Source of the DNA: a virus
IMG/VR virus record: IMGVR_UViG_3300019888_000012
Span: 1-36,704 of that record
Direction: 5' to 3' (one strand)
DNA length: 36,704 bases
The notes below the pieces were generated by a model. That model ran no database searches, had not been told where the DNA came from, and worked only from the letters and a program-made list of their open reading frames with translations. Each line of letters opens with the position of its first letter. The stretch's first letter is position 1. Of the stretch, positions 1 to 36,704 are shown piece after piece. The position numbers were made by a program, and so were the translations under genes.

Positions 1-2
1 AA

Positions 3-110
3 GGCAAAGCTGACACCCCCGAAGACGCCGCCTGCAAGCTCAGTATCGAACTATTTAAGCAAGGGGTCTTGTGGTTAGAAGATAATAACAAGGAGAACAA
101 TAATGGATGA
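3..110 (+). CDS. 3' end of an unidentified gene, cut by the window edge
   Basis: An open frame enters from the left edge and stops at TGA 108-110, overlapping the ATG of the next gene at 103. The 35 visible residues include a plausible helical stretch (KLSIELFKQGVLWLEDNN). Nothing identifies the product. If the two window ends were joined as a circle, a TAA would fall immediately before this frame with no start codon after it, so the rest of the gene probably lies outside the window. The overlap with the next start is like other gene junctions here, which supports it being real. Confidence 0.4.
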   Translation, partial: GKADTPEDAACKLSIELFKQGVLWLEDNNKENNNG

Positions 111-444
111 TGAGGAGCTGCGATATAGCCTAAGACACTTAAAGGTGACGGCATACGCACAAGGTAAACCCTATAACGTAAACCTTGCAACAGTAATACA
201 AAAAGATGACATTGACGCTTTAATGTCCCTCATCGAGGTTGACCGTCACCACCACATAGCACTGGCACGGATAGATGAAAACCAAATCAGACTTGATCGT
301 ATAAACAACTTCAAGCCGCAACCTGGTCAACTAACATCTGCCAGTTTCGGTAGAGCTGGAGCAGGTATGGAAGTCGCCTCGCTGAAACGAAGCCTAGAGG
401 AGCGAATAGCAGAGATTGAAAAGTCTATGGAAGGTAAGGAGTGA
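103..444 (+). CDS. hypothetical protein, 113 aa, C-terminal coiled coil
   Basis: The ATG at 103 has a strong AAGGAG ribosome site at 90-95. I do not recognise the family. The protein is soluble and charged, has a His-rich patch (DRHHHIAL) near residue 50, and ends in a short heptad-like helix (SLKRSLEERIAEIEKSME). It is the first complete member of a tightly spaced set of small genes upstream of the terminase, typical of phage accessory proteins. Its stop (TGA 442-444) lies 2 nt before the next ATG. Confidence 0.75.
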   Translation: MDDEELRYSLRHLKVTAYAQGKPYNVNLATVIQKDDIDALMSLIEVDRHHHIALARIDENQIRLDRINNFKPQPGQLTSASFGRAGAGMEVASLKRSLEERIAEIEKSMEGKE

Positions 445-446
445 AT

Positions 447-773
447 ATGAGTGAAAATAAACTGCAATATGAAATTGATGAACAACTGGAACAATTCATG
501 ACGCATATTGAAGCATGGCAGTCAACTATTGAGGGATCGCCAACGGATAATGACATGAAAGTACTGGACGGTATCTATGCCACGTATCGAAACGGAGCGT
601 TGGATGCGGTCATACAGAGCTTGCCAACCACAGGACAAATACCAGAAGATGCTCGCAAATCAAAGATACGGGCGGGCTGGTACAAAGCAGGACACTTTGA
701 TGCAGTCGAACAGATAAAAGAAGCCCTCACAGAGGCCAAGTCACCTAGTCCTGGTGGGGAGGCGTCAGTATGA
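447..773 (+). CDS. hypothetical protein, 108 aa
   Basis: I chose the ATG at 447 because AAGGAG lies 5 nt upstream. An in-frame GTG at 441 is possible but sits inside that ribosome site. The protein is acidic, mostly helical in appearance, and has no membrane segment or recognisable motif. Its stop overlaps the next start (ATGA at 770-773), so the two are probably translationally coupled. Confidence 0.7.
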   Translation: MSENKLQYEIDEQLEQFMTHIEAWQSTIEGSPTDNDMKVLDGIYATYRNGALDAVIQSLPTTGQIPEDARKSKIRAGWYKAGHFDAVEQIKEALTEAKSPSPGGEASV

Positions 774-1036
774 ATAAAGAAGACGTAATCAGTAAGCACA
801 CGCCAATATGCCTCTATAACGGTGCTGGTAGCAAGCAATTCAAGGTAACCACCAAGAATCATCATAGTAAAGGCGTCGTTAAAATGAATGAAGTTGTCCG
901 AATTAGACGGTGCGGGAATCATCTCTATAAGTGGTGCAATAAAATCGGAGTCGAGCCCGTATCAGATTGGAATCAATTAGCCGCAGGGCAGCGACCTAAA
1001 GATGGTGGCCTTTGCGCCAGTGTGAAGGAGTCCTAA
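770..1036 (+). CDS. hypothetical protein, 88 aa
   Basis: The start overlaps the preceding stop and has GGGGAGG about 6 nt upstream. The protein is small and basic, with many Lys and His residues (TTKNHHSKGVVK) and five cysteines that do not form an obvious paired zinc motif. No family is recognised. The position within the ATGA-linked cluster supports a real gene. Confidence 0.65.
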   Translation: MNKEDVISKHTPICLYNGAGSKQFKVTTKNHHSKGVVKMNEVVRIRRCGNHLYKWCNKIGVEPVSDWNQLAAGQRPKDGGLCASVKES

Positions 1037-1038
1037 CC

Positions 1039-1224
1039 ATGTCAGCAGATAATAGGTCAGAAGAACTAGTATACAAATCTCATAGGGTCAGGGATCTCTA
1101 TCACGAGCGTTGCAACATGTTCGTCCTGGGTAATGGAAATATGGCGTTTCCGTATCAATGCTCGTGTGGCGTATGGGAATACAATCCAGATAACTGCACT
1201 TGGGGGCTACGCGATGAAGGCTAA
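1039..1224 (+). CDS. hypothetical protein, 61 aa, with Cys-x-Cys
   Basis: The ATG at 1039 is preceded by AAGGAG at about 1025-1030. A longer in-frame start at 1012 would lie upstream of that site and is less likely. The C-terminal half has a CSCGVW segment and a later Cys, which could bind a metal, but the pattern is incomplete for a standard zinc finger. The end overlaps the start of the next gene by 11 nt. Confidence 0.6.
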   Translation: MSADNRSEELVYKSHRVRDLYHERCNMFVLGNGNMAFPYQCSCGVWEYNPDNCTWGLRDEG

Positions 1225-1597
1225 CTCCAGTAGCTCTCACCACTCTACTGAATCATGTGTTTACTGTACTCATCTGGTAGATCCGCTAGATTTAGTATCG
1301 CCAAAGGTTAGCTCTGATGAGGCTCTACGTGAGGCGTTGCGGTCACCATTGGAGACCCTTGTTACCGATTACTATGAGACAAACAATCGTCCGAGTGAGT
1401 TGAAGGCATTGCGTGTGGCTACCGATGCCATCCTCCAAGCAGTAGACGCACACATGCAGAATACGGCTAAGGTACGAACAAATATCGTAGTTAGCGCCGA
1501 TTCAACCGATAACCTGCAACAAGACGTCCAAAGTACGACGAAAGTTCGTAGGGCAGACACTAACAATACGACCCCTAACCCTCGAAAGGAGGAATAA
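1214..1597 (+). CDS. hypothetical protein, 127 aa
   Basis: The ATG at 1214 is inside the end of the previous gene, the usual coupled arrangement here. An earlier in-frame ATG at 1133 would need a long overlap and is disfavoured. The N-terminus is Ser and His rich with one CVYC pair, the middle looks helical, and the C-terminus is Asn/Thr rich and probably disordered. No function can be assigned. Confidence 0.6.
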   Translation: MKANSSSSHHSTESCVYCTHLVDPLDLVSPKVSSDEALREALRSPLETLVTDYYETNNRPSELKALRVATDAILQAVDAHMQNTAKVRTNIVVSADSTDNLQQDVQSTTKVRRADTNNTTPNPRKEE

Positions 1598-1600
1598 CCT

Positions 1601-1777
1601 ATGGAAGAAAAGCCAACCAACGAACAGATGACCGCAGCACTCCAAAACCTTGCAAGCAGTATGGAGACCGTCGCAATCCTGCTTCACCGGTGGGGGAGAG
1701 ATGATAAGGCCAAGGAACTAAACGGGGCGGCCACTATGCTCCATGATTGGTATCGGAAAGTGGAGGCTGAGGTATGA
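1601..1777 (+). CDS. hypothetical protein, 58 aa
   Basis: A very strong ribosome site (AAAGGAGGAATAACCT) precedes the ATG at 1601. The protein is a short helical polypeptide (MEEKPTNEQMTAALQNLASS at the start, then a segment with HRWGRDDKAKELNGAATMLH). Its stop overlaps the next start as ATGA at 1774-1777. No family is recognised. Confidence 0.7.
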   Translation: MEEKPTNEQMTAALQNLASSMETVAILLHRWGRDDKAKELNGAATMLHDWYRKVEAEV

Positions 1778-2022
1778 AGTGGTTGACACACGATGAGTAT
1801 GTCAAACGCCGCAACGCGATACTCACCAAGCTAGACACTGGCGGCTACCTTGACGATGGGGGTAAAAGAAAGGCGGCGAAGGACATAGACCAGCTCTTCT
1901 CAGACTCCCAGGATAAGGTTCGCGACATCATTCAGGCCAACACCGATGAATGGGGACAAGTGGATGCCAAACAGATCGGGCAGCAGGTGGTGTGGTTGTT
2001 TAAGATTAAGGAAAAGGAATGA
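1774..2022 (+). CDS. hypothetical protein, 82 aa
   Basis: Coupled to the previous gene by ATGA. The protein is hydrophilic and probably all helical, with no motif I recognise. It overlaps the next start at 2019. The GTGGAGG upstream of the ATG can act as its ribosome site. Confidence 0.65.
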   Translation: MKWLTHDEYVKRRNAILTKLDTGGYLDDGGKRKAAKDIDQLFSDSQDKVRDIIQANTDEWGQVDAKQIGQQVVWLFKIKEKE

Positions 2023-2180
2023 CTTACTACATCGGGCAAACCCTGATTATTGTAGCCAGTGTTCTCATCCTCGTCATCGGGGTACTCATAACATGGTCAC
2101 TGCTTTACTTCCTGGTAGAGTTCATCATCAAGACAACGACGATAGTTTATAATAGATTGCGAGAACAACATGAAAGCTGA
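2019..2180 (+). CDS. small membrane protein, 53 aa
   Basis: The frame starts at ATG 2019 within the previous stop (ATGA), with AAAAGGA just upstream. After a short polar N-terminus there is a long hydrophobic stretch (LIIVASVLILVIGVLITWSL and on to FLVEFII), long enough for one or two membrane passes. A basic tail (YNRLREQHES) follows and is probably cytoplasmic. Function unknown. Its end overlaps the next gene by 11 nt. Confidence 0.65.
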   Translation: MTYYIGQTLIIVASVLILVIGVLITWSLLYFLVEFIIKTTTIVYNRLREQHES

Positions 2181-2376
2181 ATCAGCCCCTAAATGGAGAA
2201 AAACCATGATAGAGAAATATGGATCTGAGGAGAAATGGAAGGAGCATCAGAAAATGATTGCCCGAAGAGGTGGCTCTGCCCATGTTGCCAAGGGATTCTC
2301 CGTTGGCACCCCTGAGGAACGCAAGGAACGATCAAGACAAGCTCTCGAGGCGAAACGAAGGAACTCTATCGGATGA
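2170..2376 (+). CDS. small basic protein, 68 aa
   Basis: The start is inside the end of the membrane-peptide gene. The product is strongly basic and has RRGGSAHVAKGFSV followed by TPEERKERSRQALEAKRR, a composition that suggests nucleic-acid binding. I do not recognise a family. The end overlaps the next small frame as ATGA. Confidence 0.55.
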   Translation: MKAESAPKWRKTMIEKYGSEEKWKEHQKMIARRGGSAHVAKGFSVGTPEERKERSRQALEAKRRNSIG

Positions 2377-2468
2377 ATCATAAACTATACTTTGAATATG
2401 ACATCCCGATTAAACAGGCTAAGGTGATATTGAAACGACGGGTTGCTATTGCTAGGTCTAAGGAATAG
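2373..2468 (+). CDS. possible 31-aa basic peptide
   Basis: ATGA coupling to the preceding gene and an uninterrupted frame suggest a small gene. The peptide is basic (KQAKVILKRRVAIARSKE) and has no recognisable domain. Its short length makes it uncertain. Confidence 0.4.
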   Translation: MNHKLYFEYDIPIKQAKVILKRRVAIARSKE

Positions 2469-2470
2469 CG

Positions 2471-2521
2471 ATGATAGTATTTCTACTAATCGTTATAATC
2501 ATTATCCTGCTATTCAAATAA
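2471..2521 (+). CDS. possible 16-aa hydrophobic peptide
   Basis: A tiny frame made almost entirely of Ile, Leu and Val (MIVFLLIVIIIILLFK) begins 2 nt after the previous stop. It ends just before the terminase promoter. It could be a single-pass membrane micropeptide, or the hydrophobicity could be a chance result of A+T-rich sequence upstream of a promoter. Confidence 0.25.
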   Translation: MIVFLLIVIIIILLFK

Positions 2522-2537
2522 TGCTATACTCATTTTA
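2522..2537 (+). promoter_or_regulatory. extended -10 promoter for terminase genes; leaderless start
   Basis: TGC-TATACT (TGn plus -10 box at 2525-2530) lies 7 nt before the A of the terminase small-subunit ATG at 2537. The expected transcription start therefore falls on the start codon. No ribosome site precedes the ATG, which fits a leaderless mRNA. Confidence 0.6.
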
Positions 2538-3073
2538 TGGAGCTTGATAACTCGAAAAAGAATCAAGAGAATGCTAAACGATGGGGAGGAAGGCGTATCA
2601 ATTCTGGCCGTCCCTTGCATAGCAAAAACCCTGCTACCATAGAGCGTGAAGAGGCAGCGCGTTTATTCAAGGAGCGGGTAGCAAAAAATGCGGATAAGCT
2701 ATTCAATGCTCAGTTATCTCTTGCAACCGGAATGCAGATGTTATTTGTGATCCATACCGATTCTAAAGGTAAAAGACGTAAGCCAGAGATTGTAACAGAT
2801 GTAGATACCATCTCACGTTTTCTCGATGAGAATGAAGGAACCGATGGCATAATGGAAATGAAAGCCCATGCAAATGACTCAAAGGTGGAGGATTACTTTT
2901 TCCTAACTACATCAGCCCCGAACAATCAGGCGCTAGAGGGACTACTTAATCGCTCATTTGGTAAAGCAGAAGAAAAGGTTGATTTATCTAATAAAGACGG
3001 TTCATTGAACCAAGTCCATGATATATCTGATGAGGAGTTGAATGAAAGAATTAACCGTATCCTCAAGGTCTGA
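2537..3073 (+). CDS. terS: terminase small subunit (putative)
   Basis: This 178-aa protein lies directly upstream of, and overlaps, the large terminase gene, the usual place for the DNA-recognition subunit of the packaging motor. The N-terminus is basic (KRWGGRRINSGRPLHSKN), then long helical segments follow, with a segment near residue 130 (NQALEGLLNRSFGKAEEK) of a kind often seen in phage small terminases and related DNA-binding proteins. The C-terminal helix (DISDEELNERINRILKV) could be the contact with the large subunit. The call rests on position plus composition; no catalytic motif exists to confirm it. Translation probably begins on a leaderless transcript. Confidence 0.6.
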   Translation: MELDNSKKNQENAKRWGGRRINSGRPLHSKNPATIEREEAARLFKERVAKNADKLFNAQLSLATGMQMLFVIHTDSKGKRRKPEIVTDVDTISRFLDENEGTDGIMEMKAHANDSKVEDYFFLTTSAPNNQALEGLLNRSFGKAEEKVDLSNKDGSLNQVHDISDEELNERINRILKV

Positions 3074-4670
3074 ACTTATTGAATTGTTGGATGAAGCTGA
3101 TCGTCGAAGGGCGGCTAAGGATTGCGTGTTTTTCATCGAGCATTATCTAAAGACCTTTGATCCTCGTCCCGAGGCATATCCCCACCATCTTGACTTTATT
3201 CTTTATGACTTTCAAAAAGATTATGTAAACGGGTTAGTTGAGGCTATCCGAACCGGACACGATGTGTTTGATGAGAAGTCTAGAGACATGGGAGCATCAT
3301 GGCTTGCACTTGCAGTACGATTTTGGTTCTGGTCATTTGACGAGGGCTACCAATGTTTGGTAGGTTCGCGTAAGGAAGAGTATGTCGATGACAATACGCT
3401 CGCCTCACTATTTGGTAAAATGGATTACTTTATAGATAACATAAAAGATCCCCTGCTACTACCAAATGGGTTTGACAAGAAGAAACATCGGACGTATATG
3501 AAGCTAACTAATCCGGCAAATGGTAATGTCGTAAAAGGTGAATCATCCAATAAAAACTTTAGTCGTGGTGGACGCTATAAAGATGTACTATTTGATGAGT
3601 TGGGTTTTTGGCCTGATGCAAGAGCCTCATGGACTGCCGCCGGTGATGCTACACGTTGCCGTCATGCGGTCACAACCCCACCAGATCAACCGTCATTCTC
3701 CAAGGTATTGAGGTTTAGTGGGAAGATTAAAGTACGTACATGGCACTGGCGATTACATCCACATAAAGGTGACAAATGGTATGAATATGAAAAGAAACGT
3801 CGTAGCGAGGAAGAGGTATTACATGAATTGGACATATCATGGGAGTATTCATCGACCGGACGACCCTATCCAGAGATCACCAAAGTGCCATTTCAGCAGA
3901 TTGAGTATGAAGAAGGATTACCATTGTACGTGTCTATCGACCTTGGGCTAGATGCCGTGGCTTTAGGCTACTGGCAGCCGGTTAAGAACAGTGAGTGGAT
4001 AGCCCTGCTTGACGCTCACGAAGAAACTGACCACATTATTGAGTGGTACTTTCCATTCTTTGGATTAGAGGATTGTATCAACGTCCCAGAGTGTCCGTGG
4101 TGTGGTAAAGAACATAACTTTGATTACAACGAGAAACAACTAGACTTTATGCGGAAGGTAAACAAGTGGCGTAAGGATATATTCTTTGGCGATCCGTCAG
4201 GTAAGCAACGGCATATTGAATCGGGTGTTAGCCCGTACTCTATCCTTGAGGAACATGGTGTTGACGTGCAAGTTAACGATCAAGAAAATGACTGGATTCA
4301 TCGAAGAGACGCGACCCGTCGTCTATTCACACACTTGACCGTGAATGACACCGAGGGGACACGTTGGTGGGCTGAAGCAATTAAAAACGCTCATTATCCT
4401 AAACGTGAAGAAACGAGCCAAGCCGTCACGCCGATCACTAAACCCGTGCATGACTGGACATCCCATCATCGGACACAGACTGAGTTCTTTGCTGTAAACT
4501 ACAAAGGGGAATATGACCTAGGATCTAAGTTTATTGAACCGAACCTCCCTGAAGCGAATAAGGCTAAAGTCGAGTGGCGAGGTAATGAAGATGGTACGAT
4601 TGAGGGGACAGGATTAGACATACAAAAACTATTGAGTGGTCATCAAGACCGGGATTGGAGAAGCATGTAA
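3042..4670 (+). CDS. terL: terminase large subunit (packaging ATPase and nuclease)
   Basis: 542 aa, the length usual for the family. The ATPase half has a Walker A-like SRDMGASW at residues 80-87 and Walker B DVLFDE at 181-186, with the catalytic Glu at its end. The nuclease half has Asp300 in YVSIDLG and Asp384 in FFGDPSG, matching the RNase H-like acidic residues of phage terminases. A CPWC pair near residue 351 may be part of a small metal knuckle. The protein would drive DNA into proheads through the portal encoded downstream and cut concatemers. The ATG at 3042 has GAGGAG upstream and overlaps the small-subunit gene by 32 nt. Confidence 0.93.
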   Translation: MKELTVSSRSELIELLDEADRRRAAKDCVFFIEHYLKTFDPRPEAYPHHLDFILYDFQKDYVNGLVEAIRTGHDVFDEKSRDMGASWLALAVRFWFWSFDEGYQCLVGSRKEEYVDDNTLASLFGKMDYFIDNIKDPLLLPNGFDKKKHRTYMKLTNPANGNVVKGESSNKNFSRGGRYKDVLFDELGFWPDARASWTAAGDATRCRHAVTTPPDQPSFSKVLRFSGKIKVRTWHWRLHPHKGDKWYEYEKKRRSEEEVLHELDISWEYSSTGRPYPEITKVPFQQIEYEEGLPLYVSIDLGLDAVALGYWQPVKNSEWIALLDAHEETDHIIEWYFPFFGLEDCINVPECPWCGKEHNFDYNEKQLDFMRKVNKWRKDIFFGDPSGKQRHIESGVSPYSILEEHGVDVQVNDQENDWIHRRDATRRLFTHLTVNDTEGTRWWAEAIKNAHYPKREETSQAVTPITKPVHDWTSHHRTQTEFFAVNYKGEYDLGSKFIEPNLPEANKAKVEWRGNEDGTIEGTGLDIQKLLSGHQDRDWRSM

Positions 4671-4888
4671 TGTGGACATGGGGAATCATCCTAACACGAA
4701 CAAACCTACCAGAGGCTGTACCCTATTTTTGTATGCGCTGCCGGTCACGACTGTTTCACGTCAACAGAGACGTTGTAGCTATATGGCAGGGCGATGGCTA
4801 TCCCGAGCAAGAGATACCTAAGAATATGGGACTGGTACAGAAGAAGTGTCATGGGTGCGAAACAATGTACAATTTTTACTTTCAGTGA
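4670..4888 (+). CDS. zinc-ribbon protein, 72 aa
   Basis: The ATG at 4670 overlaps the terminase stop (TAATG). The protein has two Cys pairs, CMRC near residue 21 and CHGC near residue 60, spaced as in a small zinc ribbon of about 45 residues. Such proteins often bind nucleic acid or act as adaptors, but no specific function can be given. Its place between terminase and portal suggests late expression. Confidence 0.65.
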   Translation: MWTWGIILTRTNLPEAVPYFCMRCRSRLFHVNRDVVAIWQGDGYPEQEIPKNMGLVQKKCHGCETMYNFYFQ

Positions 4889-4961
4889 TATACTCAATAA
4901 GTTGAAGTCCCTCGCAGCGTACGACAATGCTTGGGATGGATATATTGAGACAGCTAGCTAA
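4851..4961 (+). CDS. possible 36-aa peptide
   Basis: An ATG at 4851 opens a frame overlapping the end of the zinc-ribbon gene and stopping at TAA 4959-4961, inside the terminator stem. The sequence looks protein-like (FSDILNKLKSLAAYDNAWDG) and ends in DGYIETAS. The ribosome site is weak, so this is only a possibility. Confidence 0.3.
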   Translation: MGAKQCTIFTFSDILNKLKSLAAYDNAWDGYIETAS

Positions 4962-4987
4962 AGTACAAGGCTAGCTGTTTCCTTTTT
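4950..4987 (+). terminator. intrinsic terminator after terminase operon
   Basis: A perfect 9-bp stem (ACAGCTAGC at 4950-4958, GCTAGCTGT at 4970-4978) with an 11-nt loop is followed by TTTCCTTTTT. It separates the terminase transcription unit from the portal promoter, which starts only 5 nt later. Confidence 0.8.
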
Positions 4988-4991
4988 ATAA

Positions 4992-5052
4992 TGCTACAAT
5001 GTCTCCATAAGGTTTCGAGCCACGCTATTAGGCGTGGCTTATTTTATAGGAG
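4992..5052 (+). promoter_or_regulatory. late promoter-hairpin-RBS module A (portal operon)
   Basis: Extended -10 TGC-TACAAT (4992-5000). The predicted +1 is A5007, the first base of AUAAGG. A stem follows (AGCCACGC 5018-5025 with GCGTGGCT 5032-5039), then TATTTTAT and the ribosome site AGGAG at 5048-5052. The same order recurs at five other late genes; see modules B to F. Confidence 0.7.
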
Positions 5053-5061
5053 TAAAAAACC

Positions 5062-7284
5062 ATTAATCCACAACTCTTCACCCAGCCGCAGTCAGACTAC
5101 AACCTTGACGATCTCGCCAGTAGAGATGGTGAACTTGAACAGCTGCCGACTTTATCTTTCGACTTGGACGATGCCTATATTATCAAGAACCTCCACATCA
5201 TTATCGAGGATTCAAAAGATTGGTACAACGATATCAACCATTTCAATCTCAAATCAAAACGATTAAAGAACGCCCAAATGCTACAGGGCGCGCACCTATC
5301 TGAAAATAAACTATACCGCCACCAGACACCATTCGTAGACAACGAGATCTTTGTTGGTATCGATGCGATTATCTCGTATGTATGCGCCCAGACCCCAAAG
5401 GCTGAGGTATATCCTGCATCTGATAAGACTGATTCAGCTGTCCTTGCTCAGAATCTTGAGAAATATATGCTGTCCCACTCGGACAGATTTGAATTGCCAC
5501 GCAAGATGGAAGGCGCCGTCTATAACCTGATCGGTAAGTTCATCGGTATACTAAAATTACGATGGGATCCACTCCATGGACGAAATGGTGAGATTGTCCC
5601 CGAGGTTGTTGACCCGAATCATATTATTATCGACAAAAATGCTAAATTAGGGGAAAACCCACGTTTCATTTGTCACGTACTCAAAGACAATGTCGAGGGA
5701 CTCATTTCGAGATTCCCAGATAAAGAGGGGCAAATCCTACAGCATTTTACTATCAAGCGCAAGGGATCGCGCAACATGACCGCTGAGGTGGCCTATCGTG
5801 AAGTGTGGTTTACCTACTTCGACAAAGACAACAAACCGCAAGAGGCTGTGACGTGGTATGTTGATGATCTAGTCCTTGATAAATGCCAGAACCCAAATTG
5901 GCTATACGAGAATGAAGGCGCAAACTTCCTCGATGCCCCAATGAAACCATTTATTCCGTTCAATCTTACTAATGATGGGGCAAACTGGATTGACCGTACA
6001 AATGCTCTCGAACAAGCTATCCCGCAGCAGGACATTTTGAACAAACTCGGTCGTCAGGTGATGGACAATCTCGCCACAGCTAATGGATTTAAAGTGATTG
6101 ACTCCCATGCCATGACCAAAGATGACGCCCAGAACTTTACGGGTGATCCAAACCAACTGCTATTGGTAAAAACAAAACCCGGTCAAAACGTGAGCGATGT
6201 CGTAGCTCAGCTCACGCCACAATTAGTATCCAGCGAACTTATTACCCAGCTAACCCAAACCGTCCAGAGAATCCATGGTATCCTTGGCACCCCATCACAA
6301 TTCACCGGCCAGAACGATAACCAAGAAGAAACCGCCAGCGAAGCCCTGATGATCAAGAACCAAGCAAGTGGCCGACAGGACAAGATTGTCCGTTCAGTTG
6401 ACTACGGTATGGACAAGTACTTTAAGTTCTTAGGCCAGATGATGACTGTCTGGTATACAGATACCCACTACGCGACGGTTAATGGTGGTGATGGTAAGTT
6501 CGACTTTATTGAGATGCATAAAAATAAGATTGAAAAAGGCATGTTAGTCAGGGTTAAGTCTGGTACTACCCTAGCCTTTGATAAATCACGTCAGGAATCA
6601 GTAGCACTTAATCTTCTGAAAATGGGTGTTCTTAGCCCTTACGATGGTTACGATCTACTTCACATGGACAATCCTAAAAAGCTCTATAATAACTTTATGG
6701 AGTGGAAATCAGACCCAAGTAAGTTAGCCCAGGATCTTGCAGTTAACGAAGCTGATGCTGATGCCGTCGTTGACTGGACCGAATTAATTGCTGGCCGTAC
6801 TCCGACAGATCGTCAAGACCCAACTCATGAATATGTGGAGGAGATGCGTAAATTGTTGATCGGTGACGAGTTTATGCAGGCCAAACCGAAGATCCAAGCA
6901 ACCATCATCAAGTTCATAAACAAAGCCGTTGACTCTCTCGAACTCCATACAGAATTAGACGAAGCATCGAAGGCACCCGAGCAACCTAAGCAATTTCCAT
7001 CACAGGTATTAGCCACTGGCGTCCAACAGGTTCAACCACCAATGATGCCTGGACAGATGCCAGGTATGCCGCAACCGGGGATGATACCACAGGGTGCGCC
7101 CATGGCTCCTCCGATGCCTCAATCACCAATGCAATCCATCCTCCAGCAGCCAGCACCACTACCAGGTGTCCCCCCAACAGTAGGCCAAGGTCAGCCAGGT
7201 GAACTACCTCAAGGTGGTATGCCTCTTGGTGGTGGACAGCCACAAGTCAATTTATCTAATCCAGCACAATTGCCCCCAGTTTAA
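5062..7284 (+). CDS. portal protein (P22-like head-tail connector)
   Basis: The portal forms the dodecameric ring at one capsid vertex through which DNA is packaged and ejected. The sequence shows typical P22-type portal features: a long helical body, EVVDPNHIIIDKNAK near residue 180 (counting from the ATT), and a variable low-complexity C-terminus rich in Pro, Gln, Met and Gly. At 740 aa it is in the size range of the family. There is no ATG, GTG or TTG near the ribosome site AGGAG (5048-5052). The frame opens after TAA at 5053, and the first plausible codon is ATT at 5062, 9 nt after the site. The alternative is TTG at 5164, which lacks a ribosome site and would remove 34 protein-like residues. 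Confidence 0.85.
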   Translation: MNPQLFTQPQSDYNLDDLASRDGELEQLPTLSFDLDDAYIIKNLHIIIEDSKDWYNDINHFNLKSKRLKNAQMLQGAHLSENKLYRHQTPFVDNEIFVGIDAIISYVCAQTPKAEVYPASDKTDSAVLAQNLEKYMLSHSDRFELPRKMEGAVYNLIGKFIGILKLRWDPLHGRNGEIVPEVVDPNHIIIDKNAKLGENPRFICHVLKDNVEGLISRFPDKEGQILQHFTIKRKGSRNMTAEVAYREVWFTYFDKDNKPQEAVTWYVDDLVLDKCQNPNWLYENEGANFLDAPMKPFIPFNLTNDGANWIDRTNALEQAIPQQDILNKLGRQVMDNLATANGFKVIDSHAMTKDDAQNFTGDPNQLLLVKTKPGQNVSDVVAQLTPQLVSSELITQLTQTVQRIHGILGTPSQFTGQNDNQEETASEALMIKNQASGRQDKIVRSVDYGMDKYFKFLGQMMTVWYTDTHYATVNGGDGKFDFIEMHKNKIEKGMLVRVKSGTTLAFDKSRQESVALNLLKMGVLSPYDGYDLLHMDNPKKLYNNFMEWKSDPSKLAQDLAVNEADADAVVDWTELIAGRTPTDRQDPTHEYVEEMRKLLIGDEFMQAKPKIQATIIKFINKAVDSLELHTELDEASKAPEQPKQFPSQVLATGVQQVQPPMMPGQMPGMPQPGMIPQGAPMAPPMPQSPMQSILQQPAPLPGVPPTVGQGQPGELPQGGMPLGGGQPQVNLSNPAQLPPV

Positions 7285-7299
7285 TAAGGAAGGAAATCA

Positions 7300-8268
7300 A
7301 TGGAAGACGAATTACCCCCAGTAGAGAACCCAAAGGATGAGCCAGCAGTCACCATCCCGAAACCAGAGGACAGGCCAAAAATAGCCCTCGATCCAACCCG
7401 CCCGTTAAAAGGCCAAGTTGATCGTCTGCTTAACTCTCTCCCAAAAGAGGACGAAAAGATTGAGGACGAAAAAGATAAGGTAGTCGAAGACACTCCCAAA
7501 GATGATGTAGAGGAGGCTCCTGACGATGTAGAACTCGAAGACATCCCAGAAGAAACAAAACTCGAACCACTCCCAGATTGGCAAAAATACATCATCGACA
7601 ATCTCCCTAACATCCAGGTTATGGGGCATGAGGGCGCAGACGGTAAAGATAAACTATACAATGTAAAGCGATTAGAGGAACTTCCTGATGAGTTTGAGTT
7701 TGCGTCTAAACGTGCCGAGTTAGCATTTAGTGCAGCGCTCGCAGCCCAAGAGGTCAACGCCCGTGAATTACTGGGCAAGTACCGCAACGAAGAGGCTCAG
7801 CGGGCAAATAAAGACTTTGAATCACTGGAGGCTGTTGATATTCAGAATGATGTAAAGAGTCTGCAAAAGGCTGGACTTTTATCAAAGTTTAAATATCCAG
7901 TTAACGATCCCCGTTTTAACGATGATCCAGCAGTTCAAGAGTCAAACAAGATCTATGACTTCTATAAGAAAATTAATGCCGGTTATTTTGAGAAGTACAA
8001 TGGGTCTGGTCGGATGTACCGGGTCAGTTATGAGGATGCGGCCTATCGCTACTACGCCCTTAATCCAAAGGGGGTGACTCCCGAGATTAAAAAGGCGATT
8101 GAAAAGGAAGAAGTAAAACCCAAGAGTGCAGAGCAAATCCAACGCGAGAAAGCCGCTTCTAAGGTGGGCGCACCACAAGGCTCGTCAACGGATACCAAGG
8201 CTCGTCCACTCCGCCCTGGTACATCACTACAAAATGTCTATCAACTCTATAAACAAGGAAGAATTTAA
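7300..8268 (+). CDS. capsid scaffolding protein (putative)
   Basis: 322 aa between portal and major capsid genes, the classical scaffold position. The N-terminal third is extremely acidic and repetitive in Glu, Asp and Lys (EDEKIEDEKDKVVEDTPKDD), the middle is helical, and the C-terminus is basic, ending YQLYKQGRI. Scaffolds typically have such disordered acidic regions with a basic C-terminal helix that contacts the coat. Scaffold sequences diverge quickly, so the call rests on position and composition. Ribosome site AAGGAAGGAAATCA precedes the ATG. Confidence 0.7.
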   Translation: MEDELPPVENPKDEPAVTIPKPEDRPKIALDPTRPLKGQVDRLLNSLPKEDEKIEDEKDKVVEDTPKDDVEEAPDDVELEDIPEETKLEPLPDWQKYIIDNLPNIQVMGHEGADGKDKLYNVKRLEELPDEFEFASKRAELAFSAALAAQEVNARELLGKYRNEEAQRANKDFESLEAVDIQNDVKSLQKAGLLSKFKYPVNDPRFNDDPAVQESNKIYDFYKKINAGYFEKYNGSGRMYRVSYEDAAYRYYALNPKGVTPEIKKAIEKEEVKPKSAEQIQREKAASKVGAPQGSSTDTKARPLRPGTSLQNVYQLYKQGRI

Positions 8269-8438
8269 TGGAGAACTATATATCACTATTCATTGCAACA
8301 TTAGAGAGTCTTGATCTGCTCACCGAAAAAGAAGCAGAGAAGTTGGACAAGGAACTTCGCAACACTACTGTCCCGGGCACATACAAAGAAGTCAGAGTGG
8401 TTATAAAAGATGTGCTGGGCAAAATTCAAAATAAATAG
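8268..8438 (+). CDS. hypothetical protein, 56 aa
   Basis: The ATG overlaps the scaffold stop (TAATG) and has AAGGAAG upstream. The product is a small helical protein (SLFIATLESLDLLTEKEAEK, then KELRNTTVPGTYKEVRVVIK). The family is unrecognised. Its location between scaffold and capsid suggests a role in head assembly, which is inference only. Confidence 0.65.
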   Translation: MENYISLFIATLESLDLLTEKEAEKLDKELRNTTVPGTYKEVRVVIKDVLGKIQNK

Positions 8439-8525
8439 TTGCATTTAGAATTTCACAATGTTATTCTTATTGCATAAAGGTAAGAGCCGCAGGGCCCTTA
8501 TTTTTTTTAGCACTAAAATAAGGAG
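8439..8525 (+). promoter_or_regulatory. late promoter-hairpin-RBS module B (capsid operon)
   Basis: TTGCAT (8439-8444), a 17-nt spacer and TATTCT (8462-8467) form a full promoter, with predicted +1 at A8474 on AUAAAGG. An imperfect stem TAAGAGCC / GGCCCTTA (8481-8500, one mismatch) is followed by eight T residues, then AAGGAG at about 8520-8525. A three-codon frame (ATG at 8529, stop TGA 8538-8540) overlaps the capsid start and may be incidental. Confidence 0.7.
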
Positions 8526-8536
8526 CATATGTATAT

Positions 8537-9625
8537 ATGAGCGGACAAATATTTACAAACCGCGTGACTGATATCACTTATCAGTACATCTTGCCTGCGC
8601 TTGTAGACCAAGTATCGAACTCGAACGTGTTCACATCAAAAATGTTGTCTAAGACAATTGACTGGGAAGGCGTATCATACAACGTTCCTATCCAAACTGC
8701 CTTTAGCACAACTGGTGGTGCATTCAATGGAATGGACACATTCAGCACAGCAGCCACTAACAACACTCGTCAAATGACGTTCTACTTGACTGGTCAATAC
8801 CAATCAATCGTCATCCCTGGTATCGAAGCAGCGGTTAACGGTAATACTGAATCTCAGGTTATCAAACTTCTAACAGCAAAGATGGACGAGGCTAAAATCT
8901 CCATGGCTGATAGCATCGGTACCGAATTGTACGGTTTCGGTCTTGGCAAAGCCTTTGATGGTCTTGGAAATGTGGTTGACAGTGGTTCAAACGCACCTAC
9001 TTACGGTGGTTTGTCCCGCACAACTTACCCATTCCTTGCCGCCGATGTCACAGCAGTATCAAACGGTGTTCTTACACTCAGCTACCTATCGAGTGAATTT
9101 GACAACGTATCAGCAGCAAGCTCAACATCCGAATCTCCAAGTTTCGGTCTCACCACCAAGGCAATCTGGACTTACGTCGAAGGCTTGATCCAGCCAATGC
9201 TATCTGCCCGTTACGAGAGTACGAGTGTTCGCGGCTACAACCGTGTTGATGGCAAAACCCCTAAAGGTTCTGGCCCTAACACTGGCGCCGAACTCGGTGG
9301 TGCTGGCGGGTTCATCTCGATCACTTGGCGCGGTCGTGACATCTACGCCGACGACAAAGCAACTGGCGGTACATTCTTCTGGATTAACGATAACTACATT
9401 GACTTTGCGGTACAGAAATCACCGGAACTCCGTGATATTGGTTCAACGGTTGAGAGCATGGAGGGCTTCTACGAAGACGTTCCGTTCCCATCTGCCTTCC
9501 AATTCCGTGATCTGATGAGTTCGATCAACCAACTTGGTCAGGTCGGTGTCGTCATCCTTCTTGGAAACTTAATCTGTCGTCAGCCACGCCGTAATGGTAA
9601 ACTAACCGGCATAACAGGAAACTAA
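8537..9625 (+). CDS. major capsid protein (putative)
   Basis: 362 aa, following portal, scaffold and its own promoter, which is the normal order and size for a coat protein of the HK97 fold. The N-terminal part (SGQIFTNRVTDITYQYILPA), the polar strand-rich middle and a C-terminal WRGRDIYADDKATGGTFFWI segment fit a phage coat protein. It would form the icosahedral shell around the scaffold. The ATG at 8537 is 11 nt after AGGAG. Codon use here is more G+C-rich and regular than in the small genes, consistent with high expression. Confidence 0.8.
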   Translation: MSGQIFTNRVTDITYQYILPALVDQVSNSNVFTSKMLSKTIDWEGVSYNVPIQTAFSTTGGAFNGMDTFSTAATNNTRQMTFYLTGQYQSIVIPGIEAAVNGNTESQVIKLLTAKMDEAKISMADSIGTELYGFGLGKAFDGLGNVVDSGSNAPTYGGLSRTTYPFLAADVTAVSNGVLTLSYLSSEFDNVSAASSTSESPSFGLTTKAIWTYVEGLIQPMLSARYESTSVRGYNRVDGKTPKGSGPNTGAELGGAGGFISITWRGRDIYADDKATGGTFFWINDNYIDFAVQKSPELRDIGSTVESMEGFYEDVPFPSAFQFRDLMSSINQLGQVGVVILLGNLICRQPRRNGKLTGITGN

Positions 9626-9635
9626 GGAGTATATT

Positions 9636-10397
9636 ATGGAAACAGGATATAGAGTATTAACAACAACCGACATAAACACTCTCGATACGGTCAAGAATGA
9701 CCAATATGGCGCACTCGGTGTCAGCGAAGATGGTCGTCAGTTCCGATACGTTAAGTTCGGTGGAACCTCCACTATCCAACCGGGCTTCTTGCTTGTCGGT
9801 CCTGCTGCACCCGCTAACTCGACAGCACTTGCGATTACCGCAACCGGCACAGGTGGTCAGGTGGCCGCTAACCTATTGGCTGGCTCACGAACATTGGTCG
9901 TCACCAACGGTGTAACCGCCGTCACTCAAGACCAGTTCCAATATGTCGAGATTAACGTCGGTGGTGCATCCTCGACAGCTTCATACAGTCTAAAACTTGC
10001 TGGTAACACGGCAGCGGCTAACGGTGGATACATCACTTTGCTTCTACAAGACCCGCTCCCAGCTAGCGCTACCACATTAGTTCCAGGCACAGACGTCGTA
10101 AACTTAGTTCTATCTAAATACAACGGTTGTGCTGCCTCAACTACAGGTAATGCTCCAGCCGGTGTAACAGTCACGCAAATCGTGAACACTGCCTCGGTTA
10201 CTAACTATGGTTGGGTGCAGACTGCAGGAAAAGCTATTGTTAAAGCCACTACTGCGACTATCGGTCTCGGTATTGCTCAAGATCAAGCTGGCACAGCAGG
10301 GTATGTCATCATAACCGCTGCAACAACTGGTAATCTTGGCTGGGCTAAAGCAAGTGCTGTAAGCAACACCGCTTCGGTCGAACTAAGTATCATTTAA
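9636..10397 (+). CDS. structural protein, probable head decoration or fibre-related
   Basis: 253 aa immediately downstream of the capsid gene with AAGGAG about 6 nt before the ATG. The composition (Ala, Thr, Val, Gly rich, few charges, many short strand-like segments) is that of capsid decoration proteins or fibre domains. No catalytic motif is present. The N-terminal LTTTDINTLDTVKNDQYGAL and QFRYVKFGG segments resemble proteins often found next to phage capsids, from memory only. Confidence 0.5.
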   Translation: METGYRVLTTTDINTLDTVKNDQYGALGVSEDGRQFRYVKFGGTSTIQPGFLLVGPAAPANSTALAITATGTGGQVAANLLAGSRTLVVTNGVTAVTQDQFQYVEINVGGASSTASYSLKLAGNTAAANGGYITLLLQDPLPASATTLVPGTDVVNLVLSKYNGCAASTTGNAPAGVTVTQIVNTASVTNYGWVQTAGKAIVKATTATIGLGIAQDQAGTAGYVIITAATTGNLGWAKASAVSNTASVELSII

Positions 10398-10406
10398 GGG
10401 GGACAT

Positions 10407-11321
10407 ATGTCAACACAAGATCTCGGTCAATACAGCTCGGCTATACGACAAAATGGTATCCGTCTTAATGCAAATGAACCCCTTACTGTGGCAAGCACAG
10501 CGACCTTCACTGGAGCAACTTCGTTCACTGGTACGGTAGGTACGGGAGCGACTACCATCACCTCAACTAGTGCGAGCGCCCTTGCGGTAGGTGCTAACGG
10601 CGCGACGAACCCCGTACTTAAGGTTGACGCTTCGACAACCTCGGTTGCGACAGGTTTGGCTGTGACCGGCGCAGCTGCTGCTAGTGGCGTAACCATTGCC
10701 GCTGTTTCTAGCGGCACGAATGAGAACCTGACGGTGAATGCCAAGGGTTCAGGTACACTCAACCTCAATAACAGTGGCGGCTTTAGTGCTTTTGGCGGTA
10801 ATGTCGGTATTACTTCCGCCTCTGCTAACACGTTAGTGGCCGGGCCGAACGGCACAACTAATCCAAGTTTCAATGTTGATGCATCTACGGCTTCAGCAGC
10901 TACTGGCTTGCAGGTTAAAAGTGCTGCGGCTGCGGCCGGTGTTGCGGTCTCGGTCTTAAGTTCTGGTACAGATGAGAACCTGACAGTTAACGCTAAAGGT
11001 GCTGGAACGGTGACGGTCAACGGTACAGCGACAGGCAACATTGTCCTCGGCGCGGCCGCCACAGGTGTATCACTCGGGGTCACTGGTGCCTTGACGGCTA
11101 AATCTGGTACGGCAGTTCCCGCGACCGCCGGTGCAGTTGCTGCTGGTGCGCCTTTGACACTGTTCTCAACTGGTATCAAATTGTGGGTTACTAGCGATGC
11201 TCCGACGCATTCAGGTACAAAAGGGGATCTCTGTATCAATACAGGTGGCTCAAGTACTTCGACCCGTCTCTACGTGAATAACGGTACAACTACTTGGATA
11301 GCGATTACCACGGCTTCATAG
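10407..11321 (+). CDS. fibre-like structural protein with internal duplication
   Basis: 304 aa. Two tandem repeats of about 65 residues (roughly 55-120 and 137-205) share NPVLKVDAST or NPSFNVDAST, ATGL, SSGTNENLTVNAKGSGT or SSGTDENLTVNAKGAGT. These Ala/Thr/Gly/Val-rich repeats are familiar from phage fibre and virion surface proteins. The C-terminus (KGDLCINTGGSSTSTRLYVN, then NGTTTWIAITT) resembles tips of fibre proteins. It likely decorates the virion surface or tail. AGGGGGACAT precedes the ATG. Confidence 0.55.
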   Translation: MSTQDLGQYSSAIRQNGIRLNANEPLTVASTATFTGATSFTGTVGTGATTITSTSASALAVGANGATNPVLKVDASTTSVATGLAVTGAAAASGVTIAAVSSGTNENLTVNAKGSGTLNLNNSGGFSAFGGNVGITSASANTLVAGPNGTTNPSFNVDASTASAATGLQVKSAAAAAGVAVSVLSSGTDENLTVNAKGAGTVTVNGTATGNIVLGAAATGVSLGVTGALTAKSGTAVPATAGAVAAGAPLTLFSTGIKLWVTSDAPTHSGTKGDLCINTGGSSTSTRLYVNNGTTTWIAITTAS

Positions 11322-11331
11322 CCTAACGGAC

Positions 11332-11370
11332 ATAAGAATCTAGCCTCCAGAAGGGGGCTATTTTCTTTTC
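11332..11370 (+). terminator. terminator with an AUAAG leader remnant
   Basis: TAGCCTCC (11341-11348) pairs with GGGGGCTA (11353-11360) around an AGAA loop, followed by TTTTCTTTTC. It starts with ATAAG, as in the six late leaders, but has no recognisable -10 box upstream. It looks like the same module with the promoter lost, acting as a plain terminator. Confidence 0.7.
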
Positions 11371-11380
11371 GTATAACTTA

Positions 11381-11396
11381 TGCTAAAATGCATCTA
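11381..11396 (+). promoter_or_regulatory. extended -10 promoter, near-leaderless
   Basis: TGC-TAAAAT (-10 at 11384-11389) predicts a start near A11396, only 3 nt before the ATG at 11399. No ribosome site fits between, so the mRNA would be practically leaderless. Confidence 0.55.
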
Positions 11397-11398
11397 AT

Positions 11399-11602
11399 AT
11401 GGATATCCAATCTTTGCGAGATAAAAAAACTACTATTGAGTCCAACTTTAATGATCTTACCGGACAGAAAAAATCCCACACTGACAAAATCACCGAGTTA
11501 GATACTGAGTTGGTCAAACTGCAGGGTGAGTACCGCCTAATAACTGATCTGATTGATAACTTTAAACTGAGTAATACAAAGGAATCAAAAAATGCAAAGT
11601 GA
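11399..11602 (+). CDS. small coiled-coil protein, 67 aa
   Basis: Almost the whole length has heptad-like spacing of Leu and Ile (IQSLRDKKTTIESNFNDLTG and then ITELDTELVKLQGEYRLITD), predicting a coiled coil or helical hairpin. No family is identified. It heads a three-gene unit after its own promoter, and the two following products are an AT-hook-like protein and another long coiled coil. The end overlaps the next gene by 11 nt. Confidence 0.65.
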   Translation: MDIQSLRDKKTTIESNFNDLTGQKKSHTDKITELDTELVKLQGEYRLITDLIDNFKLSNTKESKNAK

Positions 11603-12119
11603 TGACTATTACGGTGCGCCGACGAATACAAATGTAAAACCTATCCGTGAGCGATTGCGTGAGTTATATGAACCAGAAGATTTTGTCACCGTCATTAATG
11701 GGGACGTGAAACCACTCAAATATCAATATGCCTCACCGGCGGATATTGAAACCTATTCTGATTATCCAGGACACAAGAATACTATCCAAAAACGTGTACC
11801 ACAGGTAGTAATATTACAACCTGGTGATACGAAACTCTGTCCAGCCTACGAGGCCGACTTGATGATTGAAGTAGGCGTTAAGCAACTCGCCATGAGCCGT
11901 GTACAGTCTAAAATCGACTCCGGTGAAATAGATGTCCGAGTTGGCGTTGCTGATTGGACAGATCCGTACTTCCAAGTAGAGGCTATTAAACAATTCTTTG
12001 TTGGCAAGAAAGACATTCTTAATGCCTATAACAATGAGGCCAAAGCCGCTGATATGGCTACAAAGGACTTAGAACTAGATGCACCAAAACCAGTCGGCCG
12101 ACCTCGAAAAGAAATCTAG
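11592..12119 (+). CDS. hypothetical protein with C-terminal AT-hook-like motif, 175 aa
   Basis: The start overlaps the coiled-coil gene, with AAAGGAATC upstream. The body is mixed alpha/beta with no motif I recognise. The last residues (KPVGRPRKEI) contain GRPRK, the core of an AT-hook that inserts into the DNA minor groove. A single short match is only suggestive. Its position among virion genes leaves open a role in head completion or DNA organisation. Confidence 0.6.
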   Translation: MQSDDYYGAPTNTNVKPIRERLRELYEPEDFVTVINGDVKPLKYQYASPADIETYSDYPGHKNTIQKRVPQVVILQPGDTKLCPAYEADLMIEVGVKQLAMSRVQSKIDSGEIDVRVGVADWTDPYFQVEAIKQFFVGKKDILNAYNNEAKAADMATKDLELDAPKPVGRPRKEI

Positions 12120-12909
12120 ACGTCAACAGGCCATCAACGCAATTGAAGTACTCTTAGAGAACGACAAGACCTCTGATATTGGCGCGATGGAGGCTAGACT
12201 TAACGTCTTGGATAAACAGATCAAGGCAAAAGAAGGCGTCTTAAATGCCCACACCATCGAGGTGAGTGAGATGGTGACCAGATCGGAGGAACTGGTACAG
12301 AAGTTTCGTAACCAAGAGGATGATGCCAGAAAAGCGGTCGAGACCCAAGAGGGTATACTTGCTGGCCTAAAAGCACAGGTGATCAACGTTAATTCCAGTA
12401 TCCGGGTAAAAAAGACCGGGCTAACTGATATACAGAATCAGGTCAAAGAGACCAGAGATTATTTCAAAGAACAAGAAAAACTAACCGAAGATACCATCGC
12501 TGAATGGAATAGCACCCTTGTTGAGTTTCATAAAGAAGCCGAAAATGTCCATACTGAAAAGAACAAACTATCTGCCGATATTATCCGTCTCGGACAGGAC
12601 AAGGCAGCCTTAACGGAAGAGATTGAGCATGTTCAGGATAAGTTCGAGTCATTGGCTAAGGTCTATAACACCAAGGTGAGTGAATACAAGGCAGATTTAC
12701 AGGTGCTAGATGATAAAATCGTTCAGAGGCAGCGTAAACTTAACGAACTAGAAGATGATTTGGTCATGCGGCTCAAGGCCATAGAAACCCGTGAGCGATC
12801 ATACAGTTTAAAGGAAGCCTCCCTGAAGGAACATGAATCTGAGCTTAATCAAAAGGAACGTCGTCTTAAAATGAATTACGGTATTGCTGGTATTGATTAT
12901 GATGTATAA
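12079..12909 (+). CDS. long coiled-coil protein, 276 aa
   Basis: Starts within the previous gene (41-nt overlap, different frame). From about residue 20 to 265 the sequence is dominated by charged heptads (for example KLNELEDDLVMRLKAIETRE), so an extended coiled coil is expected. It ends with a short non-helical tail (MNYGIAGIDYDV). A scaffold-, fibre- or chaperone-like role is possible. Its stop codon TAA (12907-12909) lies inside the -10 box of the next promoter. Confidence 0.65.
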   Translation: MHQNQSADLEKKSRRQQAINAIEVLLENDKTSDIGAMEARLNVLDKQIKAKEGVLNAHTIEVSEMVTRSEELVQKFRNQEDDARKAVETQEGILAGLKAQVINVNSSIRVKKTGLTDIQNQVKETRDYFKEQEKLTEDTIAEWNSTLVEFHKEAENVHTEKNKLSADIIRLGQDKAALTEEIEHVQDKFESLAKVYNTKVSEYKADLQVLDDKIVQRQRKLNELEDDLVMRLKAIETRERSYSLKEASLKEHESELNQKERRLKMNYGIAGIDYDV

Positions 12910-12955
12910 TAACCCTATAAGGTAAGAGCCGTCATGGGCTCTTTTTTATTAGGAG
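12905..12955 (+). promoter_or_regulatory. late promoter-hairpin-RBS module C (tailspike operon)
   Basis: -10 TATAAT (12905-12910) overlaps the preceding stop codon. Predicted +1 is A12917 on AUAAGG. The stem AGAGCC / GGCTCT (12925-12942) leads into a T-run, and the ribosome site AGGAG lies at 12951-12955. The gene that follows has no ATG at the expected distance. Confidence 0.7.
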
Positions 12956-12962
12956 AACTATC

Positions 12963-13382
12963 ATCGCCAATTGGACAACGGAGCCTCAGCCATTCGGAGC
13001 AAACCACGTACCTCTTTTAGCAGGGACTTCCTCGGTGGACGGAAAAACTCCAGTTCCGGTAGCAGTTGATCCCGCTACTGGTGCGATCATCACAGAGATA
13101 GACACAAGTGCGGGCAGTTTGCCAGGAACCATTAGAAACGGGCAGCAAACGGTCACCACGGGTGCCGTTGCTCTTCCAGGCGGGGCATTAACACAAGGGG
13201 TCGTATTAGAATCTCTCTCGACAAATGCCGTGAGCATATTCGTCGGGAGTACGGCTGTCACCACTTCTACGGGTACCGAACTAACTCCGGGTTCTTCGAT
13301 AAGTGTTGCGGTGAATAATACAAATGTTATTTATGTGATATGTGTATCGGGTTCTCCCGTCATCACATGGTTAGGGAGTTGA
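12963..13382 (+). CDS. hypothetical structural protein, 139 aa, with ATC start
   Basis: The frame is continuous from the module C ribosome site. The first codons are ATC at 12960 and 12963, the latter 7 nt after AGGAG. The next start-like codon is GTG at 13035, with no ribosome site, and using it would drop 24 residues (IANWTTEPQPFGANHVPLLA at the start). I therefore infer an ATC start. The product is rich in Thr, Val, Ser and Gly with predicted strands (VDPATGAIITEI, ALPGGALTQGVVLES). It resembles small fibre- or decoration-like proteins and sits directly before the tailspike. Confidence 0.6.
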   Translation: MANWTTEPQPFGANHVPLLAGTSSVDGKTPVPVAVDPATGAIITEIDTSAGSLPGTIRNGQQTVTTGAVALPGGALTQGVVLESLSTNAVSIFVGSTAVTTSTGTELTPGSSISVAVNNTNVIYVICVSGSPVITWLGS

Positions 13383-13383
13383 C

Positions 13384-15093
13384 ATGATTCCGTTTGGGTC
13401 ATCTGCCACGCTCTCAGCTACACCGACTGTCTCTGGTAAAACAAAACAGATTGTATATAATATCTTGGATTATGGGGCTACTACTGGAAGTTCAGATAAT
13501 ACTGCTGCAATCCAATCAGCACTCGATGCCGCGTATGCAGCAGGCGGAGGAACAGTATTTATCCCCGCTGGTACATATATCATCGACCCGAACCCCGGCC
13601 TGCAGGTCAAAACCAACGTCAAGTTCCAAGGGACTGGAGCGGGCTCGATCCTAAAACTTAAGGCCAGCTCGACCCGAAATGACAACATTGTCAAGACCGA
13701 ATCATGGGTGAATGTTGTCATTGAGGGAATAGCGATCGATGGCAATCGAACTAATCAAGCCGGTTCACCAGGTGCCTATACATACACGCAATATGGTCTC
13801 TATGTCAGCGGCACAAGCAACAACGCGATTATTAGGAACGTTACTGTCCACGGCATGACAGGTGCGGGTGTCCAGGTTTATAATGCTCCAAGCGCCGTAT
13901 TTGACGCTTGCTTTGCGTATGACAACAATTACCATGGCTACGAGATGGAACAATCTGGTGGCTGTCACATGTACGGCTGTCGTGGTAATAGCAACCTCCG
14001 TCATGGCGTATTAACGTCACCGGGAGAGGTCTCCGGTACTGGCTCTAAAGGTAACTCGATCATCGGATGCACCTTCGATTCAAATGGTCAGTATGGCATT
14101 GCAACTAATGCTGCTAATGATGATATATCGGCATGGCTCAATGAAGGAAACATCTATATTGGTAATAAGATTACGAACAATAGCCAGTACGGTGCCAATT
14201 TCTACAAGCAAGATAAGCACATATTCTCAAACAACTACGTGGCGGGTAATGGCTTCTTTGGTCTCTACCTGTTCGGCTCAAGCGACAACATCATCCAAGG
14301 CAATGTCTTTGTCAACAATTCACAAGCGTCAAACGGTGCCTACGATGAGATCCTTGTAGAGGGTAGCAGCTCTGGCTTTGCGTCAGCCCGTAACAATATT
14401 AGTCATAACACGATCATAATGTCTGGCAACCCTAAAGCCCGCTACGGCATTAATGAGGCGACCAGTGGCGACGGCTCAAATATTATAGTAGCCAATAACA
14501 TCCCAACTTCAGGTACGAGTGGAAAATTAAACATCCTCAGTGCTACCACAATCCAGTATGTCGATACCACAACGGCTCAAACGATTGGCGGGGCTAAAGA
14601 GTTTACTTCTACCATTACAGGGGATCAAGGAATTGCGATTGCCCCGAATGCCTCGCTGGCTGGGACAATCATGGGACTTGATGCACCGTTCGGCACAGCG
14701 GCACTACGATTCTACAACAATAATTCAGGGGGTAATCTCCAGTTCGTAGCACCAAATGGGAATATCAATAACTATGTCGGTGGCAACGACATTGTAGACA
14801 TTACGAGTGCCCGCTTACAAGTGAATGCAGGTTACTATATCCAGACGCCCAAACTAAACATTACAACAGGTTCAAACGCCACCGCTGGTACTGGGACGTT
14901 AACTGGAGGTACTGTCACAATTTCGACAACGGCCGTCACTGCCAGTAGCCTTATATTCCTGACTGATGCCGTATCGTCGCTTACCAACGTTGGAGTCCTA
15001 TCTGTCAGTAGTAAAAGCGCGGGGGTGTCTTTTACAGTGAACTCGGTAAACGTTCTTGACACGTCCACGTTTAATTGGCTCATAATCAATTAG
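13384..15093 (+). CDS. tailspike with pectate-lyase-like beta-helix
   Basis: 569 aa. Residues about 22-80 contain the signature start of a right-handed beta-helix of the pectate lyase superfamily (NILDYGATTGSSDNTAAIQS, then AAGGGTVFIPAGTYII, then KFQGTGAGSILKL). Repeating short strands with Asn, Gly and Ser continue to about residue 380. The C-terminal 150 residues are Thr/Ala/Asn-rich, as in trimerisation or capsid-attached fibre domains. Such spikes bind and often cleave host surface polysaccharide. The enzymatic residues cannot be assigned by eye. It is the best candidate host-recognition protein. Confidence 0.8.
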   Translation: MIPFGSSATLSATPTVSGKTKQIVYNILDYGATTGSSDNTAAIQSALDAAYAAGGGTVFIPAGTYIIDPNPGLQVKTNVKFQGTGAGSILKLKASSTRNDNIVKTESWVNVVIEGIAIDGNRTNQAGSPGAYTYTQYGLYVSGTSNNAIIRNVTVHGMTGAGVQVYNAPSAVFDACFAYDNNYHGYEMEQSGGCHMYGCRGNSNLRHGVLTSPGEVSGTGSKGNSIIGCTFDSNGQYGIATNAANDDISAWLNEGNIYIGNKITNNSQYGANFYKQDKHIFSNNYVAGNGFFGLYLFGSSDNIIQGNVFVNNSQASNGAYDEILVEGSSSGFASARNNISHNTIIMSGNPKARYGINEATSGDGSNIIVANNIPTSGTSGKLNILSATTIQYVDTTTAQTIGGAKEFTSTITGDQGIAIAPNASLAGTIMGLDAPFGTAALRFYNNNSGGNLQFVAPNGNINNYVGGNDIVDITSARLQVNAGYYIQTPKLNITTGSNATAGTGTLTGGTVTISTTAVTASSLIFLTDAVSSLTNVGVLSVSSKSAGVSFTVNSVNVLDTSTFNWLIIN

Positions 15094-15118
15094 GCTAGAT
15101 TTAGGACGGTTACTAAGG

Positions 15119-15172
15119 TATACTATACCCATAAGGCTCCAGCCGTAGTGCTGGGGCTATTTTTAATAGGAG
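15119..15172 (+). promoter_or_regulatory. late promoter-hairpin-RBS module D
   Basis: TATACT (15119-15124) with predicted +1 at A15131 on AUAAGG. A 9-bp stem GGCTCCAGC / GCTGGGGCT (15135-15158, with G-U pairs) precedes ATTTTT. AGGAG at 15168-15172 is 5 nt before the ATG at 15178. Confidence 0.7.
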
Positions 15173-15177
15173 AAATA

Positions 15178-15579
15178 ATGGCTACTTATACATTTACGAA
15201 AAAGGCGGCGGCGGTAGAACCTGGACAAGAGAGTAATTTTGGTAATGTGCAGAATGACGGTAGTCATAACGCGATGACTGGGGCAACTGCGAATGGCCCG
15301 CAGACGGTTGATATTTCCGGTTCACCTGTTGCCTCACCGGCGACAGTATCGAATGCATCAGCCACAACCTTAACGATTCCCCTCAATGCGGTACGGGTTA
15401 ACTTCCTAGCGCTGACTAATACGGTCAACGTGAGTGAGGCTGACGCCACAGTGGCGACTAAATACTTCACGATTCCAACCGGCCTTCTCATCACGGTAGA
15501 TGTTGGCCTGACCTCTGTGTTGTACCTGAAAGCCAACACTGGCGCATCGACACTATCATTTTGGTTTGACATAGTTTAG
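15178..15579 (+). CDS. fibre-associated structural protein, 133 aa
   Basis: The ATG at 15178 follows AGGAG by 5 nt. A longer frame from 15148 would begin inside the leader hairpin and is rejected. The protein is Thr, Val and Ala-rich with few charges and repeated strand-like segments (PQTVDISGSPVASPATVSNA). No known domain is recognised. It starts the second tail-fibre unit. Confidence 0.55.
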   Translation: MATYTFTKKAAAVEPGQESNFGNVQNDGSHNAMTGATANGPQTVDISGSPVASPATVSNASATTLTIPLNAVRVNFLALTNTVNVSEADATVATKYFTIPTGLLITVDVGLTSVLYLKANTGASTLSFWFDIV

Positions 15580-15587
15580 GAGGTCAT

Positions 15588-15767
15588 ATGGCGAAGATCC
15601 CAACAAAATGGCTACCCAACTCCGGTCTAGGTTATGTCGTCCCTCAGACGGGCATCTTCTTTCAAGATAACCTCGGCAACTTACTTGTTACCAATACCTT
15701 AGCCAACATTATTCCAACCCCTTACTACTTGATTGGTAAATACGCAACTGCGTGGAGTCAGGTGTAA
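15588..15767 (+). CDS. small structural protein, 59 aa
   Basis: A strong AGGAGGTCAT site precedes the ATG at 15588. The short product is rich in Asn, Pro and aromatic residues (LPNSGLGYVVPQTGIFFQDN, LIGKYATAWSQV), without a membrane segment. The stop overlaps the next start (TAATG at 15765-15769). It may be a small fibre accessory, which is inference from position. Confidence 0.6.
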   Translation: MAKIPTKWLPNSGLGYVVPQTGIFFQDNLGNLLVTNTLANIIPTPYYLIGKYATAWSQV

Positions 15768-16756
15768 TGGCTAATGTTGTCATTGCCGGAACCGCTACTG
15801 GAGCAACAGCACTACCTGTCGCCAGCACTATTGATGGCACGAATGATTACATCCCTATTTACACTGCGACCGCGACCGCGACTCAGGCGATTAGCCGTAG
15901 TACATTCCTCGGTGTCACGGGACAGCCAGTAGACATCTCGGCTACTCAGACACTTTCTAACAAGACCCTCGGCGTTACTAATACTGTCACCCTTAAAGAT
16001 ACCCTCTTTACCGTTCAAAACGCCGCAGATACAACAAAACAGGCCAAGTTCCAACTGTCTGGTATCACGACAGGTAATACGCGAACCTTCACCCTCCCAG
16101 ATGCTTCGGATACCGTCGTAGGGTTAGCCGCCACTCAGACTCTTACTAATAAGACACTGACCAGCCCGACGGTTAATGCGCCAACGATTACCAACGCCAC
16201 GATTACCGCTGATACTGTTAGCGGTTTTACCGTTTCAAACAACGGAACGATCTACGGCATGTCTGTCACGGCTGGGGTACTAGCGAGCGCTGCCATTGCG
16301 AACCAAGTCAATACGGCCGCCCTCCAAACAAATGCCGTTACGGCGGTAAAACTTGACACTGCTGCGATTACGCTCGGGTATGTATCGGCGACGAGCAACT
16401 TTGTTACGGCTAGCACAACTGCAGTCCAGGTGACAGGTTTAACCGTGACCGTGACGATTCCTGCCGGTGGCCGACGAGTTAGAATCACTGGGTATATATC
16501 GAAATCGTTAAATAGCAATATATCGACGGTAACGGCATCTATATGGGATGGAACTGTAGGATCTGGTACCCAGTTAGAGAGTTGGGCAACGACGCATTCA
16601 ACAGCTAGCGCTGGGACTGGGTTGAACATCCAAGCGATTGTCCAACCCGCTGCTGGGGCGAAAACATATAATTTTGGCATCCTCTGCGACACCGGAACAG
16701 AGACAACTCAAATGTCCGCTACATCGCCAGGATGGATATTGGTTGAGGCTATCTAA
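15767..16756 (+). CDS. tail fibre protein
   Basis: 329 aa. It contains the TLSNKTL and TQTLTNKTLTSPTV repeats found in many phage tail fibres, followed by Thr/Val-rich strands and a C-terminal globular-looking domain with RRVRITGYISKSLNSN and a jelly-roll-like end. The ATG at 15767 overlaps the previous stop. A start at 15752 is possible in frame but would overlap the previous gene more. The role would be adsorption, alongside the tailspike. Confidence 0.7.
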   Translation: MANVVIAGTATGATALPVASTIDGTNDYIPIYTATATATQAISRSTFLGVTGQPVDISATQTLSNKTLGVTNTVTLKDTLFTVQNAADTTKQAKFQLSGITTGNTRTFTLPDASDTVVGLAATQTLTNKTLTSPTVNAPTITNATITADTVSGFTVSNNGTIYGMSVTAGVLASAAIANQVNTAALQTNAVTAVKLDTAAITLGYVSATSNFVTASTTAVQVTGLTVTVTIPAGGRRVRITGYISKSLNSNISTVTASIWDGTVGSGTQLESWATTHSTASAGTGLNIQAIVQPAAGAKTYNFGILCDTGTETTQMSATSPGWILVEAI

Positions 16757-17652
16757 TGCTGACCTTCAATAAACTTGCTGCCAGAACCTATGACATGGTG
16801 GGAACACCAAACGATGGGGGAGTGACCCAAGCCAATATCGCCCAGGACATCAACCAGGGTTTACGACTGTTCAAAAACGCCGCTCGACGCTACTGGACGC
16901 GCAAAGAAGTGACTGCCAGCCTCGTCAATGCACAGCAGGACTACCAACTGCCGGCCGACTTCGTGCGGGCGACAGAGGTAAAGATCACGGCTGGTGGCAT
17001 CGTCTACCCGCTGACTGAGGTACCAAGTGAACACAAGTGGAACGAACTGAATATCATCCCCGCTGTCACCATCTATATCCCGACAATGTTCTTCATTAAG
17101 GGGTTTAATGTTGTCTCTATCTGGCCTGCGCCCTCTACTAGTAACGTCGGCACTCTCAGCGTGTCTTACGAACCACGGCTACCCGATTACAGCCTTGCGG
17201 ACGTAACGGGTACTGCAAGCGTTTCTAACGGCTCGCAGACAGTCACAGATAGCAGTTCGAGCTTCACACAGAGCATGGTCAATGGGTGGTTCTCTGTTAC
17301 CGATGGCACGGGAGGCAACTGGTATCAGATCGCTTCCGTCGCTGACTCCTCGCACCTAACCCTTGCGAACTTCTATCAAGATCAGACCAACGCCAGCGCT
17401 CCATACATTATCGGTGCCGCCCCAGACATCCCAGAGGATTATCACATGGGACTTGTCTATTACGCCGCTTATCAGTTCTACCTCAAACGCAAGGACATCG
17501 CCAATGCTAACCAATACCTGAGTTTATTTCAGAATCTCCTCGACCAATACCAGGAGACGTATGCGGCTAAAACAACGGGCATCGTCTTTACTAAGCAGGC
17601 AGGTGATATTTACAACATATTTAATGTGCCCCCTACAGGGTTAAGCGGATAA
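16756..17652 (+). CDS. tail adaptor / head completion protein (putative)
   Basis: 298 aa. The N-terminus (NKLAARTYDMVGTPNDGGVT, then DINQGLRLFKNAARRYWTRK) and the segment with QQDYQLPADFVRATEVKI are typical of the adaptor proteins that attach below the portal in short-tailed phages. The C-terminal part has helical YHMGLVYYAAYQFYLKRKDI. It would link the portal to the tail hub. The start overlaps the fibre stop by one base. Identification is from remembered family patterns. Confidence 0.6.
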   Translation: MLTFNKLAARTYDMVGTPNDGGVTQANIAQDINQGLRLFKNAARRYWTRKEVTASLVNAQQDYQLPADFVRATEVKITAGGIVYPLTEVPSEHKWNELNIIPAVTIYIPTMFFIKGFNVVSIWPAPSTSNVGTLSVSYEPRLPDYSLADVTGTASVSNGSQTVTDSSSSFTQSMVNGWFSVTDGTGGNWYQIASVADSSHLTLANFYQDQTNASAPYIIGAAPDIPEDYHMGLVYYAAYQFYLKRKDIANANQYLSLFQNLLDQYQETYAAKTTGIVFTKQAGDIYNIFNVPPTGLSG

Positions 17653-17653
17653 T
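17648..17653 (+). promoter_or_regulatory. possible -10 box for leaderless tail gene
   Basis: GATAAT lies 7 nt before the ATG at 17660, which has no ribosome site. The placement matches the other leaderless starts, but the box lacks the TGn extension and an obvious -35, so this is weak. Confidence 0.3.
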
Positions 17654-17659
17654 CTTATT

Positions 17660-19723
17660 ATGGCGAAAGGTTCAGGTAATTCAAACAAGATTCAAGTCAA
17701 TACGAATTTTTTTACAGGTGGAACATCAATATCTAATAAGTTAGGTGTCGCCAATTCATTTTATAAATCTCGTAACCTTGATTTTCGTTCAGATCCGGCT
17801 CAAATGTCAGTATTACCAGCACCACGAGCACTTTCGAGTACGTTATCGGATCTTCCTCTTGCAATTGACCAAGACCTCAATGGAGTACGTTGGATGGCTG
17901 GGTCTGCCGGTTATATTTATAAGATAGATACTTCAAACAATATATCTGTTGAGGCGAAAATGTCCGAGAATGGTTCTGCTGGTATTCTTTACAACCAAGT
18001 CACCGATCAGTTATATATTCCTGGTCAAACAAGCGTCTCCATGTACGGACAAGTTACGACAGGCAATGTAGGGCAACCAGCATTTAGAAGTAATAATTTC
18101 GCACAATCAGTTTCTATCAATAATGGTACGACTCAGATATACGATCCTGACACAGCTAACTTTGATGGCGCGTTACGCTCACTTGCAACAACTTTAGGCG
18201 CGACGTTTGCTGTTCCAACCTCCCTATCTGAGGCGTCTGGTCAATTCTGCGTGTTTTCACCGGATATTGAACCGGGTTATTCTATTTCTGTTTACATCGC
18301 TACCAAGGGGACAGGTGACTATACGCTGACGCTTCACGATTCACAGAACAATAAATTAGCTTCTAAAACGTTGACCACTGCCAATGTTACATCAAATGCC
18401 CTCAATGAGTTTGTTTTTGGGTCACAGATTAGGGTTCTTGTTGGTGGTGGTATAGCATCGGGTGCTGCTAATTATCACTGGCATCTTACATCGACCGTTT
18501 CAGACGGTACAATAGCCGTTGTGCCCGTTTCTTATGGCTCTAGTGCGACGGGAGACTTCATGTCCGCTTATATGACTTGGAGCGCCTACAGGCTCGTTCA
18601 GACGACAAATGGATGGCATCCTACGGCATTATTCAATGTGGCGACGGGAACAGGCAATGGACAGGCTCTTTGCATAGGCAATGGCCAATATCTTTCAACG
18701 TATAATTTTTCTAATGACGCGGTTCCAGATAATAATTCATGGATTAGACATCAACTCGTTTTTAAAGCAGGATATGAGGTATGTGGACTAACGACCAATA
18801 ATAACCAATTAGTTATTGGTGTAGAGCGTCGAAGCAAAAATGCTTCCCGTAACTTTCAGGATGGAGCCTTGTATTTCTGGGATGGTACGACCCCTCAACC
18901 TACTTCTATCATTGACATCCCGATGGGCGCGCCCTACGGCCTTTATAGCATAAATAATGTGACTTATTTCACAGTCGCTGGTTCACTCTATGCATGGAGC
19001 GGGGGTACGACGGTCATTAAAGTCAGGAAAATAGCCTATCAGAATACCGATTTTTTAGGTACAGCCGATTCTACAATTGTTAACCCTAATATGTTTACCT
19101 CACGTTACAATATCCTTTTATTGGGATATCCATCTTCTACCACTAATTCTAATGTAGATTATGGGAACTGGTCATGGGGTGCAGTTGAAATGACATTCCC
19201 TAATTCATTTGGGTACTCGTATCAGCTATCAAACGGTATTTTAAACAACAATACCAATGGTATTACCAATTTACAGATCGGCATGAACCAGAACTTTGTC
19301 GATACGCTCTATACTTCGTGGTCATATACTCAAGGTGGAGTAACTAGTTATGGTATTGATGTTCTCGACAACACATCTGCTGCTGCGCGAACGGGTACAT
19401 GGGAGTCTCTCATTTTTGATGGTGGGTCACGTTTTAAACAAAAATATGCCAACAGGGTAAAGATTAGTTTCACAGCGTTGCCTGCTGGTTCAACGGTAAC
19501 ACCTTATTATAAACTTGATAGAGGTAGTAAAGTGACCCAGTCTTCTATTAATACAACAAGTGCAACCAACGCGCTCATAGAAGTAAATACACGTTTCCAT
19601 GAAATATCATATGGATTTGACTTTACGCTCCCAACAAATATCACTGCGCCACCAAACTTTACGGGTGTTACACTAGAAGTAGACCCAACAATGGGTGAAG
19701 TCGAAGTAGCACCAGATAACTAG
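17660..19723 (+). CDS. large tail protein, probable tail hub or nozzle
   Basis: 687 aa and continuous, directly after the adaptor gene. The N-terminus (NKIQVNTNFFTGGTSISNKL, then FRSDPAQMSVLP) and repeated strand-rich blocks with Trp-Asp (LYFWDGTTPQPTSI) suggest a beta-propeller-like fold, as in the tail hub or nozzle proteins of short-tailed phages. Codon use is more A+T-rich than in the fibre genes on both sides. There is no ribosome site; see the -10-like GATAAT 7 nt upstream. No catalytic motif is seen. Confidence 0.5.
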   Translation: MAKGSGNSNKIQVNTNFFTGGTSISNKLGVANSFYKSRNLDFRSDPAQMSVLPAPRALSSTLSDLPLAIDQDLNGVRWMAGSAGYIYKIDTSNNISVEAKMSENGSAGILYNQVTDQLYIPGQTSVSMYGQVTTGNVGQPAFRSNNFAQSVSINNGTTQIYDPDTANFDGALRSLATTLGATFAVPTSLSEASGQFCVFSPDIEPGYSISVYIATKGTGDYTLTLHDSQNNKLASKTLTTANVTSNALNEFVFGSQIRVLVGGGIASGAANYHWHLTSTVSDGTIAVVPVSYGSSATGDFMSAYMTWSAYRLVQTTNGWHPTALFNVATGTGNGQALCIGNGQYLSTYNFSNDAVPDNNSWIRHQLVFKAGYEVCGLTTNNNQLVIGVERRSKNASRNFQDGALYFWDGTTPQPTSIIDIPMGAPYGLYSINNVTYFTVAGSLYAWSGGTTVIKVRKIAYQNTDFLGTADSTIVNPNMFTSRYNILLLGYPSSTTNSNVDYGNWSWGAVEMTFPNSFGYSYQLSNGILNNNTNGITNLQIGMNQNFVDTLYTSWSYTQGGVTSYGIDVLDNTSAAARTGTWESLIFDGGSRFKQKYANRVKISFTALPAGSTVTPYYKLDRGSKVTQSSINTTSATNALIEVNTRFHEISYGFDFTLPTNITAPPNFTGVTLEVDPTMGEVEVAPDN

Positions 19724-19731
19724 GAGATATC

Positions 19732-20061
19732 ATGTACGAAGATGGCGGGTTTCAATCTCAGATATCAGCAAATGTTCCTAATGCTAGCATGATGATGATG
19801 GCCTATTCCTCGACCTTTGGTAATGTTAACTTTATGATCCAGCCCGCAACTAAGGGTGAGATACAGGAGGGGTTTACAACGATACCTTATTTATCTTTAG
19901 AAGCACTCTTATATAATGGTCAAATGTCCAATCAGACTGTTGCCCCGCGCCAGATCCAGACGGGCTCCACTGCTGGTACACAGAATCTGCAGGGAGGCAC
20001 TACTGTGACCGATTCAAATGGTAATATCAGGGTAGCGATGGGTACGACAGGTGGCTACTAA
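19732..20061 (+). CDS. hypothetical structural protein, 109 aa
   Basis: TAGGAGATATC precedes the ATG. The protein has a Met-rich stretch (NASMMMMAYSSTF) and a Gly/Thr/Asn-rich C-terminus, with no recognised domain. It overlaps the next start by 11 nt and belongs to the same late unit as the tail hub. Confidence 0.6.
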   Translation: MYEDGGFQSQISANVPNASMMMMAYSSTFGNVNFMIQPATKGEIQEGFTTIPYLSLEALLYNGQMSNQTVAPRQIQTGSTAGTQNLQGGTTVTDSNGNIRVAMGTTGGY

Positions 20062-20896
20062 ATCCGGAGGAATACGAGTAACACAGATTGGCGTTAGTGA
20101 CCCTTATGCCGCCGATTATCAATATGTCTTCAATTCAGATTGGCCATCTCTTGCGATAGCCTTCGAGGCGCGTGTTGATGTCGCTTATCTGGCGACTGTG
20201 ACTGTCCCCCATAATCTTGGTTTCTATCCGCTCGTTATGGGTTGGTCGATTCTGAACGGTGTTAGCATCGGCAGGACGTTTGGCGTGTCCGGTAACCTGT
20301 CCGGCCCCCAGAATGATGTGGCACTGACGTTTGATAACAACAATATTTATCTCAGGAATAATGGTATATATAACCAGGTCACGTATACGGTCAGCATCAA
20401 GTGCTACAACGTCGATATCTCAAAGGGAGTCGATTACACACTGCCACAGTTCCCGACGGTAAAGACGGGATATGACCCAACCACGGGAATAAAGGTGAAT
20501 AAGTACAACAAGAGCATGGCATCGAATGACCTACGTGACTACATCCTCCACTCGCGTGCTCAGTCGCCCGCTGTCTTGTCGATCGTCACTCAGGTCAGCA
20601 CCAACAATCTCGGCGGTAAGTTTATCGGCTATAACAACCCTGTCGGCTATACGCCATGGGTGCTTGCCTTTGTTGGCGGTCCAGGGCAGAAACAGACCTA
20701 TCAGCCACTCGCACCAGGTGCACAACAGAGCGGGTACCTCTTCGGGATAGACAGTGCATCACAGGCTGTTTCTAACGGTGTAACCCAGGCTCGGCTTACC
20801 AGCACTTTTTTGTCATTTCCTAATAACAACTTCGGCAGTCTTGTAGTTCTTCGCGACCCATTGGTCGTAGCCAACACTTTGCAGGTAACGTACTGA
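20051..20896 (+). CDS. structural protein, 281 aa, GTG start
   Basis: The GTG at 20051 lies inside the preceding gene, suggesting coupled translation. The product is rich in Tyr, Asn, Gly and Val with many strands (ATVTVPHNLGFYPLVMGWSI, QVTYTVSIKCYNVDIS). It shares a general style with the following 171-aa protein (both have a hydrophobic segment with a Tyr or Phe, Pro and Val/Leu cluster). Tail or fibre-associated role inferred from position. Confidence 0.55.
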   Translation: MATKSGGIRVTQIGVSDPYAADYQYVFNSDWPSLAIAFEARVDVAYLATVTVPHNLGFYPLVMGWSILNGVSIGRTFGVSGNLSGPQNDVALTFDNNNIYLRNNGIYNQVTYTVSIKCYNVDISKGVDYTLPQFPTVKTGYDPTTGIKVNKYNKSMASNDLRDYILHSRAQSPAVLSIVTQVSTNNLGGKFIGYNNPVGYTPWVLAFVGGPGQKQTYQPLAPGAQQSGYLFGIDSASQAVSNGVTQARLTSTFLSFPNNNFGSLVVLRDPLVVANTLQVTY

Positions 20897-21411
20897 TGGG
20901 CAAGAATGGTCCAATATCAGTATCAGCACCGGGTACATCCTTGACCACTGCGTCCGGCCAGAATGTCACGTTTAGCACGCGCTATCCCTTTGCTAAACTC
21001 GATTCAACTAGCAAGAATAGTTTCCAGGTTATTACACTCCTGTTCAACCGTGAACCACCAAACCCGGCGCCGAGTCCAGGAAACACTGGGACAACGCGCA
21101 CATTGGTCTATAGCTTTACCCATGGCTACACGTATATTCCCTCAACCTGGTTCTTGGTATCACTCGACAACTTCACGACCGTATTGGGGTCTGAAGGTGT
21201 ATGGATACTCGGGAGTGCCTCGGGCGTCTCGCCAGCCTCGGCAACGTTCGAGGTTGATGTGGATGCAACTAGTGTGAATTTCTACGTCAAGAAGACGTGG
21301 ACTAACGATGGTATTACGCCAACACCTAGTGTGATCGGCTTTTTCGTGACGGTTCGCGCCTATATTTTCGTGGAGGATTTAACGGCTACATCCGTGCCGA
21401 GTCAGGCTTGA
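20896..21411 (+). CDS. structural protein, 171 aa
   Basis: The ATG at 20896 shares a base with the previous stop (TGATG). The protein is strand-rich (TLVYSFTHGYTYIPSTWFLV, then SATFEVDVDATSVNFYVKKT) and looks like a relative of the N-terminal half of the previous product, perhaps an old duplication. No function is recognised. It ends just before late promoter module E. Confidence 0.55.
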   Translation: MGKNGPISVSAPGTSLTTASGQNVTFSTRYPFAKLDSTSKNSFQVITLLFNREPPNPAPSPGNTGTTRTLVYSFTHGYTYIPSTWFLVSLDNFTTVLGSEGVWILGSASGVSPASATFEVDVDATSVNFYVKKTWTNDGITPTPSVIGFFVTVRAYIFVEDLTATSVPSQA

Positions 21412-21425
21412 TTTATTATCTTATA

Positions 21426-21487
21426 TGCTATAATTATCCCATAAGGTAATAAGCCGCTGACAGGCGGTTTTTTTGTTTACAAAGGAA
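21426..21487 (+). promoter_or_regulatory. late promoter-hairpin-RBS module E (internal virion proteins)
   Basis: Extended -10 TGC-TATAAT (box 21429-21434) is the best match to consensus in the set. Predicted +1 is A21441 on AUAAGG. Stem AAGCCGC / GCGGTTT (21451-21470) runs into seven T residues. AAAGGAAA near 21481-21488 is the ribosome site for the ATG at 21495. Confidence 0.75.
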
Positions 21488-21494
21488 ATAAGAT

Positions 21495-22439
21495 ATGGCC
21501 GGATTACCCTCAATAGACCAAATGCAAGCGACTGCCTACCAACAGGATAGGGATTTGCAGGGTTTCTATAATCAAAATGCCACTAATGCCACTAATCAGT
21601 ATAACCAGTCACGGGATAGTGCCAATCAGGCCCAGTCGCAGTTGCAAGACTTCACAAAGAATATGCAGTCAGGTACTGATATTTACGCCCAGCAACTTGG
21701 AAAAGCTAATCAAAATGCCGGTTATGATGTTAATAATCTTAATCAGGCACAGAATCAAGTATCTCAATTAACTGGTATTCTTGGTGGACTCCCACGGGCT
21801 ATCCAGGCTTCCAACGCGAACTATGGTGCTACGGCCGGAAATGTCGCTAACCAATACGCAACGACAGGTGCTAATCTTAATCAATCACTTCAACTAGCTA
21901 ATCAAAACGCTCAAAATCAACTCGCTAAACAAGCGGGTGGCCTTTCAGGCGCTCAAGCAGCTACTACGGCGGGCGTTCAAACACAGGATCAACAGAGACA
22001 GGGCTATGCCGCTGCCGCTGCCAATGCCTCAAATATCATGGCTACGGCACAGACACAAATGGATGCGATGGTCAAGGCGCAACAGAATGGTCAGCAACTT
22101 ACCGCACAAGATCAGGCCACGTTCGGTCAACTACGTGCTGCCTATGCTTCTGCCGCTCAAGCCTATGCAGCGGCAAATCTGGCAAACAAACAAGCTGCCG
22201 GGCAAGACCTCACGAACCAACAGACACAGAACTACATGGGTTCACAGTCCTATCAGAACCAACTTAGGTATGGCAATCCGCAGGGTGCTCAACCCAGTGC
22301 GCCCGTTCAGAATGCTACCGCCTCTAATAACGCCAGTGGCGGTAACCCGATTGGCAACGCATGGAACTGGCTGACTACGCCTAATCACGCTATTAACGAC
22401 CCCCTTAACTGGCTGGCGGGTAAGGTAGGTATTCACTAA
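21495..22439 (+). CDS. internal virion protein, Gln/Ala/Asn-rich, 314 aa
   Basis: Very rich in Gln, Ala and Asn, with long helical, repeat-like stretches (NATNQYNQSRDSANQAQSQL, QLTAQDQATFGQLRAAYASA). Internal core or ejection proteins of short-tailed phages have this composition and lie after the tail genes. It would be packed in the head and released into the cell on infection. The C-terminal region (NAWNWLTTPN) is conserved-looking. Its stop overlaps the next start (TAATG). Confidence 0.6.
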   Translation: MAGLPSIDQMQATAYQQDRDLQGFYNQNATNATNQYNQSRDSANQAQSQLQDFTKNMQSGTDIYAQQLGKANQNAGYDVNNLNQAQNQVSQLTGILGGLPRAIQASNANYGATAGNVANQYATTGANLNQSLQLANQNAQNQLAKQAGGLSGAQAATTAGVQTQDQQRQGYAAAAANASNIMATAQTQMDAMVKAQQNGQQLTAQDQATFGQLRAAYASAAQAYAAANLANKQAAGQDLTNQQTQNYMGSQSYQNQLRYGNPQGAQPSAPVQNATASNNASGGNPIGNAWNWLTTPNHAINDPLNWLAGKVGIH

Positions 22440-24376
22440 TGCAGCCTGCCCAAGCACAACCGGATCCCAATCAGTTCGGGGATTACTCAGATTGGGCTAA
22501 AGAGAACCTCGCAAAAGGTGTATCTACTGACACACTTAACCAGACGCTCCAACAGCATCAAGCACAACCAGAAAATCAGCCGAAACAATCTGGTGATCTC
22601 TGGTCTACCGTTGGGGGTATTGCACTCCCGGTATTAGGTGCTCTACTGGCACCCGAGACGGGAGGTGCCTCACTTCTTGCGAGTACGGCACTTTCAGGAC
22701 TCGGTGGCATGGCTGGTAAGGCAGTGGACAAAGCGGCCGCCGGTGAAAATCCTGTAGGCGAAGATCTAATCGGTGCTGGTCTTACAAATGCCGTTGGTAA
22801 CCTCGTTGGTGGCGGACTCGCTAAGGGTGCTGGCGCAATTGCGCAAGGGGTTGTAAAACCCGCAGCCGATAAAGTAGCTGCCTCTCTTGTCGAGGGACAG
22901 GGGAAAGGTGCGCTTGATAACGCCACCGCGCAGTATCTTTATAAGAACGGCGTGACTGATCTCAGACAAATGGGTGATATTCATCCTGTCGTTACGGGTC
23001 AAGAGGGAGCACTCACTAATGCTGTTAATAACTCTCTTCGCAATGCAGCAGATGAGGGTACTCGGCTTGATCTTAGTAGCCTTACTCCAGCAGCGAAGGG
23101 TTTGCCCGGAGAAACAGTGTTAGGTGCTGTTAGAGATGCCGGTATAGCTGGTGATTCTAATTCCGTAAAAAGTGTTCAAGAATTCGTTCAGGGTCAATTA
23201 GAAAAATACAATCAGGGTGCGATTACTCGTGTTCCTGTCAAGGGAGGCGGTACACTAGATAGTTTTGATAATGGGGTTTTAAATGCCCAGCACCCTCTCG
23301 ACGCCCTCAATATGACTAAGGCGATGGATTCACGGGCTGCAGACTGGATAAAATCGTCGTCACCGAATATTCAGGCACAGGGTAAAGCTCTTCGCAATAT
23401 ATCTAATACTGTCAAAGATGGGCTTTATGGTGAAGGCACGAGCATAGGAAAAACGGGGATTACTGATCAGGTGCGCCAAACTGCCATTGATGAGCTTGCC
23501 CCGCTCAGAGAGATTAATCCGACCTACTACGAGGCCAAGGTGAACGAGGTGAACGGTGCCAATACTCTTGCCGATCTACGAACAGCCCAAAAACCCGAGG
23601 TAATCGCCAACCAAGCACTCGATGCCGCAAACCATGCCGCCAATACAAGTGGTGGTACTGATATATCTAACCTATTTAAGGTTGGTGCACCTATCGCTGG
23701 GATGTCTGTCGGTGGCCCACTCGGGCTTGCAGCCGGGCTTGTTGCCCCCAAGGTATTAGGATCTAATGCCGCTAACGTCACTGGGGCTGGGACACTTTCC
23801 AAGTTATCTAATGTTATTGGTAACGAAAAAGCTGGCAAGGTCATGAATACTTTAGGGCGTATGGGAGGCGTCGTTGCTGCAAATGTTCCAAGTATGGGCG
23901 CAGCACCGACAAACCAATCAGTATTGGGAGGATTACCATCAAATCAAGGAGAAACGAGTATGAATCAAACGCAACCGAGCCAATTAAAAACCATCCTAGA
24001 TGCAATGCAAGCGCAAGCCGTGCTAGCGCCACAACTTAATCCAAATGCCACATCATTCCTGTCTTCATTCGCCCCACAATTACAGAAAAATGCCCTAGTC
24101 CAGAATGCCACCGAGGCACTTCCTGCCGGGTTTGGTAATGCTGGAGGCGCACAGGGCGCTAGCGGCATAGGCAGTGTACTCTCAGGTCTCGTTCCTGGGA
24201 CCGCTGCAAATGCCTACCAGGGAGAATCTACCGCACTTGCTGCACAACTCGGTCAAGCTCTTGGCATATCTCCGGAGGCCGCTCAGAATCTATTACCGGG
24301 ACTATTACAAAGCACTGGGACGGCCGGTCAACGCCAAAATGTCCTTGGCGGTCTTACTGGTGCGTTGCCTAGCTAG
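22439..24376 (+). CDS. large internal virion (ejection) protein, 645 aa
   Basis: The N-terminus has DYSDWAKENLAKGVSTDTLN, then a hydrophobic glycine-rich segment (IALPVLGALLAPETGGASLL), helical blocks, and a second glycine/alanine-rich hydrophobic segment around residue 420 (VGAPIAGMSVGGPLGLAAGL). Such Gly-zipper segments are typical of ejected proteins that enter host membranes. The C-terminus is Ala/Gln-rich. It pairs with the gene before it. The stop overlaps the convergent minus-strand stop by 4 nt, with no terminator between. Confidence 0.6.
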   Translation: MQPAQAQPDPNQFGDYSDWAKENLAKGVSTDTLNQTLQQHQAQPENQPKQSGDLWSTVGGIALPVLGALLAPETGGASLLASTALSGLGGMAGKAVDKAAAGENPVGEDLIGAGLTNAVGNLVGGGLAKGAGAIAQGVVKPAADKVAASLVEGQGKGALDNATAQYLYKNGVTDLRQMGDIHPVVTGQEGALTNAVNNSLRNAADEGTRLDLSSLTPAAKGLPGETVLGAVRDAGIAGDSNSVKSVQEFVQGQLEKYNQGAITRVPVKGGGTLDSFDNGVLNAQHPLDALNMTKAMDSRAADWIKSSSPNIQAQGKALRNISNTVKDGLYGEGTSIGKTGITDQVRQTAIDELAPLREINPTYYEAKVNEVNGANTLADLRTAQKPEVIANQALDAANHAANTSGGTDISNLFKVGAPIAGMSVGGPLGLAAGLVAPKVLGSNAANVTGAGTLSKLSNVIGNEKAGKVMNTLGRMGGVVAANVPSMGAAPTNQSVLGGLPSNQGETSMNQTQPSQLKTILDAMQAQAVLAPQLNPNATSFLSSFAPQLQKNALVQNATEALPAGFGNAGGAQGASGIGSVLSGLVPGTAANAYQGESTALAAQLGQALGISPEAAQNLLPGLLQSTGTAGQRQNVLGGLTGALPS

Positions 24377-24624
24377 TCTTTTACCCGTTTAATAGTTAGT
24401 TCCTTTTTCGGATCTTTTAGATCAATAGTAAATTCCAGTTTGTCGCTGGGTAGATAACCCAACCTAACAGCTAGTTGCTGCAGGTAGTTAGTTTTAAGTT
24501 GATCGTGGTAATACACAAATGACCGCTGAACAGTGTCGAGGTCGTTCAGATATCCCATTTCAACATCATCAATAATATATTTCTTGTCTGTTTCGGCTAG
24601 TTTCTTTTTAATCTTGTTGCTCAT
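24373..24624 (-). CDS. hypothetical protein, 83 aa
   Basis: Last gene of the minus-strand GroES-GroEL unit, coupled by overlap with the gene before it. It is basic at the N-terminus and ends in a charged strand-like segment (KKELTIKRVKD). No domain is recognised. Its stop lies within the 3' end of the plus-strand internal virion gene. Confidence 0.6.
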   Translation of the reverse strand: MSNKIKKKLAETDKKYIIDDVEMGYLNDLDTVQRSFVYYHDQLKTNYLQQLAVRLGYLPSDKLEFTIDLKDPKKELTIKRVKD

Positions 24625-24869
24625 AACTCCCTTTGCGCCCTTTCTATTACCCCTTTACCAAAATACTTTTTGGATTGTTCGGGATAGGTTTTGATAAACT
24701 CTGAGTTGGCTTTACCGTTTTTATAAGGTTGGATGATCTCTTTTGCAAATTCTTTTCGTTCCATGTCGTGACGGTATTCTTTATGAGTAGAATTGACATC
24801 GAAGCCCATTGCTTTATCTTCGCCACGGTGGTACTTTCCGTCTGTACCGATATAGCCTGTCGTTTTCAT
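24621..24869 (-). CDS. hypothetical protein, 82 aa
   Basis: Overlaps both neighbours by 4 nt (ATGA). The product is polar and basic (MKTTGYIGTDGKYHRGEDKA at the start, NSEFIKTYPEQSKKYFGKGV near the end). I do not recognise a fold. It is co-transcribed with the chaperonin genes, so it could be a late or assembly-related accessory. Confidence 0.6.
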   Translation of the reverse strand: MKTTGYIGTDGKYHRGEDKAMGFDVNSTHKEYRHDMERKEFAKEIIQPYKNGKANSEFIKTYPEQSKKYFGKGVIERAQREL

Positions 24870-25108
24870 AAGTTCCGTATTGCCTCCTGTTCTTCTCGGT
24901 CTATCTGGTCGGGTGTCTTAGGGGTGACGATAGCCGATAACTCGTTTACATCAGCATAGCCGGGGCGCTTTGGAGTGATTACTTGTGCTGGTGGTTCGGG
25001 GTCACGGTTCCAAATGTCGTTTAGCTTGACCGTTATCCAGTGGATGTATAGACCTATTTGGATACCTACGGTGAGTCCTAGAATTAATCCAACAGCTAAA
25101 AGCAACAC
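24866..25108 (-). CDS. small membrane protein, 80 aa
   Basis: One N-terminal membrane segment (LLLAVGLILGLTVGIQIGLY) is followed by a polar, Pro- and acid-rich tail of about 45 residues (RDPEPPAQVITPKRPGYADV). Single-pass topology with the tail probably cytoplasmic. It starts 2 nt downstream of the GroEL stop. Function unknown. Confidence 0.6.
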   Translation of the reverse strand: MLLLAVGLILGLTVGIQIGLYIHWITVKLNDIWNRDPEPPAQVITPKRPGYADVNELSAIVTPKTPDQIDREEQEAIRNL

Positions 25109-25110
25109 AT

Positions 25111-26640
25111 CTACTCCTTGTCTGGGTCAGGCAATGCGGCACTCGCCGTAATAAGACCCCTTACTAATGCAACAGCGTTGGTGACAACTTCCGATATGAC
25201 CAGTGATGGATCAATAACACCTTCTTGTAGCATGCCTACAGGCTTATCAGTGATGTTACGAAGATTGAAACCGAACCATGCGTCAACACCGTCTAAACGT
25301 GCTAGATATGATTCAGGGTTCAGACCAGCGTTATCAAATAATGCCTTAAACGGTTGGGTAAATGCCTCATCAAATTCGGTACCCTTTACTCTAGCAAGCG
25401 TTGAGCCACCACCAGGTAAAATACCGTCTTTCATCGCAGACTGAACGGCACATACAGCATCCTGAACTCTTAACTTAACTTCTTCACGTTCAAACTCGAT
25501 TGCACCGCCGACACGGATAATGGCCATTTTGCCTGTCAAACGGGCTAATCTATCTTTAATGAATTGGATAGATTGTGGATGTTCTTCGTCTTTAAGTTGA
25601 TCTTTGAGCCCTTTAATGCGTTCGGTGACTAGCTCTTTTTCGCTATCACCATCAATAATCGTGGTGGAGTGTTCGGTCACCAAAACTTCTTTTGCAAATC
25701 CTAAATGTTCTTCGATTGAGAAATTAACCCCGTCATATACTTTAGCGCCTGTTTTAATGGCAACATCATCTAAGAACAAAGTACGGCCGCCAACTGTATA
25801 GGGAGGGTCAACAGGAACAGCAAGTAATAGGCCTTTAGCACGTGTCATAATCAAAGTCTCTAAGGCGGCATTGTTTACTTCACCAATAATAATTAGTTCT
25901 TTATATCCAGCACGTACCACGTCGTTAATTACTGGTGCCAGTTCCACTTCCGTATTAAAGACTTTATTCGAGATAAGAATGGCCACGTCGGTATGTAGGG
26001 ACTGGTTAGAGGACTGGTCATTGATAAGAGCAGTATCCTTATAGCCACGGTTAAAATAAAAACCATCGACGATCTCATTATGTACACCTAATCCTTCGTA
26101 CTGTTCGATTACTACTCCGCCATCCACACCAACTTCCTGCAGGATATCAGCAATCATCGCGCCCAGTTCTGGATCGCCAGCTGACACTGTGGCGACTTTT
26201 TGCAAATGTTCATCGGTAGATTTTAGTTTAATCGAATTGATATACTCTAAAGCAACCGTTTCAGCTTCACGAAGTTTCTCAGCGACAGCCATAGGATTGA
26301 CACCTTTGCTTTCTAATTTACGGGCAGCTTTTAACAGGTGGTGGGATAAGATAACAACAGCAGTCGTTCCATCACCGACCTTTTGGTTATTCTTTTCGGA
26401 TGCCGACACGATGACTTTCGCTATATCGTCTTCTACTGGGTCAGGTAGGCGCAGTCGTTTAATATTTGTTACGCCGTCCCTAGATAGTAAAGGCGCACCG
26501 CTTTTAAAACCAATAATAACATTGCCCGCTTTCGGGCCATAGGCTGCCTTTGCGACCGCATAAACCTGATCACTAGCGTTAGCTATTTTCTCTTGGAGTA
26601 TGTCCCTATCGGTTATGACGTCAGTCGCTTTTATCGTCAT
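25111..26640 (-). CDS. groL: GroEL-type chaperonin
   Basis: Chaperonins fold substrate proteins inside a double ring capped by GroES. The sequence has the ATPase motif GDGTTAVVIL near residue 90, the catalytic-Asp region VQDAV and the GILPGGGSTL nucleotide-binding segment near residue 395, and an apical domain with GVVIEQYEGLGVHNEIVDGF. At about 509 residues it is somewhat shorter than bacterial GroEL (about 548). It lacks the C-terminal Gly-Gly-Met tail and ends AALPDPDKE. I chose ATG 26640 (MTIKATDV), the typical N-terminus; 26655 is also in frame. Phage chaperonins presumably serve folding of capsid or tail proteins. Confidence 0.93.
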   Translation of the reverse strand: MTIKATDVITDRDILQEKIANASDQVYAVAKAAYGPKAGNVIIGFKSGAPLLSRDGVTNIKRLRLPDPVEDDIAKVIVSASEKNNQKVGDGTTAVVILSHHLLKAARKLESKGVNPMAVAEKLREAETVALEYINSIKLKSTDEHLQKVATVSAGDPELGAMIADILQEVGVDGGVVIEQYEGLGVHNEIVDGFYFNRGYKDTALINDQSSNQSLHTDVAILISNKVFNTEVELAPVINDVVRAGYKELIIIGEVNNAALETLIMTRAKGLLLAVPVDPPYTVGGRTLFLDDVAIKTGAKVYDGVNFSIEEHLGFAKEVLVTEHSTTIIDGDSEKELVTERIKGLKDQLKDEEHPQSIQFIKDRLARLTGKMAIIRVGGAIEFEREEVKLRVQDAVCAVQSAMKDGILPGGGSTLARVKGTEFDEAFTQPFKALFDNAGLNPESYLARLDGVDAWFGFNLRNITDKPVGMLQEGVIDPSLVISEVVTNAVALVRGLITASAALPDPDKE

Positions 26641-26914
26641 CGTATGAAGTCCCATCTATATCATTTATTGGTATTAACGCTAATTTTTCGCCCGTTGGTA
26701 AGGTTACTACACGGAGTTCATCTTTGTAATCCTTAAAATATCCGATACGTCCGACTAGATATCCCCACTCTTTTCTATCAATAGGGTTTACCTCTATAAT
26801 TTCACCTTCGTTAACAGTGTCATACGTTTTTTCGGGCACAGGAACAGCACCGTACTTAGATACTCCAAGTTTTACCAGAACACGTCCCTTTTCGGGTTCG
26901 ATGATTCTTTGCAT
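26621..26914 (-). CDS. groS: GroES-type co-chaperonin
   Basis: 97 aa, the size of GroES, directly upstream of groL and overlapping it. The start RIIEPEKGRVLVK and the segments EGEIIEVNP and GEKLALIPINDIDG match the beta-barrel of the family. The mobile loop region (SKYGAVPVPEKTYD) differs from the usual Ile-Val-Leu tripeptide, as might be expected for a partner matched to the phage GroEL. An acidic tail (GTSYDDDKSD) extends the C-terminus. The ATG at 26914 is preferred over 26923, because the latter overlaps the -10 box. Confidence 0.88.
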   Translation of the reverse strand: MQRIIEPEKGRVLVKLGVSKYGAVPVPEKTYDTVNEGEIIEVNPIDRKEWGYLVGRIGYFKDYKDELRVVTLPTGEKLALIPINDIDGTSYDDDKSD

Positions 26915-26927
26915 ATATCGCATTATA
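26914..26927 (-). promoter_or_regulatory. leaderless promoter for groS-groL operon
   Basis: On the minus strand TATAAT (26927-26922) is followed by GCGATAT and the ATG at 26914. The expected start is at or one base before the ATG, and no ribosome site exists. It overlaps the plus-strand module F, so the two divergent promoters probably compete. Confidence 0.6.
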
Positions 26928-26930
26928 CGT

Positions 26931-26984
26931 TATGATGTAGGTATAGGCAACAAGTCGCTAACTGGCGGCTATTTTTATTAGGAG
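26931..26984 (+). promoter_or_regulatory. late promoter-hairpin-RBS module F (lysis operon)
   Basis: -10 TATGAT (26931-26936), predicted +1 A26943 on AUAGGC, a slight variant of AUAAGG. Stem AGTCGC / GCGGCT (26953-26970, one G-U pair), then ATTTTTATT and AGGAG at 26980-26984, 5 nt before the ATG at 26990. Confidence 0.65.
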
Positions 26985-26989
26985 AACTT

Positions 26990-27184
26990 ATGAAAGATAT
27001 GAAAAATGTCCTGTCGAAAGCCACTGCTACAAAAGATGCTCGTAGGGGTAAAGATATGGGTGAAAAGGGCAAGAACTTCGATAAAGTCGTTGACAAAGCT
27101 AGTAAAGAATATGACTCGAAAGAGGCTGGCAAAAAAGTAGCAGGGGCACTATTCCAAAAAATGCGGAAGGCTGGCAAACTCTGA
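26990..27184 (+). CDS. small Lys-rich protein, 64 aa
   Basis: First gene after module F. It is strongly basic (KATATKDARRGKDMGEKGKN, KKVAGALFQKMRKAGKL) and probably helical, suggesting nucleic-acid or membrane-surface binding. No family is recognised. It heads the lysis block but need not be a lysis protein. Confidence 0.6.
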   Translation: MKDMKNVLSKATATKDARRGKDMGEKGKNFDKVVDKASKEYDSKEAGKKVAGALFQKMRKAGKL

Positions 27185-27237
27185 TGAGCATGAAAGAAGT
27201 CCTTCACTAATAGAAGAATATCGGCGGTACCATTGTA

Positions 27238-27522
27238 ATGACCCAAACCAACGACACCATCTACGCCCTCATCAACTCCCTCAGACTGGAGCTTAAACAA
27301 GACATAGCCACGCAAGGTATAGCCTTGGGGACTCAGATGGGCAAGATAGAGAAAAAGCTGGAAGATCTTGAAGTTGGCCGCATTACGCCCATCGAGAAGG
27401 ACGTCAGTGATCTTAAAATATCCTCTGCCACTGGTAACGTAAAATTAGGAGTGCTTGTCTTTATTGGTTCATCCATCATAAGTAGCGTCGTAACAGTCAT
27501 GGTGGCAAGGATAGCTATATGA
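27238..27522 (+). CDS. membrane protein with coiled coil, XhlA-like layout, 94 aa
   Basis: A polar N-terminal coiled coil (IYALINSLRLELKQDIATQG, KIEKKLEDLEVGRI) is followed by one C-terminal membrane segment (LGVLVFIGSSIISSVVTVMV). This layout resembles XhlA-type lysis accessory proteins and some holin-like factors. It overlaps the next gene by 4 nt, and M23 endolysin and holin genes follow, supporting a lysis role. Sequence identity to a named family cannot be checked here. Confidence 0.5.
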   Translation: MTQTNDTIYALINSLRLELKQDIATQGIALGTQMGKIEKKLEDLEVGRITPIEKDVSDLKISSATGNVKLGVLVFIGSSIISSVVTVMVARIAI

Positions 27523-28034
27523 AGAACCAGCTAGTCGAACGGATGCTCTATATCGTCCTCGGTTTGGTATTCGCAGCAACCGGCACTCTGACATATTTCG
27601 CTATCCAGGCAACCGACCGCCTCAACGATCAGCAGGAAACGCTTAAACAGCAAGTCCAAAATCAAAAAGAAACCCTCAAGGGAGTAAAGGAACTCGTCGC
27701 CAACCAAGGTAAAACGACTGAGGAGATCAATAAAAGTTTGTCGTGTATCCTGACATTCTTCAGCAACCCAAATCGGGCACAACTTTATATCAGCGACTTT
27801 ACCACCTGTACTGTCACGGATACAGGTACAGGACAAACCCAAACACTCACGATAACCCAAGCGGTAAATCCTGTAGTCAGCCCAGCTACCCCTAATGTCC
27901 AGCCGTCTAGCCCGTCGGCACAACCTAGTACCCCTGGTAAGTCCAAAAAGAACAAAGTAAATTCTGCGACACCGAAGAACGGCTTGAGGACATTTCCCCT
28001 TATTAGTGATATATTAAATTTAATAGGATTATAA
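27519..28034 (+). CDS. membrane-anchored protein, possible spanin or lysis accessory, 171 aa
   Basis: One N-terminal membrane anchor (MLYIVLGLVFAATGTLTYFA), then a coiled-coil stalk (DRLNDQQETLKQQVQNQKET), a Thr/Asn domain with two Cys (SCILTFFSN and TTCTV) and a Pro/Ser-rich linker. This is a type II membrane topology with the body outside. It sits immediately before the endolysin, where i-spanin-like proteins are found, but no outer-membrane partner is visible, so the call is only by position and shape. Confidence 0.45.
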   Translation: MKNQLVERMLYIVLGLVFAATGTLTYFAIQATDRLNDQQETLKQQVQNQKETLKGVKELVANQGKTTEEINKSLSCILTFFSNPNRAQLYISDFTTCTVTDTGTGQTQTLTITQAVNPVVSPATPNVQPSSPSAQPSTPGKSKKNKVNSATPKNGLRTFPLISDILNLIGL

Positions 28035-28037
28035 GAC

Positions 28038-28868
28038 ATGTCATTTAGAGTACCAGTAGATAATTATCCCATCACGCAAAGTTTCGGTGTAAATCCAGAC
28101 TACTATAAACAGTTTGGCTATCTCGGACATGATGGGGTAGACTACGCAGCTCCAGTGGGCACACCAGTCTACGCTGCCGATGAAGGCATTGTGACGTTCG
28201 AGGGATGGGGTCAGAACCACTCGTGGATGGGTACGCCAGCTGGTATCTGCGTTCTGCTCAATAATGGCGGTATCTACTCGGGTTATGCCCACCTGTCAGG
28301 CACGGTGGTCAACAAAGGCCAGCATGTAGATAAAGGCCAACTGATCGGCACTGTCGGCTCGACGGGCGCAGCCACAGGCGCTCACCTGCACTTTGAAGCC
28401 CTGCCGCTATCCCCAAACTTTAAGAACGGATACGCAGGACGTATTGACCCCGTACAATACATAGAACTAAATGGAGGTGATGATATGCCAATACCAAACG
28501 CAGATAACTACTACGGTCGATACAGGAAGGCGATGCAGTACATACGCGGCCGTGATATGAGCCGGGATGAGTTCAACGCAAACTTTGTCGGTCATACAGA
28601 CCTCAACATGCTGGAAGCGATGCTAGACAACCCAGAGGCTGATGCTGAACTTGACTACGCCAACTGGGGGAGAACAGCCAAGAACGATAACTGGCAGCAA
28701 CAGATCATTGATAGAACCGCCGAACGTGATGCTGCTGTCGCTGAACTTAACAAACTAAAATCCCAAGCTGGCGGTATAGACCAGCCGACCAAGGACGAGA
28801 TTACCCAGACGGCACAGGACACCAGCTGGATTAAGAACCTGCTGTCCGCAGTATTTAATAGAAAGTAA
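28038..28868 (+). CDS. M23 metallopeptidase endolysin
   Basis: 276 aa. Residues 1-145 form a LytM-type zinc peptidase: His31 and Asp35 in GHDGVDYAAP, His85 in GYAHLSG, and His116/His118 in GAHLHFE, the full metal-binding and catalytic set. Such enzymes cut peptide cross-bridges in peptidoglycan. Residues 150-276 form a separate helical domain (RKAMQYIRGRDMSRDEFNAN), likely wall-binding or regulatory. No signal peptide is present, so release would need the holin. It is flanked by small membrane proteins. Confidence 0.88.
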   Translation: MSFRVPVDNYPITQSFGVNPDYYKQFGYLGHDGVDYAAPVGTPVYAADEGIVTFEGWGQNHSWMGTPAGICVLLNNGGIYSGYAHLSGTVVNKGQHVDKGQLIGTVGSTGAATGAHLHFEALPLSPNFKNGYAGRIDPVQYIELNGGDDMPIPNADNYYGRYRKAMQYIRGRDMSRDEFNANFVGHTDLNMLEAMLDNPEADAELDYANWGRTAKNDNWQQQIIDRTAERDAAVAELNKLKSQAGGIDQPTKDEITQTAQDTSWIKNLLSAVFNRK

Positions 28869-28880
28869 GGGAGAAAACTT

Positions 28881-29093
28881 ATGACAACCATAGAAGGACA
28901 ACCATACAACCAACCGACCGCCACACCAAGTACCAAGGTAGCCGTCGGTGGTATCGCTGGGTCACTAACAATATTATTCGTGTTCGTACTGGGTACGTTT
29001 AACATCGCACTACCACCAGAAGTAGCATCGTCGATCACGGTGATTATAACGTTTCTGGCAAGTTACTTCGTGAAGGAAAGGCCACAAATCTGA
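28881..29093 (+). CDS. holin (putative), 70 aa
   Basis: After a polar N-terminus, two hydrophobic segments (VAVGGIAGSLTILFVFVLGT and SSITVIITFLASYF) are separated by a short turn (FNIALPPEVA), followed by a basic tail (VKERPQI). Size, topology and position immediately after the endolysin are typical of phage holins, which open the membrane at lysis. AAGGGAG precedes the ATG. Confidence 0.75.
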   Translation: MTTIEGQPYNQPTATPSTKVAVGGIAGSLTILFVFVLGTFNIALPPEVASSITVIITFLASYFVKERPQI

Positions 29094-29094
29094 T

Positions 29095-29250
29095 ATGAAC
29101 TTACTCGTCAGTTTTATCATCGCTGTTGTAGTAGGCTTTATCGCCTACCTGATAGCCCAGATCGTTCCGTTCTTAGCACCCTATGCTACAATCGTTGGCC
29201 TAGTGATATTCATCCTCGCCTTCTTTGGCGCTGGAGAATGGCGACGGTAA
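29095..29250 (+). CDS. small membrane protein, 51 aa
   Basis: Begins 1 nt after the holin stop. Nearly all hydrophobic, with two probable membrane passes (SFIIAVVVGFIAYLIAQIVP and TIVGLVIFILAFFGAG), ending GEWRR. It may be a second holin-like or antiholin factor; position next to the holin is the only support for that. It is shorter than the usual annotation limit but has clear coding character. Confidence 0.65.
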   Translation: MNLLVSFIIAVVVGFIAYLIAQIVPFLAPYATIVGLVIFILAFFGAGEWRR

Positions 29251-29251
29251 C

Positions 29252-29443
29252 ATGGAGCGGTCGGAGGTTTATTACATGCCGCCTATCAATCACCCAACCC
29301 CTGAGCAGGTAGGCTATTTCATCTTGAAAGCCGCTATGTTAGATGAAGTGATTGAAGCTGGTGGAATAACCGTTGAACAAGCCACTGAGCAACGTAGGCT
29401 CACCCTGCACCGTATAGGTATGGGTAGCGAAGAGAGCGCATGA
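29252..29443 (+). CDS. hypothetical protein, 63 aa
   Basis: The ATG at 29252 follows the previous stop by one base. An earlier in-frame TTG at 29225 would overlap the membrane gene and is not preferred. The protein is polar and helical (AAMLDEVIEAGGITVEQATE, QRRLTLHRIGMG), with no motif I recognise. It precedes another small gene by 1 nt. Confidence 0.6.
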   Translation: MERSEVYYMPPINHPTPEQVGYFILKAAMLDEVIEAGGITVEQATEQRRLTLHRIGMGSEESA

Positions 29444-29444
29444 C

Positions 29445-29678
29445 ATGGAATACCGTAATGGCGTCGATGAAAACGAACACGCCGTGGATATTTACGTGCA
29501 AGCGATCATTAACGAAGGCATAGAGATTACGCCTGAGTTCGTCGGTGAATTGCTAGAATCTGGCCTCGTCAGCCTCTGGGACGTTGAGCATATCGTCATG
29601 CGGTACGAGGAAGTGACAAGCCAATACGAAGACCTGGAAGTCAATGAGCGGTTGATTCAGCCTTATGACGTGCTATAG
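29445..29678 (+). CDS. hypothetical acidic protein, 77 aa
   Basis: Acidic and helical (GVDENEHAVDIYVQAIINEG, LWDVEHIVMRYEEV). No family recognised. It is the last gene of the lysis unit, and a promoter for a small RNA overlaps its 3' end. Confidence 0.6.
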   Translation: MEYRNGVDENEHAVDIYVQAIINEGIEITPEFVGELLESGLVSLWDVEHIVMRYEEVTSQYEDLEVNERLIQPYDVL

Positions 29679-29679
29679 T
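29652..29679 (+). promoter_or_regulatory. promoter for a small RNA, inside the end of the preceding gene
   Basis: TTGATT (29652-29657), a 16-nt spacer and TATAGT (29674-29679) with TGC directly before the -10. Predicted +1 is near A29686. Confidence 0.65.
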
Positions 29680-29685
29680 GAGTTT

Positions 29686-29750
29686 ATCCCCACTCGCAAG
29701 CTGGGGCAGTAGGAAACAGGATGCCACCGTATTTAGCGGTGGCTGTTTTT
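29686..29750 (+). ncRNA. candidate small RNA 1, ending in terminator
   Basis: From the predicted +1 the transcript would fold a 5' hairpin (CCCCA 29688-29692 with TGGGG 29702-29706) and a terminator hairpin (GCCACCG 29723-29729, CGGTGGC 29737-29743) followed by TGTTTTT. Total about 65 nt. It contains no usable reading frame. It may be a regulatory RNA or simply a terminator of the lysis unit with a promoter above it. Confidence 0.5.
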
Positions 29751-29847
29751 ATGTGTGAGATTTTTCACATATAGAATGTTAGATTATTCACTTTTGTTCT
29801 AACTGGTGCCACGACAAATAGACCCCTTTTCCGTAATGTAAGCTACA

Positions 29848-29932
29848 TATAATACGGGGAGTTGTTACTAAAGCATTACCTGAGTGGATTCGGTACGGTC
29901 GGCATCAGGCATAGCTTGAATACTAACTCCCC
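29848..29932 (+). ncRNA. candidate hairpin RNA 2 with promoter
   Basis: TATAAT (29848-29853) lies just upstream of GGGGAGTT (29856-29863), which pairs with AACTCCCC (29925-29932). The stem continues as an imperfect duplex (AAGC 29871-29874 with GCTT 29914-29917, CCTGA with TCAGG at 29905-29909). The whole forms one long rod of about 77 nt beginning near the predicted start. ACTCCCC recurs at 30123-30129 and could compete for the 5' arm. Confidence 0.4.
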
Positions 29933-30168
29933 TTACCAGTGGCGATATTGTCTATCCTTTACCTCATCGTGCGCCATACGGTGCCTTAGAAGTTCCATTA
30001 ACTCAGACCAAGTTGTTAAGGTAGCTATGTCCATCAGTATAAAGCAGGCTTGTACGATAGCCTAAAACGTTGAGCTGTTTTATAGGTTGTTTTATAGTAT
30101 CACCTAAAGCCAACAGTCAGGGACTCCCCAATACTCTTGCACAACATACAGGGTTTTGTTATTATAGA

Positions 30169-30274
30169 TATGTCTAGTAATGATAACCAAACACAAACAT
30201 ATAACAAGAGGCACGTAATGTGTCTCTATTTAATTATCTGTACTAGCTTAAATCATTATGTCTAGTAATGATAA
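30169..30274. repeat. 18-bp direct repeat and palindrome
   Basis: TATGTCTAGTAATGATAA occurs at 30169-30186 and again at 30257-30274. The second copy lies in a palindrome, ATCATTA-7 nt-TAATGAT (30252-30272). TATGTCCAT variants flank the pair near 30027 and 30281. Such iterated sites can bind a repressor or initiator. Confidence 0.5.
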
Positions 30275-30315
30275 AAGCATATGTCCATTGTACTACTAAT
30301 CCTAAAACTTGCAAA

Positions 30316-30401
30316 CAAAAAAGACTGACCAGAGAGGAAGAAGGGATTTTACAGAGTCTTAAAAGATTCTTACAAGTAAAAGGCCACTCTCTGATCGGTC
30401 T
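30316..30401 (-). ncRNA. candidate small RNA 3, minus strand, self-closing rod
   Basis: The minus-strand transcript begins at 30401, 7 nt after its -10 box, exactly at the first base of a 15-bp stem (plus coordinates 30387-30401 with 30322-30336, one mismatch and one G-U). Inside are UUUUAC/GUAAAA and an inner hairpin. After the 3' arm come six U residues. The result is an RNA of about 86 nt whose 5' end pairs with its own terminator arm. No reading frame is seen. Confidence 0.6.
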
Positions 30402-30407
30402 ACTTTA

Positions 30408-30416
30408 ATTTTAGCA
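30408..30416 (-). promoter_or_regulatory. extended -10 promoter for small RNA 3
   Basis: On the minus strand TGC-TAAAAT occupies 30416-30408. Its start point would be 30401. It lies back to back with the plus-strand promoter at 30428-30433. Confidence 0.6.
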
Positions 30417-30427
30417 TAAACCTATGA

Positions 30428-30508
30428 TATAATGATAAGTGCTAGATTCAGTAGCAAAATTCAATTGAACGATGAAATAACCGTCTTGCTGAATCCAGGG
30501 CGGTTATT
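30428..30508 (+). promoter_or_regulatory. promoter and attenuator-like leader of HNH gene
   Basis: -10 TATAAT (30428-30433), start near 30440. The leader has a terminator-like stem AATAACCG (30476-30483) with CGGTTATT (30501-30508) followed by TTGTTT. GATTCAG (30445-30451) is complementary to CTGAATC (30489-30495) in the terminator loop, so a competing or pseudoknot pairing is possible. Confidence 0.5.
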
Positions 30509-30527
30509 TTGTTTAACAGGAGAAGAG

Positions 30528-31016
30528 ATGAAGAGAAAACTCATACCCGGTACTTATCGGATATACATTAGTAGTGAAGGGGCAGTTTATTACAACTGGA
30601 AGAGGGGTAGTTGGTTTCCCTATTCTTCTAGTATAAACAACATGGGTTACGCAAGGTATCGTTTTTTGATAGAAAATGTCCACCGACAGAAGTTGGCACA
30701 TCGTTTGGTTGCAGAGGCATTTATACCGAACCTGGAGAACAAACCACAAGTTAATCACAAAGACGGTGACAAGCTGAACAACCGAATATCCAATCTTGAA
30801 TGGTGTACCGCAAAAGAGAATATGCAGCATGCTGCACGAATAGGATTACTGAAGAACGTAGGTAGGGGAAGGACTATTGGCACCTCAACTTTAAATGCTA
30901 TACGTGGAGAGTATACGGGAGAATGGGGGCAAAAGAGAAAACTTGCTGAAAAATATTCGATCAGTGAATCCTCGGTAGGCAGAATCTTAAATAATAAAGG
31001 GGCTTACAAAATCTAG
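30528..31016 (+). CDS. HNH homing-type endonuclease
   Basis: 162 aa. The N-terminal region has a NUMOD4-like segment, then the HNH core: AHRLVAEAFIPN (about 57-68), VNHKDGDKLNN (74-84) with the catalytic His, and LEWCTAKENMQHA (89-101). The C-terminus (QKRKLAEKYSISESSVGRIL) looks like a helix-turn-helix DNA-binding module. Free-standing phage HNH enzymes often cut a related phage genome and spread their own gene. The ATG at 30528 follows AGGAGAAGAG. It sits alone between the non-coding block and the early operon, consistent with a later insertion. Confidence 0.85.
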   Translation: MKRKLIPGTYRIYISSEGAVYYNWKRGSWFPYSSSINNMGYARYRFLIENVHRQKLAHRLVAEAFIPNLENKPQVNHKDGDKLNNRISNLEWCTAKENMQHAARIGLLKNVGRGRTIGTSTLNAIRGEYTGEWGQKRKLAEKYSISESSVGRILNNKGAYKI

Positions 31017-31018
31017 AC

Positions 31019-31082
31019 TTTACATCACCATAAGCGTGTGCTAAAGTAAGGGTAGAGTTAATCAAATAGAAGGGATTACAAG
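31019..31082 (+). promoter_or_regulatory. early promoter with 17-bp operator-like site and conserved 20-mer
   Basis: TTTACA (31019-31024), 17-nt spacer, extended -10 TGC-TAAAGT (31042-31047). The spacer carries ACCATAAGCGTGTGCTA (31027-31043), the exact reverse complement of a 17-mer in the promoter at 35739. CAAATAGAAGGGATTACAAG (31063-31082) recurs with one change at 35780-35799. Confidence 0.65.
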
Positions 31083-31083
31083 A

Positions 31084-31134
31084 ATGAACGAACAACTAGA
31101 ATATTACGAACTTATGTATGGGCAGGAACTATAA
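31084..31134 (+). CDS. possible 16-aa leader peptide
   Basis: ATG at 31084 follows the GAAGGGAT of the shared 20-mer. It encodes MNEQLEYYELMYGQEL and stops at TAA 31132-31134, overlapping the next ATG. This is a plausible translational leader or micropeptide, but it is too short to prove. Confidence 0.35.
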   Translation: MNEQLEYYELMYGQEL

Positions 31135-31292
31135 TGAGTGTATCTCTCTTGGAAGTAATTGAAGCAGGAGGTTACGACCTCAACAACTACGAGGATGCAA
31201 ACTGGTTGCTATCAAAGCGCAATGAGTTTGAGGAGTTAGTCGAAAAGGCGCAGGAGATCGTTGATGAAAAAGATAATGAGGAGACTTTGTAA
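31134..31292 (+). CDS. hypothetical acidic protein, 52 aa
   Basis: Starts in the TAATG overlap with the leader frame and ends overlapping the nuclease start. A short acidic helical protein (LLEVIEAGGYDLNNYEDANW, EELVEKAQEIVDEKDNEETL). No family recognised. First substantial product of the early operon. Confidence 0.6.
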   Translation: MSVSLLEVIEAGGYDLNNYEDANWLLSKRNEFEELVEKAQEIVDEKDNEETL

Positions 31293-32152
31293 TGACAGAT
31301 ATAAAAGTTACCACAGAGGGAGAATTGTTTGTTACAGCACCTCAAGAACCTAAGCAAGTTACCTACAAACTAAAGCAAACTGAGGTTACTCGTTACGAAG
31401 ATGAGTTTGGGCACAGTTATGAAATAGATGGTCAACCGATCATAGGTGTGACGACTATTCTTTCTATGGGCGTCCCGGCAGAGTCTGGACTTATCAATTG
31501 GTGGAAGAACAAAACACCCGAAGAAGGCCAAGCAATTTTAGAAGATGCACAGGAACGCGGTTCAAATGTCCACCAAGCCATCGAAACATTATTGTTTGCT
31601 CAAAAAGTAATTCCACTCACTTTTAAACGTAAACGTGAGAGAGATTCCATTGAGGCCTTTATGGACTTCTATAGGACTGTTCAGCCTACCGATTATCGAA
31701 CCGAACAAGTCGTAGCGTTTACTGACGAGAAGTTCCAATTTGCAGGTACGCTTGACTTTGTTGCGACAATTAACGGAAAGCGAATACTAATAGACTTTAA
31801 GACAAGTAAAGTGGCCAGTAAGAAAAATAGCCTACAAGTGGAGGCTTATAAGCGGGCGATTGAACAGAGCTACGACGAAGAGATCTATGCCTGCTATATC
31901 CTCTATCTGGGGTCTGCTCACAAGGGCATGCGAGTCAAGACTGACGAAAACGGCATACCTACAACAGGTAAGGGATGGTTTATTGTTAAGAGTGAAGATA
32001 CGTTTGAAGATTTTGAGCGGGCTTATGACATGGCTATCTGGTTAAATGGTGGTGAGTATCCTCGACCACCAAAGGTACGAGCGTACCCTGAGTTTTGGCA
32101 ACTGTTAGAAGTTGATAAATATATAAGTAAAGGAGTAAAAGATGTCAAATAA
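31292..32152 (+). CDS. PD-(D/E)XK nuclease, RecB/Cas4-like
   Basis: 286 aa. The order of motifs fits the RecB-type exonuclease fold: GxxxH-like ERGSNVHQAIE (His94), Asp155 in AGTLDFVA, Asp168-Phe-Lys170 in ILIDFKTSK, and the QxxxY motif at 182-186 (LQVEAYK). Such enzymes degrade or process DNA ends. Next to an SSB and a NinB-like gene it probably serves phage recombination or recombination-dependent replication. The start overlaps the preceding stop by one base. Confidence 0.82.
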   Translation: MTDIKVTTEGELFVTAPQEPKQVTYKLKQTEVTRYEDEFGHSYEIDGQPIIGVTTILSMGVPAESGLINWWKNKTPEEGQAILEDAQERGSNVHQAIETLLFAQKVIPLTFKRKRERDSIEAFMDFYRTVQPTDYRTEQVVAFTDEKFQFAGTLDFVATINGKRILIDFKTSKVASKKNSLQVEAYKRAIEQSYDEEIYACYILYLGSAHKGMRVKTDENGIPTTGKGWFIVKSEDTFEDFERAYDMAIWLNGGEYPRPPKVRAYPEFWQLLEVDKYISKGVKDVK

Positions 32153-32699
32153 ACCAGACCCAAAAATTAAACTAGGTGGGATGAAAGTTATATTCGCTAA
32201 TCTCGTTGACGACGGCTTCGGTAAGAGTATAACAATCGATGCTACTGCCGAGAGTGTGAAGGCAGCCATTACCAAGTGGGTTAAAGAAAACAACATTGGT
32301 AAAGCCGACGCTGCGGGTAAAGTAAACTTCAAAGAGTATGTGAAAGATGGTAATAAAACTATCCAATACGCCTTTAAAATTAACGACTACACTAAGTTTG
32401 CAGGACTTAACGGATTAGATGAAAAGAATCTTGGCTATGGAGCTACGATCGCATTCATCGCTCAAGCGTTTGATTATGACAATAAGTTTGGCAAAGGTAC
32501 ATCAGCGAGTTTGTCAGCAGTCCTTGTTGAAAAGGGAGCTACTACATCAGCAGATGCGGACTTAGCCGATTTAGTATCCGATCATGGTGAACAGCCAACT
32601 GACGAACAACAGGCTGATCGTATGAGTACAACCAGTGAAGACGTCGTCATCGAAGACATAGACGACAAACCAATTGATTTAAGTGAAATTCCATTCTAA
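32142..32699 (+). CDS. single-stranded DNA-binding protein (putative)
   Basis: 185 aa. A beta-rich N-terminal domain (KIKLGGMKVIFANLVDDGFG, INDYTKFAGLNGLDEKNLGY) is followed by an acidic tail ending IDDKPIDLSEIPF. A final acidic tip closing in Ile-Pro-Phe is the hallmark of bacterial and phage SSBs, which use it to recruit partners. It is not a clear OB-fold match by eye. Position between a RecB-type nuclease and NinB-like gene supports the call. AAAGGAG precedes the ATG. Confidence 0.7.
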   Translation: MSNKPDPKIKLGGMKVIFANLVDDGFGKSITIDATAESVKAAITKWVKENNIGKADAAGKVNFKEYVKDGNKTIQYAFKINDYTKFAGLNGLDEKNLGYGATIAFIAQAFDYDNKFGKGTSASLSAVLVEKGATTSADADLADLVSDHGEQPTDEQQADRMSTTSEDVVIEDIDDKPIDLSEIPF

Positions 32700-32721
32700 G
32701 TTAAAATGAGGGAGTACGGGA

Positions 32722-33024
32722 ATGAGTCGTAAACCAAAAACCGACTATGCAATGCTCAAGTCCCTATCTAAGTCATTAGAGAAATATGCAAGGGATAACG
32801 GGCTATTGTGTATTAAATGCTCGCAATATCAGTGGAACGTCAAAGATAATATTAAGGGTATAATTCTAGCGGTATACCCTGGTAGCGGCATGTTATGGGC
32901 TGCTAAATTGCACTACGATCATACAGGTCTGATAGACAAAACTAGTACAAAACATTACTTTACTGATGAACCCTCGCTGATTAAAAAGCTGGACGAACTA
33001 GTGTTTGCACAGGATATGCTGTGA
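32722..33024 (+). CDS. hypothetical protein, 100 aa
   Basis: Preceded by GAGGGAG. The protein has helical LKSLSKSLEKYARDNGLLCI and a CIKC pair, followed by a compact alpha/beta segment (IKGIILAVYPGSGMLWAAKL). No family recognised. It overlaps the NinB-like gene by 4 nt and belongs to the early DNA-metabolism unit. Confidence 0.6.
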   Translation: MSRKPKTDYAMLKSLSKSLEKYARDNGLLCIKCSQYQWNVKDNIKGIILAVYPGSGMLWAAKLHYDHTGLIDKTSTKHYFTDEPSLIKKLDELVFAQDML

Positions 33025-33434
33025 AATACGACCTTAAAAACCCCGACGAGTCCAAACAAGCCTCCATCTACCTAGCCCAGCTGATTGTTACTGATGCTGT
33101 GGTGGAAATAAAAAAGGTAAGCCCACGACGGTCATTAAATCAAAACGCATACCTACATCTCCTCCTCGGTGCGTTCGGCCAACATTTCGGCTACACCCTG
33201 GAAGAAGCGAAAATAATCTACAAGGAGGTCAATCAATACACCTACAAATACAAGAAAAAAGGTCGTGAGTTCTGGAAAAGTTCGGCCGACCTGTCCAAAG
33301 AGGACATGGCAAAGACAATTGACCTGTTCATGAAAGTATCGGCTGAGAATGGGTGTGAACTGCCTCTGGCGACGGATAAGGAATGGTTGATGAGAATTAG
33401 TAATGAAATTGAAAAAAATGGGAGATGGTTATAA
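33021..33434 (+). CDS. NinB-like recombination protein
   Basis: 137 aa. The segment SPRRSLNQNAYLHLLLGAFG and the following helix (YTLEEAKIIYKEVNQYTYKY) match my memory of NinB and related phage recombination mediators, where an RS-NQN-Y-H pattern is common. These proteins aid strand exchange or SSB-DNA handling. It is grouped with an SSB-like protein, a RecB-type nuclease and, further on, a NinG-like protein. Confidence 0.6.
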   Translation: MKYDLKNPDESKQASIYLAQLIVTDAVVEIKKVSPRRSLNQNAYLHLLLGAFGQHFGYTLEEAKIIYKEVNQYTYKYKKKGREFWKSSADLSKEDMAKTIDLFMKVSAENGCELPLATDKEWLMRISNEIEKNGRWL

Positions 33435-33571
33435 TGGAAATTTACTGGGTATTTATACTAGCACTAATTGTCGGTATATATAACGGGCTGCAAGTACCAG
33501 CAGATATATTTGTGGCGGTGGTTATTCTGATGCTAATAAGGGCGATCATACAGGTGTTTGGAGATAGGTGA
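33434..33571 (+). CDS. small membrane protein, 45 aa
   Basis: Starts in a TAATG overlap. Two hydrophobic stretches (YWVFILALIVGIYNG and DIFVAVVILMLIRAIIQVF) suggest two membrane passes, ending in GDR. Function unknown. It is the last gene of the early unit before the next promoter. Confidence 0.55.
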   Translation: MEIYWVFILALIVGIYNGLQVPADIFVAVVILMLIRAIIQVFGDR

Positions 33572-33592
33572 TTATATCCCAACCCCCCCAAA

Positions 33593-33608
33593 TGCTAAAA
33601 TGAAGACA
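33593..33608 (+). promoter_or_regulatory. extended -10 promoter of the repeat-protein module
   Basis: TGC-TAAAAT (-10 at 33596-33601) with a start near A33608, followed by AATAAGGAG before the ATG at 33631. No hairpin is present in this leader. Confidence 0.6.
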
Positions 33609-33630
33609 ACTAATAAATAAGGAGAACAAT

Positions 33631-33969
33631 ATGAAAGACAATATCAAACGACCAATACTACACGGAGAAAATGCAATCGTTCCTATCGAAAAAATGCCAG
33701 AGGGTAAAACTAAGCGCTATACAAAATATATCGTTGGACATTCAGAAACGGGGCACCACCACGTCCTCGAAGCCGTCAGAGGCCAAGAGTTCGATATACT
33801 TGTGCAAGATGGTGAAATCTACTTCACTAATACCTTTGAGGCCAAAGTCACACATAAGAAACTGCACGACATTCACGAAACTAAGGTAGTTGCTCCTGGT
33901 ATCTATAAGGTTAGTCGTAAACTCGAATACGACCCTTTCACGAAGGTGCGAAGGGCTGTGTTTGACTGA
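33631..33969 (+). CDS. His-rich small protein paired with repeat protein, 112 aa
   Basis: The central segment GHSETGHHHVLEA has four His residues and is followed by strands (DILVQDGEIYFTNTF), then HKKLHDIHETKVVAPGIYKV and an EYDPFTK end. From memory, short proteins of this pattern often lie beside genes for DUF6745-like proteins, and the same pairing is seen here, one base apart. The His cluster could bind metal. The function is unknown. Confidence 0.55.
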   Translation: MKDNIKRPILHGENAIVPIEKMPEGKTKRYTKYIVGHSETGHHHVLEAVRGQEFDILVQDGEIYFTNTFEAKVTHKKLHDIHETKVVAPGIYKVSRKLEYDPFTKVRRAVFD

Positions 33970-33970
33970 T

Positions 33971-35224
33971 ATGGCTACTCTCAAGAAACTAGAAAAATTG
34001 ACACCAGAACAAGAGTCTTTGATGATTGTCACAAAAGACAAATGGATCACTGATTGTCTGACGGGTGGTGATGAGGTCAATGAAACTGATGCTAGAAATG
34101 GTATTGAATGGATGTATGAGTTAGCAGATTTGAAAAAACCAATAGTCATCTTTGTGGATAGCCCTTTGGCTGTACAATACGCTGCTAATATCCTTTATAA
34201 TGAGGGTGCTATTAAGCAAGTGCACTCCCAAGTGTACTCCCAAGTGGACTCCCAAGTGCACTCCCAAGTGTACTCCCAAGTGGACTCCCAAGTGTACTCC
34301 CAAGTGCACTCCCAAGTGTACTCCCAAGTGGACTCCCAAGTGGACTCCCAAGTGGACTCCCAAGTGCGCTCCCAAGTGCACTCCCAAGTGTACTCCCAAG
34401 TGTACTCCCAAGTGGACTCCCAAGTGCACTCCCAAGTGCACTCCCAAGTGTACTCCCAAGTGGACTCCCAAGTGGACTCCCAAGTGCGCTCCCAAGAATT
34501 AAAAGTATTTCCTGTCGCTTATAACGTTGGTGGATGGTATTCAGGTTGGGGTGCGTACCTTGATTTTTACGCACAAATCGGCATTGCAAAACACAAGGAT
34601 TTGAAAATATATCTTGATTACCTACGAAGTGGCGTATTTTACGGTAATTTCCTCGATAATGTTGCGATCGTTTGCCGACGACCTAGCGGAGTTAGACGCG
34701 ACGTAGGACATAATCTTGATTCTGACCAACTCCCAGCCATTGAGTGGCGTGACGGCTATAAATTATGGTTCTTGCATGGTGTTTCATTTGAAGAGCCAGT
34801 ATGGAAAAAGATTGTCAGCCAAAAGCTAACTTTGCCAGAACTAGCCAAGATGGATTTAGGGGCCGATCAGCGAGCGGTGGCGATCCAGATGTTACGAGCT
34901 GACAGGTTACTCGAACAGATGAAGGCCAAGGAAATAGCTACAGGCAAGAAGTACGGCAAACTCTTAGAGCAATTCGGTGAAGATCAATGCGCCGAGTATT
35001 TCCCATTCAGTCTGAATGAACCCACAGTACTTTACCAGGTGGATAATTTCATGGACACTGGAGAGACGGAATACTGCATGAAAATGGAACATCCAAGTAT
35101 TAAAGGTAAGTACTACATTGAGTGGATCGAACCAGAAATAGGTAAGAAGAAAGACGCTGATCTTTGCCAAGCTCATGCTTTTGGGATGTCAGTAGAATCA
35201 TATTTAATAGCTGTTGAAGCTTAG
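33971..35224 (+). CDS. DUF6745-like protein with 23 tetrapeptide repeats
   Basis: 417 aa from ATG 33971, which follows the previous stop by one base. The N-terminal 80 residues ([40 protein letters not shown]) and the C-terminal 240 residues ([20 protein letters not shown]) resemble DUF6745 proteins, from memory. Between them, 23 units of Val-X-Ser-Gln occur (X is His, Tyr, Asp or Arg), at 34220-34495. In the family I recall a related Ser-Gln-Leu-rich segment here, but this array is unusually regular. Function unknown. Confidence 0.6.
34220..34495 (+). repeat. 23 tandem copies of a 12-bp repeat inside a gene
   Basis: Consensus GTGNACTCCCAA, coding Val-X-Ser-Gln. Variation is nearly limited to the first base (C, T or G) of the X codon, plus CGC in two copies. 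The other bases are identical in all copies, including silent positions, so the array is young or homogenised. Every reading frame on both strands stays largely open through it, which creates spurious frames. Confidence 0.95.
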
Positions 35225-35749
35225 ATGACTATCCGGTCAAACCCTTGCAAGCTGTGTGGTTCCGTATACCACACAGCTGCATTTTGCCAGAAAAGACCAA
35301 AGAAGTATCCCAAGCCCCGACCAGTTAAGAAAGTAACAAGACGCCCAACCGTTAGCCGAAAAAAGATTGTCAAAGACTTCGACGCCATTTTCTCAAGATA
35401 CATACGGCTCCGAAATGCCTTTGAACTAAATGGCGAACTAGTCGCTAAATGCGTTACCTGTGGGGATATAAAATCATGGAAGCAACTACAGAACGGCCAC
35501 TACTATTCACGGGGCAGGTACCCGACCCGGTGGGATGAAGATAATTGTCACGTTCAATGCGTCGTCTGTAACCTCTATCGTAAAGGGAACTATATAAAGT
35601 ATACCCTTTTCATGATTGACACTTACGGGCGGGATTTCGTAGATGAACTTGGCATGAAGTCAGTCAATCCAGCAAAGATTAGCACCGTGGATTTAAAGGG
35701 TAAAATCGATGAATATACGAGAAAAGTAAAGATTCTTCTTGACAAATAG
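35225..35749 (+). CDS. NinG-like recombination protein with Cys-rich zinc sites
   Basis: 174 aa. It has CKLCG near residue 9, a basic linker (KYPKPRPVKKVTRRPTVSRK), then CVTCG, NGHYYSRGRYPTRWDEDNCH and CVVCNLYRKGN. This order of Cys pairs plus a His-Tyr-Ser-Arg-Gly segment matches NinG/Rap, a structure-specific nuclease of lambdoid phages that cuts recombination intermediates. It follows the DUF6745-like gene directly. Its end contains the -35 box of the next promoter. Confidence 0.8.
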   Translation: MTIRSNPCKLCGSVYHTAAFCQKRPKKYPKPRPVKKVTRRPTVSRKKIVKDFDAIFSRYIRLRNAFELNGELVAKCVTCGDIKSWKQLQNGHYYSRGRYPTRWDEDNCHVQCVVCNLYRKGNYIKYTLFMIDTYGRDFVDELGMKSVNPAKISTVDLKGKIDEYTRKVKILLDK

Positions 35750-35799
35750 CACACGCTTATGGTAAGCTTGATTCAGATCCAAATAGAAGGGATCACAAG
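35739..35799 (+). promoter_or_regulatory. second promoter with the 17-bp operator-like site and 20-mer
   Basis: TTGACA (35739-35744), an 18-nt spacer, TGG-TAAGCT (-10 at 35763-35768). TAGCACACGCTTATGGT (35747-35763) is the exact reverse complement of the site at 31027-31043. CAAATAGAAGGGATCACAAG follows at 35780-35799. No start codon follows the 20-mer here, unlike at 31063. Confidence 0.65.
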
Positions 35800-35809
35800 C
35801 AACTAACAA

Positions 35810-35920
35810 TTCGGCAGCTCCTACCTGGACGATCAAACTAGTAGAATGTGCAATCCATTCCAAGACTCGATAAGCTAAGAGTCGAAATAGCTTCAAGGTG
35901 TCTGGGTAAAAGCTGCCGAA
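35810..35920 (+). ncRNA. candidate pseudoknotted structured RNA in a 5' leader
   Basis: A 10-bp closing stem TTCGGCAGCT (35810-35819) / AGCTGCCGAA (35911-35920) stacks across a CC/AA internal loop on a 9-bp stem TACCTGGAC (35822-35830) / GTCTGGGTA (35900-35908). Inside are a hairpin GAATG/CATTC (35844-35860) and a hairpin GACTC/GAGTC (35864-35883). The loop of the second hairpin (AAGCTA 35872-35877) can pair with TAGCTT (35888-35893), giving a pseudoknot. It lies just before the ribosome site GAGGAG of the next gene, so it may be a cis-acting leader or a processed RNA. Confidence 0.6.
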
Positions 35921-35940
35921 CAAACAGAGGAGACACTAGA

Positions 35941-36129
35941 ATGTCAACAGGAAAAGGCAAGATCAATTGGGAAAAAGTAAAGACAATCACTATCACGGCG
36001 TTTATCTTTACAATAGCAGGATTAATCGGTGGCTATTTCGCTAGCATTAATCTTCACAGTGACGCACGACAATCAGTCATCAGCGATATGAGCGTCGTGA
36101 CCAAGTTAAGCCCAAAATCAAGCAAGTAG
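35941..36129 (+). CDS. membrane peptide, zero-frame product of a frameshift gene, 62 aa
   Basis: ATG at 35941 follows GAGGAG. The peptide has one membrane segment (TITITAFIFTIAGLIGGYFA) flanked by a basic cytoplasmic N-terminus (STGKGKINWEKVK), then a polar tail. It stops at TAG 36127-36129, inside the frameshift stem. It would be the main product if ribosomes do not shift. The next frame (-1) supplies a lysozyme-like domain. Confidence 0.75.
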   Translation: MSTGKGKINWEKVKTITITAFIFTIAGLIGGYFASINLHSDARQSVISDMSVVTKLSPKSSK

Positions 36130-36530
36130 ATACGCCCGTTGCCCTCAAAACGCAATCAGACGTATCTACGCAAGCTACAGACCATATTGCTGACAGTAGC
36201 AAAATGGTTTCAGCACCTACACAATGCGACCTAGTACGACGAGAAGCCTCAAAATACGATTGGGATGTCAACACAATGGTCGCCATAGCACAAGCAGAAA
36301 GTCACTGCCGCATCGACGCGACTGGTGATACCTCGCTGATATACGAACAGAATGGGCGAACTTATGGCTACTCTGTATCGGTATTTCAGGTGAGGATATT
36401 ACCGGGACGCGAAAAATGCGATAGTCACGATCTAGCAACAAACGTCAGCTGCGCCTACAGGATATACAAATCACAAGGCTTAATCGCGTGGAGTGTATAC
36501 TTGAATAATAAATATAAGGAGTTCTTATGA
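35941..36530 (+). CDS. frameshift fusion: membrane-anchored lytic transglycosylase-like protein, about 196 aa
   Basis: If ribosomes slip by -1 at CCCAAAA (36111-36117), residue 60 onward continues in the overlapping frame to TGA 36528-36530. The distal part has a lysozyme fold signature: Glu120 in AIAQAESHCRIDATGD, then GYSVSVFQVRILPG, as in soluble transglycosylases that cut glycan strands. Four cysteines suggest disulfides, so action outside the cytoplasm. The distal frame opens at 36063 with no start codon or ribosome site until ATG 36204, itself lacking a ribosome site. Fusion is therefore the likely route to this domain. Confidence 0.75.
36111..36169 (+). promoter_or_regulatory. programmed -1 ribosomal frameshift signal
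   Basis: C-CCA-AAA is a canonical X-XXY-YYZ heptamer in the zero frame (36111-36117). After an 8-nt spacer, GTAGATACG (36126-36134) pairs perfectly with CGTATCTAC (36161-36169). The 26-nt loop can form an inner TTGC/GCAA stem. The zero-frame stop UAG lies within the stem. Confidence 0.82.
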
Positions 36531-36658
36531 AAGATACCATCCTTTTAGAACCCACCAATCTACTCGCCGACTGGGCGCTGGACTACTCAATCTTTAGTCT
36601 AAGATACTCAGTTTGGACAAACCGTGAGGAAATTTGGCGTAAGTTTATACGATCATAA
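36527..36658 (+). CDS. hypothetical protein, 43 aa
   Basis: Coupled to the lysozyme stop by ATGA, with AAGGAG about 5 nt upstream of the ATG. It is Trp-rich (LADWALDYSIFSLRYSVWTN) and amphipathic. Function unknown. It ends 2 nt before the terminator, so it completes this transcription unit. Confidence 0.6.
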   Translation: MKDTILLEPTNLLADWALDYSIFSLRYSVWTNREEIWRKFIRS

Positions 36659-36660
36659 GC

Positions 36661-36693
36661 AAAATTGCGGCCCATGCGAGAGGCCGCAATTTT
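36661..36693. terminator. intrinsic terminator, usable in both directions
   Basis: AAAATTGCGGCC (36661-36672) pairs perfectly with GGCCGCAATTTT (36682-36693) over a 9-nt loop. The A- and T-runs within the stem make it potentially functional for either strand. It ends the lysozyme unit at the right side of the window. Confidence 0.85.
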
Positions 36694-36704
36694 AGTTAAA
36701 AAGT

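Follow-up and report, generated by a model that had tools for sequence, protein, structure and literature searches.

A structured, apparently exchangeable RNA element ahead of the lysis genes of an uncultured tailed phage

Between a NinG-type gene (35225-35749) and the lysis genes of a tailed phage lies a stretch of about 111 nucleotides that is predicted to fold tightly, and the question raised by this locus is whether that fold controls the genes behind it or is an RNA in its own right. The window analyzed here is the whole of the IMG/VR virus record IMGVR_UViG_3300019888_000012 (36,704 nt), which encodes a large terminase, an SU10-type portal, NinG and a GroEL-like protein; the RNA element at 35810-35920 is called E1. 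The large terminase (TerL) belongs to PHROG 5989, its Pfam Terminase_6N match being below cut-off, and its relatives were found in one patescibacterial MAG (30%) and in Vampirovibrio (38-45%). The SLT_3 lysozyme domain is present in 3 of 59 genomes from the phylum of that MAG. PADLOC returned weak matches only, which were uninformative. Elsewhere in the window are a DUF6745 protein (33890-35224) in which V(D/Y/H)SQ repeats form a long tract and, on the minus strand, the phage-encoded GroEL-like chaperonin (25111-26655). The features around E1 are the following:

35739-35768, + strand: putative promoter, TTGACA (35739-35744), 18-nt spacer, weak TAAGCT (35763-35768)
35776-35794, + strand: 5′ leader hairpin GATCC-AAATAGAAG-GGATC (from the sequence and similar hairpins in relatives)
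35802-35809, + strand: unstructured A-rich linker ACTAACAA, upstream of stem P1 of E1
35926-35932, + strand: Shine-Dalgarno-like AGAGGAG, 8 nt before the ATG at 35941 (from the sequence)
35941-36129, + strand: small membrane-anchor (TM) ORF, 62 aa (from the translation)
36111-36117, + strand: canonical slippery heptamer C_CCA_AAA, in frame and before the stop at 36127 (by eye)
36132-36530, + strand: lysozyme-like domain (SLT_3) in the -1 frame (Pfam 33.3 bits, cut-off 27)
36656-36698, + strand: inverted repeat, possible terminator, 3′ of the lysis genes (inverted-repeat listing, I5)

The order of NinG, promoter, leader hairpin, anchor and lysozyme is also seen in the related phages L002, L018 (IMG/VR 3300013427_000007, the record to which L060 and L087 also belong) and L088, with extra elements in between in L018 and with the contig ending inside the anchor gene in L088; in L049 an HNH gene occupies the place of NinG. 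The initial annotation had called the promoter a good one. Its -35 box is perfect and its position is kept in relatives, but the -10 box is poor and the site is missing from the list of the consensus promoter scan. TTGACA promoters follow NinG or HNH at the equivalent place in L018, L088 and L049, and TTGTAG was found there by eye in L002; support for the window promoter is therefore of a weaker, positional kind. Hairpins similar to the leader hairpin lie 3′ of the promoter in L018, L088 and L049, and by eye in L002. Near L018 4208 and L017 331 the same kind of sequence is a plain ribosome-binding site with its ATG (AAAGGG...ATG), and the hairpin of the window is probably a leftover or an ordinary ribosome-binding stretch. 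A TAACAA-type linker precedes most of the related elements; L088 has TTACACA instead. The TM ORF had no Pfam or PHROG match, and the repeat at 36656-36698 was not called by the terminator scan.

An anchor ORF followed by a -1 frame was observed in the window (35941-36530), L002 (5051-5592), L049 (1280-1839) and L018 (3409-3971), the second frame being lysozyme-like in three of these phages and unassigned but lytic-like in L018. L049 has a canonical slippery heptamer, A_AAT_TTA, at 1450-1456, and no ATG, GTG or TTG lies near the overlap of anchor and lysozyme in 3 of the 4 phages. This looks like a conserved programmed -1 frameshift that would yield an anchored lysozyme.

The predicted fold of E1 consists of the following parts, RNA1 being its homologue in L018:

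35810-35920, + strand: structured RNA element E1, a stalk of P1, internal loop, P2 and P3 around two hairpins (folding z, covariation, CM R1)
35810-35819 with 35911-35920, + strand: P1, 10 bp (covariation with L018 RNA1)
35822-35830 with 35900-35908, + strand: P2, 9 bp (covariation with L018 RNA1)
35833-35834 with 35897-35898, + strand: P3, 2 bp beyond an unpaired A (kept in L018)
35844-35860, + strand: P4 hairpin GAATG-TGCAATC-CATTC, 5 bp (35844-35848/35856-35860) and a 7-nt loop (counterpart in L018)
35864-35883, + strand: P5 hairpin GACTC...GAGTC (35864-35868/35879-35883; MFE)
35872-35877, + strand: pseudoknot strand AAGCTA, complementary to 35888-35893
35888-35893, + strand: pseudoknot strand TAGCTT, complementary to 35872-35877

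Positions 35800-35930 have a predicted folding energy of -40.7 kcal/mol, whereas their shuffled versions averaged -25.2 (z -4.71); none of 200 shuffles folded as well, and an independent shuffle of the exact 111 nt of E1 gave z -4.79. The outer arms (35810-35830 and 35900-35920) are the longest inverted repeat listed for the 36.7 kb window; P1 and P2 are separated by a 2x2 internal loop, and the stalk, 19-20 bp in total, closes a junction. The structured RNA of about 111 nt that had been read from the letters is thus genuine, by these z values and by its covariation with RNA1, and the two long stems around a two-hairpin junction had been placed at the right coordinates. The closing stem had also been put 6 nt before the ribosome site; it is indeed close, at a distance of 5 nt from the end of P1 to AGAGGAG. 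The statement that the region has no reading frame was not exact, as E1 is crossed by two minus-strand ORFs and by a version of the TM frame that is extended to a GTG start (35848-36129), although none of these looks like a gene. RNA folding of the whole locus was set aside, since it mostly returned coding stretches.

RNA1 (L018 2796-2895) lies between NinG and another ORF, and the first clue to it was a weak 28-bp blastn match. When E1 and RNA1 were aligned with MAFFT, 48 of 48 cells were paired over 24 shared pairs, 9 of which had changed on both sides and 3 on one, in a comparison that is based on two distinct sequences because the L088 copy is identical to that of L018. The slid-structure controls had 29.5-39.6% of cells paired and one double change each. 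Within P1, 4 of the 9 shared pairs counted differ on both sides, and the outermost pair, which lies outside the counted alignment, is also a double change (U-A to A-U). Helix 2 (P2 and P3) has 10 shared pairs, of which 4 differ in both bases and 3 in a single base, and P3 is retained in L018 (U-G/C-G and C-G). The P4 counterpart, GTATG-TGAAATC-CATAC, has one pair changed on both sides and keeps the 5 bp and the 7-nt loop, while P5 is replaced by a shorter GCC-TAGTC-GGC hairpin. The unpaired core is kept (the UGNAAUC loop, CCAAG after P4 and UCAAGG before P3′) while the sequences of P1 and P2 have changed, which is a signature of selection on the RNA. The compensatory changes in relatives that had been suggested as a check on the fold are therefore present, and the P1-internal loop-P2 stalk by which we define the proposed cassette shows covariation.

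The same comparison bears on the 6-bp pseudoknot of the initial annotation. Its complementarity in the window holds, but the knot is absent from L018 RNA1, and also from L002 E5, and it is not conserved; judged from sequence, the putative pseudoknot is a property of the window copy and not of the family. When the 68-nt interior of E1 was shuffled 3000 times, an H-type knot with stems of 5 and 6 bp arose 4 times, a figure that is post hoc because the region was chosen for the knot.

In eight IMG/VR scans, homologues of E1 were found in two other contigs only, L018 and L088, with one distinct sequence between them. The CM R1 matched with E about 1e-22 in L060 and L088, where L060 is already included in the model and the L088 copy is identical to it. 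R1 found no further copy in 40 sources, and neither the 379 genomes searched from a single phylum nor the Aeromonas loci contained one; its best further match (L079/L034, 18.5 bits, E 0.45) was not accepted because of its weak fold. A gapped core pattern was found in 50 stretches, with the P1 stem only in L087 and L088, and the exact 5′ stem pattern of E1 had no match in IMG/VR. The blastn searches of the window RNA against phages and plasmids gave one 30-base noise match or none. The loci of SLT relatives that were inspected, the L002 contig apart, had tail or lysin genes without the RNA, and a genome scan using SLT was empty. The search of RNA families that had been proposed placed E1 in no Rfam family: release 15 gave 0 matches at gathering for the whole window, the only match at E<=10 was a 16.5-bit snoRNA match on the opposite strand, the ribozyme families known in Rfam did not match the window, and scans of the relatives' stretches gave nothing useful. 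Open PMC text yielded no paper on these RNAs, which only weakly indicates that none exists.

The two copies outside the window show how these RNAs may move. L018 2795-2897 and L088 6716-6818 are identical at 103 of 103 bases, and the identical run overhangs P1 by 1 base on the 5′ side and 2 bases on the 3′ side. The two contigs bear different sample numbers. The 5′ flanks of the two copies do not match, and the 3′ flank of L088 is 79% identical over about 200 bases to the stretch that follows a different RNA in L018. With a per-base identity of 79%, the chance of 103 straight matches would be about 2e-11. The simplest reading of these sequences is that the RNA was exchanged recently and that the breakpoints lay where the stem ends, and the right flank would be explained if one of the two phages lost or gained the sequence that separates RNA1 from the anchor gene. 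Transfer of a unit bounded by P1 was thus seen for RNA1 in L018 and L088, and was not seen for the window copy.

We therefore favor, with a probability of about 0.5, the view that E1 is an exchangeable cassette for a noncoding RNA at the start of the lysis transcript, an RNA that most likely works as its own molecule because its relatives were inherited and exchanged whole. The conserved unpaired core, the changeable stems and the movement as a unit are in keeping with an independently functioning RNA. The lysis transcript would start at the promoter after the NinG gene and run through the RNA, the membrane anchor and the frameshifted lysozyme. The RNA would be a self-contained domain of about 111 nt, with a two-helix stalk, a junction, a T-arm-shaped hairpin and a variable hairpin, and the stalk of about 20 bp would hold this domain shut. 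RNase III substrates are of about this size, so the stalk is a plausible RNase III site, and release by such cutting is proposed. Once free, the RNA would act in trans by binding to a partner, either protein or RNA, from the host or the phage. Transcription, release and action in trans are all steps that we infer.

The main competitor of a free RNA is a cis-acting leader of the lysis operon that affects mRNA stability, translation start or elongation, for example by antitermination of the HK022 put type at the position of lambda pR′. We regard such a leader as less probable. In its favor, no strongly structured stretch lies between the promoter and the E1-type RNA in the window, L018 and L088, and the distance from the homologue or related RNA to the TM start is 20 nt in the window, 23 nt in L002 and 43 nt in L088; in the window, such a place in the leader is what one would expect of a cis element. 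The order of NinG, promoter and lysis genes also resembles the lambda late region, where the late leader (6S RNA at pR′) occupies the same position as E1, after a ninG-type gene and ahead of the lysis genes. E1 differs from it in being exchangeable and in having stalked RNAs elsewhere as well, and no leader terminator was found at the E1 locus. The HK022 put RNAs (PMC9378689) act 3′ of a promoter, at the start of early operons, as E1 would in the lysis operon, but they are about 70 nt long and consist of two side-by-side stem-loops, compared with 111 nt and a single long stalk with a junction for E1.

The position of the RNA among relatives argues against a cis-acting role. The TM gene directly follows the RNA in the window and L088, and a related RNA is found there in L002, but the L018 copy precedes a different ORF and a second RNA and lies 513 nt before the TM gene. 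L049 has the same promoter-TM-lysozyme module with a weak leader fold (z -1.13) and no RNA ahead of the TM gene; its RNAs are found after the lysozyme instead. The Shine-Dalgarno sequence is unpaired in the predicted folds, both in the 35800-35930 fold, which ends at 35930, and in a longer stretch, and there is no U-run after P1. CUCCU (35818-35822) could pair with AGGAG only if P1 melts, and by eye it is absent from L018 and L002. A lysozyme switch in cis fits less well because the gene behind the RNA changes in L018 and because L049 lacks a strong leader fold. Control of lysozyme translation by the closing stem, which had been the first suggestion for this RNA, is thus not supported, and the free RNA that had been offered as its alternative fits better because the RNA moves as a unit.

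E1 is not the only RNA of this shape, as related phages contain further RNAs of 88-254 nt on a two-helix stalk, some with a common stalk and a different interior. In L018, RNA1 is followed by E3, in which a P1/P2 stalk surrounds an 87-aa ORF (2910-3240) without a Pfam match, and then by E4 (120 nt). L002 has three elements (93, 254 and 131 nt), L049 has two after the lysozyme, L070 has one beside a real tRNA-Phe, and G006 and G007 have several. The z values of 13 of the 14 elements, E1 and E2 included, were between -2.8 and -7.9, which is not independent proof since the tested elements were chosen for their closing stems; candidate E16 was dropped because it does not fold. In a census of 20 records, 17 two-helix stalks were counted outside ORFs where 3.2 were expected; not all of the 17 are independent, as G006 and G007 share sequence. 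At a score of 36 or more there were 14 against 1.4 expected, and with a stricter ORF mask and score 8 against 0.4. The one-strand census missed L018 RNA1, the loop of which closes by G-U on the other strand. E12, E13 and E14 have P1 in common and differ in their interiors, and E3 and E10, from two phages, have a common stalk around different cargo (an ORF and a short hairpin, respectively), a scan for this stalk finding only those two. From these patterns, stalk and cargo seem able to vary separately.

Two further observations were made on these RNAs. L063, L065 (G007) and L061 (G006) carry RNAs with the common P1 GATTGAGTGTA and different interiors near NinG/HNH genes, and part of the stalk of these RNAs resembles the stalk of L002 E5. 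The 254-nt element of L002 (5964-6217) is structured (z -4.0), lies after the lysis genes, and had no Rfam match at E<=10 and no phage blastn match.

The hairpin P4 raises another explanation, that E1 is derived from a tRNA, with P4 as the T arm and the decoding part lost, and perhaps serves as a decoy that sequesters tRNA-binding or tRNA-cutting proteins. We consider this origin unlikely. P4 has the T-arm geometry of 5 bp and a 7-nt loop, but its loop TGCAATC departs from the T-arm consensus TTCRANY, and E1 lacks the D arm and the decoding arm of phage tRNAs and tRNA-like RNAs; in the 8 pieces scanned, the P4 hairpin shape was confined to the window, L060 and L088. The best phage-database match of RNA1 falls on the T-arm side of a tRNA-Gln-like gene of Aeromonas phages LAh_6, LAh_8 and LAh_9, but it had E = 0.9, the same level as clearly unrelated ones, and 74 of 500 shuffles were as good when the window RNA was compared with that gene. 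A further point is E4 (L018 3244-3363), a neighbor of RNA1, which ARAGORN calls as tRNA-Ala in intron mode. E4 has D, T and acceptor parts on an extended stalk, an abnormal anticodon arm and a perfect T arm, one of only 4 in 1.18 Mb of strand. For E1 and E2, ARAGORN found no tRNA either in linear or in circularly doubled form, and the tRNA CM had no match at E <= 10 in the window, L018, L002 and L049 stretches. A permuted tRNA was also considered, and circular doubling of the elements revealed none. The tRNA-Gln-like gene itself (L222 1926-2041 in LAh_9; also in LAh_6 and LAh_8) is unannotated, has a 41-nt insert in the anticodon loop, and is called by the tRNA CM (47.7 bits) and by ARAGORN in intron mode.

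The exact boundaries, the common stalks with different cargo and the TTAACAA on both flanks of E3 could also be expected of a palindromic DNA cassette, whose stalk would serve as a recombination site or terminal inverted repeat and whose RNA fold would be a by-product. This is very improbable. A recognized repeat should keep its sequence, yet P1/P2 of the window and L018 differ in both arms around a similar interior; no consistent target duplication was seen by eye at other elements, no recombinase gene was found among the neighbors looked at, and the elements adjoining lysis genes are on the gene strand.

A wider proposal, which is tentative, extends the free-RNA reading of E1 to the other stalked elements. 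It supposes a family of uncultured tailed phages with arrays of modular noncoding RNAs, each with its stalk set in unstructured A-rich linkers and carrying interchangeable cargo (pseudoknotted hairpins, tRNA-like bodies and once a small ORF), stalk and cargo recombining separately between phages. The cargos would be phage-made effector RNAs, such as decoys or inhibitors directed at enzymes of host defense or translation, and a double-strand-specific RNase would free them from a polycistronic transcript.

The phi29 pRNA, also a phage RNA, is likewise branched, is similar in size and has loop pairing, and the initial annotation had seen a likeness to it in outline. That likeness is unsupported because E1 has no match in Rfam, which includes a pRNA family, and because the large terminase is of another type; the remark that the packaging genes are not of the phi29 type was correct, TerL being the PHROG 5989 terminase large subunit. 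GOLLD and ROOL, according to PMC12286853, are structured noncoding RNAs of phages and prophages that are often located near tRNA islands; GOLLD rises during lysis, and many GOLLD RNAs exceed 800 nt. E1 is likewise a phage-encoded structured noncoding RNA, but GOLLD and ROOL are far larger and of other sequence, while E1 is about 100 nt, stalked and of a unit-exchanged kind, and has no Rfam match. Structured phage RNAs near tRNAs are thus already known, and what sets E1 apart is that it is small, stalked and exchanged as a unit.

To our knowledge, few families of structured phage RNAs have been described, and few of these have a known job. A compact RNA that covaries, moves as an intact cassette and has sister RNAs in related phages would make phage RNA effectors a testable class, in which each cargo could be excised, expressed and screened. 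The locus is also a warning that a structured phage leader is not always a switch for the next gene.

Follow-up and report, generated by a model that had tools for sequence, protein, structure and literature searches.

A conserved −1 junction in phage genomes points to programmed frameshifting that would tether a cell-wall enzyme to the membrane

Abstract

Two overlapping reading frames in a viral contig, a short membrane ORF and a lysozyme-type frame behind it, appear with high confidence to be one gene, which would be expressed by programmed −1 ribosomal frameshifting to give a membrane-anchored enzyme. The elements of this reading, namely a conserved frame relation, a slip site, a stem and an enzyme domain, are seen directly in the sequence. 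Together with 22 further distinct viral loci, the window (the whole 36,704-nt stretch of DNA analysed here) makes up a set of 23 with the same layout, in which an N-terminal membrane segment is followed by a muralytic-type domain in the −1 frame in every case. An initial annotation of the window had proposed such a frameshift, and the proposal is supported by the conserved layout, the slip site and the stem.

Results

Architecture of the junction

Without slippage, translation of the window gene would yield a 62-aa peptide with one membrane segment, as the initial annotation had it; the N-terminus has a net charge of +3, the predicted topology is N-in/C-out, and searches of Pfam and PHROG with the peptide gave no match in either (Table 1). 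Because its 3′ codons read ...AGC CCA AAA TCA AGC AAG TAG, the CCCAAAA heptamer divides as C_CCA_AAA, the right phase for a −1 shift, and the perfect stem of nine Watson-Crick pairs (GTAGATACG/CGTATCTAC) does lie at the distance first described. Folding of the stretch 3′ of the slip, a check that had been recommended, outperformed dinucleotide shuffles (z = −3.9, 0/200), as did a second folding test against shuffles (z = −5.1, 0/300); an Rfam search gave no match. Translation from the slip onward produces a 196-aa fusion with the junction ...KLSPK/IKQV.... The earliest ATG, GTG or TTG of the −1 frame is ATG 36204, 29 codons after the slip and 75 nt beyond the 0-frame stop, and it has no ribosome site, in agreement with the original remark that the distal frame lacks a start of its own near such a site. 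By itself, CCCAAAA occurs in the window about as often as expected (6 found vs 5.8). What is rare is the full combination: a scan of both strands found only one site in the 36.7-kb window where an ATG-initiated membrane ORF has an A_AAA near its stop and at least 60 open −1 codons.

Table 1 Features of the window junction
Feature	Coordinates	Strand	Remarks
Ribosome-binding site GAGGAG	35927..35932	+	8 nt 5′ of the membrane-ORF ATG; read directly
0-frame membrane ORF, 62 aa	35941..36129	+	Single membrane segment, ~residues 16-34
−1 frame, open	36063..36530	+	Stop at 36530
Slippery heptamer C_CCA_AAA, in phase	36111..36117	+	Universal core A_AAA = 36114-36117
Spacer, 8 nt	36118..36125	+	
Candidate stimulatory stem, 5′ arm GTAGATACG	36126..36134	+	Includes 0-frame stop TAG 36127-36129
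Candidate stimulatory stem, 3′ arm CGTATCTAC	36161..36169	+	
SLT_3 (PF18896) lysozyme-like domain	36252..36494	+	Pfam E 7e-8, above curated cut-off

Enzyme domains behind the anchor

The lysozyme-like character ascribed to the downstream frame is borne out by its Pfam match (Table 1). Residue 63, counted in the frame that starts at 36111, is a putative catalytic Glu and does not vary in 20 aligned members, and an A-x3-A-E motif is likewise invariant among the 20 aligned SLT_3-type members, whose profile weakly matches lysozyme C and EtgA. An AlphaFold model of the window enzyme is lysozyme-like (pLDDT 75), and the best Foldseek match of the model is a lysozyme (E = 0.06, probability 0.97); these results are consistent with a lysozyme fold and not alone proof of it.

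Elsewhere in the set, a different domain follows the same kind of anchor and slip (L005, 3409-3974; L062; L066, on the reverse strand; L067). This second domain bears conserved ES-N-P and GACGLGQ-like motifs, which suggest that it too degrades walls; it had no Pfam match, and its structure, modelled from a single sequence, was too unreliable for use. One kind of anchor and slip is found with two different enzyme domains, and the −1 system is a trait of the phage family.

Conservation of the layout in relatives

Directly searching viral contigs with the window enzyme gave nothing confirmable, and relatives were reached via terminase and then through distant homologues. The terminase search returned 21 relatives, among them G009/L023 with the same layout (T_TTA_AAA TAG), and enzyme-domain homology searches added L029, L034-L038, L043 and L046-L048. 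Pattern scanning of the loci already collected, combined with a domain search, added L005, L066 and L067, although L005 was found by a scan that demanded A_AAA and a −1 frame and is not independent support. When the membrane ORF alone served as the query, 11 loci were recovered, 7 of them new and 4 already known, and all 11 carry a −1 muralytic-type domain downstream; the −1 frame relation is therefore not a product of how loci were chosen.

The set is divergent, with a pairwise DNA identity over the gene of at most 0.68 and a median of 0.47 (20 loci compared). Relatives with one uninterrupted frame, a genuine start of the distal frame that is conserved, and a sequencing error had been named at the outset as what would count against a frameshift. 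Both frames proved conserved, anchor followed by −1 enzyme, in 23/23 loci; anchor and enzyme share one frame in 0/23; no start is conserved, five loci lacking any before the enzyme domain begins; and the same junction recurs in 23 divergent contigs. The membrane ORFs of the members have a purine stretch resembling a ribosome site, and nearly all have a positive N-terminus and a single segment predicted from hydropathy and charge to be N-in/C-out.

Other searches delimit the set. The window 62-aa peptide matched nothing in 16 relatives, two scans of genome contigs found no relative, hence no prophage or host copy is known, and a scan of further relatives' records gave no extra cassette, its single hit being a false positive within a coding frame. 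Nine aligned enzyme domains proved too diverse to serve as a scan query. Contig ends truncate L042 and L024, and L030, L032, L033 and L039 were rejected as unrelated long lysozyme or tail proteins.

Separately, we observed SLT_3-like enzymes that apparently occupy a single frame after a signal-like segment (L025:1339-1833 and L049:1864-2250). These are related enzymes without the −1 junction, in or near the same phage group, and L049 has no ATG, GTG or TTG ahead of its domain.

Slip sites

An in-phase A_AAA lies within the overlap in 20/20 loci vs 5.5 expected when each ORF's own codons are shuffled (product of chances 2 × 10−13, treating as independent loci that are only partly so), and it is also present in the 3 loci added later, giving 23/23. 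AAA is the last codon ahead of the stop in 16/20 loci vs 0.6 expected. A full XXXAAAA heptamer occupies the site used in 12/20 tabulated loci: CCCAAAA in the window, TTTAAAA in L023, L034 and L037, and AAAAAAA in L035, L043, L047, L048, L056, L057, L059 and L062. L026 has both C_AAA_AAA and A_AAA_AAC, and the remaining loci have the weaker GTTAAAA, GTCAAAA, GGTAAAA or GCAAAAA, which provide the A_AAA tetramer only. The conserved element is A_AAA, often directly before the stop, and the CCCAAAA on which the initial annotation had focused is one version of it: the core is kept in 23/23 loci, the heptamer as such is not.

In bacteria, −1 shifting is established at Z_ZZN tetramers and X_XXZ_ZZN heptamers; in E. 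coli, A_AA.A with a stimulator is such a site, and Y_YY.A_AA.R is named among the shifty exceptions (PMC4066793). Of the six tetramers active in E. coli, however, A_AA.A ranks lowest even when a strong stimulator is present (PMC4066793), which counts against slippage in the several loci that have the tetramer only.

Downstream stems

In 50-nt windows beginning 4 nt past the slip codon, the mean folding z was −2.3 for the loci vs −0.4 for control windows, and z was at most −2 in 60% of loci vs 11% of controls. When uninterrupted stems starting 3-14 nt past the slip were counted, the best stem reached p < 0.05 in 10/23 loci vs 4/69 controls. A spacing of exactly 8 nt between slip codon and stem is shared by the window, L037 and L067, whose stems also include the 0-frame UAG. 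In the subgroup of L036, L053, L054, L057 and L060 an 8-bp stem covaries (arms TGGCGCTG/CAGCGCCA, TGGCTGTT/AACAGCCA and TGGCACCG/CGGTGCCA), with both sides changed in 4/8 pairs, a result matched by 1-4 of 500 shuffles. Stems are enriched at the junction and covary in one subgroup, but L034 and L046 have no clear stem at the normal distance.

The window phage and its likely host

The phage family is uncultured, and a phage related to it infects Saccharibacteria (TM7). Over 98% of its length, the major capsid protein of the window, an IMG/VR virus record, shares 52% identity with a protein of TM7 phage DolZOral124_53_65 (MG269973), and the top-ranked match of the window GroEL is also from this phage, so a Saccharibacteria-type host is likely for the window phage on sequence similarity. 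The TM7 phage itself contributes locus L026 (MG269973.1, 17584-18227), which has A_AAA_AAC and C_AAA_AAA sites, a −1 lysozyme and a 10-bp hairpin. In its GenBank record, CQ476_31 covers the membrane ORF only, ending after 86 residues, under the name 'lysozyme-like domain protein', and the lysozyme frame behind it is unannotated. The lack of a separate start codon for the enzyme half explains why annotation pipelines miss the gene, as in this record.

Several neighbouring features were also observed. CQ476_33 of MG269973, a 'homeodomain-like protein', is the homologue of the window major capsid protein. The window encodes a phage GroEL at 25111-26655 (−; Cpn60, E 8e-48), with a small ORF in the GroES position at 26621-26923 (−) that had no match in a Pfam search, and MG269973, too, encodes a Cpn60, near its candidate frameshift lysozyme. 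A second wall enzyme, an M23 peptidase, is encoded at 28038-28868, behind two small ORFs with hydrophobic stretches (27238-28034). A 444-aa DUF6745 ORF (33890-35224) contains a long repeat run at 34200-34500, and the DUF6745 gene is common to the window and its relatives L010, L015, L020 and L021.

Discussion

From these elements we infer that slippage occurs, along with its efficiency, the topology of the products and their role in lysis. Translation would begin at ATG 35941 and give a short N-in/C-out membrane peptide; on reaching C_CCA_AAA, some ribosomes, slowed by the stem 8 nt ahead, would re-pair their P- and A-site tRNAs one base back, the Lys tRNA moving from AAA to AAA. Slipped ribosomes would bypass the UAG inside the stem and go on in the −1 frame, adding a linker and the lysozyme-type domain. 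The products would be a small membrane peptide and, probably less abundant, a membrane-anchored muramidase with its enzyme facing the wall; hydropathy and the positive-inside rule agree, as predictions, with a SAR-type layout of an anchor and then an outside enzyme. Such a pair could act in host lysis as a holin/endolysin or SAR-endolysin-like pair from one gene, and the fusion probably serves this purpose. As the initial annotation proposed, the ratio of the two products might tune wall damage, or the peptide might regulate the enzyme. Third-position bias in the linker ahead of any start codon was found for L043/L047 only (12 vs 7 and 7) and not in the other pairs compared.

The frameshift could be real and the fusion nevertheless serve something other than lysis, as an entry (virion) lysozyme or an envelope exclusion factor. 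The nearest annotated homologues outside the group include the 'putative entry lysozyme' of Rhodococcus phages P19 and Toil as well as tail proteins, the gene next to the junction in L042 and L057 is helicase-like and not a lysis gene, the frameshift gene of the TM7 phage lies close to the major capsid gene, and the window has its M23 peptidase besides. A membrane anchor, however, would suit an enzyme working from within the infected cell better than a component of the virion, and we consider a non-lytic role unlikely, if a serious contender.

Termination-reinitiation would instead give a separate holin and a soluble endolysin started nearby by just-terminated ribosomes, as in the classic holin-endolysin operon. 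Coupling is conceivable where an ATG overlaps the stop, in L035 (TAATG) and L048 (ATGA), and an in-frame GTG lies ~8 nt beyond the first base of the stop codon in L036, L053, L054, L060 and L062. The first start in the window, however, is remote from the stop, and in L037, L043, L047, L057 and L005 the first ATG, GTG or TTG falls within the enzyme domain; ordinary reinitiation is excluded in these five loci because no start precedes that domain. Moreover, reinitiation needs no −1 frame, A_AAA or stem at the junction, yet the −1 relation holds in 23/23, and we judge this account very improbable.

No more credible is slippage of RNA polymerase on the A run, which would restore the frame in the transcript. 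Eight loci do have a run of seven A at the junction, but there are only four or five in the window, L023, L029, L034, L036-L038, L046, L053, L054, L060, L005, L066 and L067. Runs of four or five A are too short for ordinary transcript slippage, and the conserved downstream stem points to the ribosome. Finally, although the window is a single metagenome contig, the chance that its junction is a sequencing or assembly error or a decayed gene is negligible, error being excluded because the identical −1 relation recurs at the same junction across 23 divergent contigs, one of them the published genome of the TM7 phage, MG269973.

Programmed −1 frameshifting, the reading that we favour, is a known mechanism; what appears to be new is its conserved deployment for tethering a phage wall enzyme. 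In our literature search, whose coverage was partial, phage frameshifts were found in tail genes, and no conserved frameshift tethering a phage wall enzyme was found. As in the tail assembly chaperone gpG/gpGT of tailed phages, a −1 slip towards the 3′ end of a short ORF would let a single start give both a short and an extended product, but the locus here would yield a membrane-anchored wall enzyme, and its slip lies mostly right before the stop. Motif classes and a downstream stimulator are shared with the −1 signals of the IS1 and IS3 families (A_AA.A and A_AA.G tetramers, A_AAA_AAR heptamers; PMC4066793), whose product is a transposase, whereas here it is a phage muralytic enzyme. Another phage lysin, one from Lactococcus in two overlapping genes, is cited through PRFect (PMC10885494) as using a frameshift; the literature covered here mentions neither a membrane anchor nor family-wide conservation for it.

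The predicted N-terminal anchor and the lysozyme-type domain facing the wall recall SAR (signal-anchor) endolysins and holin-endolysin pairs. To our knowledge, however, SAR endolysins are encoded in one continuous frame, whereas here anchor and enzyme are out of frame in 23/23 loci and the anchor would also be made alone. With the same slip kept across 23 very different phages, the junction looks like a built-in switch and not a sequencing error.

More tentatively, the junction may be a portable module of anchor, slip and hairpin, in which wall-degrading domains are swapped while the −1 relation is kept, and which would work as a one-gene lysis timer; we hold this to be possible and do not favour it at present. 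If it is true, one gene would supply both a holin-like peptide and a tethered lysin, in a ratio set by the ribosome. The finding would add a phage cell-wall enzyme to tail assembly and transposases as uses of programmed frameshifting, here with conservation across a phage group, and it offers a concrete way into studying phage action on the envelope of Saccharibacteria-type hosts, a little-known field.
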